Shown here piece after piece: positions 1 through 64,000 of a DNA stretch of 64,000 nt. The notes under the pieces were generated by a model, which saw nothing but the letters and a program-made list of their open reading frames with translations, was not told where the DNA came from and made no database searches. The first letter of the stretch is position 1. Every line of letters begins with the position of its first letter. This DNA is from Martelella sp. AD-3 (GTDB taxonomy: Bacteria; Pseudomonadota; Alphaproteobacteria; Rhizobiales; Rhizobiaceae), in NCBI RefSeq assembly GCF_001578105.1, contig NZ_CP014275.1, positions 558,001 to 622,000 on the forward strand. Direction: 5' to 3'. The position numbers and the translations under genes were made by a program.

Positions 1-337
1 CGCGATGGATCACGGCATAAGGGTTTCTGAAGCGGGCGCGGAAGGCATCGTCCAGCGGAATGCGGGTGATCTCCTGACCGTCAATGGCATCCATCAGGCG
101 TAGATTGTCGATATAGACGGCAATCGCCCGCGCGGCATCGCCGACGCCCAGATAATCGAAGGCATGAAAGGCGTTTGGGCCGAGCTGAATGCCGGCGCCG
201 ATTTCGCCGAGCTTCGGCGCGCGCTCCAGCACCAGCGACTTCAGCCCCTTGTTCGCCAGACCGATGGCGGCGGCAAGGCCGCCGATGCCGCCGCCGGCGA
301 TCAGGATCGGGTCTGCTTCATTTGCGACGTTTGACAT
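1..337 (-). CDS. 3-hydroxybenzoate 6-monooxygenase, N-terminal part
   Basis: This is the first 112 codons of a FAD-dependent aromatic hydroxylase; the rest lies outside the window. The N-terminus carries a Rossmann FAD motif (LIAGGGIGGL, about residues 12-21), a glutamate after strand 2 (VLER), and the GEIGAGIQLGPNA block typical of the salicylate/3-hydroxybenzoate hydroxylase family. Such enzymes convert 3-hydroxybenzoate to gentisate with NADH and O2. It is the last visible gene of the operon that starts near 6334 and contains gentisate dioxygenase, which supports the 3-hydroxybenzoate substrate over salicylate. Start ATG at 337 is preceded by a GAGGAG ribosome site at 343-350. The substrate is inferred from context. 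Confidence 0.85.
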   Translation of the reverse strand, partial: MSNVANEADPILIAGGGIGGLAAAIGLANKGLKSLVLERAPKLGEIGAGIQLGPNAFHAFDYLGVGDAARAIAVYIDNLRLMDAIDGQEITRIPLDDAFRARFRNPYAVIHR

Positions 338-497
338 GACACATCTCCTCTGTGTGCCCGCAAGCCTGGCCTGGGGCATTGAATATGATTTCGGTTATCG
401 GCTGCCGGTACAGGCGACCCCTGCGGGTCGTTTCCGCGAACCGGCGTTCTTCACGCGTTCGGTGCTCCCTTCATCGGGGCGCCGGTGAACCCGTCGC

Positions 498-1760
498 TCA
501 GAACGGGTGCACCATCCAGGGTATGAAGACCACTGCGAGGATGACGGCGAGCGTCGCCGCCACATAGGGCAACACCAGTTTCGACAGTCGCATGACCGAG
601 ACTTTCGACAGGGCCGCCGCGATATAGAGCCCGGTTCCGACCGGAGGCGTGAGCAGGCCGAGAACCAGCGTCATGGCAAGGATCAGCCCGAACTGGATCG
701 GGTCGATGCCATATTGGCTGATGGCCACCGGCAGAAGGATCGGCGTCAGGATGATCAGTGCCGCGATGCCGTCGAGGAACATCCCGACGAGGAACAGGAA
801 GACCACGATCAGCAGGAGGAAGATCGTCGGATCATCCGTCAACGAAACGATGAAGGCCGCGACATGCTGCGGCACCTGATTGAAGGTGAGGACCCAGCCG
901 AAGATCTTCGCGGCGACGATCAGGAACAGAACGATCGCCGAGTTGGCGACGGTCCGGTCGATGATCGGGACGATGCGCCGGAATGTCTGACCCTTGAATT
1001 CGAGAACGGCGAAGACGAGCGCGACAACGATCGCCGCGGCGGCCGATTCCGTCGGCGTGAAGACGCCGAAGGAAATGCCGCCGACGATGACGAGCGGGAT
1101 CAGCATCGCGGCGAGACCGGGGATCGTCGCGGCGATCTTCTGCGAAAAGTTTAGGCGCTCGGTGCCGCCCTGCTGCTTGTGGTTGCGCGTGGCCTGCCAG
1201 AAGGCCAGGACCAGGATCAGGACGAAGAGCGCGATTCCGGGAACGATGCCGGCCATGAACATCTCGGCAATCGAAACCTGGGCGATCACCCCGTAAATGA
1301 TCAGCAGCATCGAGGGCGGAATGATCGGACCGAGAAGGCCGGCCGAAGCCGTCAGGCTGGCGGCATAGCCGCGATCATAGCCGTCGCGCTCCATTTCCGG
1401 AACGACGACCCGGCTCATCACCGCCATCTGGGCCGTTGCCGAGCCCATGATCGCGGCAAGCGCCAGATTGGAGATCAGGTTGACGATGACGAGATTGTGC
1501 GGCAGGCGCGCGATCCACACCCGGACGGATGTGATGATGCGCCGCGTCAGGCCGCTTTCATTCATGATCTCGCCAAGCAGGATGAACAGCGGAATGGCCA
1601 GAAGATCGAAATTTTCCACGGATCCGAAGGAAATCTGCGGAATGGCGGCGATCAGCTGCTCGCGGCCCGACAGGAACACGAAGACGAGGGTGGCGCCGAT
1701 CAGCACGAAGGCGACCGGCATTCCGGTCAGAAGCAGAACGAGAAAGGAAAGTCCGGTCAT
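498..1760 (-). CDS. dctM: TRAP transporter large permease (DctM)
   Basis: A 420-residue, very hydrophobic protein of the DctM/TRAP-T large-subunit family, with about 12 membrane segments and the usual family length (about 425). It begins MTGLSFLVLLLTGMPVAFVL. Its start overlaps the stop of the small permease gene by four bases, the usual dctQM coupling. It would move a carboxylate across the inner membrane with a sodium gradient, fed by the binding protein at 2248-3234. Its place inside the gentisate operon suggests the substrate is 3-hydroxybenzoate or a related aromatic acid; that is inference. A longer upstream reading frame exists, but its extra residues overlap dctQ and look spurious. 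Confidence 0.9.
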   Translation of the reverse strand: MTGLSFLVLLLTGMPVAFVLIGATLVFVFLSGREQLIAAIPQISFGSVENFDLLAIPLFILLGEIMNESGLTRRIITSVRVWIARLPHNLVIVNLISNLALAAIMGSATAQMAVMSRVVVPEMERDGYDRGYAASLTASAGLLGPIIPPSMLLIIYGVIAQVSIAEMFMAGIVPGIALFVLILVLAFWQATRNHKQQGGTERLNFSQKIAATIPGLAAMLIPLVIVGGISFGVFTPTESAAAAIVVALVFAVLEFKGQTFRRIVPIIDRTVANSAIVLFLIVAAKIFGWVLTFNQVPQHVAAFIVSLTDDPTIFLLLIVVFLFLVGMFLDGIAALIILTPILLPVAISQYGIDPIQFGLILAMTLVLGLLTPPVGTGLYIAAALSKVSVMRLSKLVLPYVAATLAVILAVVFIPWMVHPF

Positions 1761-2251
1761 GCTTTTTTCCCCCTGATTTCGCCAGCGGCGCGCGCCACAT
1801 GGGCCAGTGCATGGATCAGCGCGCAGGCGCAGAATATCGGGAAGATGGTGAAGAACGGGGCCTTCGCCCATCCCGTGGTGATCACCTGTTCGAATTCGAC
1901 CACGGGCGAGCGGACCCATGTGACGCCGGCCTTCAGCAGGATGGCGAGCATGATCGTGATCAGCAGCCAGACCAGAAGGTCGATGATCCTGCGCCAGGTT
2001 ACGGAGAAATTGTCGACCAGCAGCGTCACGCCGATCTGGGCGCGGGTGTGAATGGAAATCGACGTCGCGATGAAGGCAAGCCAGACCAGCATGATGGCTG
2101 CCAGTTCCTCGGCAAAGATGATCGGGCGGCCGACAAGGTATCGCATGCCGACATTGGCGACGATCAGCCCGACAAACCCGACCACGAGAAACCTGCTGGC
2201 CCAGCGTTCAAGCTGGACCAGCCCGGCAGATATCTTGCCCAGAAGGTTCAC
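1757..2251 (-). CDS. dctQ: TRAP transporter small permease (DctQ)
   Basis: A 164-residue inner-membrane protein with four predicted membrane helices, the normal size for DctQ. It includes the family's conserved central stretch FAEELAAIMLVWLAFIATS around residues 40-58. It pairs with DctM to form the membrane part of a TRAP importer. It overlaps the end of the dctP gene upstream and the start of dctM downstream by four bases each, so the three proteins are translationally coupled. Confidence 0.9.
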   Translation of the reverse strand: MNLLGKISAGLVQLERWASRFLVVGFVGLIVANVGMRYLVGRPIIFAEELAAIMLVWLAFIATSISIHTRAQIGVTLLVDNFSVTWRRIIDLLVWLLITIMLAILLKAGVTWVRSPVVEFEQVITTGWAKAPFFTIFPIFCACALIHALAHVARAAGEIRGKKA

Positions 2252-3234
2252 TGCGCCTGCTCCGCGACCTGGGCCTGGAACGCGCCGATCAGCGGATAGG
2301 CGGCGAAGCTTGCATCGACGGCTTCATTGGCGGTGGCGAAGGCTTCCTTTCCGTCCGTCAGCCGTGTGACGTCCATCTCGCTTTCAAGCGTTGCCAGGTT
2401 GCCGGCCTCTGCTTCAATCTGCTTCTGCGAGCCCCAGGCGAGCGCCTCGTCCACAACGTCCTGGAAGGCGATCTGCTCGTCTTCCGTCAGAGTGGCCCAG
2501 GTCATGTCCGAGACGACCATCACGGCCGGGAAGGGCATGTGGCTGGTCAGCGTCAGGTCGTGGGCGACTTCCTGGAATTTCAGGCCGACCAGCGCGTCGA
2601 GGTCGATATCGACGCCGTCAAGCAGACCGGTCTGCAGGGCCTGGTAGACCTCGGTAAGGTTGACCGGGGTGGGAACGGCACCCACGGCCTGCCACCAAAC
2701 CTTCATCGCCGGGAAGGGGACGATCCGGATTTTCTTGTTCTGGAGTGCAGCGACATCGGTGGCCGGCTCGTCGCGCATCAGGATGTGGCGCATGCCGGCG
2801 AATGTGTAGCCCATGCCGTGAAGGCCGGCGCGATTGAGCTCGTCGAGCATCTGTCCCGCTGCAGGCGTATCGGCGGCGTCGATCGCGGCGGAAACGTCGG
2901 GGAAAAGATAGGGCGTGAACCAGCCCTGCAGCGAGGGCGCGCGCAGGGATGTGATGGCGGCAGTCATCAGCCCGGCATCGAGAAGACCGGCCGACATCTG
3001 CTGGAACATTTCCTGTTCCGTGCCCAGCTGGCCGGCAGGAAAGATTGCAAGGGTCAGTTCGCCTTCGGTCGCCTCGGGCAGCTTTTCAGCCATCCGCTCG
3101 GCAACCTTGGTCCAGACATGGCTCGGCGGGGTGATGAGGCCCATGCGCAATTCGCGCGCCTCGGCGGCAAAGGGAACGGCGATGATGGTTGCGGAAGCTA
3201 GCAGGGCCTTCAGCCCGAATTTTTGAAACGACAT
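2248..3234 (-). CDS. dctP: TRAP transporter substrate-binding protein (DctP family)
   Basis: A 328-residue periplasmic binding protein with a signal peptide (MSFQKFGLKALLASATIIAV... AEA). DctP-family features follow: MGLITPPSHVW, the ATFPAGQLG-like block FPAGQLGTEQEM, and IRIVPFPAMKVWWQAVGAVPTPVN, where the Arg normally pairs with the ligand carboxylate. Start ATG at 3234 is preferred to longer frames because it gives a proper signal peptide and has an AGGAG site just upstream. It is followed directly by dctQ and dctM and sits 67 bases after the zeta-GST gene. Substrate likely an aromatic carboxylate by context only. Confidence 0.88.
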   Translation of the reverse strand: MSFQKFGLKALLASATIIAVPFAAEARELRMGLITPPSHVWTKVAERMAEKLPEATEGELTLAIFPAGQLGTEQEMFQQMSAGLLDAGLMTAAITSLRAPSLQGWFTPYLFPDVSAAIDAADTPAAGQMLDELNRAGLHGMGYTFAGMRHILMRDEPATDVAALQNKKIRIVPFPAMKVWWQAVGAVPTPVNLTEVYQALQTGLLDGVDIDLDALVGLKFQEVAHDLTLTSHMPFPAVMVVSDMTWATLTEDEQIAFQDVVDEALAWGSQKQIEAEAGNLATLESEMDVTRLTDGKEAFATANEAVDASFAAYPLIGAFQAQVAEQAQ

Positions 3235-3301
3235 GTTTTCTCCTCCAGTTGATGTTGATTGTGCCAGGCGGCCCTCCTCGGTGCGGCCTGAGCGACGTTG
3301 A

Positions 3302-3949
3302 TTACTCCGCGTCGGGCTGATTGCGCGGGTGGGCATTGGCAAAGGCCGGAAGCGCGTTGGCCGCCTCGGCGATCGCGACAAGCCGCGGCATGGCGGAAAG
3401 GTCGACGCCGAAACGGTGAGCCGAGAAAACCTGAGGGATCAGGCAGATATCGGCCAGTCCCGGCGTTTCTCCGAAGCAGAAAGCGGAGGCTGGTTCCTTT
3501 TTCAGGAGCGCCTCGCAGGCGGCGAGACCATCGCCGATCCATCGCCCGCACCAGCGGTCGAGCGCAGCCTGGTCGGCGCCGAATTCGGCTTTCAGATAGT
3601 CGAGAACGCGCAGGTTCTGCAGCGGGTGAATGTCGCAGGCAATCGCCTGGGCGAAGGCACGAACCTTCGCCCTCCTGTCCTTGTCCTCCGGCAGCAACCG
3701 CGCCTTTTCGGGAAAGGTCTCGTCCAGCCATTCGATGATCGCGAGCGACTGGGTCAGGATGAAATCGCCGTCCTCGAGCGCCGGCACCAGCGCCTGCGGG
3801 TTCTTCGCGCGATAGTCAGACTTCTTCTGCTGCCCGCCATCTTTTCGCAGATGCACCGAAACGAAGTCGTAGTCGACATCCTTCAGGTTGAAAGCGATGC
3901 GGCAGCGATAGGCCGAGGATGAGCGGAAATAGCCGTAAAAGCGGATCAT
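3302..3949 (-). CDS. maiA: Zeta-class GST; maleylpyruvate (maleylacetoacetate) isomerase
   Basis: A 215-residue glutathione S-transferase of the zeta class. The N-terminal motif FRSSSAYRCRIAFNLK (about residues 8-23) contains the Ser-Ser-x-x-(C/R) glutathione site of maleylacetoacetate/maleylpyruvate isomerases, and ...QSLAIIEWLDETFP is the conserved thioredoxin-fold end. The enzyme isomerises the cis ring-cleavage product to the trans form using glutathione. Its neighbours are gentisate dioxygenase and fumarylpyruvate hydrolase, so the likely substrate is maleylpyruvate. It overlaps the hydrolase gene upstream by four bases. A second candidate isomerase of a different fold lies in the same operon at 4644-5261. 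Confidence 0.88.
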   Translation of the reverse strand: MIRFYGYFRSSSAYRCRIAFNLKDVDYDFVSVHLRKDGGQQKKSDYRAKNPQALVPALEDGDFILTQSLAIIEWLDETFPEKARLLPEDKDRRAKVRAFAQAIACDIHPLQNLRVLDYLKAEFGADQAALDRWCGRWIGDGLAACEALLKKEPASAFCFGETPGLADICLIPQVFSAHRFGVDLSAMPRLVAIAEAANALPAFANAHPRNQPDAE

Positions 3950-4647
3950 TCCGCCGCTCCGATCGAAAGCTTCACGGGCTGAAGCCCGTCGATGCCGCCG
4001 GTGATCACATCGCCGGAAACGACAGGGCCTACGCCTGCCGGGGTGCCGGTCATGATCACATCGCCGGGGGCGAGATGATAGAATTTCGACAGGTCGCTGA
4101 CGATTTCGTCGACCTTCCAGATCAGGTCCGACAGATGGGCGTCCTGCTTGACCTCGCCGTTGACTTCGAGGTGGATGCGTTGCGGGCCGGGAGTCCCGAA
4201 GGCATCGGCCTTGGTAATGGCGGCGATGACGGCCGATTGTTCGACGTCCTTGCCGAGGTCCCAGGGGCGCTGCTTGGCGCGGGCGGCGAGCTGAAGGTCG
4301 CGTCGGGTCATGTCGAGACCGCAGGCATAGCCGTAGATCGCCGCCTGGGCGGCTGCCCTGTCGGCGCGGAAGACCGGGCTGCCGATGACGATGACGAGTT
4401 CCATCTCGTAGTGGAAATTCTCCGTGCCCGGCGGATAGGCGATCGTCGCGCCGCTGGCCTCGGTCATCAATGCCGACTTGGTGAAATAGAACGGCGCCTC
4501 ACGATCCACCTCGACGCCCATCTCCGCGGCATGGGCCGCATAGTTCCGACCGACACAGAAAATCCGATGGACCGGATATCCGGCGGTTTCACCTTCGACC
4601 GGAATGGTCGGCCATGCGGGGGAGGGGAAGAGAGCCTCTTTGTTCAT
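3946..4647 (-). CDS. Fumarylpyruvate hydrolase (FAH family)
   Basis: A 233-residue fumarylacetoacetate-hydrolase-family protein. The family signatures are visible: FCVGRNYAAHAAEMG, the metal-binding acidic cluster around HYEMELVIVIG (about residues 100-110), and the C-terminal DVIMTGTPAGVGPV. It hydrolyses fumarylpyruvate to fumarate and pyruvate, the last step of the glutathione-dependent gentisate pathway. The gene overlaps both neighbours by four bases, placing it firmly in the operon. NagK of other gentisate pathways has this size. Function from family plus context. Confidence 0.88.
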   Translation of the reverse strand: MNKEALFPSPAWPTIPVEGETAGYPVHRIFCVGRNYAAHAAEMGVEVDREAPFYFTKSALMTEASGATIAYPPGTENFHYEMELVIVIGSPVFRADRAAAQAAIYGYACGLDMTRRDLQLAARAKQRPWDLGKDVEQSAVIAAITKADAFGTPGPQRIHLEVNGEVKQDAHLSDLIWKVDEIVSDLSKFYHLAPGDVIMTGTPAGVGPVVSGDVITGGIDGLQPVKLSIGAAE

Positions 4648-5261
4648 CGGAAAAGTCCTTTCATGTCGGCGCCGCTCAAGACGGCGAGTTCAGGGCAGTT
4701 GGCAGCGGCGAGCGCTGCCGGGAGGTCGTTCCTGCGCGCGCCGTTGCCGAGATCGAAGGCGGCGGCCCAGATGAAGCACGCCCGGGCGCGTGCGCTGTCG
4801 GAAAAAGGGCGCCATGCGCCGAGGGCGTCCGGGGCTTCCGTCCGCCAGCCATCGGCGGAAAGGTCGCGCCAGACGACGTTCAGGTGCACGGCGGTGTGAT
4901 CGAACAGGTGGCGCAGCGCGCGGTCGGGCAATGTGGCGCCGAGTTCGATTTTCGCTCTGAGTTCGTCGTCGCTGTCATGGAGCGGCGGAACGGTGTTTCC
5001 CGCAGCGATCGCCTCGCCCTGGCGCGCAATGCCGCGCGCCTGGTAGGAGACGGCGCAGATCACGTGGGCGGCGGTGCGATCATCCGTGCGCAGGGGCTCG
5101 TAGAGGTCCTGCTCCTTGAGCCGGTTCAAAAAGCGCGCGAAATAGGCCGTGCCCGTGCGCGCAAGATGCAGCATCCCGGCGGGAGCCTCGGGCGCGTCGT
5201 AACGGGCTCCGGGGCCCTGGCGCGCCATCAGCGCGCGTCGGGCTTCGTCAAGGCTCATCAT
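4644..5261 (-). CDS. DinB-fold protein resembling mycothiol-dependent maleylpyruvate isomerase
   Basis: A 205-residue helical protein. The first 150 residues resemble the N-terminal domain of mycothiol-dependent maleylpyruvate isomerase (MDMPI, DinB fold): an early helix LARTGTAYFARFLNRL, DDRTAAHVICAVSYQARGI with a candidate metal His near residue 66, and HLFDHTAVHLNVVWRDL. Starts ATG 5261, overlapping the stop of gentisate dioxygenase as ATGA, and its end overlaps the hydrolase gene. Its position between dioxygenase and hydrolase is exactly where an isomerase belongs. The oddity is that Gram-negative alphaproteobacteria do not make mycothiol and the operon already has a zeta-GST isomerase. 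It may be a second isomerase, a thiol-independent relative, or something else. Confidence 0.6.
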   Translation of the reverse strand: MMSLDEARRALMARQGPGARYDAPEAPAGMLHLARTGTAYFARFLNRLKEQDLYEPLRTDDRTAAHVICAVSYQARGIARQGEAIAAGNTVPPLHDSDDELRAKIELGATLPDRALRHLFDHTAVHLNVVWRDLSADGWRTEAPDALGAWRPFSDSARARACFIWAAAFDLGNGARRNDLPAALAAANCPELAVLSGADMKGLFR

Positions 5262-6334
5262 GCGTCTGCGTCTTCGACCAGGGTGCGGTTGAAGTGCAGA
5301 CGTTCCATGATCGGCGCGTCGGAGAAACGGAAGAGGTCGAATTGCGTTTCGGCCTCCAGTGACCATGCGACCCATGACGGGATGACGAAGATGTCGCCCT
5401 TTTCGAGCGTCTTGCGTTCGCCGTTCATCACGACGGCGCCACGGCCTTCGAAGACCTGGAACACGGTCGAGCCGACCTCGCGGCGCGTTGCCGTTTCCAC
5501 GCCTTCGCGCAGGCGATGGAACTCCGCCCGGATGGTGGGCATGACATCGCCGCCCGTGGTCGGGTTGATATAGCGCACGCCTGCATGGCCTTGGCCGAAG
5601 GTGGCGGGCTGACCTTCCTCCTCGAGCAGCAGCTGCTCGGTGAGCGCCCGGTCGGTATATTCCCAGCGATAGGCGCCGATCGGCGAACTCACCGTATTCC
5701 CGAGGCCGGAAAGCGGGCGCAGGCCCGGATGGCACCACAGGCGTTCGCCGCGCGAATAGTCAGGCGTGGCATAATCGGTCACGCGGTCGGAGCCGAATTC
5801 GAAGAAGCCCACGTCATTCTGATAGGAAAAGGGGATATCGAGGCCGTCGATCCAGGCCATGGGCTGGTCGGTTTCGTTGTGGTGGCCGTGGAAGTTCCAG
5901 CCGGGCGTCAACAGGAAGTCGCCGCGGCTCATGCGCACCGGATCGCCGTTGACGACGGTCCACACACCTTCGCCCTCGACCACGAAACGGAAGGCATTCT
6001 GGGAATGACGGTGTTCGGGCGCCGTTTCCTTCGGACCAAGATACTGGATCGCGCACCACAGCGTCGGCGAGACATAGGCCTCTCCGCCAAGCCCGGGATT
6101 GGCAAGGCCGATGGCGCGGCGCTCTCCGCCGCGGCCGACGGGAACCAGTTCACCGGATCGCTGCGCCAGCGGATAAAGCTCCGACCACTTCCAGACATGG
6201 GCCTTTGCCCTGGGCTTGGGGTGCGCCGGCATCAGGTCGCCGATCTGGGTCCAGAGCGGATTGAGGTGATTTTTCTTGAAGGCCGCGTAAAGCGCGCGCA
6301 GTTCGGCGCTGTCTTCAGGCATCATCATGTTCAT
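5258..6334 (-). CDS. gtdA: Gentisate 1,2-dioxygenase
   Basis: A 358-residue bicupin that opens the gentisate ring to maleylpyruvate using Fe(II) and O2. The first cupin has the iron ligands in PEHRHSQNAFRFVVEGEG (about residues 106-123) and the FHGHHNE loop after LTPGWN. The second cupin is TVFQVFEGRGAVVMNGE...DIFVIPSWVAWS. Length matches the family (about 350-375). It is the first gene of the minus-strand operon, 197 bases from the divergent MarR gene. The ATG at 6334 has GGAGGAG just upstream (6344-6350). Confidence 0.93.
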   Translation of the reverse strand: MNMMMPEDSAELRALYAAFKKNHLNPLWTQIGDLMPAHPKPRAKAHVWKWSELYPLAQRSGELVPVGRGGERRAIGLANPGLGGEAYVSPTLWCAIQYLGPKETAPEHRHSQNAFRFVVEGEGVWTVVNGDPVRMSRGDFLLTPGWNFHGHHNETDQPMAWIDGLDIPFSYQNDVGFFEFGSDRVTDYATPDYSRGERLWCHPGLRPLSGLGNTVSSPIGAYRWEYTDRALTEQLLLEEEGQPATFGQGHAGVRYINPTTGGDVMPTIRAEFHRLREGVETATRREVGSTVFQVFEGRGAVVMNGERKTLEKGDIFVIPSWVAWSLEAETQFDLFRFSDAPIMERLHFNRTLVEDADA

Positions 6335-6360
6335 CGAACGGCTCCTCCTTGGCTCGATTT

Positions 6361-6380
6361 AATAGGACGTGTACTTATTA
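6361..6380. promoter_or_regulatory. Operator-like dyad 1 between gtdA and marR
   Basis: A 20-base AT-rich site with outer arms AATA...TTATT, 27 bases upstream of the gtdA start. A second copy lies at 6399-6418 and matches it at 13 of 20 positions, including both ends. Its position near the gtdA leader fits repression of the catabolic operon by the MarR protein encoded next door. This is inferred; no binding has been shown. Confidence 0.55.
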
Positions 6381-6398
6381 AATTGACCGGCGTCAAGA

Positions 6399-6418
6399 AA
6401 TAATGTGTATGCTTATTA
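6399..6418. promoter_or_regulatory. Operator-like dyad 2 between gtdA and marR
   Basis: The second copy of the dyad, with arms AATAA and TTATT around a GTGTATGC core. It is 38 bases from dyad 1 (start to start). It is nearer the marR side and could serve autoregulation. MarR proteins bind dyads of this length. Confidence 0.55.
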
Positions 6419-6531
6419 TATTCGAAGCGCACGCGCAGCCGACCCCGTGCCGGGAGAACAGCGGGCGGAGGAAGGATCAGTTGCCACAGCGACGATATTC
6501 TGTTTTGACAATGGATAGGTTTGGGGGAGAC

Positions 6532-7011
6532 ATGACGAATCTCGACGACTTGCCGGGGCACCTGATCCGCCGGCTTCAGCAAATCGCCGTATCGGCCTTC
6601 ATGGCCGAGACCGGGGCGGCCGGCTTTGAACTGACGCCGGTGCAATTCGCCGTTCTGGCGCAGCTTTCAAACCATCCCGGAATTGACCAGGCGACGCTTG
6701 CCGGGCTGATTGCCTATGACCGCGTCACGATCGGCGGCGTCATCGCGCGACTGGAGGCGCGCGGGCTCGTTGCGCGGCGCGTCAGTCCGTCCGACCGGCG
6801 CGCCCGCATACTCAAGCTGACTGATGAGGGCGCCCGCTATCTCGATTCCGTCCGGCCGTCCGTGTTTGAGACGCAGGACGTCATCCTGAAGGAGCTCTCG
6901 CCGGAAGAGCGGGAGACGTTTCTCGTGCTTTTGCGCAAGCTGACCGACGCGAACAACGAATTGTCGCGAGCGCCGCTGCGCCGGATCGTTGACGAGACGG
7001 CAAGCGATTAG
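6532..7011 (+). CDS. MarR-family transcriptional regulator
   Basis: A 159-residue winged-helix repressor of the MarR family. The family pattern is clear: LTPVQFAVLAQLSNHPGIDQATLAGLIAYDRVTIGGVIARLEARGLVARRVSPSDRRARILKLTDEG spans recognition helix and wing (about residues 32-100). Start ATG 6532 is chosen because GGGGGAGA lies just before it; an in-frame ATG at 6511 would add seven residues. It is divergent from the gentisate operon and two dyads lie between, so it probably senses a pathway aromatic (3-hydroxybenzoate or gentisate). Ligand not determinable from sequence. Confidence 0.85.
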   Translation: MTNLDDLPGHLIRRLQQIAVSAFMAETGAAGFELTPVQFAVLAQLSNHPGIDQATLAGLIAYDRVTIGGVIARLEARGLVARRVSPSDRRARILKLTDEGARYLDSVRPSVFETQDVILKELSPEERETFLVLLRKLTDANNELSRAPLRRIVDETASD

Positions 7012-7017
7012 AGCGCC

Positions 7018-7037
7018 GTGCGTCCATTCGGACGCAC
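7018..7037. repeat. Dispersed palindromic intergenic hairpin
   Basis: A perfect 8-base stem (GTGCGTCC / GGACGCAC) with an ATTC loop, starting 7 bases after the marR stop codon. Its flanks (gagcgcc... before, acaaagcac after) resemble a palindromic element common between rhizobial genes, recalled from memory. It has no T-run, so it is a weak terminator at best. The rest of 7038-7539 holds no gene that I can support and is presumed to contain the promoter of the barrel gene. Confidence 0.5.
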
Positions 7038-7539
7038 AAAGCACGATGCGCTCGCGCGCGTGTGTCTCCGGCCCGAGGGCTCGCTCACGCTCGCCGGAAC
7101 AGCGACGCCACCAAAGCTATTGTGACGTCGGTCACGCCCTGGGTGCTGACAAGCAATCCCTTCAAGCTTGTCTGATTGCGACTGCGAAGGCCGACCGCGC
7201 CTCGCGGCTTGGTTGCGTTTTCGCCCCATTGCGGAATTATGGTTAAGGCGCTGCAAAAATATCACGCCTGTTCGGGCCTGAGCCTTGCAAATTGGGGCTT
7301 CCGACAGCAGCTTCCTGCCTTCAAGGCTGTGGAAACGCGGCCAACCTCGGAGTATATGTTTTCTTGAAATCGCCTAAAGCGAGCGTTGCGCGCCTGATTT
7401 GCCATGTTTTTTCTACCCTCAGTTTATCGGTTGCTCTTGCATGACGTGCGGTTTCGGACCTCCGCTTGTTTAGGATTTGTTAATGGGCTATCGTCTCCTC
7501 GATTTTTTAGGATGTTTTACGATCGGGAAGCGGCGGTTT

Positions 7540-9192
7540 ATGTCCAGAGTATCGAGCCTGGCCGGTCTCTTTCTTTTGCCTGTTTTTTGCGGAGGCTTTT
7601 TGAGTCTGGCGGCCGCGCGCTCCGCCGACGCGCAGGTGCTTGAAGGACCCGGTGCCCTGTTTCTCGACCAGACGCCGATCGAAATGATGGCGTCCAACTA
7701 TTCCAGTTTCGAAACCGGCTATCTTCTGCCCAAGGGCGCGGTCTACCTTCAGTTCGGTTCCGACCAGACGCTGGGCGGCGAAGCGACGGGCACGCAGGTC
7801 TATGAGGGGCGGGCGGACTGGGCGATCAGCGATCGCTTTCAGGTCAGCGCCTTCGGCCATGTCTTCGACGATCCGCCGCAATGCGGCACGGCGGCTTGTG
7901 AGGAGAATCTCACCTTCCTGGCCGGCGGCGGCGGCGTCAAGTACGGTCTGATCGACAGCTACGGCCTGAACATGGCGGTCGCAGGCTCGCTCGAAGGCGT
8001 CTTCCTGTCGGGCGATCTCTATCAGAATGACGGCAACGGAGAATGGGACCTTGCCGGAAGCCTTCAGCTGCCGATCAGCCTGACGGTGACCGATTCCCTG
8101 CGGTTCCACGTGACGCCGGGCGTTTCCTTCCTGCCCGACAGCATCAACGGCCAGCCCTATTTCGGAACCGTGCCCTATGTCGGCGCAGGGTTGACATGGC
8201 AGCCGATCACCGGGCTTCAGTCCTATGCGACGGTGATGTTGCCCTACGCGACCGACGGCAACACGCTGTCGGGCAGCGGCGGCCTGGAGACGACACCGGT
8301 CTGGATGGCCGGCATGAAGCTTGCCGTGACGCCGAAGGCCGCCGTGGACCTCTTTGCGACAAATGGCTGGGGCATGACGCCGGCGACCAGCATCATCGCC
8401 TTTCCTCCGAAATCGGATGACATCGCCTACGGCATCCGTCTCAGCTATACGCCGTTTGTCGGCGAGGCGACGCGCGACGTGTATTTCGACAGCTACAGGG
8501 CGGATATGCTGAGTCCGGTCACCGAGCTGGAACTGCAGCAGCAGATCGGCGGGATCACGCTAGGAGCCGCCGATACGCTGACCCCCGGCCGCATTCTGGT
8601 CGAGGCCGGGATGGGCAACAGGAACTTCAGCGACTTCCACCTCGCCTTCAGTCCGGATCAGGATCTGCAGCTGGATGCCTTCTTCACGCAATATCCCGCA
8701 GGCGGGGCGGTCGGAAACGCGCAAAGCCCGTGGAACGATGAATGGTCCTACATGTTTGGCGGCAAGCTGCGCCTGATGGACCAGAAATATGGCGATCTGT
8801 TTTCGCTTTCCGGACAGGTTCTCGCCGGGCGCGACGTCAACAAGCCGACCGTGGGCGTTCTTTATGGCGCGCTTCCGGCAAGCCTTGCACTTTCGGAAAA
8901 GGCCAGCGTGACGCTGGAATCGAAGTTTGCCGCCTACCACACCGAGCGGATATGGGGGGTCGGCGGCGGTGTCTCCGTCCGTCCGTTCCGCGATCTTGAA
9001 TTGTTGGGCGAGGTCACGGCTGTCTCGGACGGCGGCGATACCATCTGGTCGGCCGGCGCCCGGTATGACCTCCATGGCACGCCGTTCAGCGCCGATGTCT
9101 ATGCCACAAATGCAACAGGTCTCCACGGACTCGGCACGATGCTTGCGCAGGATGAGCCGCGGTATGGACTCACGTTGAGATTCGCTTATTAA
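7540..9192 (+). CDS. Putative outer-membrane beta-barrel protein
   Basis: A 550-residue exported protein. Starting at ATG 7540 gives a good signal peptide (MSRVSSLAGLFLLPVF... ADAQ, cut near residue 32); an in-frame ATG at 7483 would add 19 residues before it. The mature part is rich in alternating amphipathic strands and ends in F-A-Y, as outer-membrane barrels do. Two similar halves may exist: an early YLQFGSD...FQVSAFGHVF and a later ILVEAGMG...LQLDAFFTQY. It is followed by a Wza-like export lipoprotein after 239 bases. YjbH-type exopolysaccharide barrels are a possible relative; I do not recognise the family with certainty. Likely role: envelope or polysaccharide export. Confidence 0.65.
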   Translation: MSRVSSLAGLFLLPVFCGGFLSLAAARSADAQVLEGPGALFLDQTPIEMMASNYSSFETGYLLPKGAVYLQFGSDQTLGGEATGTQVYEGRADWAISDRFQVSAFGHVFDDPPQCGTAACEENLTFLAGGGGVKYGLIDSYGLNMAVAGSLEGVFLSGDLYQNDGNGEWDLAGSLQLPISLTVTDSLRFHVTPGVSFLPDSINGQPYFGTVPYVGAGLTWQPITGLQSYATVMLPYATDGNTLSGSGGLETTPVWMAGMKLAVTPKAAVDLFATNGWGMTPATSIIAFPPKSDDIAYGIRLSYTPFVGEATRDVYFDSYRADMLSPVTELELQQQIGGITLGAADTLTPGRILVEAGMGNRNFSDFHLAFSPDQDLQLDAFFTQYPAGGAVGNAQSPWNDEWSYMFGGKLRLMDQKYGDLFSLSGQVLAGRDVNKPTVGVLYGALPASLALSEKASVTLESKFAAYHTERIWGVGGGVSVRPFRDLELLGEVTAVSDGGDTIWSAGARYDLHGTPFSADVYATNATGLHGLGTMLAQDEPRYGLTLRFAY

Positions 9193-9431
9193 GGAAGTGC
9201 AAATTGATCCGGCGCCCGTATTCGAACCCGTGTCGCCGATCAGTCACAGGACGAAGAAAAAAAGCGTTTGTTTCGGTCGAATTGCCGACTGCCAGGGAGC
9301 AGAACCAATTTCTGTTTAATCGTTTTCGAGTATCCATGTATTCTTGCCAGGCGCTTTGCTTGTCTCCTGCGGGGTGATACGTTTTGGGCTTATGTTTAAG
9401 GGGCAAGTGACAGCAATTCGGAGAGTTTCAA

Positions 9432-10736
9432 TTGCGTGCCATTACCGTCATTCTCACCGCGATCATCATGACCGGGTGCAGTGCGTTGTACAACGTTTCG
9501 GAGGTTCGCCCGGTCGTGGGCGAAACGTCCGTGGTCAAGGTTGTGCCGGTAACGAGCCAGAACGTCATGATGGCGAATGCCATGACGCCCTATACGCCGC
9601 GCTCCCTGCCGCCTGTCTTTGACCAGACGGCAACATTGCAGGGTTCCGCGGTGCCGCGGATATCCGCCTACAGGCCGCAGGCGAGACCGGGAGCCGTGCC
9701 GACCAAATTGCCGCCGGTGCAGCAGCCCAGGCCCTACCGGATCGGCGTCGGCGATGTGGTGCTTCTGGCAACGCCCACCGCCGAGACGTCGACGCTGAAC
9801 CAGATCAATGGCCTTCTTGCCGCGCAGAGCGCACGTCAGGGCTACACCGTTCAGGACGACGGGGCGATCGCGATCCCGACCGTTGGCCGGGTCACCATTG
9901 GCGGCATGACGCTGGAGGAGGCCCAGTCCGTCCTGTTCCAGAGACTTGTTGAAAGCCAGATCGATCCGAACTTCAATCTGGAGATCACGGACTTCAATTC
10001 CCAGCGCGTCGCCGTGGGTGGGGCCGTGGCGCAGCCGCAGCTTGAGCCGATCTCGCTGACGCCGCTTTATCTCGACGAGGCGGTGACTGCCGCAGGCGGC
10101 GTCGTTGCCACCGATCCGGAATATGCGACGGTGCGCCTTTATCGCGACGATCAGACCTACCAGATCCCGGCGACGAAGCTCTTTGCCAAGAACGATATAC
10201 CGAAGGTCCTGCTGCAGAACGGGGACCGCGTGTTCGTCGACACCGAATACTCGGTCGAACTGGCTGAAGGCTATCTGCGTCAGGAGCTGGATCTCGCGAA
10301 GTTCCAGCGCGACGTGCTGGAAGAGCAGCGGGACATCTTCGAAACACGCGTTCAGATGGATGCGATCGACAGGGACTACGTCTATGTCTTCGGCGAGGTC
10401 AAGCAGCAGGGCCGCTGGCCGCTTCCCTTCGGCCGTTACGCCACGCTTGCCGATGCGATGTTCGAGCAGGGGGGCATCCAGCCCGTCACCGGCAACCCGC
10501 GGCGCATCTATGTTCTGCGCAAGAACCGGATTGCGGCAGGCGAGCCCCTCGGGATCACGGCCTGGGCGCTTGATGCGCAGAATACCGCTAACCTCCTTCT
10601 GGCAACCGAGCTGCAGCTTCGGCCGAACGATATCGTCTTCGTCGCCAGCCAGCCGATCACCAACTGGAACCGCCTGATCTCGCAGATCACGCCGTCGATC
10701 TCGATCCTCGGCACGGCCAACGGCATCCTCGACTGA
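9432..10736 (+). CDS. Polysaccharide export lipoprotein (Wza/KpsD-like)
   Basis: A 434-residue lipoprotein. Start is TTG 9432, with GGAGAG six bases before; it gives a signal with lipobox (IIMTGC, Cys at 16). The Poly_export domain begins at PYRIGVGDVVLLA (about 100) and includes the DDGAIAIPTVGRVTIGGMTLEEAQ block. SLBB-like segments follow (VAVGGAV..., later YVFGEVKQQGRWPL). Between them is a charged helical insertion, ELAEGYLRQELDLAKFQRDVLEEQRD (about 277-302 by estimate), unusual for Wza. Wza-type proteins form the outer-membrane channel for capsule or exopolysaccharide. No polymerase, flippase or co-polymerase (Wzc) is adjacent. It is probably co-expressed with the barrel gene upstream. 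Confidence 0.8.
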   Translation: MRAITVILTAIIMTGCSALYNVSEVRPVVGETSVVKVVPVTSQNVMMANAMTPYTPRSLPPVFDQTATLQGSAVPRISAYRPQARPGAVPTKLPPVQQPRPYRIGVGDVVLLATPTAETSTLNQINGLLAAQSARQGYTVQDDGAIAIPTVGRVTIGGMTLEEAQSVLFQRLVESQIDPNFNLEITDFNSQRVAVGGAVAQPQLEPISLTPLYLDEAVTAAGGVVATDPEYATVRLYRDDQTYQIPATKLFAKNDIPKVLLQNGDRVFVDTEYSVELAEGYLRQELDLAKFQRDVLEEQRDIFETRVQMDAIDRDYVYVFGEVKQQGRWPLPFGRYATLADAMFEQGGIQPVTGNPRRIYVLRKNRIAAGEPLGITAWALDAQNTANLLLATELQLRPNDIVFVASQPITNWNRLISQITPSISILGTANGILD

Positions 10737-10771
10737 GGGGCTAGGGCCGCGCTCTAACTTATTGAATCGAC

Positions 10772-10811
10772 GCATCGGCCCGAAAATCGCTTCCGGTTTT
10801 CGGGTCGATGC
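10772..10811. repeat. Dispersed palindromic repeat hairpin
   Basis: Arms GCATCGGCCCGAAAA and TTTTCGGGTCGATGC pair over 15 bases with one G-T pair and a 10-base loop. It resembles a palindromic intergenic element seen repeatedly in Rhizobiales (recalled, not searched). It sits 36 bases after the Wza-like gene and lacks a trailing T-run, so it could stabilise or end that transcript only weakly. Confidence 0.5.
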
Positions 10812-10908
10812 GCTCGTCGAGCGCCGCTCCGTTGCTGCCCGCTCTTGATGCGGCGCGAACCTCCGGGACACCGTTTGGGCTCTCCCGAAAGAGCGACAAA
10901 CAAAAGCG

Positions 10909-10934
10909 GCCGGTCGCGGATGCGGCCGGCCTTC
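10909..10934 (-). terminator. Terminator-like hairpin after the small lipoprotein gene
   Basis: GGCCGG and CCGGCC arms flank a 12-base interior; on the minus strand the stem is followed by GCTTTTG. It lies about 40 bases past the stop of the minus-strand gene ending at 10973. Confidence 0.5.
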
Positions 10935-10972
10935 TCATATGCAGTCAGATGTTCGGGGAGCCCCGACGCCGA

Positions 10973-11311
10973 TCAATAGCCCGGCGGCAGGATCGACAAC
11001 TCGTCACAGGTCGCCTCGTTGCCGATCAGCGTATCCCTGATTCCGGCCTGCTGACGGGCCCGCAGGCGGGCGGCATCGATATCGGACTGATCGGCGCCCA
11101 TTTCCCGCGCTTTCGCATAGATCGCTTCGGAGGCGTTCTTGAGCTTTCTGTCGCCGCGCAGGCTCGTGTAGCTTTCGCAGCGCTGGGCGGCGAGTTCCGC
11201 GCGCGCGCCCTGGTCCAGCAGTTCCTCAAGCGGCGTTTCGGGCGGAGCCGTCTGGCAACCGGCGACCGTTACCAAGGCCGCAAAGGCGGCAGCTTTGATC
11301 AGTTTGACCAT
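10973..11311 (-). CDS. Small lipoprotein of unknown function
   Basis: A 112-residue protein beginning MVKLIKAAAFAALVTVAGCQTAPPE, a lipoprotein signal with lipobox (VAGC, Cys at 19). The start at 11311 is preferred to the longer frame because of this signal and a GGGAG site upstream. The mature part is short, charged and mostly helical (ELLDQGARAELAAQRCESY..., later DIDAARLRARQQAG), with Cys residues near 48 and 102 by estimate. I do not recognise a family. It stands alone between the export gene and the iron-binding protein gene, each side with a terminator-like hairpin. Confidence 0.65.
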   Translation of the reverse strand: MVKLIKAAAFAALVTVAGCQTAPPETPLEELLDQGARAELAAQRCESYTSLRGDRKLKNASEAIYAKAREMGADQSDIDAARLRARQQAGIRDTLIGNEATCDELSILPPGY

Positions 11312-11422
11312 TGTCTTTTCTCCCAACTGGTTCTGCCGCGCATCATAGCGAAAATCCGGCCGTTGTCTGCCGTGTTGCTCGACCCGTCGAGAGAATGGCA
11401 TGGATGCTGCGGAAACGAAAAA

Positions 11423-11443
11423 GCCCGGCTGCTTGAGCCGGGC
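11423..11443 (-). terminator. Rho-independent terminator of the iron-binding protein gene
   Basis: On the minus strand an 8-base GC stem (GCCCGGCT / AGCCGGGC) with a CAAGC loop is followed by a T-run (TTTTTCG). It is 34 bases beyond the stop at 11477, so the gene ends without a co-transcribed permease. Confidence 0.75.
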
Positions 11444-11476
11444 CGGGAAACGTGCCGTGCGTGAGAGGATCGAAGA

Positions 11477-12508
11477 TCATGGGCCGTCGTTGAAGCCGAC
11501 CTTGTCCACGATTTCCGACGCCTCGCTGCGATGAGCGGCAATCTCTGCCAGCGACAGGTCGTCGGGATGGATCTCGCCGAAGGACCGGACGATTTCGGAG
11601 GCTTCCGCGCCAGGCATCACCGGATACTCGAAAACCTGTTCGGCATAGATTTCCTGTGCTTCCGGCGAGGCGAGATACTCCATCAGCTTCAGCGCATTTT
11701 CCGGATGCGGCGCGTGTTTGGCCATAGCCATGCCGGAGACATTGACGTGGGTTCCGCGCCCGTCGGCATTGGGAAACAGGATGTCGATCGCTGCCGCCCA
11801 CTCCTTCTGCTCGGGTTCCTTGTCGTTGGTCATCATCAGGCCGACATAATAGGTGTTGCCGAGCGCGATGTCGCATTCGCCTGACATGATGGCCTTGGCC
11901 TGACCCCGGTCGTTGCCGTTCGGGCGGCGGGCGAGATTCGCCTTCAGGCCCTTCAGCCATTCCTCGGTGTACTCGGCGCCGTGGTGGGCGATCATCGAGG
12001 CGATCAGGGCGATATTGTAGGGATGCTGGCCGTCGCGGATGCAAATCGCGCCCTTCCATTTGGGGTCCGCCAGTTCTTCATAGGTGATCGGCACCTGGCC
12101 GACGCGGTCCTTCGAGGCGTAGACGACGCGTCCGCGCTTGGTCAGCGCAAACCAGTCGCCGTCGGGGTCACGGAACTGCGCGGGGATATCCGCATTGATG
12201 ACCGCGCTTTCGACGGGCTGGGTGACGCCGGCCTCCTTGGCCTCTGTCAGGCGGCCGATGTCGACGGTCAGGATGACGTCAGCGGGCGAGTTGGCGCCTT
12301 CCGCCTTCACCCGCTCGACAAGGCCCGTATCGAGAAACAGCACATTGGTGTTGATGCCGGTCTCGGCCTCGAAGGCTTCAAGCAGGGGGGCGATCAGTTC
12401 GGGCTGGCGGTAAGAATAGATGTTGACGTCCTCCGCCGCGACCGGGGCCGCCGCAGCCGCCGTCGCCAATGCCAGAAACGAACCCGCAAGCGCCTTGAGC
12501 CTTGTCAT
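11477..12508 (-). CDS. Fe(3+) ABC transporter substrate-binding protein
   Basis: A 343-residue periplasmic protein of the FbpA/FutA/AfuA ferric-binding family. A signal peptide (MTRLKALAGSFLALATAAAA... AEDVNIYSYRQPEL) leads into the family N-terminus. The adjacent tyrosines of NTYYVGLMM are the typical Fe ligands, and an ENALKLMEYLASPEAQ block follows near the C-terminus. It would capture ferric iron in the periplasm. It is transcribed away from rirA across a 166-base gap holding an iron-responsive operator, so repression by RirA under iron sufficiency is expected. No permease or ATPase gene follows; these must be elsewhere. Confidence 0.88.
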   Translation of the reverse strand: MTRLKALAGSFLALATAAAAAPVAAEDVNIYSYRQPELIAPLLEAFEAETGINTNVLFLDTGLVERVKAEGANSPADVILTVDIGRLTEAKEAGVTQPVESAVINADIPAQFRDPDGDWFALTKRGRVVYASKDRVGQVPITYEELADPKWKGAICIRDGQHPYNIALIASMIAHHGAEYTEEWLKGLKANLARRPNGNDRGQAKAIMSGECDIALGNTYYVGLMMTNDKEPEQKEWAAAIDILFPNADGRGTHVNVSGMAMAKHAPHPENALKLMEYLASPEAQEIYAEQVFEYPVMPGAEASEIVRSFGEIHPDDLSLAEIAAHRSEASEIVDKVGFNDGP

Positions 12509-12534
12509 TGTATCCTCCTTGTGATCTTTTAAGT

Positions 12535-12549
12535 TGATTTAATTAATCA
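12535..12549. promoter_or_regulatory. Iron-responsive operator (IRO), RirA binding site
   Basis: The sequence fits TGA-N9-TCA exactly, with an AT-only core. This is the published IRO consensus for RirA in rhizobia. It lies 27 bases upstream of the ferric-binding protein gene and on the rirA side of a shared promoter region, so it can control the iron gene and perhaps rirA. Confidence 0.7.
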
Positions 12550-12609
12550 GGTATCCTGTGCGCGGTGTCAACCGATCGGACCCCTAGACTTGAGTAAAAA
12601 TTTCTTCTT

Positions 12610-12626
12610 TTTGGAATTGTTCCAAA
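12610..12626. promoter_or_regulatory. Perfect palindrome upstream of rirA
   Basis: TTTGGAA-TTG-TTCCAAA, 7-base arms around a 3-base centre, 48 bases upstream of the rirA start. The shape fits an Rrf2-type dimer site and could mediate autoregulation. It does not match the TGA-N9-TCA IRO pattern, so a different regulator is also possible. Confidence 0.5.
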
Positions 12627-12674
12627 TTGAGAAATGCGTTATAAAACTGGAAAGATTCTAAAAAGGAAACCGGT

Positions 12675-13142
12675 ATGCGCCTGACCAAGCAGACGAATTA
12701 TGCAGTGCGGATGCTCATGTATTGCGCCGCCAACGACGGCAAGCTGAGCCGCGTGCCCGAGATTGCCAAGGCTTACGGCGTGTCCGAGCTCTTCCTGTTC
12801 AAGATCATCCAGCCGCTGCACAAGGCCGGCATCATGGAAACGGTGCGGGGCCGCAATGGTGGCGTGCGCCTTGGACGTCCGGCTTCGGAAATCACGCTTT
12901 TCGATGTGGTCAGCGTCACGGAGGAGAACTTCTCCATGGCAGAATGTTTCGACGACGCCAACGAGACGGATTGCCCGCTGGTCGACAGCTGCGGCTTCAA
13001 CGAGGCGCTGCGCAAGGCGCTGAACGCGTTCTTCTCCGTGCTCGCCGAATACACGATCAACGATCTGGTGCGCCGCCGCGTCGACATCTTCAAGCTGCTC
13101 AGCATCGAGGAAAACAGGAAGGTCGAAACCTCGGCCGCGTGA
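12675..13142 (+). CDS. rirA: Iron-responsive regulator RirA (Rrf2 family)
   Basis: A 155-residue Rrf2-family winged-helix regulator closely matching rhizobial RirA: MRLTKQTNYAVRMLMYCAAN at the start, then IPEIAKAYGVSELFLFKI as the recognition region and RGRNGGVRLGRP as the wing. The three cysteines of the Fe-S cluster are in AECFDDANETDCPLVDSCG (about 93-111). RirA carries a 4Fe-4S cluster when iron is plentiful and represses uptake genes. Its neighbour is a divergent ferric-binding protein with an IRO between them. A GC hairpin terminator follows. Confidence 0.93.
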   Translation: MRLTKQTNYAVRMLMYCAANDGKLSRVPEIAKAYGVSELFLFKIIQPLHKAGIMETVRGRNGGVRLGRPASEITLFDVVSVTEENFSMAECFDDANETDCPLVDSCGFNEALRKALNAFFSVLAEYTINDLVRRRVDIFKLLSIEENRKVETSAA

Positions 13143-13171
13143 GCGCCGGCTCATTCCAGTCCGTGTTTGAA

Positions 13172-13194
13172 GGCGCCGGGGCATCTCCGGCGCC
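13172..13194 (+). terminator. Rho-independent terminator of rirA
   Basis: An 8-base GC stem (GGCGCCGG / CCGGCGCC) with a 7-base loop, then TTCTTCGTTC, 30 bases after the rirA stop. Confidence 0.7.
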
Positions 13195-13413
13195 TTCTTC
13201 GTTCCTAAAGCGGTTCGATCCGGGCAGGATGGAGGCGAGTTGGCGCTTGAGCTTACCGGGAGAAAGATGTAGCAAGGAGTGGCTAACTCGTAACAGCAAG
13301 GCCGCAACCGCGGTGAATGTCCGTTGCGAAGGTTCGGCGGGCGGCAGGCGGTCACCCTGTCCGGACAAGAAAACCGAGTTGCTCCGCCTGTCTGACGGAG
13401 CAGGGAGAGAAGC

Positions 13414-15045
13414 ATGAGCAGTCATTTCATCGGTATCGATGTCGGAACCGGCAGCGCCCGCGCGGGCGTTTTCAACGCGGAAGGACGTCTTCTCGGCGTC
13501 GGCAAGAAGGATCTCGCGCTGTGGCGGGAGGCGGGCGACATTGTCGAGCAGTCGTCGAACGACATCTGGAACGCCATCTGCTTTTCGACGAAGACGGCGA
13601 TCGCCGAAGCCGGCATTGCCCCTGAAAGCGTCAAGGGGATCGGCTTTGACGCGACCTGCTCGCTCGTCGTGCTGGATAGCGATGGCAAGCCGCTTGCCGT
13701 CGGTCCGTCGGAAGATGCCGAGCGTAACGTCATCGTGTGGATGGACCACCGGGCCATCGATCAGGCGGACCGCATCAATGCCGGCGGTCATGACGTGCTG
13801 CGCTATGTCGGCGGCCGGATTTCGCCGGAAATGGAAACCCCGAAACTGCTCTGGCTGAAGGAGAACCGGCCCGAGACCTTCGCCGCTGCGGGGCATTTCT
13901 TTGACCTCGCCGATTTCCTCTCCTTTCGGGCGACGGGATCGACAGAGCGCTCTGTCTGCACGGTGACCTGCAAATGGACCTATCTCGCCCATGAGGGGCG
14001 TTGGGACGCCGGCTATTTCAGGGCGATCGGCCTTGAGGAACTCGCCGAGAACGACTTCGCCCGCATCGGTTCAAATGTGGTCGATATTGCGACGCCGCTC
14101 GGCGACGGGCTCACGGAAACCGCGGCCGCCGAACTCGGTCTTGTCGCCGGAACGCCGGTCGGCGCCTCCTTGATCGATGCCCATTGCGGTGGCGTTGGCA
14201 CCTTCGCCTGCGAGGGGCCGAACGGCGAGAACCTGCCGCCGGAAACGCAGATGGCCCTGATCATGGGAACCTCGGCCTGCGCCATGACGCTGGCGAAGGA
14301 TGCGAATTTCGTCGATGGCGTCTGGGGCCCTTATTTCGGCGCCATGGTGCCGGGCTTCTGGCTTCTGGAGGGTGGACAGTCGGCCTATGGCGCAGCACTC
14401 GATCATCTGATCACGCTCCACCCCGCCTATTCCGCCATGCGCGAGAAGGCTGCGGCGGCGGGCTTGCCGCTTCCCGTCTATCTGGAAAAGCGCGCGGTCG
14501 AAAAAGCGGGTTCAGCGGAGCAGGCGGCCTTTCTTGGCCGCGATATCCAGGTGGTGCCGGAATTCCTCGGCAACCGTGCGCCCTATGCCGACCCGCAGGC
14601 AACCGGCGTCATCAGCGGCCTCAAGCTCGAGACGAGCGAGGACGGTCTCGTGTCGCTCTACGTCGCCGGCCTTTGCGGACTTTGCTACGGCACCCGCCAG
14701 ATCATCGAGGCGGAAAAGGAAAAGGGCCTGCCGCTCGAAACCATCGTGGTCAGCGGCGGCGCTGCCCAGAGCGCGCTTTTACGGCGCATCCTGGCGGACG
14801 CGACGGGGCTGAAGGTTGCGCTGCCCGATACGGCAGAGCCCGTCCTGCTCGGCGGCGCCATCATCGGGGCGGTCGCGTCCGGCCATCACCGAGATCTGGA
14901 ACAGGGGGCGCGACAGATGTCCTCCATCAGGGAGATCATCGAACCGGCCGGCGGCGCCGTTGCGGCTCTCCACGCAGCAAAGTTCGCGGCCTTCGCGCTG
15001 CTGCAGGAGGCAGACCGCAAGATCAGGGCGGCGATGAAGCGTTAG
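13414..15045 (+). CDS. FGGY-family D-ribulokinase (pentulose kinase)
   Basis: A 543-residue sugar kinase of the FGGY family. FIGIDVGTGSARAGVF (about residues 5-20) is the phosphate loop, GFDATCSLVVLD (about 79-90) is the TCSLV signature typical of D-ribulokinases, and WMDHRA follows. The C-terminal half carries the nucleotide block MGTSACAM and VVSGGAAQSALLRRI. It phosphorylates a ketopentose, probably D-ribulose, in the cytoplasm. A LacI regulator gene follows after 122 bases on the same strand. No isomerase or transporter is next to it, so the pathway is not settled by context. Confidence 0.85.
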   Translation: MSSHFIGIDVGTGSARAGVFNAEGRLLGVGKKDLALWREAGDIVEQSSNDIWNAICFSTKTAIAEAGIAPESVKGIGFDATCSLVVLDSDGKPLAVGPSEDAERNVIVWMDHRAIDQADRINAGGHDVLRYVGGRISPEMETPKLLWLKENRPETFAAAGHFFDLADFLSFRATGSTERSVCTVTCKWTYLAHEGRWDAGYFRAIGLEELAENDFARIGSNVVDIATPLGDGLTETAAAELGLVAGTPVGASLIDAHCGGVGTFACEGPNGENLPPETQMALIMGTSACAMTLAKDANFVDGVWGPYFGAMVPGFWLLEGGQSAYGAALDHLITLHPAYSAMREKAAAAGLPLPVYLEKRAVEKAGSAEQAAFLGRDIQVVPEFLGNRAPYADPQATGVISGLKLETSEDGLVSLYVAGLCGLCYGTRQIIEAEKEKGLPLETIVVSGGAAQSALLRRILADATGLKVALPDTAEPVLLGGAIIGAVASGHHRDLEQGARQMSSIREIIEPAGGAVAALHAAKFAAFALLQEADRKIRAAMKR

Positions 15046-15167
15046 GTCTTCCGTTTCCTGCAGCCTCTGGTTCTGCAGAAATTTGACGGCCTTTTCCCGT
15101 GCGCTCGCGCCGGGGCCGCGTTATTGTAGCCGCACGCGGCGCGGGCAGGCAGGACGAAAGACAGGCA

Positions 15168-16169
15168 ATGGCGAAAACCATATCCGAGATTGCGGAGGAC
15201 ACCGGCTATTCGAGGACCACGATCACCATGGTTCTGAGCGGTCGCGCTTCCGAATACCGGATCAGCGCGCGCACGCAAAAGATCATCCAGGATTACGTTG
15301 CCGAGCACGGCTACACGATCAACCAGACCGCGCGCAATCTGAAAACGCGGCGCAGCCACACTGTCGGATTTGTCGCGCCGGAGATCGCCAACCCGTTTTT
15401 TGCCCGGTTCATGGCGCATCTGGAGGCCTGCTGCCGGGCTGAAGGGCTGGTGCTGATCACGACATCGAGCGGCGAGGATCCGGCGCTCGAGGCGCGCGCC
15501 TTGCAAAGCCTTGTGGAGCGCGGGGTCGATGGGCTGGTGCTTGCGCCCTGTGCGCCCCGCGCGCCGGCTGCTGCCCGCAAACGCGGACGGCGCACGCCCA
15601 TGGTCCTGGTCGACCGGCACTATCCGGGCGATAGCGTCGAGGCGATCACCAGCGACCACAGGGAAAATGCGAGACTGCTCACCGAAGCGGTGATGGCCTC
15701 CGGTGCGGAACGGATGGTTTTCTTCTGCGGTCACCCGGATAATCCGGCAATTGCCGAGCGTATCGCGGGTTTCCGCGAGGCGGCGGGTGATGGCGAGACG
15801 GCGCGGGTGCTCACGGCGGACGATGACAGCGCGGCGGCGGGCGAGACCATGATGCAGGCTCTGCTTGCCGGCGGCGGAGAGCTGCCTTCGGCTCTTGTCT
15901 GTTCGTCGCTGCTTGTGCTTGAGGGCGCGCTGCAATGCCTGAAACAAGCCCGCTCGGCCGTGCCGCCCGAGATGATCATCGCCACATTCGACTATGACGG
16001 CTTCCTCGAGCTTCTGCCCAACACCGTTATCGTCATCCGCCAGAACGAGGCGGCTCTGGCGCGCGCCGCCTTCGGCTCCATCACCGCGCAGATCGGCGGC
16101 ACGGCGGCCGCCGAGGGGACGCGCACGATCGTCGATGCCGAACTGGTTCATCTCAACGCTCAGGCGTGA
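15168..16169 (+). CDS. LacI-family transcriptional regulator
   Basis: A 333-residue LacI-type repressor. ISEIAEDTGYSRTTITMVLSG (about 5-25) is the helix-turn-helix and YTINQTARNLKTRRSHTVGFV is the hinge into the periplasmic-binding-like sugar domain, which includes EIANPFFARFM and PMVLVDRHYPGDSVEAI. ATG 15168 is chosen because the 23 extra residues of a longer frame are unlike the family. The unusual ASEYRISARTQKIIQDY differs from the common ASRVLNG.VSE spacing but is seen in FruR-like members. It probably controls the adjacent pentulose kinase or the sugar genes on the opposite strand; effector unknown. Confidence 0.85.
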   Translation: MAKTISEIAEDTGYSRTTITMVLSGRASEYRISARTQKIIQDYVAEHGYTINQTARNLKTRRSHTVGFVAPEIANPFFARFMAHLEACCRAEGLVLITTSSGEDPALEARALQSLVERGVDGLVLAPCAPRAPAAARKRGRRTPMVLVDRHYPGDSVEAITSDHRENARLLTEAVMASGAERMVFFCGHPDNPAIAERIAGFREAAGDGETARVLTADDDSAAAGETMMQALLAGGGELPSALVCSSLLVLEGALQCLKQARSAVPPEMIIATFDYDGFLELLPNTVIVIRQNEAALARAAFGSITAQIGGTAAAEGTRTIVDAELVHLNAQA

Positions 16170-16181
16170 AAACGGGCGGGG

Positions 16182-17550
16182 TCACCCGATCTCGGCAAAG
16201 ACGGCGGCGAAGGTCTCTTCCAGCATGTCGAACATCGCGTCGAGCTCTTCCCTCGTGATGATGAAGGGCGGGGCGAGCACGACGGAAGCGCCGAGCGGAC
16301 GGCAGATCAGGCCCTTTTCCAGCGCCTTGTTGGCAATGCGCTCGGAAATGCGCAGCTTGCCGTCAAAGGGCGTCTTCCTCTTCTTGTCGGCGACGATCTC
16401 GATCGCGCCCATGAAGCCGACGCCGCGCACCTCGCCGGCATGGGGATGCGCGTTGAACCGCGACAGCCGCTCGAGGAAATAGGGCGTCAGCGCGCGGACA
16501 TTGTCGATCAGCCCGTCATTCTCGATCACGTCCAGCGCCTTCAGCGCAACGGCGGAGCCGAGCGGGCTTCCCGCTGCGGTAAAGCCATGGGGGAATTCTT
16601 CCGCCGCCTCGCAAGCCTCTTCCATCTCCCCCGCAAGCCGTTCGCCGAGAATGACCGCGCCCATCGGATAATAGCCGGCGGTGATGCATTTCGAGGCGAT
16701 GATCGCGTCCGGCTCCATGTCATAAAAGTCGCTGCCCCACATCTGGCCCAGCCGGCCGAAGCCGCAGATTACCTCGTCGGCGACCAGGGGAATGTCATAG
16801 TCCCGAAGCACCGGGCGGATCGCCGCGAAATAGCCCTCTGACGGGGGAATGACGCCGCCGGCGCCCTGGACGGGTTCCGCAAACATGCCGGCGATCGTCT
16901 CCGGTCCCTCGCGTTCGATCAGGTCCTTCAGGTTGCGCGCCATGCGGTCGCTGAAGTCTTGCTCGGTCTCGCCCTCCAGTCCGTAGCGCCAGTAATGCGG
17001 GCAATCGGCATGAAGAAAGCCCGGCAGCGGCAGGCCGAATTCGCCATTGTAGGGCTTTGCCGTCATGGATGAGGTGGCAATCGTCACGCCGTGATAGGCG
17101 TTGATGCGGGTGATGATCTTGCGCCGTTCCGGCCGGCCCCTGCGGCGGTTGATCATCCACAGCATCTTCACCATGGTGTCGTTCGCCTCGGAACCGGAAT
17201 TCGTGTAGTAGACCTTGCCGCTGTCAAAGGGCGAGAGCCCGATCAGCCGCTCGGAGAGTTCGACCGTGACATCGGCGATGCGGCCGAAAAACGAGTGGTA
17301 GCCGGGAAAGCGCTCGGCCTGGGCCGTCAGTGCCGCAATGATGCCCTTATGATTGAAACCGGCGACATTGTTCCACAGCCCGGAATTGGCGTCGAGATAG
17401 CGTTTGCCGTGGACGTCGAAGACGTGGATGCCCTCGCCGTGGGTGAGGATAACGGGTCCGTTTTCCTTCAGCGAGGGAAAATCGGTAAAGCCGTGAAGGA
17501 CATTGGCCCTGTCCTTTTCTTCCCACGAATTGCCATTTGCGTCCGCCATG
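16182..17550 (-). CDS. Class III PLP-dependent aminotransferase (omega-amino acid:pyruvate type)
   Basis: A 455-residue fold-type I aminotransferase. Starting at ATG 17550 (MADANGNSWEEKDRANVLHG) gives the usual length; a longer frame adds 39 odd residues. It shows the family features NSGSEANDTMVKMLW (PLP phosphate), AYHGVTIATSSMT, LVADEVICGFGRLG with the PLP-ring aspartate, and IIASKCITAGYYPMGAV with the Schiff-base lysine. Members transfer amino groups from omega-amino acids, polyamines or similar amines to pyruvate. It is convergent with lacI and 69 bases downstream of the ABC ATPase, so it may be a distal member of the sugar-transport operon. Substrate not predictable. Confidence 0.88.
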
Positions 17551-17619
17551 TCCGGTCTCCCTTTTGGAAGGACAGAGCTTTCCCGTGAATGCGCGCCGGC
17601 GTCAAGGCGTGGCGGACGT

Positions 17620-18672
17620 TCAAAGCGAAAGCCCGGCCTCGTTGAAGACATGGATGTGCCGGTCACGGAAGGAAAGGCCGATGTCCTGGCCGCGGATATT
17701 GTCCTCGACCTCGTCCGCGCGCACGATCAGCCGTCCGGCATCGCCGCAATCGACATAGAGAAAGGTGTCGGAGCCGAGATATTCGACAATCTCCACCGTG
17801 CCGGAAATCTGTCCCTCGCCGGGTTTGACGATATCGATATGTTCCGGCCGGATGCCAAGCGTCGCCGGCGTTCCCTCGGTGCCTTCCGGCAAAGCGCCGC
17901 TGCCGTGTCCGGCAATCTCGTATCTGCCGCCGGCACCTGTGCAGGGCAGGATGTTCATCTTCGGCGAGCCGATGAACTGGGCAACGAAGAGGTTGTCCGG
18001 CTTCTCGTAGAGTGCGCGCGGGCTGCCGATCTGCATGATCCGGCCGTCCTTCAGCACCACGATCCGGTCTGCCAGCGTCATCGCCTCCACCTGGTCGTGG
18101 GTCACATAGATCATCGTCGTGCCGAGGGTCTCATGCAGGCGGGCGATCTCGAAGCGCATCTCGACCCGGAGAGCCGCATCGAGATTGGACAACGGTTCGT
18201 CAAAGAGAAAGCCCTTCGGCTCGCGCACGATCGCCCGGCCGATGGCGACGCGCTGGCGCTGGCCGCCGGAAAGCGCCTTGGGACGGCGCTCGAGATAGTC
18301 TTCGAGTTTCAGGATATCTGCGGCACGCCCGACTTTCTCCTCGATCTCCCTTTTCGGGCTGCCGGCGGTCTTCAGCGAAAAACCCATATTGTCGCGCACA
18401 TTCATATGCGGATAGAGCGCGTAGGACTGGAACACCATGGAAAGACCGCGCTCGGATGGCAGCCGGTCGGTCACGTCATCGCCGTCCAGCAGGATGCGCC
18501 CCCGGCTCGTCTCCTCAAGGCCCGAGATCATCCTCAGAAGCGTCGACTTGCCGCAGCCGGACGGGCCGACGAAGATGACGAATTCGCCGTCCGCGATCTC
18601 GAGGTCGATCCCCTTGATGACCTGCAGGTCGCCGAACCATTTTTCCACGTTCTCGAGCTTGATCGCGCCCAT
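17620..18672 (-). CDS. Carbohydrate ABC transporter ATP-binding protein (UgpC/MalK type)
   Basis: A 350-residue ABC ATPase with a C-terminal regulatory TOBE domain. It shows Walker [12 protein letters not shown] (about 37-47), Q-loop [13 protein letters not shown], signature [15 protein letters not shown] and Walker [12 protein letters not shown], with the switch His in [15 protein letters not shown]. It would drive the two permeases at 19970-22521. It begins 11 bases after the glycosidase gene in the same direction, so sugar uptake and hydrolysis are made together. Confidence 0.93.
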
Positions 18673-18683
18673 GTGTCTCTCCC

Positions 18684-19967
18684 TCAGCCTGCCTGCAACA
18701 TGTCCTCGCCCATTGCCCAGGCGAGGTGGATGGCGGCTGTCCAGGTAAACAGCTTGCCGCCGAGACCCTCGCCGGTCAGCGGGTCGAAATATTCAAAAAA
18801 GCCGGATGTCTCGACGGCGCGGCGCGTATCGTTGCGCAGCCGTTCGGCAAGGGCGGTTTCGCCCTTTTCGGCAAGGCCGATGCCGATCATGTAATTGACC
18901 ACCGACCATATCGGTCCGCGCCAGTAGCGGCGGCTTTCAAATTGCGGGTGGCGCGGATCCCAGCTCGGGAAGCCGAAGGAACAGTGGTCGAGAATAGTCG
19001 CGATCTCTGCCGTCAACCGTTTCTGCTGGTCGGGCGACCCGGCATCGGCATAAAGCGCCATGGCGGATGCGTTGGTGAAGGCCGTTGAAAGCGCGCCGGA
19101 GCGCAGGTCCTTGGCCACATGACCGCCGACGTCGTCACTCCAGAAACTGTCGCAGCCTGTTTTCGACTGTTTCAGCCAGGCCTCCGCCTCGTTGCGGATG
19201 CCGTGTTCGCCAAACTCCCCCGCGAGCTCCGCAAGATCCCGGTCGCCGCGCATCAGCGCGAACTGGACGCAAGGGTCCACCATGAAGAACGGTCCGTTGC
19301 GGGCAATCTCCAGATGGTCCCAATGGCACTCATGGCCGAATTTCACGATGGCGAGATAGCGGTTATATTGCTCCGCCGTTGGCCGTTCGGACGGGTCGAC
19401 ATGGGTGATGTCGCGGCGCGGCAGGTCGCCGAGATCGTCGGGCACAACAATCTGGTCCATGCCGATATCCCAGTCCGGGCAATTGTCGCGGCCGGATTCC
19501 CACGGATGGATGATGCCGACGACGCCGGTGCCGTCGGGGTCGCGAAAGGCGTGGAACCAGCGGTGCCAGGCGTGGAGCTTGTGGAACAGCGCTCTTGCCC
19601 GGTTGCGATCCATCTCGGTGCCGGTCTGCATCATCGTCAGCATTGCGCTTGCTGCCACCGGCGGCTGGGAATGGCCGGAAGAGGGCGGCACAGTGTTTGA
19701 TTTCCACATTTCCGGGCCCGGAAAATAATCCGGATCTGTCTTGTGGAAGATGATATGCGGCACCATGCCGTCATCCCACTGGCCGGAGAACAGCGTTTCG
19801 ATTTCTTCCCAGGCGCGGTCGCGGTCGAAAGTGGCAAAGCCGAGGGCGGCAAAGACGGAATCCCACTCCCACTGATAGGGGTAAAGCCTTGCTGTCGGCA
19901 CCGTATAGCCGCCGCGATCGTTCATGCGCAAAATGTCGATGGCCTGCTGTTTCAGCGATTGATGCAT
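18684..19967 (-). CDS. GH63-like glycoside hydrolase (possible glucosylglycerate/mannosylglycerate hydrolase)
   Basis: A 427-residue (alpha/alpha)6-barrel enzyme of the MGH1/GH63 type, with no signal peptide and hence cytoplasmic. The family block [14 protein letters not shown] (about 153-166) contains a candidate catalytic aspartate, [17 protein letters not shown] is conserved, and [25 protein letters not shown] near the C-terminus holds the candidate catalytic glutamate. Bacterial glucosylglycerate and mannosylglycerate hydrolases have this length and these motifs. Its operon with a complete sugar importer suggests it cleaves the imported glycoside. The exact substrate is inference; a trehalase-like or glucosidase role is possible. 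Confidence 0.75.
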
Positions 19968-19969
19968 TG

Positions 19970-21220
19970 TCAGCCTTTCACGCTGCCGGCGGTCAGCCCC
20001 GCCACCAGGAAGCGTTCGAACCAGAGGAAGATGAACAGCACCGGCACGGTCGCGATCACGGCGCCCGCCATCAGGTGCTGTCTCGGCACTTCCGATGAAT
20101 TGAGCGAGACGACCCCGCGCGAGAGTGTGAACATGTTGACGTCATCAAGGAACATGAAGGCGAACAGGAACTCGTTCCAGGCGATCATGAAGACATAGAG
20201 CGCGACCGAGGCGAGCGCGGGAAGCGCCAGCGGCAGCGTGATCTTGAGGATCACGCCGGGCCGCTTCAACCCGTCCATCAGCCCGGCCTCCTCCAGTTCG
20301 GACGGCAGGCCGCGGAAATAGCCCTGCAGCATGTAGAGCGCAACGGGAATGGTGGTGGCCGGATAAACGATCATCAGCCCGACAAGCGAATTTCTCAGGC
20401 CCACCTGTGAGAACACCGAATAGAGCGGGATCACCAGCACGATCGCCGGCACCATATAGATCAGCAGGATCGAGCGTGACAGGAAGGCCTGTCCCGGAAA
20501 GTTCAGCCGCGCCACCGCATAGGCGCCGGGCACAGCGAAGGCCAGCGTGATGATAACGGTCGCGACGGACACGATCGCCGAATTCATCAGGAAGGTGCCG
20601 AAGGAATAGACGGTGAAGAGTTCGATATAGGAGCTGAACAGGCCGGAAAGCCCCTGGCTCAGGTCGATCGAGAGGTCCAGCGGATTGGAGATCAGCGACT
20701 GCTGGCTTTTGAAGCTCGTCATCACCATGACATAGAAGGGCAGGGCGACGACGATGGTGAAGACCGTCAGTCCCAGTCCCTTCATGAAGCGCAGGAAGAT
20801 CACCTCCAGATGATAGCGCGCCAGATTGCCGGAGGACTGGTCGTGGAGGGCCGCGACGATCGACCACCACAGCGCGACGAGGAAGGCGGCAAGGGCGATC
20901 AGCTGCGGCCCGGTCGTATAGGCGAGCGACAGGCCGAACGGCTCGCCGAAGGTCAGCAGCATCAGCACGGCGAAGATGGCGATCACCATGGTCGCCTGCA
21001 CGCGCGGTCCCCGGCTCTTCGGCCGGTCGCGCGTCTTCACCGGCGCAAGCACATAAATCGCTGCCCCGATGGCGCCGGCAAGGGCGGCAATGGCAAGCGG
21101 CGGCGCGGTCGATTGCCCGGAAAACAGCGTGAAGACGAGGCCGACGACGATCATCCAGACGATGCCCCAGAAGGCGCCCAGGAGAATAGCGGCGACGAAA
21201 CCGGTTCCGATACGCATCAT
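19970..21220 (-). CDS. Carbohydrate ABC transporter permease, MalG type with extra N-terminal helices
   Basis: A 416-residue inner-membrane permease. The C-terminal 270 residues are MalG-like, with the ATPase-coupling EAA loop ELEEAGLMDGLKRPGVILKITLPLALPALAS (about 320-350). The N-terminal 140 residues are extra: four hydrophobic segments (GTGFVAAILLGAFWG..., ...LFTLFSG; AIAALAGAIGAAIYVL; MVIAIFAVLMLLTFGEP; LIALAAFLVALWWSIV) not found in typical MalG (about 280 residues). The gene ends 2 bases before the glycosidase start and overlaps the other permease by four bases. Confidence 0.9.
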   Translation of the reverse strand: MMRIGTGFVAAILLGAFWGIVWMIVVGLVFTLFSGQSTAPPLAIAALAGAIGAAIYVLAPVKTRDRPKSRGPRVQATMVIAIFAVLMLLTFGEPFGLSLAYTTGPQLIALAAFLVALWWSIVAALHDQSSGNLARYHLEVIFLRFMKGLGLTVFTIVVALPFYVMVMTSFKSQQSLISNPLDLSIDLSQGLSGLFSSYIELFTVYSFGTFLMNSAIVSVATVIITLAFAVPGAYAVARLNFPGQAFLSRSILLIYMVPAIVLVIPLYSVFSQVGLRNSLVGLMIVYPATTIPVALYMLQGYFRGLPSELEEAGLMDGLKRPGVILKITLPLALPALASVALYVFMIAWNEFLFAFMFLDDVNMFTLSRGVVSLNSSEVPRQHLMAGAVIATVPVLFIFLWFERFLVAGLTAGSVKG

Positions 21221-22521
21221 CCATCATCCTGCGGTGAGAACTTGAAGAAGATCAGCGAGAAGACCAGAAGCACGACGAAGACGACGACGGCGACGGCCGC
21301 GCCCGCGCCGAGATTGGAAACGGCAAAGGCCTGCTCATAGACATCGACCGTCAGCGTGCGGGTGCCCGCCGCGCCGCCGGTCAGAAGGAAGATGTCGTCG
21401 AACTTGTTGAAGGTCCAGATGAAGCGCAGCAGGAACAGCACGGCGAGGATGCCGACGAGCTGCGGCAGCGAGATGTACCAGAACTGCTGCAAGGGCGTCG
21501 CGCCGTCGATTTCGGCTGCCTCGTAGACATCGGTGGAAAGCGCCTGCATGCGCGCCAGGATGAACAGGAAGGACAGCGGAAAATAGCGCCATGCTTCAAA
21601 TGCGATCACCGTCGTCAGCGCCACCGGGAACTGGAAGGTGAGACCGAAGATCGAGATGTCGACATCGCGCTGGCCGAAGAAATCGATCGGCGCGCCGATC
21701 ATGCCGGAGCGCACCAGAAGCGCGTTCAGCGTGCCCGAATAGGGATCGAGCAGGATGATCCAGGTAAAGGCGACGGCAATCACCGGGGCCACATAGGGAA
21801 ACAGGAACAGCCCCCGCAGCACCGAGCGTCCCTTGAAGCTCTGGTTCAGAAGCTGGGCCGCGAAAAGCCCCAGCACCAGTGCGCTCGCCGTGCCGAACAC
21901 CGTGTAATAGAAGGTGACGCGCAGCACTTTCCAGAAATCGGGCGAGGAGAAAATGCGCGAGAAGTTCTCAAGCGTGAACGAGAAATTGGTGAGGATATTG
22001 TCCGACGTGCCGAAGGCCTCGGCCGGGCTGTCGCGCGGTTCCACGGGCGAGGTCAGATAGGCGGTATCGGCAATCACCTGCAGGCGAATACGGTCGCGGA
22101 ATTTCTCCGGCAGATCGCCGAGCGTGCAGGTCAGCTCGCGCCCGGAAAGCGCGCAGCGCTCGTCCAGCCCGGTGACTTCGAGGCCGTCGGGGATGATGTC
22201 GACAAAGCCCGCCTCGTAGATCGAGGCTTTCTGGGAGGTGTTGCGCAGCCGGTATTCGAGCTCGGCCGTGTCTCCGGCCTGTTCGAGGTCTCCGCGCAGG
22301 CGCTCGTTGATGTTCAGTTCCGGCGGGCGCAGGTCCGACAGCGTGACCGGTTTGAACGAAATCCAGAAGTTGGCGATCAGCGGCAGGAGCACGATCGCCA
22401 GCACGATCAAGAAAGTCGGCGCCAGCATCGAATAGGCAAAGCGCATCTCGCGCTTGGCCATGCGGCCATAGGTCCTTGGCGGCCCCGGCGTGGTTTCAGC
22501 CTTGTCGGTCATGTCGGACAT
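21217..22521 (-). CDS. Carbohydrate ABC transporter permease, MalF type with large periplasmic insertion
   Basis: A 434-residue permease. After the first membrane helix (YSMLAPTFLIVLAIVLLPLIANFW, about 29-53) comes a hydrophilic periplasmic stretch of about 120 residues (LRPPELNINERL... to ...SPVEPRDSPAEAFG), then a standard MalF-like core with EAA loop VYEAAEIDGATPLQQFWYISLPQL. The inserted part (AELEYRLRNTSQKASIYEAGFVDIIPDGLEV..., ALSGRELTCTLGDLPEKFRDRI) looks like a DUF11/Ig-type beta domain with two cysteines, unlike ordinary sugar permeases. It forms a heterodimer with the MalG-type permease next door. Confidence 0.9.
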   Translation of the reverse strand: MSDMTDKAETTPGPPRTYGRMAKREMRFAYSMLAPTFLIVLAIVLLPLIANFWISFKPVTLSDLRPPELNINERLRGDLEQAGDTAELEYRLRNTSQKASIYEAGFVDIIPDGLEVTGLDERCALSGRELTCTLGDLPEKFRDRIRLQVIADTAYLTSPVEPRDSPAEAFGTSDNILTNFSFTLENFSRIFSSPDFWKVLRVTFYYTVFGTASALVLGLFAAQLLNQSFKGRSVLRGLFLFPYVAPVIAVAFTWIILLDPYSGTLNALLVRSGMIGAPIDFFGQRDVDISIFGLTFQFPVALTTVIAFEAWRYFPLSFLFILARMQALSTDVYEAAEIDGATPLQQFWYISLPQLVGILAVLFLLRFIWTFNKFDDIFLLTGGAAGTRTLTVDVYEQAFAVSNLGAGAAVAVVVFVVLLVFSLIFFKFSPQDDG

Positions 22522-22593
22522 CTGAAAAGCCTTCGGAAAAGAACGGGCCGGGCACTGACGAAGAGCGCCCGGCGGTTTGTTCGGCCTTCGCGA

Positions 22594-23940
22594 TCAGTTG
22601 ATCCCGGAAAGCTCCGAAGTCAGCTTCTCTACGGCTTCCTCTCCGGAGATTTCGCCGTCGATATACTCGCGCACGACCTGATTGATGATCTGGCTGTTGA
22701 TCATCTTCGAGGCAAGCGCCAGTTGGCCTTCCTTCACGCCCCAGCGGTTGGCGGTCTCAAGCCCGGTGACGATCTTTTGCACGGTTTCTTCCGGATAGAG
22801 ATCGGCGAGCGGCGCCTTGCGATCCACGCCGACCGGCAGCGTTGCCCATTCATCGACAAACTTGCTGGGCGCGTCCGCCGTGCCGCGACGGACCGGGAAC
22901 TTCCCTTCCGGCGCCATGGACAGCGTGTTCATATAGCCCTCGTCCATGGAGAACTTGATGAAGTCCGCGGCGACATCGAGATTGGTCGCATCCGCCGTCA
23001 CGCCGAGATAGCGGATATCCGCCCAGGCTGCGCCATCCGGATTGGAGGGGCCGGAGAAGGTGGTGACGACATCGGTCATCTGCGCCAGTTCGGTCGAGGT
23101 CGGATCGTCGTTGATCGTCGGCGGGGCGCTGTCGCGCAGACCGGCAAGCTCATCGAGGATGAAGGGTGACCAGATGATCATCGCCGCCTTGCCGTCGAAA
23201 TAGAGGGCGCGCGACTGCTGCCAGTAGAGCTCGCCTTCCGGAGAGGCGTCGGCGAGCGTCTTGTAGAAATCGAGAACCTCGATGGTCTTGGCCTCGTCCA
23301 GCGGCTTGAAGCCGTTCTCATCCACCGGCGTCACGCCATTGGCGAGGAAAACATGCTCCAGAACCTGGCTCATGAAGTTCTCGTCGATCTTGGTCGCGGC
23401 AACGAAACCGTACATCTCCGGCGGATTGTGCAGCGCCTCGATGGCGGCGGCGATGTTTGCATAGGAATCCGGCGGGGCAAGGCCTGCCTCGTCGAAAAGG
23501 TCCTTCCGGTAGATGATCATCTGCGTCCAGCCGTCAACCGGCACTGCGGCCGTCATGCCCTCGAACTCAGCCATCTCGATCGCGCCGGGGGCAAAGGTGT
23601 CGATCCCGAGTTCATTGACGATCTCGTCGTTGATTTCCGCGTCCAGAATGCCGGCCTCGGCCCAGGGCAGGACATACTGCACGGTGAGATAGATGACGTC
23701 GGGCAGGTCGCCTGCGGCAAAGGCGGCGGTGGCGCGCGTGCCGAGTTCGGATTCCGTCACCGGAATGACCTGCACCTCGTTTCCGGTCTGTTCCTTGAAG
23801 GCGTCGGCGATTTCCTGCTGCTTGGCCAGCCGCTCTGGCTGTTCTTCCGTGGTCCAGAAGCGGATCGTGTCGGCCTGCGCCATGGATGCGGCGCTTGCCG
23901 AAAGCAGCAATGCCGCCGTCAGTGTCTTCAGTGTTTTCAT
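22594..23940 (-). CDS. Sugar ABC transporter substrate-binding protein
   Basis: A 448-residue extracellular solute-binding protein of family 1. Start ATG 23940 has AGGACAC upstream and gives a clear signal peptide (MKTLKTLTAALLLSASAASMAQADTIRFWTTEEQPERL). Family features are EVQVIPVTESELGTRATAAFAAGDLPDVIYL near the N-terminus, DGWTQMIIYRKDLFDEAGLAPPDSY in the middle, and many surface Asp/Trp. It is the first gene of the sugar operon and would deliver the ligand to the permeases. The long 413-base region upstream (23941-24353) carries its promoter on one side and the stress promoter of the DUF1206 gene on the other. Confidence 0.9.
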   Translation of the reverse strand: MKTLKTLTAALLLSASAASMAQADTIRFWTTEEQPERLAKQQEIADAFKEQTGNEVQVIPVTESELGTRATAAFAAGDLPDVIYLTVQYVLPWAEAGILDAEINDEIVNELGIDTFAPGAIEMAEFEGMTAAVPVDGWTQMIIYRKDLFDEAGLAPPDSYANIAAAIEALHNPPEMYGFVAATKIDENFMSQVLEHVFLANGVTPVDENGFKPLDEAKTIEVLDFYKTLADASPEGELYWQQSRALYFDGKAAMIIWSPFILDELAGLRDSAPPTINDDPTSTELAQMTDVVTTFSGPSNPDGAAWADIRYLGVTADATNLDVAADFIKFSMDEGYMNTLSMAPEGKFPVRRGTADAPSKFVDEWATLPVGVDRKAPLADLYPEETVQKIVTGLETANRWGVKEGQLALASKMINSQIINQVVREYIDGEISGEEAVEKLTSELSGIN

Positions 23941-24296
23941 CGTGTCCTCCAAAAGCTTCCCGTGGAAAACCGGAAATCGGCTTTCCTCCAAAGCCCTGCG
24001 CCAGGGCCTGTCCCCGTTACTTCTCGTCCGGCAGATGGGCGAGACAGGCAGGTCGACTTCGCGGCCCGCCGTGAGTTTCCGGCGCATGACGCCGGACGCA
24101 TCCGAAACCGATGGATCTCCTCCCATCAGCCTCCCGAAGCGGTTTGAAAAGGCACAAGGACTGCGCCGCCGCCTGTCAGAACTTTAGCGCTTTCAGAGGA
24201 CCGGTCAAGGCAAGCGGCTGCGTTTGACCCCGCACACTGTTCCACTTTCGTAGAATAGAGCTTACGAAATTGCCGCCGCGGCGCACCGTTGCGGCA

Positions 24297-24321
24297 GGAA
24301 CAATGGCCTAAACCGCACGTT
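24297..24321 (+). promoter_or_regulatory. EcfG-type general stress promoter for the DUF1206 gene
   Basis: GGAAC, a 16-base spacer, then CGTT, exactly the alphaproteobacterial sigma-EcfG consensus. It is 32 bases upstream of the start of the DUF1206 gene at 24354. Confidence 0.75.
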
Positions 24322-24353
24322 GCCTTGGAGAACCAGAACAAAGGGAACCTTCA

Positions 24354-25148
24354 ATGGCAACAGGCTCAAGATGGATCAAACACCTGGCCCGCACGGGCTA
24401 TTTCGCCCGCGGCCTCGTTTATACGATCATCGGCCTGTTCGCGGTGCTGGCGGCGATCGGCGCTGCCGAAAGCAAGGACACCAAGGGCGCGTTGCAGACC
24501 CTTCTCGGGCAACCCTTCGGCTCATTCCTGATCGCAATCCTCATCATCGGCCTGATCAGTTACGGCCTCTGGCGCGTGTTTCAGTCGGTCATGGATCCGG
24601 ATGATCACGGCACCAGCGCGAAGGGGCTTGCCGTTCGCGCCGGCCTTTTCTCCAGCGCCGTCACCTATGGTCTGCTCGCATTCTATGCGCTGTCGCTGGT
24701 CGGCATCTCCAATGGCGGCGGAAGCGGCGGCGGCTCGTCGCCGGCAGAGATGCTTGCCGCCTTCGTTGGTTCGCGCCCGGTTTCGCTTGGTCTTGCCGCG
24801 ATTTTCGGCGGCGTTGCCATTGCCCATTGGGTCAAGGCCTACAAGCGCAAATATGCCGATCACCTGAAGGCGTCGGAAGCGGTCATGGAATGGCTGCACC
24901 CGATCTCGATCACCGGGCTTGCGGCGCGCGGCTGCGTCTTCGCCACGCTTTCCGTGATGCTGATCCTGAGGGGGCTTGCAAGCGGCGAGGGCGGTGATAC
25001 GCCGGGGCTCAAGGATGCGCTGAACTATATCCAGGAATTACCCTTCGGCGCTTTCCTTCTGGCGGCGCTCGGCATCGGCGTCTTGCTCTTTGCCGTCTAC
25101 TCCTTCGCCGAGGCCATCTGGCGCGAGATCAATATCGAGGATGCGTAG
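24354..25148 (+). CDS. DUF1206 membrane protein
   Basis: A 264-residue inner-membrane protein made of three DUF1206 units, each a pair of helices starting with a small conserved motif: LARTGYFARGLVYTIIGLFA (about 8-27), LAVRAGLFSSAVTYGLLAF (about 90-108), and LAARGCVFATLSVMLIL (about 184-200). The biochemical function is not known. It stands alone on the plus strand behind an EcfG-type promoter, which suggests a role in the general stress response. It is convergent with mscS. Confidence 0.82.
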   Translation: MATGSRWIKHLARTGYFARGLVYTIIGLFAVLAAIGAAESKDTKGALQTLLGQPFGSFLIAILIIGLISYGLWRVFQSVMDPDDHGTSAKGLAVRAGLFSSAVTYGLLAFYALSLVGISNGGGSGGGSSPAEMLAAFVGSRPVSLGLAAIFGGVAIAHWVKAYKRKYADHLKASEAVMEWLHPISITGLAARGCVFATLSVMLILRGLASGEGGDTPGLKDALNYIQELPFGAFLLAALGIGVLLFAVYSFAEAIWREINIEDA

Positions 25149-25202
25149 AACAAGGAGCAGGATCACCGGTCGGTGCAGATTGACCGCGCGATGATCCAGC
25201 GC

Positions 25203-26555
25203 TCAGGTCTTGCCGAATTCATTCGGCGCGTTCTCGTCCAGCAGGTCGCCGCGTCCCTTCTGGTGACGTTCCGCTGCTACCCGTCTCCTGAGATCGTTGT
25301 CGACGGCCGTATCCTGTGCCGTTTCGGGTTCGGTTGAGGCCGCCGCCGCGCGCGGCTCTCCGGTTGAAAGACTTGAAGAGGGAAGCGAGAGCGCGGTCTG
25401 GATGTCGTCGTCAAGGCGCAGGCGATAGGTCGGCTCCGGAAGCGAGAAGCCGTTTGTTTCCAGCGCCCGCTTGACGAGGCGCATCGCCTCCGAACGCGCT
25501 TTCAGCAGGTTGGTGGCTGCCTGGTCGACCCAGCCGACGAAAACCAGCACCACATTGGAATCGCCAAGCTCACGGATCCATGCGTCCGCAGCGGGGTCAT
25601 CGAGAATGAAGTCCTGGCGCGACACCGTCTCGAGCCCGATCTTCAGCGCCCGGTCGAGATCGCTGTTGGCGTCGACGCCGACCTCGAAGGTGAAGCGACG
25701 CTGCGGATTGACGGTGTAGTTGACGATCACGCTCTTGAACACGGTGGCGTTCGGAATGCGGATATGGTTGCCGTCGATCTCCATCAGAATGGTGGCGCGC
25801 GCCGTCAGGCTGATGACGAAACCCTCGTAATTGTCGATCCTGACGAAGTCCTGCGGGCGGAATGGCTGGCGAACGGAAAGAAGAATACTGGCGATGTAGT
25901 TTTCCACCGTGTCGCGCACGGCGAAGCCGACGGCGAGACCGACAATGCCGGCAGCGCCCAGCAGCGTGCCAAGCAGCGCGGTCGCGCCGAGGATATCGAG
26001 CGCCAGCACGCCGCCGATGATCATGAAGGCGATCCTGACCACCTGCCGCAGGAGATCGGCGATGAAGGTATTCGGCGCGACCTGGCGGAAGGGCCACCGA
26101 CGCTTTGCCAGAAAGGCGCCGAAAAGCGCCACAAGCACCCATGACAGCATCGCGACGAGGATCAGCGGGACATAGCTCAGCGCCTGCAAGGCGCGTGCCT
26201 CAAGGCGTTCGAAGACCGGCACCAGCCGCTCGCCGACCGAGGTTTCCTCGGCAATCTCGTCGTTGACGGCGACGACGCCGTTGACCCTTTCGGCAAGTTC
26301 GGCCGCCCGAGCGGCAAAGCGGGCCTCCTGCACCTTGCCGCGCAGTATAACGACGCCGGACCGGACGGTCGCGTCGACGCTCTCCAGCCCCTCGATCTGG
26401 TCGAAAATGCCCATGAGCCGCGCTTCGATCGCGGCATCGGAGGAGGCCGTCACATCGGTTTCAATGCCGGCCTTCTGCGCCTCGGCGACGGCGTAATCCC
26501 CCATTCCCGCCGCAAGGGCGAAAAGACACGTGATCAGGGCCAGGAGTGTCTTCAT
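25203..26555 (-). CDS. BON-domain mechanosensitive channel of the MscS family
   Basis: A 450-residue protein. A signal/anchor (MKTLLALITCLFALAAG) is followed by a BON domain (AIEARLMGIFDQIEGLESVDATVRSGVVILRGKV..., about 42-110). Then come two to three membrane helices and the MscS pore/beta domain: ILGATALLGTLLGAAGIVGLAVGFAVRDTVENYIASILLS is the TM3 pore helix region and FRPQDFVRIDNYEGFVISLTARATILMEIDGNHIRIPNATVF the beta domain. MscS channels release solutes on osmotic downshift. The BON domain suggests contact with the outer layers of the envelope. The C-terminus has a low-complexity tail rich in Ser, Glu and Ala. Confidence 0.9.
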   Translation of the reverse strand: MKTLLALITCLFALAAGMGDYAVAEAQKAGIETDVTASSDAAIEARLMGIFDQIEGLESVDATVRSGVVILRGKVQEARFAARAAELAERVNGVVAVNDEIAEETSVGERLVPVFERLEARALQALSYVPLILVAMLSWVLVALFGAFLAKRRWPFRQVAPNTFIADLLRQVVRIAFMIIGGVLALDILGATALLGTLLGAAGIVGLAVGFAVRDTVENYIASILLSVRQPFRPQDFVRIDNYEGFVISLTARATILMEIDGNHIRIPNATVFKSVIVNYTVNPQRRFTFEVGVDANSDLDRALKIGLETVSRQDFILDDPAADAWIRELGDSNVVLVFVGWVDQAATNLLKARSEAMRLVKRALETNGFSLPEPTYRLRLDDDIQTALSLPSSSLSTGEPRAAAASTEPETAQDTAVDNDLRRRVAAERHQKGRGDLLDENAPNEFGKT

Positions 26556-26638
26556 GTCCGGCTATCCCCTCCATACGTCTATCTTTTGCCGCACTGCATC
26601 CGTCGGTTCGCGGGCGCTGTGCTGATGCTGCAACGCCG

Positions 26639-26666
26639 AAAACGGGCCCTGTTCCGGGGCCCGTTT
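26639..26666 (-). terminator. Rho-independent terminator
   Basis: Arms AAAACGGGCCC / GGGCCCGTTT around a short loop. It lies 38 bases beyond the minus-strand gene ending at 26704, and the minus-strand copy ends in a T-run. It separates that gene from mscS. Confidence 0.7.
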
Positions 26667-26703
26667 GGCTGCCTTGCGGCTTCGTCCTTCTCGTGACGTA
26701 TCG

Positions 26704-27309
26704 TCACGCCTTGCGACGCAGCGCCGCCGGTACGAAACTGTGGACCGACAGGCCCTCATCGCGGTGCTTGCCGCCGGCAACGCCGGCAAACCAGGCGCCG
26801 GCCGCGCCGAGAACCGCCCCGGCGGCCGAGCCGAATGCGGTGATGACGGAGGCGTTCTGCGCCATGCGCATCATTTCCTCGGTCATCTCTCCGCTTGCCG
26901 ATGTGGCGCCGAGGCCGGAGATGGCGGAGATGAGGGCCGCGCCCGCACCGAGTACCAGCGTGGAAAGCGCCCAGACGACAGTGCCGTGAATGCCGTCGCG
27001 GAACTCGCTCTCGTCCGCGGTTCCGTCACCGAAATGCGAGCGCATGCGCCCGGCGACATAGCCGCCTGCGGACGCGCTGGCGAAAGCGACGAGGATGAGC
27101 CAGAGACCGATCAGGAAGAGCGCCCAGCTGAGGCCATCCTGCGTCGGTTGCGCGTCGCTTGCGGCAAGGCCGATGCCCGCGCCGAACTGGGAAAGAACGG
27201 TGGCCAGGGCGCCGGCGACGGCCGCGCCGCCGAAGATCGCGCCCCATTCGAGGTAGGAGACGCCCGGCCTGGGCGCGGTGGTTTTGGGGATGTGTTCCTG
27301 TTCTGCCAT
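26704..27309 (-). CDS. Hypothetical multi-helix inner-membrane protein
   Basis: A 201-residue protein from ATG 27309 (MAEQEHIPKTTAPRPGVSYLEWGAIFGGAAVAGAL). It has four or five hydrophobic helices, the first two rich in Gly and Ala (YLEWGAIFGGAAVAGALATVLSQFGAGIGLA; WALFLIGLWLILVAFASASAGGYVAGRM), and ends in a basic tail (SFVPAALRRKA). Such proteins are annotated as PhnA-like or hypothetical in rhizobia; I know no function. It follows a 24-residue membrane peptide gene after 10 bases, and both lie behind an EcfG-type promoter, so a stress-linked envelope role is likely. Confidence 0.7.
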   Translation of the reverse strand: MAEQEHIPKTTAPRPGVSYLEWGAIFGGAAVAGALATVLSQFGAGIGLAASDAQPTQDGLSWALFLIGLWLILVAFASASAGGYVAGRMRSHFGDGTADESEFRDGIHGTVVWALSTLVLGAGAALISAISGLGATSASGEMTEEMMRMAQNASVITAFGSAAGAVLGAAGAWFAGVAGGKHRDEGLSVHSFVPAALRRKA

Positions 27310-27319
27310 GACCGGACCC

Positions 27320-27394
27320 TTATGCCAGGCCCAGGACGGACAGGATAAACATGACGATGACGACAAGGCCGACGAGATAGATGATACCGTTCAT
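27320..27394 (-). CDS. 24-residue membrane micropeptide
   Basis: A 24-codon gene whose product starts MNGIIYLVGLVVIVM and is a single hydrophobic helix ending VLGLA. It is too short to be found by length cutoffs. Near-identical peptides occur in many Rhizobiales, as far as I recall. It is followed within 10 bases by the multi-helix protein at 26704-27309, and 33 bases upstream is an EcfG-type promoter. The reading frame has no other alternative start. It could be a small membrane partner of the downstream protein. Function unknown. Confidence 0.65.
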   Translation of the reverse strand: MNGIIYLVGLVVIVMFILSVLGLA

Positions 27395-27427
27395 AATTGC
27401 TGCTCCGTTTGAATTCGATGCCTGTTA

Positions 27428-27452
27428 AACGGGCGCTAAGGGGGATCGTTCC
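27428..27452 (-). promoter_or_regulatory. EcfG-type general stress promoter for the micropeptide operon
   Basis: Read on the minus strand it is GGAAC, 16 bases, CGTT. It lies 33 bases from the start of the 24-residue peptide gene and points toward it. The rest of 27395-27584 must also hold the xylD promoter on the other strand. Confidence 0.75.
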
Positions 27453-27584
27453 GAGGGATCGCCTTTTTTCCGCTGGCGTGCTCTCTTCCAAAGGCCGTGC
27501 ATCGCCCGTCGATTTCTGATCATATGCGGCCGGGCTTCCGGCGGTCGGCCGGTTTGCGGGCCCGAAAGGAATGGGAGAAGACAC

Positions 27585-29354
27585 ATGTCGCAACGTCGCC
27601 TCAGGTCTCAGGACTGGTTCGACAATCCGGATCATGCGGATATGACGGCGCTCTATCTGGAGCGTTTCATGAATTACGGCACCACGCCGGAGGAATTGCG
27701 CTCCGGTAAGCCGATCATCGGCATCGCCCAGAGCGGCAGCGACATCAACCCGTGCAACCGGCACCATCTCGAGCTCGCCCGTCGGCTGCGCGACGGCATC
27801 CGCGATGCTGGCGGCATTCCGATCGAGTTCCCCTCCCATCCGCTTTTTGAAAACTGCAAGCGCCCCACGGCGGCGCTCGACCGTAACCTCGCCTATCTTG
27901 GCCTCGTCGAGTTGCTCTACGGCTATCCCTTCGACGGAGTGGTGCTGACGACGGGCTGCGACAAGACCACGCCGTCGGCGCTGATGGCGGCCGCCACCGT
28001 CAATATTCCGGCGATCGTCTATTCCGGCGGTCCCATGCTCGACGGCTGGCACGAAGGCGAACTGGTCGGTTCCGGCACGGTGATCTGGCGCTCGCGCCGC
28101 AAGCTCGCCGCCGGCGAGATCACGCGCGAGGAATTTCTTGAGGCCGCGCTCGATTCCGCACCCTCGGTCGGTCACTGCAACACCATGGGCACCGCCTCGA
28201 CCATGAATGCCATGGCCGAGGCGCTCGGCATGTCGCTGACCGGCTGCGCGGCCATTCCCGCCGCCTATCGCGAGCGCGGACAGATGGGCTATCGCACCGG
28301 GCGGCGCGCCGTGGAGCTGGTCAACGAGAACATCCGCCCGCTCGATGTCCTCACCCGTGATGCCTTCCTTAACGCGATCCGGGTGAATTCGGCGATCGGC
28401 GGCTCGACCAACGCCCAGCCGCATCTCTCCGCCATCGCCCGCCATGCCGGGGTCGAACTGAAACCCTCCGACTGGCAGGAGCACGGCTTCGACATTCCGC
28501 TTCTCGCCAATGTCCAGCCGGCGGGCGAATTCCTCGGCGAGCGCTTCCACCGTGCCGGCGGCGTGCCGGCCATCATGTGGGAACTGCTCGAGGCGGGACG
28601 GCTTGACGGCGGCTGTCCGACAGTCACAGGCAAGTCCGTCGCCGAGAATCTCGAAGGCAGGCAGGCAAGCGACCGGGCCGTGATCCGGCCGTTTTGCGAA
28701 CCGCTGCAGGAACGGGCCGGCTTCCTGGTGCTGAAGGGCAACCTTTTCGATTTCGCCATCATGAAGATGAGCGTGATTTCCGCGGACTTCCGAAAACGCT
28801 ATCTCTCCGTGCCCGGCCGGGAAGGCATATTCGAGGGCAAGGCCGTGGTCTTCGACGGGTCGGAGGATTATCACGCCAGAATCAACGATCCGGCGCTCGA
28901 TATCGATGAGAACACCATCCTCGTCATCCGCGGGGCTGGTCCGCGCGGCTGGCCGGGCTCGGCGGAGGTGGTCAACATGCAGCCGCCGGACCGCCTTATC
29001 CGGAAGGGGATCACCAGCCTGCCAACAATAGGCGACGGCCGACAGTCCGGCACGGCGGACAGTCCGTCGATCCTCCATGCCTCGCCGGAAAGTGCCGCCG
29101 GCGGCGGTCTTGCCTATCTTCGCACCGGCGATATCATCCGCATTGATTTCAATGCCGGCCGCTGCGACATGCTGGTTGGTGATGCCGAGATTGCAAGCCG
29201 AAAGGCGGAAGGCCTTCCCGAAGTGCCGCCGGATGCGACGCCGTGGCAGCGCATCTATCGCGATTCCGTCACGCAGATCGACGAAGGCGCGACGCTTTCG
29301 GGCGCCGATACGTTTCGCGACATCGCTTCGCGGCCGCCCCGGCACAACCATTAG
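27585..29354 (+). CDS. xylD: Xylonate (aldonate) dehydratase, IlvD/Edd family
   Basis: A 589-residue IlvD/Edd-family dehydratase, very like Caulobacter xylonate dehydratase along its whole length (RLRSQDWFDNPDHADMTALYLERFMNYG at the start, PRHNH at the end). The Fe-S ligand cysteines are visible in TTGCDKTTPSALMAA (about 128) and GHCNTMGTASTMNA (about 197), with IGGSTNAQPHL and a Mg2+ site region. It removes water from D-xylonate to give 2-keto-3-deoxyxylonate in oxidative pentose breakdown; L-arabonate may also be used. Start ATG 27585 has GGGAGAAG just upstream. No other pentose-pathway gene is adjacent. Confidence 0.88.
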   Translation: MSQRRLRSQDWFDNPDHADMTALYLERFMNYGTTPEELRSGKPIIGIAQSGSDINPCNRHHLELARRLRDGIRDAGGIPIEFPSHPLFENCKRPTAALDRNLAYLGLVELLYGYPFDGVVLTTGCDKTTPSALMAAATVNIPAIVYSGGPMLDGWHEGELVGSGTVIWRSRRKLAAGEITREEFLEAALDSAPSVGHCNTMGTASTMNAMAEALGMSLTGCAAIPAAYRERGQMGYRTGRRAVELVNENIRPLDVLTRDAFLNAIRVNSAIGGSTNAQPHLSAIARHAGVELKPSDWQEHGFDIPLLANVQPAGEFLGERFHRAGGVPAIMWELLEAGRLDGGCPTVTGKSVAENLEGRQASDRAVIRPFCEPLQERAGFLVLKGNLFDFAIMKMSVISADFRKRYLSVPGREGIFEGKAVVFDGSEDYHARINDPALDIDENTILVIRGAGPRGWPGSAEVVNMQPPDRLIRKGITSLPTIGDGRQSGTADSPSILHASPESAAGGGLAYLRTGDIIRIDFNAGRCDMLVGDAEIASRKAEGLPEVPPDATPWQRIYRDSVTQIDEGATLSGADTFRDIASRPPRHNH

Positions 29355-29445
29355 GCAAGCGGCCGGCGGGCGGACTTTCCCGCGCTGCGCCGGCCGGATT
29401 GCCCCGAAATGTCCGCTGAATACGATATGTTTAGGATTTCAGGCG

Positions 29446-29619
29446 ATGTTCATAATCGATGGCGGCAAATGGACCGCATGGGCACGCCGCGGCCGGCAGT
29501 TGCGCCTGCTTTTTCTGAGCGTGGTGCAAACTGCGGCCATTCAGGCGGCGAGGAATGATAGCGCTCTCTTCGGAGAGTTTCTGAAGGCCCGGTGCGCGCG
29601 CCCGGGCGCAAGGGGGTAG
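29446..29619 (+). CDS. Candidate small ORF leading into algD
   Basis: A 57-codon frame (MFIIDGGKWTAWARRG...) that stops 2 bases before the algD GTG; its end overlaps the algD ribosome site. The product is basic and partly hydrophobic, with a weak ribosome site. It could be a leader coupled to algD translation, or chance. Weak support: no recognisable homology. Confidence 0.22.
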   Translation: MFIIDGGKWTAWARRGRQLRLLFLSVVQTAAIQAARNDSALFGEFLKARCARPGARG

Positions 29620-29621
29620 AC

Positions 29622-30941
29622 GTGGTGAGAGTAAGTGTGTTCGGCATCGGCTATACGGGAACCGTATCCGCCGCCTGCCTTGCCGAACAGGGCCATGAGG
29701 TGATCGCCGTCGACATCGATCCGGCCAAGGTCGAGGCGATCAACGAGGGCAAGAGCCCGATCGTCGAGGAGGGGCTCGCCGAACTTGTTTCGTCCAATCG
29801 CAAGGACGGCCGGCTTTCGGCAACGACGGATATCGCGGCGGCCGTCGCCTCCAGCGACGTTTCGATCGTCTGCGTCGGCACCCCGAGCGAGCCGAACGGC
29901 GCCATCGGCCTGTCCCAGGTGAAGGCCCTCTGCACCGCGATCGGCAAGGCGATTGCCGAAAAGCCGGACTTCCACAGCATCGTCATGCGCTCCACGCTGG
30001 TGCCGGGCACGATGGAAACCGTCTGTGTGCCGGAACTCGAGCGCGCCTCCGGGCTTGTCGCCGGCAAGTCCTTTGGCGTCGGCTATTTTCCCGAATTCCT
30101 CAGGGAGGGCTCGGCGATCAAGGACTATTTCGAGCCCTGCCTCGTTGTTTACGGTTCGATGGACGAGAAGACGCAGGCCGTGCTGGCCGGCTTCAATGCT
30201 TCCTTTGCGGTGGAGCATCACGCCGTTGATATGAAGACCGCCGAGATGATCAAATATACCAGCAACAGCTGGCGCGCGGCCAAGATCACCTTCGCCAACG
30301 AGATCGGCAACATCGCCAAGAGCGTCGGCGTCGACGGCCAGAAGGTGATGAAGATCCTCTGCTCCGACGACAAGATCTCCATGTCGCCCTATTTCCTGCG
30401 TCCCGGCTTCGCCTTCGGCGGGTCCTGCCTGCCCAAGGATGTGCGGGCCCTCAGGTTTCTGGCGGATGAAAAGGGCGTCGGCGCACCGCTTCTCGACGGT
30501 ATCATGGCGGCAAACGAAAACCAGGTGGCTCGCGCCGAGGCGTTGGTGCGCAGGTTTGCGGGCAGGACCGTGGGCATGGTCGGCGTCAGCTTCAAGCCGG
30601 CGACCGACGACCTCAGGGAAAGCCCGCTCGCCGCGCTCGCGAAACGGCTGATCGACGCCGGATACGGCATCAGGATCTATGACCCCTTTGTGAAATCGGC
30701 CTTTGATGACAGAATGGCCGGCGCTGGCCGCGGCAATGACAAGGTCGAAAATCTCGCGGAAAAGCTGGTCGGGAATATCTCGGACCTGATAGCGCTGTCA
30801 GATATCATCGTCGTCGGTCATCGCTATGAAGAGGCCGTCGCTCCGCTTTCCGCGATTTTGGGGCAGAAGCCGATGGTGGACCTGACGCGCGTGGAAGCGG
30901 GCAGGGTCTCGGGCCCGGCCTATGAAGGAATCTGCTGGTAG
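29622..30941 (+). CDS. algD: GDP-mannose 6-dehydrogenase
   Basis: A 439-residue UDP-glucose/GDP-mannose dehydrogenase closely resembling AlgD. The NAD Rossmann motif is FGIGYTGTVSAACLAEQG (about 7-24), with VDIDPAKVEAIN after it. The conserved PEFLREGSAIKDYF follows, and FGGSCLPKD carries the catalytic cysteine at residue 269, close to C268 of Pseudomonas AlgD. It makes GDP-mannuronate, the alginate precursor, in the cytoplasm. The GTG start at 29622 is taken because AGGGGG lies just before it. It is the first gene of the alginate-like operon (29622-42632). Confidence 0.92.
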   Translation: MVRVSVFGIGYTGTVSAACLAEQGHEVIAVDIDPAKVEAINEGKSPIVEEGLAELVSSNRKDGRLSATTDIAAAVASSDVSIVCVGTPSEPNGAIGLSQVKALCTAIGKAIAEKPDFHSIVMRSTLVPGTMETVCVPELERASGLVAGKSFGVGYFPEFLREGSAIKDYFEPCLVVYGSMDEKTQAVLAGFNASFAVEHHAVDMKTAEMIKYTSNSWRAAKITFANEIGNIAKSVGVDGQKVMKILCSDDKISMSPYFLRPGFAFGGSCLPKDVRALRFLADEKGVGAPLLDGIMAANENQVARAEALVRRFAGRTVGMVGVSFKPATDDLRESPLAALAKRLIDAGYGIRIYDPFVKSAFDDRMAGAGRGNDKVENLAEKLVGNISDLIALSDIIVVGHRYEEAVAPLSAILGQKPMVDLTRVEAGRVSGPAYEGICW

Positions 30942-30949
30942 GAAAGACT

Positions 30950-32416
30950 GTGTATCATCTTCTGTACCTGCTTGTGTGTTTGAATATCGGGCTGTTCGCG
31001 GCGCCTGAAGTCGTGGGCCAGTCCACGGGGCTGGCGCTCACCATCGGCACGCTCGGCGTCTGGCGCTATTCCTGGGCGCTCATCAACTTCATCAGGGCGA
31101 AGATCTATCTCCACATTGTCTTTCCGCGCCGGCGCAAGGCAGCGGAAAGGCGTTATCAGGACCAGAAGTGGCGGGCGCACGCGTTCTTCCTGGTGACCAC
31201 CTACAAGATCGATCCGTCGATCACGGGGCCGGTCTACCGTTCGATCTTCGACGCGGCGGCGCGATCGCAAGGCGGCGCGACGATCGTCTCCTCCGTCGTC
31301 GATGCCAGCGATGTCCGGCTGATCAAGGCGATCTTCGCCTTGTCCGATGCAAGCCGGTCCGGGCTCGTCAGCCTGAAGTTCGACCGGATCCCCGGCACCG
31401 GCAAGCGGGATGCGCTTGCCACATCGATGCGCACGATCGCGCGGCTCAATCCAGGCTGGCAGGACGTCATCTTCCTCGTGGACGGCGATACCCGCGTGCC
31501 GCCGGACGTGGTGGCCCAGGCCGCACCCTTCTTTACCGATCCGGTCATGGGCGCGGTGACGACGGACGAGGTTTCGGAGGCCTCCGGCGGAAGGCTGTTC
31601 AAGGACTGGTTCGCGCTGCGCTTTTCCCAGCGGCAGATGATGATGTCCTCCATGGGCCTGAGCGAGCGCGTGCTGACGCTCACGGGGCGCATGTCCGCCT
31701 TTCGCGGCGACCTAGCCAGCGACCCGACCTTTATTGAAAGCGTCCAGCATGATTTCATCGACCACTGGCGCTTCGGCCGCATCGACTTTCTGACCGGCGA
31801 CGACAAGTCGACCTGGTACTGGCTTTTGCAGCGCGGCTACAAGATGGGCTACCTGCCCGACGTCAAGACGGTTTCCGTCGAGACGCAACCGCGCGAGGGC
31901 TTCATCGATTCCGCCATCGTGCTGATGCGGCGCTGGTTCGGCAATACGCTGCGCACCAGCAACCGCGCGCTGGCGCTGCCGGCAAGCCGGATCGGCTACT
32001 TCACCTGGTGGTCGATCCTCGACCAGCGCATGTCGATGTGGACGTCGCTTGCCGGGCCCTGCGGCATGCTGATCGCCACTTTGGTATACAACCCCTTCGT
32101 TTTGCTGTTCTATCTTTCCTGGGTGATGCTGTCGCGCTACGTGACATGCGCGTTGATCTCAACGTTCCGGGCGAGCCGCTTTCCCATCACCTATCCGTTT
32201 CTGCTTTATTTCGGCCAGCTTGTGGGCGCCATGGTCAAGACCTATGTGCTTTTCCGCCTTGACCGGCAGAAATGGACCCGCCAGACCGCTGCCACCAACA
32301 CCGAGACCAAAAGAGGCATTCTGGCATCCGATCGATTTTCTTTTTATATGCATGCCCTTGCTGTAGGATGGCTGGTGCTGGGCATGGTTTGGCTCGTTGA
32401 TATTTCGGGCGCTTAG
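30950..32416 (+). CDS. alg8: Mannuronan synthase-like glycosyltransferase
   Basis: A 488-residue family 2 processive glycosyltransferase matching Alg8. The polymerase residues are intact: the aspartate pair in VVDASD (about 117-121), DGDT (178-181, DxD), TGDDK (282-286), and MRRWFGN (326-332) in place of QxxRW. Helices lie at both ends (LYLLVCLNIGLF at the start; LAVGWLVLGMVWLVDI at the end). It joins mannuronate units and threads the polymer across the inner membrane. Start is GTG 30950, 8 bases after the algD stop, with GGAAAG before it. Its integrity argues that the cluster does make a polymer. Confidence 0.9.
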   Translation: MYHLLYLLVCLNIGLFAAPEVVGQSTGLALTIGTLGVWRYSWALINFIRAKIYLHIVFPRRRKAAERRYQDQKWRAHAFFLVTTYKIDPSITGPVYRSIFDAAARSQGGATIVSSVVDASDVRLIKAIFALSDASRSGLVSLKFDRIPGTGKRDALATSMRTIARLNPGWQDVIFLVDGDTRVPPDVVAQAAPFFTDPVMGAVTTDEVSEASGGRLFKDWFALRFSQRQMMMSSMGLSERVLTLTGRMSAFRGDLASDPTFIESVQHDFIDHWRFGRIDFLTGDDKSTWYWLLQRGYKMGYLPDVKTVSVETQPREGFIDSAIVLMRRWFGNTLRTSNRALALPASRIGYFTWWSILDQRMSMWTSLAGPCGMLIATLVYNPFVLLFYLSWVMLSRYVTCALISTFRASRFPITYPFLLYFGQLVGAMVKTYVLFRLDRQKWTRQTAATNTETKRGILASDRFSFYMHALAVGWLVLGMVWLVDISGA

Positions 32417-32426
32417 GAGCTTGGTA

Positions 32427-33623
32427 ATGCTTGAGGAAAACCGCACCGACGACGCCGGCAACGAGCAGGAAATCCGTCTGCCGCCCGATCTGCCCGACAA
32501 CGGTCATGACAGCGACCACCCCTCGATCTGGATGCCGTTTTCGGTCTTCATCGACGGCCGGGAACTGGAGGGCGTCGGCATTTCACTTGTTGCCGCCTAT
32601 GTCGGCGGCTGGGGCGGGGCGGATATTGCCGGCCGCGATCTGATCGCGCGTTTCAGCTTCCAGTTCGACGGCTATTCGATCGTGCTGCCGATCGAGGTCC
32701 GCGCCGGTCTCGAAGATCGCCGCAGCGGCGCCTACAAGCTCGTGTTCCTCGATCCGACCGGCCCGCATCTGGCGCATCTGCGCTACCTTATGAATGCCTA
32801 TCTCGCGGGCGACCTCGTCCAGATCAACGAAGTGCTGCGCATCCCGCCCGAATACAAGAAGAAGCCGAAGCAACTGGAGCCGCCGAAACCGCCGACGGTC
32901 AAAGAGCGGCTCCGCAAGGTCTTCGGCCTGCTTTGGGTCGGCGCGCTCACCGTGGCCCTCATTACGCTGACCGTCTGGACGATCCACTACCATATCTTCG
33001 TGCACAAGGTGCCGGGACTTGCGACCGTGACGCCTGCCGGCCTGCCGCTGACGGCGCCGGAGGCGGGGCAGATCGCCTATGTCGACGGCCAGGCGCCGGA
33101 GGGCGGCGTGGTGTTCTCGCTGCAATCGGCGCGCGGCGGCGTGCTGAACTTCTCCAACCCCTGCAATTGCGACATCATGCTGACCGCCAACGGCACCGTC
33201 GGCGCGACCGTGCTTCCGGGCACCCCGATCGCCTATGTGAAGACCGGCGATGCCGGCCCGACCATCAAGGTGGTGATGCCGGACAATCTGTCGAAAATGC
33301 TGCTCTTCGGCGCCGAGGCGGAGGCCATGCTGGCTGATGGCCAGAAACTGCCGCTGACGGTCGTCGACGTGAAGGCGGAAGAGGGCGGCTCCGGTTCGCG
33401 CAGCATCGTCAGCCTGTCGGCGCCAAGCGGCGCGCTGGGCGCCGGCGACATCGGCAAGACGGTGGCGCTCACCGTCACCAGCAAGCCCTACGCCAATCTG
33501 CTGACAAGGATTCGCGCCATGCTGCCTTTCTCGGGTCGGGCGCAATCGCTCTCGCAAAGGGCCAATGACTGGCCGCTGATCGGCAATGCCTTTGCGGAGA
33601 CGGGCGAGGAGCGAAGGCAATGA
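32427..33623 (+). CDS. alg44: Alg44-like co-polymerase with divergent PilZ domain
   Basis: A 398-residue inner-membrane protein arranged like Alg44: an N-terminal cytoplasmic PilZ-like region (about 33-130), one membrane helix (VFGLLWVGALTVALITLTVW, about 165-185) and a periplasmic HlyD-like domain (LTAPEAGQIAYVDGQAPEGG...). In Pseudomonas the PilZ domain binds cyclic-di-GMP through an RxxxR motif and a D-x-S-x-x-G loop. Here the N-terminal arginines are absent (DSDHPSIWMPFSV takes their place) and the loop reads GISLVA. It probably still scaffolds the synthase but may not sense cyclic-di-GMP. It overlaps algA as ATGA. Confidence 0.82.
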   Translation: MLEENRTDDAGNEQEIRLPPDLPDNGHDSDHPSIWMPFSVFIDGRELEGVGISLVAAYVGGWGGADIAGRDLIARFSFQFDGYSIVLPIEVRAGLEDRRSGAYKLVFLDPTGPHLAHLRYLMNAYLAGDLVQINEVLRIPPEYKKKPKQLEPPKPPTVKERLRKVFGLLWVGALTVALITLTVWTIHYHIFVHKVPGLATVTPAGLPLTAPEAGQIAYVDGQAPEGGVVFSLQSARGGVLNFSNPCNCDIMLTANGTVGATVLPGTPIAYVKTGDAGPTIKVVMPDNLSKMLLFGAEAEAMLADGQKLPLTVVDVKAEEGGSGSRSIVSLSAPSGALGAGDIGKTVALTVTSKPYANLLTRIRAMLPFSGRAQSLSQRANDWPLIGNAFAETGEERRQ

Positions 33624-35038
33624 GCGCGATCTATCCCCTCGTCATGTGCGGCGGCGTTGGCATGCGGCTCTGGCCGCTCTCGCGTCTCAACACGCCGAAG
33701 CAGTTCCACAGGATCGGCCCGGACAGTTCGCTCACTTTCTTCCAGGCGACGGTGGAGCGCCATAGCGGCGAGGGCTTTCATATACCCTATGTCAGCGTTG
33801 GCATGCGCTATGAAGGCGTCGTGCGTGAGCAGCTTGCCGAGATCGGCCGCGCCGGCGAGCTGATGATCGAGCCGACCGCCAGACGGACGGGGCCGGCGGT
33901 GCTTGCGAGCGCCATCGCGATCAATGAGCGCGATCCCGGCGCGCTGATGGCCGTGCTGCCCTCCGATCACCTGATCGAGGGGGATTTCAGCAGCGTGCTG
34001 TTGAAGATGCGCCCGCCCGCCGCCGACGGCCGGATCGTCCTTTTCGGCATCGAGCCGGCCTACCCGGAGGTCGGCTACGGCTATATCGTCGACAGCGGGC
34101 CAAGCGCGCTTTATCCCGGCGCGCGCGATGTCTCGCATTTCATCGAGAAGCCGGCGCGACCGATCGCCGAAAGGCTGATTGCCGAGGGGCATGCCTACTG
34201 GGCTTCGGGCGTCAGCCTGTTTCGCGTCGATGTGCTGATGGCGGAGTATCAGCGGCTTGATCCGGACACATTCGCGGCGGTCAGCGAGGCGGTCCGCGAC
34301 GCAGGCCGCGGGCCCGGTCGCACCGAGCTCAGCGACGCGCCCTTTGGCCGCGCGTATGGCGCGGCGACGGAAAGCGTGGTGTTCGAACACAGCGACAAGG
34401 TGCTTCTGGCGCCGGCCGCCATTTCCTGGAGCGACGTCGGAAGCTGGCGCTCGCTCTACGAGATCGGCGCCAGGGACGGGGAGGGCAATGTGCTTTCGGG
34501 CGACGTCGTGCCTGTCGATACCCGCAACTCCTATGTCCGGGCGTCCTCCGGGCGGCTGATCGCCACCGTCGGCGTCGACAATCTCGCCATCGTCGATACC
34601 GCGGATGCCCTGCTCGTGACCTCGCTGGACCGCACCCAGGACGTGCGCATGGTGCTTGAGGCGCTCGAGACGCGCGGAACCAAGCCCGACGCAGCGCCGG
34701 AGCCGCATGAACTGCCGGTCCGCTCCGGCGAGGGCTACGGCGTCTACGCGCTCGACATCGCCCCCGGTGAAGCGGTTGCGCTCGCCCCGCTTGAAGACGA
34801 GCATCGCGTGCTGACGGTCTGCGCCGGGGCCGTTGAACTGGAGGGCGGCAGCGAGATCGGCCGGAAATGGCCGGGTGAGACCGTGAGGGTCGCCGCGGGC
34901 AGCTCCTGCGGGCTGCGAAATGGCGGCGGAGAGCCGGCCCGGCTGGTGGAGGTACGCCACGCGGTCACGCCGGTCGTGCCGCTCGGCGTCCCGGTTCAGG
35001 CGCGCCCGCGCATGGTCTCGGGCGGAGAGGCGAAATGA
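33620..35038 (+). CDS. algA: Mannose-1-phosphate guanylyltransferase with divergent isomerase half
   Basis: A 472-residue protein of the AlgA/ManC family that makes GDP-mannose from mannose-1-phosphate. The nucleotidyltransferase part is intact: CGGVGMRLWPLSRLNTPKQF (10-29), LPSDHLI, FIEKPARP. In bifunctional AlgA the C-terminal cupin isomerises fructose-6-phosphate to mannose-6-phosphate and carries a Q-x-H-x-x-R-x-E-H-W block. Here that place reads VALAPLEDEHRVLTVC, without the metal-ligand pattern, so the isomerase is probably lost. It overlaps both neighbours by four bases. A separate isomerase elsewhere would be needed. Confidence 0.85.
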   Translation: MSAIYPLVMCGGVGMRLWPLSRLNTPKQFHRIGPDSSLTFFQATVERHSGEGFHIPYVSVGMRYEGVVREQLAEIGRAGELMIEPTARRTGPAVLASAIAINERDPGALMAVLPSDHLIEGDFSSVLLKMRPPAADGRIVLFGIEPAYPEVGYGYIVDSGPSALYPGARDVSHFIEKPARPIAERLIAEGHAYWASGVSLFRVDVLMAEYQRLDPDTFAAVSEAVRDAGRGPGRTELSDAPFGRAYGAATESVVFEHSDKVLLAPAAISWSDVGSWRSLYEIGARDGEGNVLSGDVVPVDTRNSYVRASSGRLIATVGVDNLAIVDTADALLVTSLDRTQDVRMVLEALETRGTKPDAAPEPHELPVRSGEGYGVYALDIAPGEAVALAPLEDEHRVLTVCAGAVELEGGSEIGRKWPGETVRVAAGSSCGLRNGGGEPARLVEVRHAVTPVVPLGVPVQARPRMVSGGEAK

Positions 35039-36627
35039 GTGTGGTCGTCGGCCTTTGGAAGCGCAGTGCCCTGGCGCTGCTGCTGGTGCCGGCGCTTGCC
35101 GGCGCTGCAAGGGCATTCGACCGCGAAGGCATAGAGGTGATCAACCGCAACTACACCGCAATGATGGAGGCGCTGGAGGCTGATCCGGCCGACGGCGTCG
35201 ACGCGCCGCTTGATGCTGCCTATCGGCTGCTGAACCACGGAGAGGACCGTCCCGAAGCGAGCGAAGACGGTCCGGCGGGCTCGGCCGCTGAGCCTGCGGG
35301 CAGCACCAGAAAGGGTGTGGTCGGCAAGGCGCTGGTCGCGCCGATCCTGCAGCAGGTGGCGCTCGAGGTCGGCAGCATGGGGCACCGCGAACTGATGGAG
35401 GCGGCCGCGCCGTCGGGCGGCGAGGTGCTGGTCGTCAAGTCCGGGGCGTTGACGCTCGCCGCTCTGCCGGAGGCGCTCGACAGCAGCGGCTGGCAGGCGT
35501 TCCTGACCGGCGCCGACGGCAGTTATGTTCTCAACATTCCGCTGGTTATCCTTGAAGACGGGGTGCTGGCGATCGAACCCGGCGATACGCTGGAACTGGC
35601 TGCGGACCGGGGCGCTTTCATTCTCAACCTCGGCGCTCTGACGGTGACCGATGCCACCGTCAAAGGTTCCGGCGCGCGTCCTCGGGTGCCTGATTTCCAC
35701 CCCTTCATTCTGACGGCGCGCGGCGGCCGCGCGACCATCACCGGAAGCCGGCTTTCAAATCTCGGTTTCGACACGCGGCCGCTGATGAGCGGCCTTGCTT
35801 TCGGCTCCAGCCCGTTTGCGTCGCTCAAGAGCCGGGGCACGGTCAGCGACACGGTTTTCGACAATGTCCGCTCGGTGGAGGTCACCGGCATCGAGGATTT
35901 CGTCTTTTCCCGCAATCGCATCCAGAAGGCGCGCGGGATCGGTCTCAGGCTGGATAAGCTGAAGGGCGGCGCGATCCGGGACAATGTGATTGTCTCGAGC
36001 GGCATGCATGGCATGCTGGCGATCGGAAGCACCGGCCTGGAAGTGGCGGGCAATATCTCCGCGGAAAACGGGGGACGCGGCTTTTTCGGTCGCGACGGCG
36101 TGGGTCATCTTGTCGTCGCCGACAACGTCTTCGTCGCCAATGAGGATGAGGGCGTCGCGGTCGCTGGCGGATCCTGCGTCGATATCCGCGGCAACGCCGT
36201 GCTGCGCAACCGCCGGGACGGGATAAACGTTTCCCAAAGCCTCGGGGTCCGCCTTGCCGGCAATCTTCTGGTGCGCAACCAGGGCGCGGGGATCTCGATC
36301 AATGACAGCATCTCGCCCGCAGACAGCGTCGAGGTGGCACAGAACCGGTTCGTTGCCAACAATGTCGGCATAACGGCCGAACGTTTTTCCGCGATCGGGC
36401 TGAGCGGCAACAATCTCTCCGACCAGCTTCCGCTCCTTTTCGGCGGCGCGCTTCAATACGATACCCCGCGCTATCTCGGCTGGGCCCGCGCGCATGAGGA
36501 TGATCCCGGCGCCGTTTTCGAGATTTCGTCGGCGCGCGGCGGATCGCCCCTGATCTTTCAGGGCGACAGCAACGGCATGTTCCGCCTGTCAGACATGACC
36601 GGCTGCCATTTCGAGGAGATCAGGTGA
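35035..36627 (+). CDS. AlgG-like periplasmic beta-helix protein lacking the epimerase motif
   Basis: A 530-residue exported protein (signal MSVVVGLWKRSALALLLVPALAGAARA). From about residue 180 it forms a right-handed parallel beta-helix and aligns well with AlgG: DRGAFILNLGALTVTDATVKG, then repeated N-x-V/I turns to about 440. AlgG uses a DPHD motif to epimerise mannuronate to guluronate. The matching place here reads GLRLDK (about 303-308), with Asp-Pro-His replaced. Predicted epimerase activity is therefore doubtful; it may be a structural or binding member of the periplasmic complex. The gene is translationally coupled to algA and precedes the next gene by one base. Confidence 0.72.
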   Translation: MSVVVGLWKRSALALLLVPALAGAARAFDREGIEVINRNYTAMMEALEADPADGVDAPLDAAYRLLNHGEDRPEASEDGPAGSAAEPAGSTRKGVVGKALVAPILQQVALEVGSMGHRELMEAAAPSGGEVLVVKSGALTLAALPEALDSSGWQAFLTGADGSYVLNIPLVILEDGVLAIEPGDTLELAADRGAFILNLGALTVTDATVKGSGARPRVPDFHPFILTARGGRATITGSRLSNLGFDTRPLMSGLAFGSSPFASLKSRGTVSDTVFDNVRSVEVTGIEDFVFSRNRIQKARGIGLRLDKLKGGAIRDNVIVSSGMHGMLAIGSTGLEVAGNISAENGGRGFFGRDGVGHLVVADNVFVANEDEGVAVAGGSCVDIRGNAVLRNRRDGINVSQSLGVRLAGNLLVRNQGAGISINDSISPADSVEVAQNRFVANNVGITAERFSAIGLSGNNLSDQLPLLFGGALQYDTPRYLGWARAHEDDPGAVFEISSARGGSPLIFQGDSNGMFRLSDMTGCHFEEIR

Positions 36628-36628
36628 G

Positions 36629-37420
36629 ATGGCGCGGCGTTGGGAGAACAAAGGCCGTTCGGGCGTCGTCTTCCTTGCTCTCGCCCTTGCCGGCGCTGTT
36701 GTGCCGGCAAATGCGCCGGCCGGCATGCTTGCGCCCGCGCCGCTTTCCGGAAAGGCGGCGGCCCGGCATCTGCCCGTCACGCCGGTTGACGGGCGCTACG
36801 ACCGGCAGCCGGGGTTGAAGGCCATCCGCGACAAGCTTGTTGCGGATCAGCCGGTGACCACAGGTGAACTTCGCGTGCTCGCCAATGCCGGAGACGGGCT
36901 TGCGGCCTATGCGCTTGCGGAACGCTACATCGAGAGCGGCCGGCCGGAACTGAGGGCGGATGCGGCGTTTTACTATGCGGTTGCGGTAGCCAGGGGACGG
37001 AGTTACGCGATAAACCCGCTTGTCGACATCCTGATGGACGGACAGACCGTCATTCCGCAGGCCCGCCTCGACAATATCGAGAGGGCGCTGTTGCTGCAGG
37101 CAAGCCAGGGCGACCGGGACGCGGTCGACGTCCTGTCGAAATTCTACCTTCAGGGCCAGCCTTTCGGCCATCGTCCCGACATGGCCGAGGCGTTGATGAA
37201 GGCGGGCGTTTCCGGCTCCAATGACAGCGCTCTCGCCCTGCGGACGGCGCTCTGGCTTGCTTCAAAGGAGCCCGGCGATGCGGCAGAGATCATGGAAATC
37301 CGGCGCTTTCTCGCGATCGCGCTTGAAAGCCCGGATCTGAGCGTGCGTACGGCTGCCGAAAACCTGATGCGTTCCTATCCGGATCCGGGGACGGCCAAAG
37401 CGGAGGACAACGATGAATAG
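36629..37420 (+). CDS. Exported Sel1-like repeat protein
   Basis: A 263-residue protein with a signal peptide (RSGVVFLALALAGAVVPANA). The rest is helical and Sel1-like: ADAAFYYAVAVARGRS, QASQGDRDAVDVLSKFYLQGQPFGHRPDMAEALMKAG and a following repeat. In alginate systems, AlgK is a Sel1 scaffold that joins periplasmic and outer-membrane parts. This shorter version may be a second scaffold. It overlaps the AlgX-like gene by 8 bases, so translation is coupled. I do not recognise a named orthologue. Confidence 0.65.
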   Translation: MARRWENKGRSGVVFLALALAGAVVPANAPAGMLAPAPLSGKAAARHLPVTPVDGRYDRQPGLKAIRDKLVADQPVTTGELRVLANAGDGLAAYALAERYIESGRPELRADAAFYYAVAVARGRSYAINPLVDILMDGQTVIPQARLDNIERALLLQASQGDRDAVDVLSKFYLQGQPFGHRPDMAEALMKAGVSGSNDSALALRTALWLASKEPGDAAEIMEIRRFLAIALESPDLSVRTAAENLMRSYPDPGTAKAEDNDE

Positions 37421-38660
37421 GGCCGGTTTCACGATGGCAGGTCTGATCGCGGCCATTGCGGTGGGAGGCGGCGCAATGGCGCAGCAGGAGGCAAGCCAGG
37501 CCGCGCCGAAACCGCCGTTTCAGATGACCGAGGGGCAGACGGCGCCCGCCGCGCAAGCCTCGCAGCAACCGCCCGCGCAGCAGCAGCCGGCAGCGCAGGA
37601 GCCGGTCGCCGACGAACAGATCGCGCAGCACGAGCAAGCGCCATCCACGCAACAGCAGCCGGCAGAGGAGACGTCCTTGCCTGAGGCCGCATCGGGTTCG
37701 CTTTATGGCTGCACCGGTCTCGAAAGCCTCGACCCGGCCGTGCTCGAAGGCTCGAACGGGGTCTTCTTCACGGTGATCGACGATATCGCCATGCAGCAGG
37801 TCGCCGATCCCGCTCTCGTCGAGAGCATCAGCGACCTGGCCAAACGTCTGCGCCAGCGCGGCACGGTGCTTGTCTATGTCCCCGTTCCCAGCAAGAGCCA
37901 GGCCATGCCCGCCGAAGTGCCGGATGCTGCTTGGGTTTACGGATACAACGAGACGGTCAACGAGGAGATCTATGCGCAAGCTCTGTCGCGGCTGAAGGCG
38001 GCGAATGTCGTCGCGGTTGATCTGCAGTCGGCGCTCAGAAAGGCCGATCCGGCGACGCCGCCGTTTCAGAAGGTCGATCCCCTGTGGACGCCGGAGGGCG
38101 CGCGGCTTGCGGCGGAGACGGTGGCGGCGGGGATCAAGGCGCTTCCGGCTTATCGCAAGGCGAACCTGATGACGTTCAAAACCACCGAACAGGACGAGAT
38201 CTCGCGCCCGTCCGACCTGCGCACGGCGCTGCAGACCCATTGCAGCGCGCCGCTGCCGCCGGTCAGCGAGAAACGGTTCGAGACGACGGGCCAAGAGGCC
38301 TATGCCGCAGACAGGCCGTTCAACGTGCTGGGTTCGGAGGCGCCCGCGCCTGTAGTTCTCGTCGGGTCGCGCTTTTCCGCCGGCGGCCAGAGTCATTTCG
38401 ACGGCTTTCTGAAGCAGGCGACCGGCCTTGACGTGGCCAATCGCGCAAGCGCCGATGCCTATCCGTTCCAGTCGATCGACGCCTATCTGAAGTCGCGGGA
38501 ATTCCAGGACCATCCGCCGCTGTTTCTGGTCTGGGAAGTGCCGGCCGGCGCCAACCTCGCCCGTTTCGGCCCGCTGCCCTGGCTGACGCTCTCCGCCAAC
38601 GCGGCCGGCGACTGTTCGGCCGAACGCGCGACCTGCGGCGAGAGCGGAGCGGAAGAATGA
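37413..38660 (+). CDS. AlgX/AlgJ-like SGNH protein with replaced catalytic residues
   Basis: A 415-residue exported protein with a Gln/Ala/Pro-rich linker (about 25-90) before an SGNH-hydrolase-like domain like that of AlgX. NGVFFTVIDD and YVPVPSKSQAMP match the family. AlgX acetylates alginate with an Asp-x-His pair in DxHWTP and a Ser in G-T/D-S-Y/F. Here the two places read VDPLWTPEGARL (His replaced by Leu at 224) and VLVGSRFSAGG (Ser replaced by Arg at 320), while FDGFLKQATGLDV continues as in the family. Acetyl transfer by the usual mechanism seems lost. It may bind polymer only. Coupled to the next gene as ATGA. Confidence 0.7.
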   Translation: MNRAGFTMAGLIAAIAVGGGAMAQQEASQAAPKPPFQMTEGQTAPAAQASQQPPAQQQPAAQEPVADEQIAQHEQAPSTQQQPAEETSLPEAASGSLYGCTGLESLDPAVLEGSNGVFFTVIDDIAMQQVADPALVESISDLAKRLRQRGTVLVYVPVPSKSQAMPAEVPDAAWVYGYNETVNEEIYAQALSRLKAANVVAVDLQSALRKADPATPPFQKVDPLWTPEGARLAAETVAAGIKALPAYRKANLMTFKTTEQDEISRPSDLRTALQTHCSAPLPPVSEKRFETTGQEAYAADRPFNVLGSEAPAPVVLVGSRFSAGGQSHFDGFLKQATGLDVANRASADAYPFQSIDAYLKSREFQDHPPLFLVWEVPAGANLARFGPLPWLTLSANAAGDCSAERATCGESGAEE

Positions 38661-41425
38661 AGAGGCATGTCAACAGAGCCTGCAGCAGGCTCCGCCGCGC
38701 CGCTGTCGCCGGTCTCCTGAGCGCCGCTGTGTTCGCCGCAGGCGTCTCGACAGCCCGTGCCGAAAAGCCCGCGATCGATTTCCGTCCGCCCGATATCCAG
38801 CCGGCAAAGGTGTGCGCGCAGCGCAAGTCCGACGATATGCTGAAGCTGCAATGGTCGTCCTGGGACGGGGAGCGCCTGCCGCCGGGCATCGAATATCGCG
38901 ATCTCGACACTGAACTGGCGCGGCTGCGCAATATCGACGCGAACCAGTATTTCGATACCATCAAGAAGGCCTATAATCTCCGCGCCAAGGTCGATCCCTA
39001 TTACAACCGCACGGCCTATCTGCTCGACATGATCTCGCTTTATGTGAAGGCCGAGCGTTTCGCCGACCTGCGCGAGACCGGTTTCGTGGCCGAACTGGAA
39101 GCAACCGGACCGGCAGCATCGGCGGCGACCGTCAATTTTCTCGGCGATCTCTATCTCGAAGGCCGCGCCGTGCCGCAAAACGAGCAGCGCGGCCTGCAGC
39201 GCAAGCTCCAGGCCGCCTATAACGGCAATCCGAACGCCGTGCTCGACCTTGCCGAGCGTACGGCCATGGGGCAGAGCGTGGCGGGCTGGGATATGCCTCC
39301 CAAGCTCGCCTTCACCCTCGGCTTTTCCTCGCTCCTCGGCAATCTCGACAGCGGCATCTGCGAGCGCGTGCGCCGTATCGCCCGGGCCTTCGAGACGGGC
39401 GAGGTCATTGCCCAGGATCACGCGCTGGCGGAGGAGTGGTACCGTTTCGCCGCCGAGCTCGGCGACCCGGAGGCCGCCTGGAAGGCCGCGCGCTATCAGC
39501 TTACGGGCGACGGGCTCGCGCAGGACGATACGCTTTTGATGCGATACCTGACCCAGGCCTACGAGGCCGGCATCGTCCCGGCGCGTCTCGCCATGGGATC
39601 GCTTTACGAACAGGGACGGCTGCTGACCCAGGACCCGGTCGCGGCGATGCGCATCTATGACGCGCTTGCCGCCGACGGCAGCCAGGACGGACTGATCGCA
39701 GCGATCAGGCTGCAGGAAAGAGAGGGCATCGACACCGAAGAGGACGAGCAGGAATACCGTGAACGGCTGGTGAAGCTGGCGCGCTTTCCTGATGCGCCCG
39801 GCTGGCCCTTCTCCCGTCTCGGGACAATGCTGCAGGACGAATACGGCGTATTTGCCCAGGAAAACGCGCGCGAAAACCTGTTTCAGGAGGCAGCAAACCG
39901 AGACGACCCGGAGGGCAAGCTGCAGCTCGGCCGCCTTTACCTTCAGCGCGGCGATGAGGCCGACCGGCAGAAGGCGATCGCCCTGTTCGAGGATCTGGTG
40001 GCCGAGGACGGCAAGTCGCTGGCCATCGATGATCTGAGAAACGCGCTTCTGTGTCGTGCGCCGGATGGTCCCGAGGCGGACCGTTGGGCGCCGTGGCAGA
40101 CGCTCGATCCCGACAATCTTCCGGAGCTGCCGGACCATATCAAGGCCGAGGACCTGGCAAAACCCGAGATCGCGGACGCACTGGCGCGCCTGCAGGCGGC
40201 GGCGCTCGGCGGAAGCGGCCAGGCGGCGGGCCGGCTGACGACGATCCTCTCCGATCTCAAGCCCGCGCAGTTCCAGAATATCGTTGCCCACTGGCGCGCG
40301 ATGATGACCGCCAGCGCCGGCGGCGAGGCTTCCGTGCTTCAGGCGGCCTATGCGGCTGCACCCGACGATGCCAGCCGCACGGCTGTCTTCGATGCGCTGC
40401 GGGCCCTTGCCGATGGCGGCGACCCCTATGCCAAAACCGCGCTTGCGGAAATCTATCTGGCCGATGTGCCGGCCGACGAAGTTATCGATGACGAGACGCT
40501 CGAGAAGGCGACCGCCCTGATCGAGGCGGTCGGCGGCAGCGTCAAGGGCTCAAGCCTCTGGCGGCTGGACGACGCCTATCGCGCGGCCGGCAAGAAAGAG
40601 TTCCAGCCCTCCGACGCGATGATGACCGAGATCGCGACCGTCGGCGATTTCGAGGCGATGCTGTTTGCGGCCGCGCGTTCGGCGGACGAGGAAACGGCGG
40701 ATTTCTACTATGAGCGCGCGCTTTCCATCATGCCCTGCGACCTCAACGCGCTGGCCCGCAAGGCGCGCTACGCACTCGATGCCGGAAGACCGGACGACGC
40801 GCTCAATGCGCTTGACGCGGCGCTGGCGCTCTCGCCGGAACAGGCATGGCAGCAGGTCAAGCTTGCCGACATCTATCTGGCGCTCGGGTCGATCGATGAC
40901 CGGAAAGAGGCTTATGATCTTTATGTGGCTGCCTTCCGCCAGGGTTACGAACCGGCGGCATGGCGGCTGCTCGACTGGTTTTCGAGCGGCGACGGACCGT
41001 TTTACGATGAGGCGCTTCACGAGGGAGTGCTGCTTCACCAGCTGAGAAATGCCGGGCCGGCCGAGCTTTACAGCGTGGTGGCAAAGCTCGGGGGCGCGCC
41101 GCAGCGTGTCTCCGACAACGTGTTGGCCAAATTCGATCTCAAGGACGCCTATCGGGGCGCGGCAATCGCCGGAGAGCCGGTCGCCATGCGCGAGCTCTCC
41201 AAGCTCCTTATGCAGGACGGCTCGTCGCCGGACGAGGCCACAAAGTGGCTCACCGGCGCGGCGACCGCCGGCGACCCCGAGGCGATGCTGATGCTGGCGC
41301 AATCCTATGCCTTCGGCCTCGGCGTGGAGCCCTCGGCGGAAAAGGCGCGGCAATGGCTGCAGGCCGCCGCAAGCGCGGGAGACGAGACGGCGGTGACCTT
41401 GCTCTCGATCATGCGCGTACAGTAG
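38657..41425 (+). CDS. Large AlgK-like Sel1/TPR repeat protein
   Basis: A 922-residue exported protein (signal near LLSAAVFAAGVSTARAEK; no lipobox, so not a lipoprotein as AlgK is). It is nearly all Sel1/TPR-like helical pairs; examples are EEWYRFAAELGDPEAAWKAARYQLTGDG, ARLAMGSLYEQGRL, QLGRLYLQRGDEADRQKAIALFEDL, and near the end ATKWLTGAATAGDPEAMLMLAQSYAFGLGVEPSAEKARQWLQAAAS. Roughly twice the length of Pseudomonas AlgK. It would scaffold the periplasmic complex and bring it to the outer-membrane pore. No algE follows. Confidence 0.75.
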   Translation: MKRHVNRACSRLRRAAVAGLLSAAVFAAGVSTARAEKPAIDFRPPDIQPAKVCAQRKSDDMLKLQWSSWDGERLPPGIEYRDLDTELARLRNIDANQYFDTIKKAYNLRAKVDPYYNRTAYLLDMISLYVKAERFADLRETGFVAELEATGPAASAATVNFLGDLYLEGRAVPQNEQRGLQRKLQAAYNGNPNAVLDLAERTAMGQSVAGWDMPPKLAFTLGFSSLLGNLDSGICERVRRIARAFETGEVIAQDHALAEEWYRFAAELGDPEAAWKAARYQLTGDGLAQDDTLLMRYLTQAYEAGIVPARLAMGSLYEQGRLLTQDPVAAMRIYDALAADGSQDGLIAAIRLQEREGIDTEEDEQEYRERLVKLARFPDAPGWPFSRLGTMLQDEYGVFAQENARENLFQEAANRDDPEGKLQLGRLYLQRGDEADRQKAIALFEDLVAEDGKSLAIDDLRNALLCRAPDGPEADRWAPWQTLDPDNLPELPDHIKAEDLAKPEIADALARLQAAALGGSGQAAGRLTTILSDLKPAQFQNIVAHWRAMMTASAGGEASVLQAAYAAAPDDASRTAVFDALRALADGGDPYAKTALAEIYLADVPADEVIDDETLEKATALIEAVGGSVKGSSLWRLDDAYRAAGKKEFQPSDAMMTEIATVGDFEAMLFAAARSADEETADFYYERALSIMPCDLNALARKARYALDAGRPDDALNALDAALALSPEQAWQQVKLADIYLALGSIDDRKEAYDLYVAAFRQGYEPAAWRLLDWFSSGDGPFYDEALHEGVLLHQLRNAGPAELYSVVAKLGGAPQRVSDNVLAKFDLKDAYRGAAIAGEPVAMRELSKLLMQDGSSPDEATKWLTGAATAGDPEAMLMLAQSYAFGLGVEPSAEKARQWLQAAASAGDETAVTLLSIMRVQ

Positions 41426-41465
41426 ATATCATTGACCATTGGCATCGACCGAAGGGGAGCCCGAT

Positions 41466-42632
41466 TTGGCCGAATTCAGCAGCGAGCAAGAGCAGTCCGG
41501 CTTTGGACACCTCTCGAACCGGATATTTTCCAGCCCTCGCAGGTTTCGTCGCAGCCTCTTTCTCGCCGGCGCCGCTACGATCCTTGCCGCCGCCGCCGAG
41601 CCGCCCGCGCCCGATGCCGACAGCGAGGCCTGTCCCGTGTTTCCCGCTCCGACCGTGACGCTCGATTATGGCAGCCGTTACGAGGAAAGCGGCAGCGACC
41701 GTTCCGAGCTCGATGCCGCGGGCAACGCGGAGGTGGACCTGGCGCTGAAGGATGCCGATGAATTCATCCGGCAGCTGGACGGGCTCGCCAATGACGCGCT
41801 GGTCAATCCGGTGCTGGCCAAGACAAGGGCGGATTGCGTCATCTCGGGCATTGCCGCCTGGGCGAATGCCGGCGCCTTCAGCGCGCTCGAGACCGAAAAC
41901 GCCAAGATGACCTATGCCTCACGCGTCGGCGGTATTGCCAGCGCCTACCGGCAGGTGCGCGACAAGACCGAGGACCTTGCCGAGCAGAAGACAGCGATCG
42001 AGGCCTGGTTGCGGAAGAATGCCGATTTCCTGACGGAATACTGGAGCAATGACGCGCCGCCCAAGGCGAAGATGGGCAACCTCAGGCTCTGGGCCGCCTT
42101 TGCCGTGACGGAAGCGGCGTTGATCCTGCGGGAGCCCGACTATATCAACTGGGCGCTCGACAGCCAGCGCACCATTCTCGCGACCGTGGATGAAAACGGC
42201 AGCATGCCCTACGAGATGCGGCGCGGCGCCTATGCGCTCCACTACCAGCTTCACGCGCTGGCCCCGCTGACGGCTTCGGCCGCGCTGATCTGCCATAATG
42301 ACTACTCCTATACCGAAGACGAGCAGGCCGCGATCGAAAAGGCCGTCGCCTTCGCGCTTGAGGGGATTGCCGATCCGGCCGCGGTCGCGCTGATTGCCGG
42401 CAAGCCGCAGACGGTCAAGCAGGGGCTGAACGACCAGGAGCCATTCTCGATCGCCTTCCTCGAGGCCTATCTCAGTCTGGAAAGCGATGCGGCGCTTGAT
42501 CGCAAGCTCGCGCCGCTCAGGCCCTTGTCCAATTCCAAGCTTGGCGGCGACCTGACCTTGCTCTATCGCAACAACCCGGCCATGCAGCCGGGCTGCTTTG
42601 CGCCGAAAACAGCAAGGAGCGGTGAGCAATAG
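41466..42632 (+). CDS. AlgL-like periplasmic protein with replaced catalytic histidine
   Basis: A 388-residue protein of the alginate lyase AlgL (PL5) fold. A TTG start at 41466 is preferred because AAGGGGAG lies 6 bases before it. An N-terminal hydrophobic segment (RSLFLAGAATILAAAAE) exports it. SRYEESGSDRSEL (70-82) matches the SKYEGSxS block of AlgL; LRLWAAFAVTEAALI, DENGSMPYEMRRGAYALHYQLHALAPL align well. Where AlgL has N-N-H the protein has G-N-L (204-206), so the lyase histidine is gone; the Arg near 252 and a Tyr at 260 remain. Lyase activity is therefore doubtful. Last gene of the operon. Confidence 0.7.
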   Translation: MAEFSSEQEQSGFGHLSNRIFSSPRRFRRSLFLAGAATILAAAAEPPAPDADSEACPVFPAPTVTLDYGSRYEESGSDRSELDAAGNAEVDLALKDADEFIRQLDGLANDALVNPVLAKTRADCVISGIAAWANAGAFSALETENAKMTYASRVGGIASAYRQVRDKTEDLAEQKTAIEAWLRKNADFLTEYWSNDAPPKAKMGNLRLWAAFAVTEAALILREPDYINWALDSQRTILATVDENGSMPYEMRRGAYALHYQLHALAPLTASAALICHNDYSYTEDEQAAIEKAVAFALEGIADPAAVALIAGKPQTVKQGLNDQEPFSIAFLEAYLSLESDAALDRKLAPLRPLSNSKLGGDLTLLYRNNPAMQPGCFAPKTARSGEQ

Positions 42633-42649
42633 AGGGCCGTTCGGCGCCG

Positions 42650-43240
42650 TCAGCGGCAGCGTTGCAACTGCGCCTCGTAGATCTGCGTCATCTTCTGGGC
42701 GCGGGCGGCGGCGCTTTTTGCCACCGGCCGGCTTTTCCACACGCCGCGGCTGTAGCCGGCATGGCCGGAGTGATAGGCGAGGTAGAGATTGTAAGGGTCG
42801 TTGAGGGCGATGCCGTTCCGAAGGTGGCTCTGGCTGTGATACCAGGCGATGAAGTAGATCGCATCGCCGAAATCCGTTCGGGAGACGCCGCGCTGGCCGG
42901 TGCGGGCCTTGTATTCCGCCCAGGTGCCGTCAAGCGCCTGGGAGTAGCCGAGCGCGCTGGAGGCGCGGGGACCTGGAATGAAGCCGAGGATTTTCTTGCG
43001 CGGCGGACGGGCATGACTGTCGAAGGAGGACTCGACATAGATCGTCGCCATCAGCACGGAGACGGGAACGCCGTAGTCGCGCGAAGCCCTTTCCGCATCG
43101 CGACGCCAGTTCTCGAATATTCCGTTCTTCTGCGCGAATATCGCGCAGCTGTTGCCGACATTGCTGACGGTCGTCGAGCAACCCGCCAGAACGGCCAGGC
43201 AGAGCACTGCTAAGACAATCTTCAAGCGCGAAATAGACAT
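42650..43240 (-). CDS. Lytic transglycosylase lipoprotein (SLT fold)
   Basis: A 196-residue lipoprotein (signal ending VLAGCSTT, Cys at 21) with a lysozyme-like SLT domain. VPVSVLMATIYVESSFDSHARPPR holds the catalytic glutamate in YVESSFD (about residue 70). LGYSQALDGTWAEYKARTG and YHSGHAGYSRGVW match conserved parts of the fold. It would cleave peptidoglycan to a 1,6-anhydro product from the outer membrane. It is convergent with the alginate-like operon and not part of it. Wall remodelling for envelope machinery is possible. Confidence 0.85.
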   Translation of the reverse strand: MSISRLKIVLAVLCLAVLAGCSTTVSNVGNSCAIFAQKNGIFENWRRDAERASRDYGVPVSVLMATIYVESSFDSHARPPRKKILGFIPGPRASSALGYSQALDGTWAEYKARTGQRGVSRTDFGDAIYFIAWYHSQSHLRNGIALNDPYNLYLAYHSGHAGYSRGVWKSRPVAKSAAARAQKMTQIYEAQLQRCR

Positions 43241-43490
43241 GGGGCATGATCTACGCGCCGGACCTTAAGGAAGGGTTTTTAAAAATGGTTAACGGCGAGA
43301 ATGTTTCTCGCCGCCGCTCCCCGCAAGACCGGCAGGGCAGGCATTTCCGGGAATGCGAAGTTCCTTGAACTTAGTCTTTGACAGACGGGCGGCATGACGA
43401 TAAGGGGACCGCCTGAAGACGAAGCGCAAAGATCTGCGCATTTCGATCGGCGAAAGCCAGCCTTCAACCGCAACATGAGAGGGTTTGAAC

Positions 43491-43880
43491 GTGGCGAAAG
43501 CGGAACTTGGCACGAAAAGAACATGCCCGGACACGGGCAAGAAATTCTACGACCTCAACAAGGATCCGGTGGTTTCGCCCTATTCGGGCAATTCCTGGCC
43601 GCTGAGCTATTTTGAGGATGAGGCTTCCATCGCCGTTGTCGAAAGCGAGGAAGAGGAAAACGAGGTTGCGGAAGTCGACGCGGAAAACAGCGACGGCGAA
43701 ATGGGCACGATCGCGGCATCCGACGATGACAGCCCTTCCGACAACATTCCCAATGTGGACGGCGACGACGACGATGATGTGGACGTCGATGACGACGACA
43801 CATTCCTCGAGGCTGATGATGACGATGATGACGATGTCTCCGACATCATCGGCGTTTCGGACGATGACGACGACAACTGA
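43491..43880 (+). CDS. TIGR02300/FYDLN acidic protein
   Basis: A 129-residue protein from GTG 43491 (GAGAGG eight bases before). The start AKAELGTKRTCPDTGKKFYDLN defines the FYDLN_acid family found across alphaproteobacteria. Only the first 45 residues are conserved; the rest is a strongly acidic tail of Asp and Glu runs (DDDDDVDVDDDD, DDDDDDDVSD). The Cys and the Lys-rich front may bind metal or nucleic acid, but no function is known. It stands alone upstream of tRNA-Ala with its own terminator. Confidence 0.85.
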   Translation: MAKAELGTKRTCPDTGKKFYDLNKDPVVSPYSGNSWPLSYFEDEASIAVVESEEEENEVAEVDAENSDGEMGTIAASDDDSPSDNIPNVDGDDDDDVDVDDDDTFLEADDDDDDDVSDIIGVSDDDDDN

Positions 43881-43917
43881 TCCTCTCTGTCGATAGCGTC
43901 GTCGCGACTGACATTTG

Positions 43918-43949
43918 AAACCGCAGGTTCGAAAGAACCGGCGGTTTTT
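43918..43949 (+). terminator. Rho-independent terminator of the FYDLN gene
   Basis: AAACCGC-GGTTC with a GAAA loop pairs with GAACC-GGCGGTTT, followed by TTTTTCTC. It starts 38 bases after the stop codon. Confidence 0.75.
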
Positions 43950-44181
43950 CTCTATGGGCTTATTTTGCCCGGCCGCAACAGGCGTTGGCCCGAAGCTTGA
44001 AATATCTTCGGTTTTCGTCAGGCATGCGGTTCGACGCGGCTCCGCGTGTCTGCGCGGGAGACGGTTCAAGTTTTTTTCAGACAATGTTTTTTAAGGCTTG
44101 CATCCGTCGAAAATCGACAGTAATAAGCCGCCACCCGACGCGAACAACGTCGCTTCGAACCGCTCAGGCGGTTTGGAGAAT

Positions 44182-44257
44182 GGGGCTATAGCTCAGCTGG
44201 GAGAGCGCCTGCATGGCATGCAGGAGGTCAGCGGTTCGATCCCGCTTAGCTCCACCA
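44182..44257 (+). tRNA. tRNA-Ala (anticodon GGC)
   Basis: A complete 76-base cloverleaf: acceptor stem GGGGCTA / TAGCTCC, D-arm with GCTCAGCTGGGAGAGC, anticodon stem CCTGC / GCAGG around loop ATGGCAT (anticodon GGC), T-arm AGCGGTTCGATCCCGCT, and an encoded CCA. It reads GCC and GCU alanine codons. The 3' end is next to a lower-GC stretch and an IS element, typical of an integration target. Confidence 0.93.
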
Positions 44258-44497
44258 ATTTCCTGTTCTTGTAAAATGTCACATAGATTGACCTTTTTGT
44301 GCAGGCTTTGACCCTTTCGGTCACTTGGCTTGAACTTTTGCGCGTATAGAGTCTAGGCTCGTGCTTTTTGCCTTCTTTTCTGAAAGCGAGTAAGCCCGAT
44401 CATCCAGCTTTATAGATCGGCGCTATTTGGGTCCGCAACAAGCTCTCCAAAAGCAGATGGGTCGGCGGAAACCAATCAAGGTAAGGCTTGCTTTTAG

Positions 44498-44728
44498 ATG
44501 ACTGGTGAGAGGTCCCATTTAGGTCCCAAGCATCTCGGACTGCGGGACAGAGCTGCAGCGAACCGGCCGAATGTCAGTCAAAACCTGCTCAACGAACTTG
44601 TTGAGAAGGAGGTTTTGCATAGATGCCTAACCCCAGACAAGTGCGTCAAATCCGCCGACCAAATCCTCGCCGCAATCAAGCGTTTCTGTCAGAAAACAAT
44701 GAACCGAACTTCAGAATCACGTGATTAG
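44498..44728 (+). CDS. Short hypothetical ORF in low-GC remnant
   Basis: A 76-codon frame (MTGERSHLGPKHLG...) with a mid-part that could be helical (VSQNLLNELVEKEVLHRCLTPDKCVKSADQILAAIK). No ribosome site is convincing and I recognise no family. It may be a degraded gene or chance. Confidence 0.2.
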   Translation: MTGERSHLGPKHLGLRDRAAANRPNVSQNLLNELVEKEVLHRCLTPDKCVKSADQILAAIKRFCQKTMNRTSESRD

Positions 44729-44874
44729 AGAAGACAGTCCAAGAGACGGAAGATGATGGAATTCGCGAAATGGCAAAAACGCCATTGGAATGATTGCTCA
44801 TGGCTTCCAAGCGGAACTTGCTGGTAGCGACTATTCAGAATGGGTGGGTGCGCACAAAATAGTGTACTTCAAGG

Positions 44875-45133
44875 TCAGGACTGGACTTCAAGGTAGTCGG
44901 CCGTCAAGCGGCCTGAAACGATGATTCCATATGTCTTCTCGGGCAACTTTCCGTTTCGCAAGTTGTCCCCAGAGCGTTCCCAGGAATAGAAAGGTCCGGT
45001 CCTGATCTTGGCGCGGCCACGGTTCGCCCAGATCTTAGCTTCAGCCTTCGCGCGTGATCTCACTTTCTGGCTAGATGACGATAGAGCAAGCGCGTTCAGC
45101 ATCTCGCCTATTATTTCGCCGGTTGCCGAAAAA
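44875..45133 (-). pseudogene. 3' part of an unknown gene cut by the IS element
   Basis: On the minus strand an open frame runs from the IS boundary through about 85 codons to a stop at 44875 (ends ADYLEVQS). An internal ATG at 45102 gives 75 codons, but the frame is open back to the IS left end, as expected for a gene whose start was cut off. The segment is basic and contains RAKAEAKIWANRGRAKIRTGPFYSW. No family recognised. Confidence 0.35.
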
Positions 45134-45160
45134 GATCGTGTCCCATGACGTGGTGTAGCT
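45134..45160 (+). repeat. IS left terminal inverted repeat
   Basis: 27 bases, the exact reverse complement of 46465-46491. It forms the left end of the IS256-family element. Confidence 0.88.
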
Positions 45161-45198
45161 TAGACGACCACGGCTCATCCCAGAGGGGCGGATGAGTG

Positions 45199-46395
45199 TC
45201 AGCTTGCTGCTGGCAGGCTGATGAGCGGATCATCGCTCATCGTGGCGATTGTCTCAAGTGTCATGTAGCGGGACCTCTGGACGGCCCATTCGTCGTTTTG
45301 CTCCAGAAGCAAGGCACCGACCAGTCTGACGATGGCGTCGTCGTTGGGGAAGATGCCAACGACTTCAGTGCGTCGCTTGATCTCGCCGTTGAGACGCTCG
45401 ATCGGATTTGTCGAATGAAGCTTTGCCCAGTGCTGCCTGGGAAAGGTCATGTAGGCGAGCACGTCCTGTTCGGCGTTGTCCATGAGCGTGGCGAGTTTCG
45501 GCACCTTCGGCCTGATCTGGTCAGCGACATTGCGCCACTGGGTGCTCGCCGCCTCCGGCGTGTCCTGTGCAAACGCGGTGGCGATGAAGGCGGAGACGAC
45601 GCGCCGCCCGCTCTTTCCGGCATGAGCCAATGCGTTTCTCATGAAGTGGACCCTGCAGCGCTGCCAGGTGGCGCAAAGCACCTTCGACACAGCGGCCTTG
45701 ATCCCCTCATGGGCATCGGAGACGACGAGCTTGACGCCCCGCAGCCCGCGCCTGGTCAGGTTGCGAAGGAACTCCGTCCAGACCGGCTCGGCTTCTGATG
45801 TTCCGATCTCCATGCCGAGCACTTCGCGCCGGCCGTCGGTGTTCACGCCCACCGCGATGATGACGGCGACAGAGACGATGCGCCCGCCGCGTCGGACCTT
45901 GAGATAGGTGGCATCGATCCAGAGGTATGGCCATTCGCCTTCGATGGGCCTGTCAAGAAAGGCCTTCACCTTGTCGTCGATCTCCTCGCAGAGCCGAGAG
46001 ACCTGGCTCTTGGAGATGCCAGACATGCCCATGGCCTTCACCAGATCGTCGACGGATCGGGTGGAGACGCCCTGGATATAGGCTTCCTGGATCACCGCCG
46101 TCAGCGCCTTTTCCGCCATCCGGCGCGGTTCGAGGAAGCTCGGGAAATAGCTGCCGGTGCGAAGCTTCGGAATGCGCAGCTCGACGGTTCCTGCACGCGT
46201 TTCCCAATCTCGGTCGCGATAGCCGTTGCGCTGGGCAAGGCGAAAGCCATTCTTCTCGCCGTAACCCGCGCCGGTCTTCGCCCCGACTTCCAGCGCCATC
46301 AACTTCTCGGCGGCAAAGCCGATCATCTCACGGAGCAAATCGGCGTCGGCGCTCTTCTCAACGAGTGAGCGCAGGTTCATCATGTCGTTGGTCAT
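45199..46395 (-). CDS. IS256-family transposase
   Basis: A 398-residue mutator-type transposase with a full DDE core: first Asp in [16 protein letters not shown] (about 177), second in [13 protein letters not shown] (about 242), and Glu in [30 protein letters not shown] (about 345). The N-terminus has the usual [23 protein letters not shown] block. Length and motifs are intact, so it may be active. Positioned centrally between perfect inverted repeats. Confidence 0.93.
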
Positions 46396-46464
46396 CGGTG
46401 GTGTCCTTCAGGTTGGTCATAAGCAACCAGACCCTACCGGAAATCACCGATGGCTATGAAATCC

Positions 46465-46491
46465 AGCTACACCACGTCATGGGACACGATC
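46465..46491 (-). repeat. IS right terminal inverted repeat
   Basis: 27 bases, the exact reverse complement of 45134-45160; the right end of the IS256-family element. Confidence 0.88.
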
Positions 46492-46769
46492 AGCAGGCGT
46501 CTCAATCTGCATCGTTCATGACGACGGCAAGATTGTTGTCGAGCGGAAGGTCGCGCCGGGGGCCGCGCCGGGCAGGTTTCCGCAGCCCGGTCGCCGCCGG
46601 CTGATTGAAGACCCAGGGCAAAGCAGGCAAAGCAGGCAATGGTCGAGAGGCCTGCTGCAAAGCCTATCCGGATCGTTCGCCAATTGCTTCTCACGCGCTT
46701 TTGCGGACCGGCGGCGCGCTGGCTTCTCCTGCCCTGCGTTTCGGCAGTTTTCAAGGAAAGCGCTATGCG

Positions 46770-48485
46770 CTAGCGGTCGGCAGATTTTCTCGCACGGCGG
46801 CGGCGCCAGCGCGGGCGGCGCTCGCCGGTCTCCGCCGGGTTGGGAAAGGCGATTTCGACGGTAAGCCCATCCTCGCGATAGTGCCGCTCGATCGTACCCT
46901 GCAGTTCGCCGATGATGTTGGCATCGATCAATCGGGTGCCGAAACCCTTGCGCTCGGGCTTGGCAACGCGCGCGCCGCCTTCCTGCCAGAGGAGCCTCAG
47001 CTTGCGCGCCGCGCCGGTTCCTTCATAGGTCCAGGTGACGTTCAGGTTGCCGCCGTCATTCGCCATTCCGCCATATTTGAGCGCGTTTGTCGCCAGTTCG
47101 TGGAAGGTCAGGCTGAAGGCCTGTGTGGCCTTCTCGTCAAGCTCGGCAGCCGGGCCGGAAACCTCGTAATGGGCATCCGCGTCGCCGAAGACCTGCTCGA
47201 GTTCCTTTGAGAGGAGCTCCCTGAGGTCGGCCCTCTGCCAGCGCGAGCGGGTGAGCACATCCTGCGCCGTGGACATGGCCTGAAGCCGTGCGGCGTAGGA
47301 TTCCATGAACTGGTCGAGGCTTTCTGCATGATAGGCAGTCTGGCGGGCAATGGCGAGCATGCGGGCGATCGAGTTCTTGATCCGGTGCTTCATCTCCTGA
47401 AGCATCAGCTCCCGTTCCTGCAGCGATTTCTGGGTGACCCGCTGGACTTCCCGCGCCGCAGCCAGCGCCTTGATCTGCCATTGGGCGGCGAGGGCAAGCG
47501 CCACTGCCAGCAGCAGGGCGACGGAACCGACGACAAAGGGCGTGATGTCGAACTCGGCCTTCTCGAAGGCGGCGCTCGGCGCCATTTCCAGCACCCAGGT
47601 CCGCCCGGCGATATCGACTTCGCGTGTGACCTCGAGATCGCTGCGCTCCAGGGCGGCGACGAAGGTCGATGACCTGAACAGCGGGGTTCCGGGCGCCTCC
47701 TTGTCGTAGGCCTCGATCGCGACCGGCACGGTCGGGCCGTCGTCCATCACCGCCTGGTAGAGATCGCCGGCGCGGAACGGCGCGTAGATGAAGCCCGAGA
47801 GCGGCAGGTTGCCGTCGGCGGAGTTCGGCCCCTCATCCATCTTGAAGGGCAGGTAGAGCAGGAAGCCCGCCTGCTTCCGCGCGGTGATCTCCTGGACAAG
47901 CTCGACCGGGCCGCTGGCGCGCGGCGTGTCCGTGGCAAAAGAATCTGCCATCGCCTCCCGTCGCACCGGTTCGCTGTACATGTCGAAGCCGATCGCCGCA
48001 CGGTTGCGCTCGTCTTCCGGCTCGAGCAGGACGATGGCGGCACGGTAATCCTGATCGGTCTCCGGCCAGATCGCGATGTCATCGCTGTAAAAACGCGCGA
48101 TCATGTCCTCGGCCTTGGCCTCGTTGCCGGCGTAGACCATGCGGGCAAACCCGATGCCCTGGATGCCGTCATAGCGGCCTTCTGTATCAAGGCCCTCGAC
48201 ATAGGTCCGGAAAGCCTCCCGGTCGACCATCCCGTCGGTCGCCTCGAAAAAGGCCTTAGTCGCCTCCAGGAGCGACATGTGCTGGTAGAAGCGTGAGACG
48301 ATGCGGTCGACGGCATCGCCGGCGACCATCTCGAACTTGGCGCGCCGTTCGACCTCGGAGGCCCGGTAGATCGAAAACGACATGCCAAGGCCGATCGCGG
48401 CAACGACGACGAACACCAGTGCCGGCAAAAGCCGGTTCGGCGAAGGAAACCCGACCGCTCCAACTCTATCGAAAATCTTTCGCAT
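46770..48485 (-). CDS. CHASE-domain HWE-type sensor histidine kinase
   Basis: A 571-residue membrane sensor kinase. The first membrane helix (LLPALVFVVVAAIGLGMSFSIY, about 19-40) and a second (ITPFVVGSVALLLAVALAL, about 320-340) enclose a periplasmic CHASE domain with conserved YDGIQGIGFARMV. The cytoplasmic part is HWE/HisKA_2-like: phospho-His in LQEMKHRIKNSIARMLAIARQTA, N-box HELATNALKYGG, and LRLLWQEGG, the W-x-E signature. Kinases of this class often feed the PhyR/EcfG stress response. Stress-promoter genes csbD and DUF1328 lie next to it. No response regulator is adjacent. Confidence 0.88.
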   Translation of the reverse strand: MRKIFDRVGAVGFPSPNRLLPALVFVVVAAIGLGMSFSIYRASEVERRAKFEMVAGDAVDRIVSRFYQHMSLLEATKAFFEATDGMVDREAFRTYVEGLDTEGRYDGIQGIGFARMVYAGNEAKAEDMIARFYSDDIAIWPETDQDYRAAIVLLEPEDERNRAAIGFDMYSEPVRREAMADSFATDTPRASGPVELVQEITARKQAGFLLYLPFKMDEGPNSADGNLPLSGFIYAPFRAGDLYQAVMDDGPTVPVAIEAYDKEAPGTPLFRSSTFVAALERSDLEVTREVDIAGRTWVLEMAPSAAFEKAEFDITPFVVGSVALLLAVALALAAQWQIKALAAAREVQRVTQKSLQERELMLQEMKHRIKNSIARMLAIARQTAYHAESLDQFMESYAARLQAMSTAQDVLTRSRWQRADLRELLSKELEQVFGDADAHYEVSGPAAELDEKATQAFSLTFHELATNALKYGGMANDGGNLNVTWTYEGTGAARKLRLLWQEGGARVAKPERKGFGTRLIDANIIGELQGTIERHYREDGLTVEIAFPNPAETGERRPRWRRRRARKSADR

Positions 48486-48739
48486 GCTTTTTCGCGGCTG
48501 ACCTAGATTGCAGGTTTGAACGCCGTTCCCGTTCCATTTCGCCCTGTCGGCGAAAATGTCTCTTTTTCAATGATGTTTCGCCGATAAAACGCTCTGTTGG
48601 CAAACGTCCGGCCAAGGTGGCGGGTAAGCGCCTGCCGAAATAAAAAACGAAGCGCTTTGATTTACATCCCCTGTTTTTCAGATGTTGTCAATCAACCTGC
48701 CGCCGCCTTCAAAGGTCCGCCTAAACCTCCCGTCGTCAC

Positions 48740-48765
48740 GGAACCGCAGCGATCCGTCGCGCGTT
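48740..48765 (+). promoter_or_regulatory. EcfG-type general stress promoter for csbD
   Basis: GGAAC, 17 bases, CGTT, 41 bases before the csbD start. It matches the sigma-EcfG consensus exactly. The rest of 48486-48739 shows no gene; the kinase promoter must lie at its left end. Confidence 0.8.
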
Positions 48766-48806
48766 TACCCAACCGAACGACAAAGCAAGCTGAAAGGAGC
48801 AGGCTT

Positions 48807-49007
48807 ATGAACTGGGATCGTATCGAAGGCAACTGGAAGCAGTTTACGGGTGAGGCACAGGCCCAGTGGGGCAAGCTGACCAATGACGACCTGGACGTCG
48901 TCGCGGGCAATCGCGAAAAGCTCGTCGGCAAGATTCAGGAGCGTTACGGCAAGGAACGTGACGAGGCCGAACGCGACGTCGACACCTGGATGTCGCGCAT
49001 GAACTGA
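48807..49007 (+). CDS. CsbD-family stress protein
   Basis: A 66-residue CsbD-family protein: MNWDRIEGNWKQFTGEAQAQWGKLTNDDL is the family opening and ERDEAERDVDTW the end. Small, hydrophilic and helical; function unknown, but CsbD genes are under general stress control in many bacteria. The ATG 48807 has AAAGGAGC upstream and lies behind an EcfG-type promoter. Confidence 0.9.
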   Translation: MNWDRIEGNWKQFTGEAQAQWGKLTNDDLDVVAGNREKLVGKIQERYGKERDEAERDVDTWMSRMN

Positions 49008-49032
49008 TCGCGAAAGCGACGGACCAAACGAA

Positions 49033-49063
49033 GGCAGTGGCGGAGACGCCGCTGCCTTTTTCG
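49033..49063 (+). terminator. Rho-independent terminator of csbD
   Basis: GGCAGTGGC / GCCGCTGCC stem, then TTTTTCG, 25 bases past the csbD stop. Confidence 0.75.
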
Positions 49064-49098
49064 TATCTGCTTTCGAATAAGGCGACGACAAACGAAAA

Positions 49099-49122
49099 GC
49101 GGGCCTTCCGGAGAAGGCCCGC
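49099..49122 (-). terminator. Terminator of the DUF1328 gene
   Basis: GCGGGCCTT / AAGGCCCGC, a 9-base stem with a 6-base loop. On the minus strand TTTTCGTTTG follows. It ends the gene at 49148-49312. Confidence 0.75.
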
Positions 49123-49147
49123 TTCGAAGTCCGCTCGCGAGGGGGCC

Positions 49148-49312
49148 TCACCGGCTGCGCGCGAAGTTGACGATCACCGCAACGGCGAAGAACAGGAGGA
49201 AGAGGAAGAAAAGAATCTGGGCGATACCCGCGGATGCGCCGGCGATACCGCCGAAGCCGAGTGCGGCGGCAACAAGGGCAATGACCAGAAAGACAGCGGC
49301 ATAGTAAAGCAT
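49148..49312 (-). CDS. DUF1328 small membrane protein
   Basis: A 54-residue protein beginning [22 protein letters not shown], with two hydrophobic helices separated by a Gly/Ala turn ([10 protein letters not shown]) and a basic end (NFARSR). This is the DUF1328/YtjA family. It is too short to be found by length cutoff. It has its own EcfG-type promoter (49341-49365) and a strong terminator. Likely a stress-related inner-membrane protein; function unknown. Confidence 0.85.
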
Positions 49313-49340
49313 GATACTCTCCTTTGTTTCATGCAGGAAA

Positions 49341-49365
49341 AACGCCTTCTCGCTGCCTCAGTTCC
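49341..49365 (-). promoter_or_regulatory. EcfG-type general stress promoter for the DUF1328 gene
   Basis: Minus-strand GGAAC, 16 bases, CGTT, 28 bases before the start codon at 49312. Exact match to the consensus. Confidence 0.78.
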
Positions 49366-49561
49366 CCCCGAAGCGCAAAAAGGCGGTCGCCGCCGCCCGA
49401 AACTGCCGGCAGCTTCCGGCTTTGGCAGGAGGTTTTGATTCACGGGAACACGGGGACGAAACCCGCGCCGAACAGACGGCTCTCCGCCGGGATGGAGAGC
49501 CTCTCTCTTTTGATCGAACGATCATTGGCGCGCCTGCCGAATCCCTGTATCTCTTGCCGTC

Positions 49562-51430
49562 ATGATATTTCAGCGCATTGCAGCATTGTTCGAGCGGTGG
49601 ATCGACCCGCTGGCCGACCGCGCGCCGGAGCAGCCGCCGGAGAAGCTGTTTGCTTTTCTCTGGTTCTTTCTGCGCCAGGCGAAATGGCCGTTCTTTGCCA
49701 TGCTCGTCGTCGGCGGCGGCGTTGCGGTCATGGAATCGGCTTCCTTCTGGTTCATGGGCGTGCTGATCGACATACTCGACGGCACGTCGCGCGAAGCCGG
49801 CTGGTCTGGACTGATGGCCGAACACGGCCCGGCGCTCATCGGTATGGCCTTTGCCATGGTTGTCGTCCGGGTGGGGCTTACCACGCTGCAGATGCTGATC
49901 GAGGAACAGACGATCGTTCCCGGCTTCAATAATCTTGTGCGCTGGCAGTCCTATCGCTATGTCGCACGTCAGTCGCTCGACTTTTTCCAGAATGATTTTG
50001 CCGGCCGGATCGTGACCAAGGTGACGGCGGCCGGCCAGTCGATCGGCGATCTGATGTCGTCGCTTCTGCAGGTCGTCTGGTTCATGGCGATCTACGCGAT
50101 ATCGACCATGGCGCTGGTGGCCGCGCTTGATTGGCGGCTGGCGGCGTTGATCGCGCTGTGGATCGCGATCTTCGCGGTGCTGGCGCGCTTCTTCGTGCCG
50201 CGCATCCGGGAGAATGCCCGTGAACTGGCCGAAGCCAATTCGATGATGTCCGGCCGGATGGTCGATTCCTTTTCCAATATCCTGACGCTCAAGCTCTTCG
50301 GCAGCGACGAAGGCAATGACGTCTATATGCGCGGCGGCTTCGAACGCCTGATCGCGCGCGTTCAGGTCTTTACGCGGCTGATCACCGGAGTGAGAGCCTC
50401 TCTCAGCCTGTTGTCGGGCGTGATGATCACCGCCATCGCGGCGCTTTCGGTGCATTTGTGGTTCTCGAGCGACATATCCTCGGGCGACGTCGCCTTCACG
50501 CTCGGCCTGTCGCTTCGATTGTCCATGCTGCTCGGGCGGTTGATGATGCAGCTGAACGGCATCATGCGCGCCATCGGCACGATCCAGAACTCGGCCGAGC
50601 TGATTTCGCAGCCGATCGGCCTTGTTGACAAGCCGGATGCCGTGCCGCTCGTCATGCGCAGCCCAGAAATCCGCTTTGATCATGTCAGCTTCGGCTATGA
50701 CGGCGGCAAGGGCGTGATCCGCGATCTTGTCCTTGACATTCGGGCGGGCGAAAAGGTCGGCATCGTCGGCCGGTCCGGCGCGGGCAAGTCCACGCTCGTC
50801 AACCTTCTGCTCCGTTTCTATGACGTTGACAGCGGGCGGATCCTGATCGACGGGCAGGATGTCGCCGAGGTTACCCAGGAGAGCCTGCGCGCGCAGATCG
50901 GCATGGTGACCCAGGATACCGGCCTTCTTCATCGCCCGATCCGCGACAATATCCGTTTCGGCAATGAAAACGCCGATGATGACATGCTCTGGGAGGCCGT
51001 CGAGCGGGCGGAAGCCGACGGCTTTATCGCCGATCTTGCCGATTTGCGCGGACGCCGGGGCCTTGATGCCTATGTCGGCGAACGCGGGGTGAAATTGTCC
51101 GGCGGCCAGCGCCAGCGCATCGCGATTTCGCGGGTGATGCTGAAGGACGCGCCGATCCTTGTCCTCGACGAGGCGACATCGGCCCTTGATTCGGAGGTGG
51201 AGGCCGCCATCCAGGCCAATCTGATGAAGCTGATGGAGGGCAAGACGGTGCTCGCCATCGCCCATCGCCTGTCGACGATCGCCGCGCTTGACCGGCTGAT
51301 CGTTATGGACAAGGGCCGGATCGTGGAGCAGGGCACGCACGAGGCGCTGATCGAAAGGGGCGGCCTCTATGCGTCGCTGTGGGCCCGCCAGTCCGGGGGT
51401 TTTCTGCCGGAGCTTGCCGAGGAGGAATAG
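49562..51430 (+). CDS. ABC exporter, fused permease and ATPase
   Basis: A 622-residue half-transporter of the MsbA/multidrug type. Six membrane helices (first FFAMLVVGGGVAVMESASFWFMG) are followed by the ATPase domain: Walker A GRSGAGKSTLV (about 401), Q-loop VTQDTGLLHRP, signature [15 protein letters not shown] and Walker B ILVLDEATSALDSEVE, with HRLSTIAALDRL. It exports a lipid or hydrophobic compound from the cytoplasm. It is alone. Substrate not predictable. Confidence 0.9.
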   Translation: MIFQRIAALFERWIDPLADRAPEQPPEKLFAFLWFFLRQAKWPFFAMLVVGGGVAVMESASFWFMGVLIDILDGTSREAGWSGLMAEHGPALIGMAFAMVVVRVGLTTLQMLIEEQTIVPGFNNLVRWQSYRYVARQSLDFFQNDFAGRIVTKVTAAGQSIGDLMSSLLQVVWFMAIYAISTMALVAALDWRLAALIALWIAIFAVLARFFVPRIRENARELAEANSMMSGRMVDSFSNILTLKLFGSDEGNDVYMRGGFERLIARVQVFTRLITGVRASLSLLSGVMITAIAALSVHLWFSSDISSGDVAFTLGLSLRLSMLLGRLMMQLNGIMRAIGTIQNSAELISQPIGLVDKPDAVPLVMRSPEIRFDHVSFGYDGGKGVIRDLVLDIRAGEKVGIVGRSGAGKSTLVNLLLRFYDVDSGRILIDGQDVAEVTQESLRAQIGMVTQDTGLLHRPIRDNIRFGNENADDDMLWEAVERAEADGFIADLADLRGRRGLDAYVGERGVKLSGGQRQRIAISRVMLKDAPILVLDEATSALDSEVEAAIQANLMKLMEGKTVLAIAHRLSTIAALDRLIVMDKGRIVEQGTHEALIERGGLYASLWARQSGGFLPELAEEE

Positions 51431-51657
51431 GGCCGGGTCGGTTTCGGCGCGCCGGCAAGGAGGGCGCATTTTCCGGTCGGTTCCGCCTGGTGCCTTTCCG
51501 ATAACCATTGCCTGTGATTGAAATCGGTCAAACACTGGACATCCTGAATAATCATGCATAAAACTTGGCGATCATATGAACGTTGCCCAGGCGCTTTCGT
51601 TACGGCGAAGGAGGGACGTCACCGCAGGCAACGGCATCAGCTGATGGAGGGATAGCG

Positions 51658-52236
51658 GTGCAAGACGAGACTGTTTCGACGGATCATTCCGGCGAACCGA
51701 CCCGGCGCGATTTTTTGTATCTGACAACCGGCGTGGCTGCTGCCGTGGGCGCGGCCGCCGTTGCCTGGCCGTTCATCGACCAGATGCGGCCGGATGCCTC
51801 GACGCTGGCCCTTTCGACCGTCGAAGTGGACGTATCCAGTCTCGAGCCTGGAATGTCGTTGACGGTTAAATGGCGCGGCAAGCCGGTTTTCATCCGCAAC
51901 CGCACGGAACGCGAGATCGAGGAGGCGAAGGAGGTGCCGCTCTCCGAGCTCAAGGACCCGGAGGCGCGCAACGAGAACCTTCCGGCAGGATCGCCGGCGA
52001 CCGATGTCGACCGTTCCGCCGGAGAGGCCAAGGAGAACTGGATCGTTATGATCGGGTCCTGCACCCATCTCGGCTGTATTCCGCTTGGCCAGGCCGGCGA
52101 TTTCGGCGGGTGGTTCTGTCCCTGTCATGGCTCGCACTACGACACGGCGGGCCGGATCCGCAAAGGCCCCGCGCCGCAGAACCTTGCCATACCGCTATAC
52201 GAATTTACGTCCGACACTGTGATCAGGATCGGTTGA
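51658..52236 (+). CDS. petA: Ubiquinol-cytochrome c reductase Rieske iron-sulfur subunit
   Basis: A 192-residue Rieske protein of the cytochrome bc1 complex. The GTG start at 51658 has GGAGG at the right distance and gives a twin-arginine signal ([25 protein letters not shown]). The 2Fe-2S ligands are in [12 protein letters not shown] and [10 protein letters not shown]. It passes electrons from ubiquinol to cytochrome c1. First gene of petABC. A longer frame adds 25 odd residues before this start. Confidence 0.93.
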
Positions 52237-52253
52237 GGGGGAGAGACTGAATC

Positions 52254-53531
52254 ATGAGTGGACACTCGAGCTATGTGCCCAAGAACGGCATGGCGAAATG
52301 GATGGATGCGCGCCTGCCGCTGCCCCGCATGCTGTATGACAGCTTCGTTTCCTATCCCGTGCCGCGCAATCTGAACTACGCTTATACATTCGGCGCCATG
52401 CTGTCGGTCATGCTGCTGGTGCAGATCGCGACCGGCGTCGTCCTGGCCATGCACTACACGTCATCGACTTCCGCCGCCTTCCTGTCGGTCGAGAAGATCA
52501 TGCGCGACGTGAACTACGGCTGGATGCTGCGCTACATGCATGCAAACGGCGCGTCATTCTTCTTCATCGCGGTTTATCTGCATATCGCCCGCGGCCTCTA
52601 TTATGGCTCCTACAAGGCGCCGCGCGAGATCCTGTGGATGCTCGGCGTGGTGATCTACCTGCTGATGATGGCGACCGGCTTCATGGGCTACGTCCTGCCA
52701 TGGGGGCAGATGTCGTTCTGGGGCGCGACCGTGATCACCGGCTTCTTCACCGCCTTTCCGTTGATCGGCGACTGGATACAGCAGCTTCTGCTGGGCGGCT
52801 TTGCCGTCGGCGAACCGACGCTTCAGCGCTTTTTCGCGCTCCATTACCTGCTGCCCTTCATGATCGCCGGCGTCGTCGTGCTGCATATCTGGGCGCTGCA
52901 TGTAACCGGCCAGACCAACCCGACGGGCGTCGAGGTCAAGCAGAAGAGCGATACCGTGCCGTTCACGCCCTATGCGACGCTGAAGGACGCGTTCGGCGTG
53001 ACGATCTTCCTCATCGCCTATGTCTGGTTCATTTTCTACATGCCGAACTATCTCGGCCATCCGGACAATTACATCCCGGCCGACTCGATGAAGACGCCGT
53101 CCCATATCGTGCCGGAATGGTATTACCTGCCCTTCTACGCGATGCTCCGGGCGATCACCTTCGATGTCGGCCCGATCGACTCGAAGCTCGGCGGCGTGCT
53201 GGTGATGTTCGGTTCGATCATCATCCTGTTCTTCCTGCCCTGGCTCGATACGTCAAAGGTTCGCTCTGCCGCCTACCGGCCGTGGTTCAAGCTGTTCTTC
53301 TGGCTGTTCGTTGCCAATGCGATCATGCTTGGCTGGCTCGGTTCGCAACCGGCGGAAGGCGTGTTCGTGGTCATGTCGCAGCTTGGAACGCTGTTCTATT
53401 TCGCGTTTTTCCTGGTGCTGATGCCGGTGCTCGGCCTGATCGAGAAACCGACCCGGATACCGAATTCGATTACCGAAGCGGTCCTCGAAAAGGAGGCCGC
53501 GCGCAAGAAGCCGGCCGAGAGCAAGACGTGA
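52254..53531 (+). CDS. petB: Cytochrome b of the bc1 complex
   Basis: A 425-residue eight-helix cytochrome b. The heme histidines lie in [24 protein letters not shown] and [26 protein letters not shown]. The quinol site [15 protein letters not shown] is intact. It carries the two b hemes. It follows petA by 17 bases and precedes petC, the standard order. Confidence 0.95.
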
Positions 53532-53554
53532 TGCGTGGCGAGAGGGGAAGAAAC

Positions 53555-54412
53555 ATGAAAAAGCTTATCGCCACGGTTCTGTTCTCGGCGCTTCTTTCGC
53601 CCTTCTGTCTCACCACGGCTCTCGCCGCGGAAGACGGGGAGGAAGGCGGCACGCCGCATTATCCGCTGGAACATCCGGAGCAGATGGACTGGAGCTTCGC
53701 CGGTCCGTTCGGCACCTATGACCGCGGCCAGCTGCAGCGCGGGTTGAAGGTCTACAAGGACGTCTGCTCGGCCTGCCACTCGCTCGACCTGGTGGCCTTC
53801 CGCACGCTCTCCGATCTCGGCTATTCCGAAGAGCAGGTGAAGGCCTTTGCCGCCGAATACGAGATCGAGGCCGGACCCGACAATGACGGCAACATGTACA
53901 TGCGGCCGGGCATTCCCTCGGACTATTTCCCGGCGCCGTTCGAAAATCCCGAGCAGGCGGCGGCCTCCAACAACGGCGCCGCGCCGCCGGACCTGTCGCT
54001 GATGGCGAAAGCCCGCGGCATAACGCGGGGTTTCCCGACTTTCGTCTTCGACATCTTCACCCAGTATCAGGAGGGCGGACCGGACTACATCCACGCGCTT
54101 CTGACCGGTTATGAGGAGCCGCCGGAAGGCGCGGAAATTCCGGCCGGCACCTATTACAATCCCTATTTCGCCAACGCCGCCGCGCTTGCCATGGCGCCGC
54201 CGCTTTCAGACGGGATCGTTTCCTATGATGACGGCGCGCCGGAGACGGTGGATCAGTACTCGCGGGACATCGCGGCCTTCCTGATGTGGACGGCGGAGCC
54301 GAAGCTTGAGGAGCGCAAGCAGACGGGGCTCGTGGTCATGGTGTTCCTGGTGATCATGGCGGTTCTGGTGTTCCTCACGAAAAAATCGGTCTATGCCCGC
54401 AAGCACGATTGA
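53555..54412 (+). CDS. petC: Cytochrome c1 of the bc1 complex
   Basis: A 285-residue c-type cytochrome. The start at 53555 gives a signal peptide (MKKLIATVLFSALLSPFCLTTALAAE). Heme is bound at VCSACHSLD; the methionine ligand lies near LAMAPPLSDGIVSY. A C-terminal helix (GLVVMVFLVIMAVLVFLTKKSVYA) anchors it. It passes electrons to soluble cytochrome c. Last gene of petABC, followed by a terminator. Confidence 0.95.
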   Translation: MKKLIATVLFSALLSPFCLTTALAAEDGEEGGTPHYPLEHPEQMDWSFAGPFGTYDRGQLQRGLKVYKDVCSACHSLDLVAFRTLSDLGYSEEQVKAFAAEYEIEAGPDNDGNMYMRPGIPSDYFPAPFENPEQAAASNNGAAPPDLSLMAKARGITRGFPTFVFDIFTQYQEGGPDYIHALLTGYEEPPEGAEIPAGTYYNPYFANAAALAMAPPLSDGIVSYDDGAPETVDQYSRDIAAFLMWTAEPKLEERKQTGLVVMVFLVIMAVLVFLTKKSVYARKHD

Positions 54413-54439
54413 TTTTTCGTGTCGGGACGTGAACAAGGA

Positions 54440-54459
54440 AAGGCGGCCGCGGCCGCCTT
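54440..54459 (+). terminator. Terminator of petABC
   Basis: A perfect GC palindrome (AAGGCGGCC / GGCCGCCTT) followed by TTTTTG, 28 bases after the petC stop. Confidence 0.8.
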
Positions 54460-54518
54460 TTTGATGGGCGGCCCGAGCGCCGCGCCTGGAAGAAAGACCA
54501 ATTGAAGGACGTCAGAAG

Positions 54519-55058
54519 ATGAGTGCCAATCCTGAATTGCTCAAAGCCATTCGCTCGATTCCGGATTATCCGAAGCCCGGCATCATCTTTCGCGACATCA
54601 CCACGCTTCTCGGCGATGCGCGCGCCTTTCGCCGCGCCGTCGATGAACTGGTGCAGCCCTATGTCGGCATGAAGATCGACAAGATCGCCGGGATCGAGGC
54701 GCGGGGCTTCATTCTGGGCGGAGCCCTCGCGCACCAGCTTTCGGCCGGTTTCGTGCCGATCCGCAAGAAGGGAAAGCTGCCCGACAAGACCGTCTCCATG
54801 ACCTATTCGCTGGAATATGGCGAGGACGAGATGGAGATGCATGTCGACGCCGTCAAACCCGGCGAAAAGGTCATCCTGGTCGACGATCTGATTGCGACCG
54901 GCGGCACGGCCGAAGGCGCGGTCAAGCTCTTGCGCCAGATCGGCGCCGAGATCGTTTCGGCCTGTTTCATCATTGATCTCAAGGACCTGCCCGGCCGCAG
55001 AAAGCTTGAGGATATGGGCGTCGAGGTTCGCTCGCTGGTGCAGTACGAAGGCCACTGA
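54519..55058 (+). CDS. apt: Adenine phosphoribosyltransferase
   Basis: A 179-residue purine salvage enzyme that makes AMP from adenine and PRPP. It shows [17 protein letters not shown] at the N-terminus, [13 protein letters not shown], and the PRPP-binding motif [17 protein letters not shown] (about 124-140). The length is typical. It stands alone; a short hairpin overlaps its stop codon. Confidence 0.95.
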
Positions 55059-55076
55059 GGCCTTCGCGGCAGGACC

Positions 55077-55568
55077 TTACGCCCTGGCAGCGGCCAGCGC
55101 GTCGTTGATGTCGTCCTGGATGTCCTCGGGCTTGACCGTCGGGGCGTAACGCTTGATCGGCTCGCCATCGCGGCCGATCAGGAATTTCGTGAAATTCCAC
55201 TTGATGATGCCGGATCCGAGAAGGCCCGGACGTTCCTTCTTCAGATATTTGAACAGGGGATGGGCATCGTCGCCGTTGACATCGACCTTTGCGAACATCG
55301 GAAAGTCGATATCGAACTGCGTCTTGCAGAAATAGTCGATCTCGTCTTCATCCCCCGGTTCCTGTCCGCCGAACTGGTTGCAGGGAAAGCCGAGCACGGA
55401 AAAGGCCTGTTCGCGATATTTCCGGTAAAGATCCTCCAGCCCTTCATATTGCGGCGTGAAGCCGCATTGGCTCGCGGTGTTGACGATCAGGAGCACATGG
55501 CCCTTGTAGTCGGAAAGGTCGACGGTCGTGCCGTCGATGCTCTTGGCTGAAAAATCGTAGATGGTCAT
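55077..55568 (-). CDS. Glutathione peroxidase (cysteine type)
   Basis: A 163-residue peroxidase that reduces hydroperoxides with thiols. The catalytic Cys is in NTASQCGFTPQYEGL (about residue 36), with Gln in GFPCNQFGGQEPG and Trp in IKWNFTKFLIGRDG. Cysteine replaces the animal selenocysteine. Convergent with apt. Confidence 0.93.
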   Translation of the reverse strand: MTIYDFSAKSIDGTTVDLSDYKGHVLLIVNTASQCGFTPQYEGLEDLYRKYREQAFSVLGFPCNQFGGQEPGDEDEIDYFCKTQFDIDFPMFAKVDVNGDDAHPLFKYLKKERPGLLGSGIIKWNFTKFLIGRDGEPIKRYAPTVKPEDIQDDINDALAAARA

Positions 55569-55640
55569 GTGCTGTTCGCCCGGCTGTTGCTATCGTTGAA
55601 GATAGGTGGGGCAGGGGCGCGCGCTCTTCAAGCGAAAAAG

Positions 55641-55667
55641 AAAGGCCGGTTCGCGAGCGACCGACCT
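55641..55667 (-). terminator. Terminator of ychF
   Basis: AAGGTCGGT / AACCGGCCTT stem, followed on the minus strand by TCTTTTTCG, 27 bases after the ychF stop. Confidence 0.75.
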
Positions 55668-55693
55668 TCCCGATGGACCTGATGTCTTTTCGC

Positions 55694-56797
55694 CTACGTA
55701 TTGAACCGGAAGTGGATGACGTCGCCGTCCTGGACGACATACTCCTTGCCTTCGTCGCGGGCCTTGCCGGCTTCCTTGGCGCCGGTCTCGCCCTTGAAGG
55801 CGATGAAATCGTCATAGGCGATGGTGAAGGCGCGGATGAAGCCGCGTTCGAAGTCGGTGTGGATCACGCCTGCCGCCGCAGGCGCCTTGGTGCCGCGGCG
55901 GATGGTCCAGGCGCGCGTCTCCTTCGGGCCGACGGTGAAATAGGTGATCAGGTCCAGAAGCTCGTAGCCCGCCCGGATCAGCCGGTCGAGGCCTGCTTCC
56001 TCAAGGCCCATTTCGGAGAGGAACATCTCCGCTTCCTCGGCATCGAGCTGGGCGACTTCCGCCTCGATGGCCGCGGAGATGATGACCGTTCCGGCGGACT
56101 GTTCGGCAGCCATGGCAGCGACCTTCTCGGTCTCGGCATTGCCCTTGGCCGCGTCGCCCTCGGCGACATTGCAGACATAGAGCACCGGCTTCGAGGTCAG
56201 AAGGTTCAGCCCCTTGAGGATCTTGATGTCTTCCGCATCGAGCTCGTTCAGCAGCGAGCGCACCGGCTTGCCGTCCTGAAGCAGTTTCAGCGAGGCTTCC
56301 ATGACCGGCAGCAGGGTCTGCGCCTCCTTGTCCTTGCCCGTGGCGCGCTTGCGGGTCTGGTCGACGCGGCGCTCCAGGCTCTCAAGGTCGGCTAGCATCA
56401 GCTCTGTCTCGATCGTATCGGCATCAGCCACCGGGTCGATTCGCCCCTCGACATGGGTGATGTCGTCATCCTCGAAGCAGCGCAGCACATGGACCACGGC
56501 GTCAACCTCGCGGATATTGGCGAGAAACTGGTTGCCGAGGCCCTCGCCCTTGGAGGCGCCGCGCACGAGGCCTGCGATATCCACGAAGGAAATGCGTGTC
56601 GGAATGATTTCCTTCGAGCCGGCAATCTTCGCGAGTTCCGCCATGCGCAGGTCGGGCACGGCGACCTCGCCGGTATTGGGCTCGATCGTGCAGAAGGGAT
56701 AATTGGCGGCCTGAGCTGCGGCGGTCTTGGTCAGCGCGTTGAAGAGGGTCGACTTGCCGACATTGGGCAGGCCGACAATTCCGCATTTGAAGCCCAT
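55694..56797 (-). CDS. ychF: Redox-regulated ATPase YchF
   Basis: A 367-residue Obg-like ATPase. The P-loop [14 protein letters not shown] (about 9-22), G3 [17 protein letters not shown] and the family G4-like NVAE are present, with the TGS C-terminal domain (...[31 protein letters not shown]). It binds ATP and ribosomes and acts in stress control of translation. It belongs to the rplY/pth/ychF neighbourhood seen in many Alphaproteobacteria. Confidence 0.95.
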
Positions 56798-57034
56798 GGG
56801 GATATCCTGCTTAAAAATTCGTTTCCTGGCCCGTGGCTATGGGCGATGAAGGCGGCAGAGGTCAAGGCCTCATCGCCGAGCAGGCGCTTTTCTCGCGGCC
56901 GGACTTGCGAAAAACGGGTCGAGGGCGCAAGATAGCGCTATTGTGGTTTGTCAGTTTCTGACGGTAAGCGTGCGCTCAGGCGCCGGCCGCACATTCTTCA
57001 TATTCGAACGTTGGAAAGAAGGAACGGGTCGGCC

Positions 57035-57346
57035 ATGAGCGACACGGGCTCCGATACGAAACGCAAGACTGCGACCAGGTTGAAGGTGGCCAAGCCCCGC
57101 CTCTACAAGGTCATTCTCGTCAATGACGACTTCACCCCGCGCGAATTCGTGCTGGTCATCCTCAAGGCGGTTTTCCGCATGAGCGAGGAACAGGGCTACA
57201 ATGTGATGATGACGGCCCACCAGAAAGGCAAGTGCGTGGTCGCGGTCTACAGCCGTGATATTGCCGAGACCAAGGCCAAGGAAGCCATCGATCTGGCGAA
57301 GCAGGCCGGTTTTCCGCTGATGTTCATCACCGAGCCGGAGAACTGA
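57035..57346 (+). CDS. clpS: ClpS adaptor protein
   Basis: A 103-residue ClpS that delivers N-end-rule substrates to ClpAP. KVILVNDDFTPREFVLVILKAVFRMSEEQG (about 27-56) and MMTAHQKGKCVVAVYSRDIAETKAKEA are the family core; the end FPLMFITEPEN is typical. The sequence looks like ClpS2 of agrobacteria rather than ClpS1, from memory. Start ATG 57035 after GGAACGGG; a longer frame adds 29 odd residues. No clpA is adjacent, which also fits ClpS2. Confidence 0.9.
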   Translation: MSDTGSDTKRKTATRLKVAKPRLYKVILVNDDFTPREFVLVILKAVFRMSEEQGYNVMMTAHQKGKCVVAVYSRDIAETKAKEAIDLAKQAGFPLMFITEPEN

Positions 57347-57364
57347 GCCGCCCGGGCCCGTGCG

Positions 57365-58072
57365 TCAGTCCTTCTTTTGGCCGAACATTTTCTTCAGCAT
57401 GTCGGCCATGGGGCCGCTCTCGGGCATTGTCTGCTGTCCGCGCTGGCGGGCCTTGTGGATATGCGATTGTGCCTTGGCGGGCTTGGGCGCGGGTTTTTCC
57501 GGCGCTGCTGCTCCGCCGGTCGCGATTCTGTTCATGAACAGCGAATCCTCGCCGCGCACCAGAAGATCGGCGTTTTTTGCAATGCCCTCCAGCAAGGGCT
57601 CCAGCCATTCGCTGTCCGCCTTGGCGAAATTGCCGAGCACGTGGCCATGCACGCGGGCCTTGTCGCCCGGGTGGCCGATGCCGAGACGCAGGCGCCGGTA
57701 ATCCTTGCCGCAATGGGCGTCGATCGACTTGATGCCGTTATGTCCGCCGGAGCCGCCGCCGGTCTTGATCCTTGCCTTTCCGGGGATCAGGTCAAGCTCA
57801 TCATAAATCACCAGCAGATCCGAGACGGAGAGCTTGTAGAAGCGCAGCGCTTCGCCCACGCTCTCGCCGGAAAGGTTCATGAAGGTTTGTGGCTTGATCA
57901 GCAGCACCTTCTCGCCGGCAAGGCTTCCTTCGGAAATCAACCCCTTGAACTTCGCGGACCAGGGCGAAAAGCCGTTCTTGTCGGCAATCGCATCGACGGC
58001 CATGAAGCCGATATTATGGCGGTTGCCGGCATATTGCCCGCCCGGATTGCCGAGACCCGCGATGATGAACAT
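57365..58072 (-). CDS. pth: Peptidyl-tRNA hydrolase
   Basis: A 235-residue enzyme that frees tRNA from dropped-off peptidyl-tRNA. Family features: [25 protein letters not shown] with the catalytic His near residue 20, [43 protein letters not shown]. The C-terminal 45 residues ([10 protein letters not shown]..., ending [11 protein letters not shown]) are an extension found in rhizobia. Confidence 0.94.
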
Positions 58073-58147
58073 GATGCGCCGTCCTTTTCGAAAATCGGCC
58101 TTGTTCCACAGTGTTTGCGGGCCGATGTCAATATGCGCCCGGAAAGC

Positions 58148-60418
58148 TCAGACGTGCTTCAGCGCCTCTTCGAGCGGAAGCGGCGGTGCGAACAGGTAGC
58201 CCTGGCCATAGGCCACGCCGATGGCGCGCACCTGCTCGGCCTGCAGCGCGTCCTCCACCCCTTCGGCGACCATCGTGCAGTCCATGTTGCGGGCAATCGC
58301 GACGATGCCTTCGATCAGCCTGCGGCTGCGGGCGGCGAGGACGGCGTCGCTGTGGGTCAAACCCTTGGTGAAGGTCTGGTCGATCTTGATCGTATCGACG
58401 TGGAAGCGTGTGAGATAGGAGAGCGAGGAGTAGCCGGTTCCGAAGTCATCGAGCGCGATCCTGCAGCCCATCTCCTTCAGCATGCGCAGGCTGTCGGAAA
58501 CCCGCCGGTTGTCTTCCATGAAAACAGCTTCGGTGATTTCGACGGTAAGACGGCCGGCGTCAATGCCGTGGGCTTCGAGCTCATCGGCCATGAAGGCGAC
58601 TTTCTGAGGCGTCAACTGCACCGGCGACAGGTTGACGGCGATATGCAGCCGGTCGTCGCCGCGCGCGCGGCTGAGCGCGCCAAGACCCGAAAGGGACTTG
58701 GTGAACAATTGCCGGCCTGCGCGATCGATCCACTTCGTCTCTTCGGCGATGGCGATGAATTCGGCCGGTGGGATCAGGCCCTTCTCGGGGTGGTTGAGTC
58801 GCATCAGGGCCTCGAAGCCGATGATCTGGCCGCTTTTCAGGCAGGTGATTGGCTGAAAGTTCGGTTCAAACAGGTTTTCCTCTATACCGCGCAGAATGTC
58901 GGCTTCCGTCTCCCTTCGCCTCTTCCTGCTCGCAAGCATCTGCGGCTCGAAATTACGAATGCCGTTGCCGCCTTCCGCCTTGCGCGAGGTTGCCGCGATG
59001 GCCGCAAAACGGATGAGATCTTCGCTGTCGGCCGCATCGTCCGGACTAAAGGCGATACCGATGCTGACGGTAACGGAAATGGCCGCCGCTCCTATCTGGA
59101 ATGGCTCGGCGGTGGCTGCATGAAGCGCCCGGGCGATCGAACCTGCCGTTGATGGCGCGTCCGCGCCGGCCACGGCGACCGCGAACTCGTCGCCGCCCAG
59201 CCTGGCCGAGAGGGATGCCGTTTGCAACGCGCGCGCGGCGCGCTTGACGTATGCGCGCAGAATCTCCTCGCCGGCGGCGTAGCCATGGTGATCATTGACC
59301 GCCTTGAACCGATCGAGGTCGACGATCAGGCAGGCGATCCGGTTTTCCGGCGCGGCACCGGCCACAAGGTCTGCTAGCATTTTCTCGAAGCCGACCCGGT
59401 TCACGAGGCCGGTCAGATAGTCTGAGAACTCCGCCGTGATCGGCTTGCCGCTCTTGCCCGTCAGCTCCGAGATGTCCTGGATTACCGAAAGCGTGTAGGC
59501 CTTTCCATCGGGCATGAAAACGGCGGTTGCCGAGAACCAGACGTCTGAAACGGAACCATCCGCCCGCCGGAACCGAAGCGTCCCCTTTTGCGGTCTCTGC
59601 TCCGTGCGCATGTCCGAAAGGCGTTTTCTGATCATTTCCCGGTCAGGATCGGCGAGAAATTCGGTGATCTTGACGCCGACGACGGCCTCGCGGCGATAAC
59701 CGCTCTGCGTGAGCCACCCCTTGCTGACGTCTACGAGATGCCCCTCTTCGGAGACCAGGCTGGCCATGTGGGTCTCGCTGTCGAAAAGATGGCCGAAAGG
59801 AGCCGGGATGTCGTCTTGTCCGGCGCCGTCACGTCGCTGGGGCGAGCGGTTGTCGCCGCGTCCCCGGCCAGGCCCTTTTGCGTCCCGCAGGTGATTGCCG
59901 TGCGCGATGTCCCGTTTGAGCGCGCGCCGCAGACGCCAGATGCCCCACAGCAGGGTTCCGGCGGCCATCGCTGCCGCGAGCGATATCCACCAGAACCCGG
60001 CATGACTTGCCGTCCGGTCGGGGAAGTAGATCCGGATGCGGCCGATCTGCCTGGCGCCCCCGTCCGGACCGGCGACCAGCGGACGGGTAAGCGAGGCAAG
60101 GCCGGCGTCATTGCTCCCGTCCTGAAGCATCAGATCGAGCGTTCCGGTCTCGTTGCGGATCTCCAGTTTTTCGATTTCGGGCGCGTTCTTGATCGCAGCC
60201 GCAATTTTCTCGATTGTCGCGTAGTCTGCCGCGGCCAGAGACGCGGCGAGCCCCGGCGCGCTGATCTCTGCAAGCTGGGCAACATGGCGCGAGACCCGAA
60301 CGTGATCCGTTTGAATAGTCCAGAGCGAATAGAGCGAGACCGTCAGCAGGGCCAGGCTGGCGAGGCAGGCTCCTGAGAGGGCGATCAGAAGGTCTTTCTG
60401 GAAGCGCAGTCTGATCAT
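58148..60418 (-). CDS. PAS-GGDEF-EAL membrane signalling protein
   Basis: A 756-residue cyclic-di-GMP enzyme. The ATG at 60418 starts a membrane helix (LLIALSGACLASLALLTVSLYSLW). A periplasmic part and a second helix (WWISLAAAMAAGTLLWGIW) follow, then a PAS-type domain (HMASLVSEEGHLVDVSKGW...), a GGDEF domain with an intact LGGDEFAV, and an EAL domain with FEALMRL, DDFGTGYSSLSYL and DTIKIDQTF. Both catalytic motifs are intact. It lies between rplY and pth, where no gene is usual. Confidence 0.9.
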   Translation of the reverse strand: MIRLRFQKDLLIALSGACLASLALLTVSLYSLWTIQTDHVRVSRHVAQLAEISAPGLAASLAAADYATIEKIAAAIKNAPEIEKLEIRNETGTLDLMLQDGSNDAGLASLTRPLVAGPDGGARQIGRIRIYFPDRTASHAGFWWISLAAAMAAGTLLWGIWRLRRALKRDIAHGNHLRDAKGPGRGRGDNRSPQRRDGAGQDDIPAPFGHLFDSETHMASLVSEEGHLVDVSKGWLTQSGYRREAVVGVKITEFLADPDREMIRKRLSDMRTEQRPQKGTLRFRRADGSVSDVWFSATAVFMPDGKAYTLSVIQDISELTGKSGKPITAEFSDYLTGLVNRVGFEKMLADLVAGAAPENRIACLIVDLDRFKAVNDHHGYAAGEEILRAYVKRAARALQTASLSARLGGDEFAVAVAGADAPSTAGSIARALHAATAEPFQIGAAAISVTVSIGIAFSPDDAADSEDLIRFAAIAATSRKAEGGNGIRNFEPQMLASRKRRRETEADILRGIEENLFEPNFQPITCLKSGQIIGFEALMRLNHPEKGLIPPAEFIAIAEETKWIDRAGRQLFTKSLSGLGALSRARGDDRLHIAVNLSPVQLTPQKVAFMADELEAHGIDAGRLTVEITEAVFMEDNRRVSDSLRMLKEMGCRIALDDFGTGYSSLSYLTRFHVDTIKIDQTFTKGLTHSDAVLAARSRRLIEGIVAIARNMDCTMVAEGVEDALQAEQVRAIGVAYGQGYLFAPPLPLEEALKHV

Positions 60419-60634
60419 GTGCGTGTACGTGATCCCTTTTCCACGGTCAGTCTCGATACTGCGGACGAGTCTGACCGGGCCGCAAAAGAATGTAAGCATT
60501 GACTTCCATAAAACATGCCTTCTTTTTAGCGGGCCCGCAATAAGAAACACCTAACGACCCGGAACCGGCCAACGGACGATCGGCACAGAGTATCTCGCGC
60601 CGCCGCCATTCTGCCTGCCTTCGAAAACAGAAGA

Positions 60635-60656
60635 AGCCGCGGGCACGCCCGCGGCT
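60635..60656 (-). terminator. Terminator of rplY
   Basis: AGCCGCGGGC / GCCCGCGGCT, a 10-base stem with two loop bases, then TTCTTCTGTTTTC on the minus strand, 31 bases after the rplY stop. Confidence 0.65.
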
Positions 60657-60686
60657 TCGGCATCTGCAGACATGGGTCCCGGAGGT

Positions 60687-61328
60687 TTATTCTTCCGAGG
60701 CATCGCCCTCGTTTTCGGCTGCCTCGTCCGCCTCGGCGCCGTCCTGCTCGGACTTCAGGCCGGCCGGAGCGGCGATCGTTGCGATGGTGAAATCGCGGTC
60801 GGTGATGACCGGGGTCACCTTCGCAGGCAGGTCGACGGCGGAGATATGGATCGATTCGCCGACATTGACCGTCGCAAGGTCAACCGTGATGCTGTCGGGA
60901 ATGGCGTTTGCCGGGCAGTGGAACTCGACCTCGTGACGGACGATGTTCAGAACGCCGCCCTTCTTGATGCCGGGGCAGGTTTCTTCATTGATGAAGTGAA
61001 CCGGGACGGCAACCGTAACGGTGCTCTTTTCGGAGATCCGCAGGAAGTCGACATGCATGACGAAGTCGCGGACCGGATCGAGCTGGTAATCCTTCGGCAG
61101 GACCATGTACTTGTCCTTGCCGACTTCGATCGTGAAGGTCGTGGTCATGAAGCCACCGTCGAAGATGCGCTTGGTCACTTCCTTGCGGGAGACCGCGATC
61201 GAGACGGGGGCTTTCTTGTCGCCGTAGATGACGGCGGGCACCAGGCCGTTGCGGCGCAGTTCGCGGGAGGACCCCTTACCGACCCGTTCGCGCGCTTCGG
61301 CCGTGAGCAGAGAGCTGTTGTTGCTCAT
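60687..61328 (-). CDS. rplY: 50S ribosomal protein L25/CTC
   Basis: A 213-residue long-form L25 that binds 5S rRNA. The start ATG 61328 ([38 protein letters not shown]) is preferred to longer frames. The CTC domain ends in an acidic tail ([16 protein letters not shown]). It precedes pth in the usual order, with one extra gene between. Confidence 0.93.
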
Positions 61329-61607
61329 GGCATTTCCTTTCAGGTTGTCTGGAGCGTTGTGCCGGCAATCATTATCGCCGACAAAACGGAGGGCCAGGCC
61401 CTCATTCGCGCTGCCTCCAAGGGTGTCTGCGCGAACGGGGTGGCTATATAGGAGGCCCGGCGAAAAGGCAAGGCTGGAGCGCGCCGGGGCGGCGATTGAA
61501 TGCAAGGTCCGCTTCAACCTTAGCTTTTTGCTGTTAAGGCGAAATCCAAAGGGCTAATAATAGACGTAGTGACGTTGTTTTAGGGGTTTGTTGCCCGAGG
61601 GGACCGT

Positions 61608-63686
61608 GTGGACGCACTCATCTCGTGCCTTGTTGTCGAGCATACGCGCCGCTCGCTTGCGGCCGCGCTGATCATCGCCTTTGTGGGATCCTATCTGGCG
61701 ATAAGCCTCGTCGGGCGGGTCCGCTCCCTGCCGCTGGTCCATTCCTGGCTGTGGCTGCTTCTGGCCGGCATTGTCGGCGGCATGACCATCTGGTGCACGC
61801 ATTTTGCCGCGATGCTCGGCTACAGGCTGGATCTGCCGCACGCCTACGATCCGGTACTGACCTTCCTGTCGCTCGGGGCGGCGATCGCCACCACCACGCT
61901 CGGCATGCTGATCGTCTGCAGCGGCGGCAAAACCCTGCTGGTCGAAGCGGGCGGCGCGGTCTTCGGCCTCGGCATCGCGCTGATGCATTTCATTGGCATG
62001 GCGGGTTTCGATGTCCCAGGACGATTCGTCTGGTCCGCGGACTATGTCGTGGCCTCGCTTGTCCTGGGAGCGGTCATCGGCGTGGTTTCCAGTTCCGCTG
62101 CGAACCGCATTCCCGGGCGCTGGAACCAGGCCCTGGCAACCGCACTCGTGGTGCTCGCGATCTTTGCCGTCCACATGGTAAGCCTCGCCGGGCTCACGGT
62201 CGTCCCCGACGGCACGATCCATTTTCAAGGCGATGGACTGCAACCGCAGACAATGACCTTCTTCGCCGCGCAGGCGGCTGGCATGGTGATCGTGCTCGGC
62301 CTCGGGCTGTTGATGCTCGATGCGAAGAATCGCAAGATCGTCTCCTCGCAACTGCACCGCGCCAGCGCGCACGATGCGCTCACCGGCCTGCCGAACCGGC
62401 GCGCGCTGATCGAGGAATTGCAGCGCATGCTGGAGGAAAGCCGGAGCGACACGTCGTTCGCCGTCGGATTTCTCGACATCAAGGGCTTCAAGGAGATCAA
62501 TGTCGTGCACGGCAATGCCGCCGGCGACTTCATTCTGGGCATTATCGCGCAGAAGATCGTCGGCGTCCTGCCGGGCGATGCCTTCGTCGCGCGAGCAGGC
62601 AATGACGAGTTTGCGGTTCTCCTGCGCGGCTACCGGCATCGCCAGGACGTGCTGAAGGTCTGTCGCCGGGTGATGAGCGAGATCGCGCAGCCGCTTGAAT
62701 GGCAGGGCAAGCGGATCGAGATCATTCTTCATGGCGGTTGCGCCCTTTTTCCGGGCGACGGTCGGATTGCAGATGAACTCGTGGCCAGGGTCGATGCCGC
62801 GCTGCAGCGGGCAAAGCGGGGCAAGGCCGGGACGCTGGCCTTCTACGACGAGGCGCTGGACCATGGAGAGCGGCAGATGAACGCGCTGGCGCTCGACATG
62901 CGCCGTGCGCTGGAGGACGGCGAGTTCCGGCTCTATTATCAGCAACAGCACCTGACGGACGATCGTTCGATTTTCGGTTTCGAGGTTCTGTTGCGCTGGT
63001 TCCACAAGGATCTCGGACTGATCCCGCCCGATGATTTCATTCCTCTTGCCGAAAGGACCGGCTTCATCGTTACGCTCGGGGAGTGGGTGCTGCGCGAGGC
63101 CTGTATGGATGCGGTGCACTGGAAACAGCCTTATCAGGTCGGGGTCAATGTCGCGCCCCAGCAGCTTGCGGATCTGCATTTTCCGGAAAAGGTGGGAGAT
63201 ATCCTGCGCGAGAGCGGGCTTCCGGCCGACCGGCTTGAGCTTGAATTCACCGAAAGCGGCATTGTCGAGAATGTCCACCGGGCCCATGAGACTTTCGCCC
63301 GGTTGCGGGCGCTCGGGGTCAAGATCGCCATGGATGATTTCGGAACCGGGTATTCGTCGCTGGCGACGCTGCAGCAGTTTCCCTTCCACAAGATCAAGGT
63401 CGATCGTTCCTTCGTGTCCGGCCTGCCGCATGACACTCTGTCGGCCGCAATCGTCCGCTCGACCGTCATCATCAGCGAAAGCCTCGGCCTACGCGTGCTC
63501 GCCGAAGGGGTGGAAACCGAAGAGCAACTGGAATTCCTGCGGCACGAAGGCTGTCCGCGCGCCCAAGGCTATTACTTCGGCAAGCCGAAACCACGCGCCG
63601 AGATCGAAACCATCGTCAATGACGACGGCGTCTTCGGCGCGCCTCAAAACGAAGCCGAACGCGCAACGGCGAAAAACACCATTTGA
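61608..63686 (+). CDS. MHYT-GGDEF-EAL signalling protein with degenerate motifs
   Basis: A 692-residue membrane protein. The N-terminal 240 residues form the MHYT sensor: MHYT-like motifs WCTHFAAMLGY, LMHFIGMAGF and AVHMVSLAGL, thought to bind copper or a gas. The GGDEF domain has AGNDEF instead of GGDEF, so synthesis is doubtful. The EAL domain reads FEVLLRW for EAL but keeps DDFGTGYSSLATLQQFPFHKIKVDRSF, so breakdown is still plausible. The GTG start at 61608 is used. It stands alone. Confidence 0.88.
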   Translation: MDALISCLVVEHTRRSLAAALIIAFVGSYLAISLVGRVRSLPLVHSWLWLLLAGIVGGMTIWCTHFAAMLGYRLDLPHAYDPVLTFLSLGAAIATTTLGMLIVCSGGKTLLVEAGGAVFGLGIALMHFIGMAGFDVPGRFVWSADYVVASLVLGAVIGVVSSSAANRIPGRWNQALATALVVLAIFAVHMVSLAGLTVVPDGTIHFQGDGLQPQTMTFFAAQAAGMVIVLGLGLLMLDAKNRKIVSSQLHRASAHDALTGLPNRRALIEELQRMLEESRSDTSFAVGFLDIKGFKEINVVHGNAAGDFILGIIAQKIVGVLPGDAFVARAGNDEFAVLLRGYRHRQDVLKVCRRVMSEIAQPLEWQGKRIEIILHGGCALFPGDGRIADELVARVDAALQRAKRGKAGTLAFYDEALDHGERQMNALALDMRRALEDGEFRLYYQQQHLTDDRSIFGFEVLLRWFHKDLGLIPPDDFIPLAERTGFIVTLGEWVLREACMDAVHWKQPYQVGVNVAPQQLADLHFPEKVGDILRESGLPADRLELEFTESGIVENVHRAHETFARLRALGVKIAMDDFGTGYSSLATLQQFPFHKIKVDRSFVSGLPHDTLSAAIVRSTVIISESLGLRVLAEGVETEEQLEFLRHEGCPRAQGYYFGKPKPRAEIETIVNDDGVFGAPQNEAERATAKNTI

Positions 63687-63805
63687 CGGCGGCGAGCCCG
63701 AAAGCCTGCTCGGCCGCGGAGCCTGCGCCGGTTGGCAGGAGGTGAGGCTTTCCTTAAGACGTGCCCCGGCCTATGCTTGTTCCAACGGGATCGAAGGAGG
63801 GGGCA

Positions 63806-64000
63806 ATGACGCTCGGCGTCAAGGATGCGCTGGATGCGTTTCAGGCGCAAAACAACGCTGTCGACAAGCTGTGGACCTATTTCTCGGCCGTCAGCTTGGC
63901 CGTGGCCGGCTATGTCATCTCCTACAGCAGCGGCGATGGGTTCAGCACGGCCCGCGTGATCGCCATTGCCGGCGCATACGCAATCTTCTGCATCAACAAC
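63806..64000 (+). CDS. Hypothetical membrane protein, N-terminal part
   Basis: The first 65 codons of a gene cut by the window end. ATG 63806 has AGGAGGGG just upstream. The product starts MTLGVKDALDAFQAQNNAVDKLW, then two hydrophobic segments (YFSAVSLAVAGYVISY and VIAIAGAYAIFC). No family recognised from this part. Confidence 0.6.
   Translation, partial: MTLGVKDALDAFQAQNNAVDKLWTYFSAVSLAVAGYVISYSSGDGFSTARVIAIAGAYAIFCINN

Follow-up and report, generated by a model that had tools for sequence, protein, structure and literature searches.

Polymer formation in Pseudomonas requires AlgX, AlgG and AlgK, and AlgI, AlgJ and AlgF are dispensable for it. Whether AlgX and AlgG are needed structurally, apart from their chemistry, has been argued from Pseudomonas mutants. 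The C-terminal region of AlgX is the site of a carbohydrate-binding module. The alginate operon of Pseudomonas shows the gene order algD-8-44-K-E-G-X-L-I-J-F-A, and AlgE is required as well (PMC3815931). Atypical alginate operons which have lost acetylation loci or outer-membrane transport loci have been reported (PMC7112194); the accessible part of that report mentions neither a loss of the AlgX active site nor Martelella. Judged from titles and abstract openings among the matches listed, the Martelella operon described here is unreported in the open-licence literature.

Organisation of the operon

The window, a stretch of 64,000 nucleotides from Martelella sp. AD-3, carries nine forward-strand ORFs at positions 29622–42632, whose neighbours overlap by at most 8 bases or are separated by gaps of at most 13 bases (Table 1). 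This nine-gene operon is real and intact, and it follows the alginate plan as proposed in the first-pass annotation; only for orf6 was no counterpart recognised in the Pseudomonas plan. Its gene order, D-8-44-A-G-orf6-X-K-L, differs from that of Pseudomonas. AlgD, Alg8, Alg44, AlgA, AlgG, AlgX, AlgL and an AlgK-like protein have homologues there, whereas AlgE, AlgI, AlgJ and AlgF are all absent from the Martelella operon, AlgK is about twice as long, and orf6 adds a further protein predicted to fold as a Sel1-like helical solenoid.

Table 1. Position of the operon genes and of selected sites in the window
Feature	Position	Strand	Characteristics
algD-like	29622..30941	+	GDP-mannose 6-dehydrogenase; GTG start; Cys269 present
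alg8-like	30950..32416	+	Synthase (GT2); DGDT178, TGDDK282, RRWF327
alg44-like	32427..33623	+	Copolymerase; PilZ fold lacking c-di-GMP motifs at the N-terminus, barrel-sandwich part at the C-terminus
Alg44 PilZ domain	32505..32813	+	Degenerate; residues 27–129
algA-like	33620..35038	+	GDP-mannose pyrophosphorylase with a degenerate isomerase (cupin) half at about 34754–34954
algG-like	35035..36627	+	Beta-helix protein without DPHD
algG/orf6 junction	36627..36629	+	1 base between genes; algI and algJ here in relatives
orf6	36629..37420	+	Sel1-like solenoid; signal-peptide-like N-terminus (by eye); clade-conserved
algX-like	37413..38660	+	SGNH-domain protein; catalytic Ser and His as well as C-terminal region missing
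AlgX D222-P-L224	38076..38084	+	Asp retained, Leu for catalytic His
AlgX R320	38370..38372	+	In position of nucleophile Ser
algX/algK overlap	38657..38660	+	4 bases; algF here in relatives
algK-like	38657..41425	+	Protein of Sel1/TPR type, 922 aa; lipobox absent (by eye)
algL-like	41439..42632	+	PL5 protein; L215 equivalent to H202, R262 and Y269 to R249 and Y256 of P. aeruginosa AlgL

The active-site motifs listed earlier for AlgD and Alg8 were all found, and the pair of Alg8 synthase and Alg44 copolymerase is present as in the Pseudomonas-type system. The best PDB match of AlgD was 1mfz (E = 1e-126), followed by a UDP-glucose dehydrogenase (E = 3e-66); by these matches, the enzyme is of the GDP-mannose dehydrogenase type.

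Losses shared with related operons

Alignment confirmed that, unlike their Pseudomonas homologues, the Alg44 PilZ domain, the isomerase half of AlgA, AlgG, AlgX and AlgL lack catalytic or ligand motifs, in AlgL the histidine. The first-pass annotation had read these five losses as one pattern; all are real, but four are common to the clade operons aligned and AlgX alone is specific. The same gene order, sought in relatives, was found in L027–L030 (family f44, from the same taxonomic order), in Roseibium (L070 and L075) and in Rhodobacteraceae-type operons (L073, L074, L076–L078, L080, L083, L088 and L110). These operons also share orf6 and the degenerate PilZ domain, isomerase half and AlgG with Martelella; in contrast to Martelella, they contain AlgI, AlgJ and AlgF, and AlgX has both Ser and His intact. 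The losses in Alg44, AlgA, AlgG and AlgL were common to all related operons aligned (Stappiaceae, Rhodobacteraceae-type), carriers of acetylation genes included, the AlgL histidine being absent from L027–L030, the four relatives with AlgL covered. Operons of Rhizobium, Microvirga and others (L081–L101 and L103–L107) resemble that of Martelella in AlgD, Alg8 and Alg44. Their AlgG is very long and almost always has a DPHD-like motif, most match the Alg44 PilZ motifs at least partly, and AlgX, AlgI, AlgJ and AlgF were not found in the stretches examined.

In Alg44 of the window, the PilZ fold is retained and both RxxxR and DxSxxG are missing (SDHPS for RQHAR, GISLVA for DLSAGG), which suggests that c-di-GMP would not switch the synthase via this protein. 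AlgA lacks HHHRSEHW in its isomerase half. AlgG scored 56 of 700 bits with the NCBIfam epimerase model, far under the cut-off, and lacks both DPHD and the arginine following this motif; a profile built from nine clade AlgG sequences retrieved AlgG structures (E = 1e-33). AlgL matches Pfam Alginate_lyase (E = 8e-29), its histidine being replaced uniformly (NLR in 15/15 clade sequences aligned). According to the accessible part of a study of P. aeruginosa AlgL, a mutant in the corresponding histidine was inactive in vitro and wild-type-like in vivo (PMC8829089). It is not clear that AlgL is dead as an enzyme, the catalytic Tyr and Arg being retained; hence the earlier view that pseudoenzymes are kept applies to AlgX and AlgG, which persist without catalytic residues, but not plainly to AlgL.

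Conceivably, AlgG, AlgX and AlgL are active via other residues on a different polyuronate, which would yield a differently modified polymer. The uniform AlgL replacement together with the retained Tyr and Arg is consistent with this explanation. The same holds for G297 and G307, two operon-bearing Martelella genomes in which algD and algA are missing from the operon and AlgD matches are no closer than 31–32% identity, so that another sugar nucleotide may serve there. However, no invariant candidate catalytic residue was found among the nine AlgG sequences, the AlgX replacements vary by lineage, contrary to a single new chemistry, and AlgD in the window is a GDP-mannose-type enzyme. We thus consider this explanation unlikely; of the 'unmodified or differently modified' polymer proposed at first, the unmodified one fits best and the other lacks positive evidence.

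Probable loss of acetylation

AlgX matches Pfam ALGX (E = 9e-47); in its branch, the C-terminal carbohydrate-binding region is lost in addition to Ser and His. AlgX lacked both residues in all operons without AlgI (12/12), and both were kept in all loci with AlgI (17/17). A tree test favours two independent losses of the AlgX active site with different replacement residues in each lineage, the placement of L079, from a metagenome-assembled genome of completeness not given, resting on a long branch. As there are two independent losses only, the coupling of AlgX to AlgI is statistically shallow. Judged from the alignments, the AlgX loss is the only one of the five that is unusual in the clade, and it accompanies the absence of AlgI, AlgJ and AlgF from the operon. 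This correlation suggests that acetylation was probably discarded and AlgX retained minus its catalytic site.

It appears very improbable that the polymer is still acetylated via an unrecognised donor or another mechanism. An HMM search, in which MBOAT was the family covered, found no such gene in any of the 13 Martelella genomes, whereas in two related genomes it did pick up the genes expected there; very divergent acyltransferases can escape such searches, but AlgX lacks Ser and His alike.

Selection on the operon

As the first-pass annotation had argued, the operon is not decaying: dN/dS values were 0.03–0.34 in 45/45 gene-pair comparisons (all genes, five genome pairs), indicating purifying selection, and each operon gene present is a single ORF in the ten Martelella genomes compared. 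Frameshifts, proposed as a sign of decay, were numerous in one relative, L071; sequencing error is the likelier cause, because two upstream genes are frameshifted too, though with fewer per length. Decay after disuse, for which the lost active sites, L071 and the lack of a close Alg8 in 3 of 13 Martelella genomes might speak, is the least credible explanation given this selection and the tight junctions where genes are missing.

Proposed function

From gene content, residues, selection and correlated loss, all observed directly, we consider it likely that the operon is a functional, slimmed-down member of an alphaproteobacterial alginate-like branch with plain polymannuronate as product and AlgX and AlgG as non-catalytic guides; polymer chemistry, scaffold role and c-di-GMP independence are what we infer. 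AlgD would oxidise GDP-mannose to GDP-mannuronate, which Alg8 and Alg44 would polymerise, delivering the chain to the periplasm. There, epimerisation by AlgG would be lost, and the chain would remain unacetylated because the AlgI-AlgJ-AlgF relay and the AlgX Ser and His are gone. AlgX and AlgG would guide it beside AlgK and the Sel1 protein, and AlgL may still trim stray polymer. The predicted product is thus most likely an unacetylated, unepimerised polymannuronate made without Alg44-mediated c-di-GMP control.

Martelella seems to provide a natural experiment: AlgI, AlgJ and AlgF, dispensable in Pseudomonas, are missing from the operon, and AlgX, AlgG and AlgK are retained, the first two without catalytic residues. 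AlgE is the exception. P. avellanae AlgE had no match in the operon stretches, and PF13372 (AlgE) was found in 0/13 Martelella genomes, in a search run without an alphaproteobacterial positive control and which a very divergent porin could escape. Because AlgE is needed in Pseudomonas and was not found here, the route across the outer membrane is unaccounted for, and agreement with the essentiality map of Pseudomonas is incomplete.

What is probably new for an alginate-type operon is the loss of acetylation genes together with an AlgX active site lost while the protein is kept. More tentatively, and with slightly less than even confidence, we propose that the structural and catalytic jobs of AlgX were split twice in evolution, lineages dropping the relay having erased the active site differently and kept the protein, and that the outcome is a c-di-GMP-independent polymannuronate machine with a non-AlgE exit. 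Regulation of the Alg8/Alg44 synthase must then depart from the c-di-GMP model, and the operon would be a source of natural catalysis-dead scaffolds and a candidate source of plain polymannuronate.

Results

The first-pass annotation had found a hallmark residue missing from each of five operon proteins, and comparison with related operons separates these losses into two layers. Relative to Pseudomonas avellanae, which has the Pseudomonas genes, RQHAR and DLSAGG of Alg44 read SDHPS and GISLVA in the window, DPHD of AlgG reads RL-D, with the Arg after the motif also gone, and NNHSYW of AlgL reads GNLRLW; for AlgA the reference was locus L081, whose HHHRSEHW is replaced by LEDEHRVL. PDB alignments concurred on the missing residues of AlgL, AlgG and AlgX. 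Within the clade of related operons, the Alg44 and AlgG motifs were gone from all 19 sequences aligned (ten from Martelella, the Rhodobacteraceae metagenome-assembled genome L079, and loci L027, L030, L070, L073, L076, L077, L083 and L110), the AlgA isomerase motif from 17 of 17 and the AlgL His from 15 of 15. The PilZ and DPHD-like motifs persist in more distant operons (e.g. L031, L032, L081). The AlgA isomerase loss does not mark the clade, because L098, outside it, lacks the motif too. No acidic, basic, His or Tyr residue of AlgG was invariant across nine clade sequences. Judged from these alignments, this first layer of loss is common to operons still holding acetylation genes.

The second layer concerns AlgX, in which DxHW and GTSxS of P. 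avellanae are replaced by DPLW and GSRFS; the residues that AlgX employs are reported to be D174, H176 and S269 (PMC4148444). Ser and His were kept in all 17 loci with AlgI whose AlgX was read, and both were gone from AlgX in 12 of 12 distinct operons without AlgI (AlgX of L031 was read by eye). The Ser/His replacements are Arg/Leu in the branch of the window (with Lys/Leu in its member L071), Gln/Tyr in the Martelella genomes G297 and G307, and Glu/Arg in L079. The AlgX C-terminal region is gone in the window's branch and kept in G297, G307 and L079.

A close Alg8 is present in 10 of 13 Martelella genomes, counting the window's own (5.0 Mb, three contigs). Its identity to the window is 96-97% in three genomes (97% in M. 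lutilitoris and 96% in M. radicis, both of this genus), 76-77% in four and 60% in G297 and G307. AlgI, AlgJ and AlgF are present in G239, G273, G149 and G084 (family f44) and in Roseibium and Rhodobacteraceae-type genomes, where the order, as far as the stretches reach, is D-8-44-A-G-I-J-orf6-X-F-K-L. The first-pass annotation had proposed to seek the window's gene order in other Rhizobiales; the f44 operons share it and also carry AlgI/J/F. Pfam matches in the f44 locus L027 were MBOAT (E 5e-28), ALGX (E 6e-67) and AlgF (E 1e-13). An MBOAT search was positive in G239 and in the genome of L073, and gave no match in 13 of 13 Martelella genomes or in that of L079. At the algG/orf6 and algX/algK junctions of the window there is no space for gene remnants, since the first pair is separated by 1 base and the second overlaps by 4 bases. 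In another class of alginate-like operon (L081-L101, L103-L107; Rhizobium, Microvirga and others), AlgG is very long and in most cases has a DPHD-like motif; AlgX was not found in the stretches examined.

Features located during the analysis
Feature	Location	Strand	Observation
AlgX N-terminal linker	window 37413-37700		Gln/Pro/Ala-rich; present in nearest branch, absent from M. mediterranea branch
Mutator-family transposase	window 45199-46395		about 2.6 kb downstream of operon, in lowest-GC 2 kb block of window (0.557)
AlgJ of G273	L028:7254-8422	-	two ORFs; AlgI, AlgX and AlgF one ORF each
Second AlgA-like gene	G000:C1:149210 (own genome)		adjoins phosphoglucomutase/phosphomannomutase-family gene

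In the Alg8 tree, Martelella rows group with those of f44 and Roseibium; L079 joins Loktanella, Yoonia and an uncultured member of the Rhodobacteraceae, exact positions being uncertain given the long branches of L079 and P. avellanae. The AU test rejected a single group of all 11 AlgI-less rows (p 0.0002); two changes are required. With two events, the AlgI-AlgX correlation leans on mechanism more than on numbers. The two Martelella stem branches measure 0.86 and 0.93 in the AlgX tree versus 0.23 and 0.23 in the Alg8 tree (3.7- to 4-fold); for other long branches (L079, L083, L030, the Salipiger/Alloyangia pair) the ratio is about 1.5- to 2.3-fold. These stems are only suggestive of relaxed constraint on AlgX, because some short branches match or exceed their ratio (Yoonia pair, 6.5-fold).

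Simple decay, which the first-pass annotation had argued against, is contradicted by pairwise Nei-Gojobori dN/dS values of 0.03-0.34 in all 45 comparisons (nine genes, five genome pairs; AlgX 0.14-0.25, AlgG 0.13-0.24), calculated with relatives' ORF starts that were set mechanically and are in some cases over-long. The Martelella-like genome L071, deposited as 'Marinicella sp. W31', has frameshifts in six of nine operon genes and two upstream genes, probably an assembly error. AlgK identity between loci L060 and L061 is only 73%, against 87-99% for the other eight genes, possibly through recombination.

The absence of the AlgL His was confirmed; the reading of AlgL as a pseudoenzyme was not clearly supported. 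Tyr, Arg and Trp are kept at the places of Y256, R249 and W205, whereas K66 is replaced by Arg and Y259 by His. As described in PMC8829089, P. aeruginosa Y256 and R249 mutants lose activity and show growth defects, H202A is wild-type-like in vivo despite undetectable in vitro activity, and K66A and Y259F retain about 1% and 30% activity. Since Tyr and Arg are kept and H202A behaves like wild type in vivo, we do not term this AlgL a pseudoenzyme.

Precursor supply looks intact by sequence, because AlgD belongs to the GDP-mannose type and the isomerase domain of a second AlgA-like protein is intact (PF01050, E 1e-52; HHHRAEHW). The operons of G297 and G307 (L065, L064) lack algD and algA; elsewhere, both genomes encode AlgA-like proteins whose isomerase motif is intact. 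As their best AlgD match elsewhere is only 31-32% identical, their polymer may be built from another sugar nucleotide.

Discussion

Atypical alginate operons with lost acetylation or outer-membrane loci have been reported (PMC7112194); the portion of that paper covered makes no mention of AlgX active-site loss. The variant is new only as far as the literature covered goes, among the open-licence papers listed.

According to PMC3815931, Pseudomonas AlgI, AlgJ and AlgF mutants continue alginate production and AlgG catalytic mutants retain yield, whereas mutation of AlgX, AlgG, AlgK or AlgE leads to polymer loss and the release of fragments. PMC10641220 describes unacetylated alginate when AlgX activity is compromised, and PMC9734138 an AlgK-AlgX complex vital to production. 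Compared with Pseudomonas, Martelella dropped the dispensable parts and retains AlgK together with AlgX and AlgG, the latter two without catalytic residues. AlgE is the exception, being found neither in the operon stretches nor elsewhere in the 13 Martelella genomes. The polymer would then be plain polymannuronate, and its synthesis would be independent of c-di-GMP control through Alg44.
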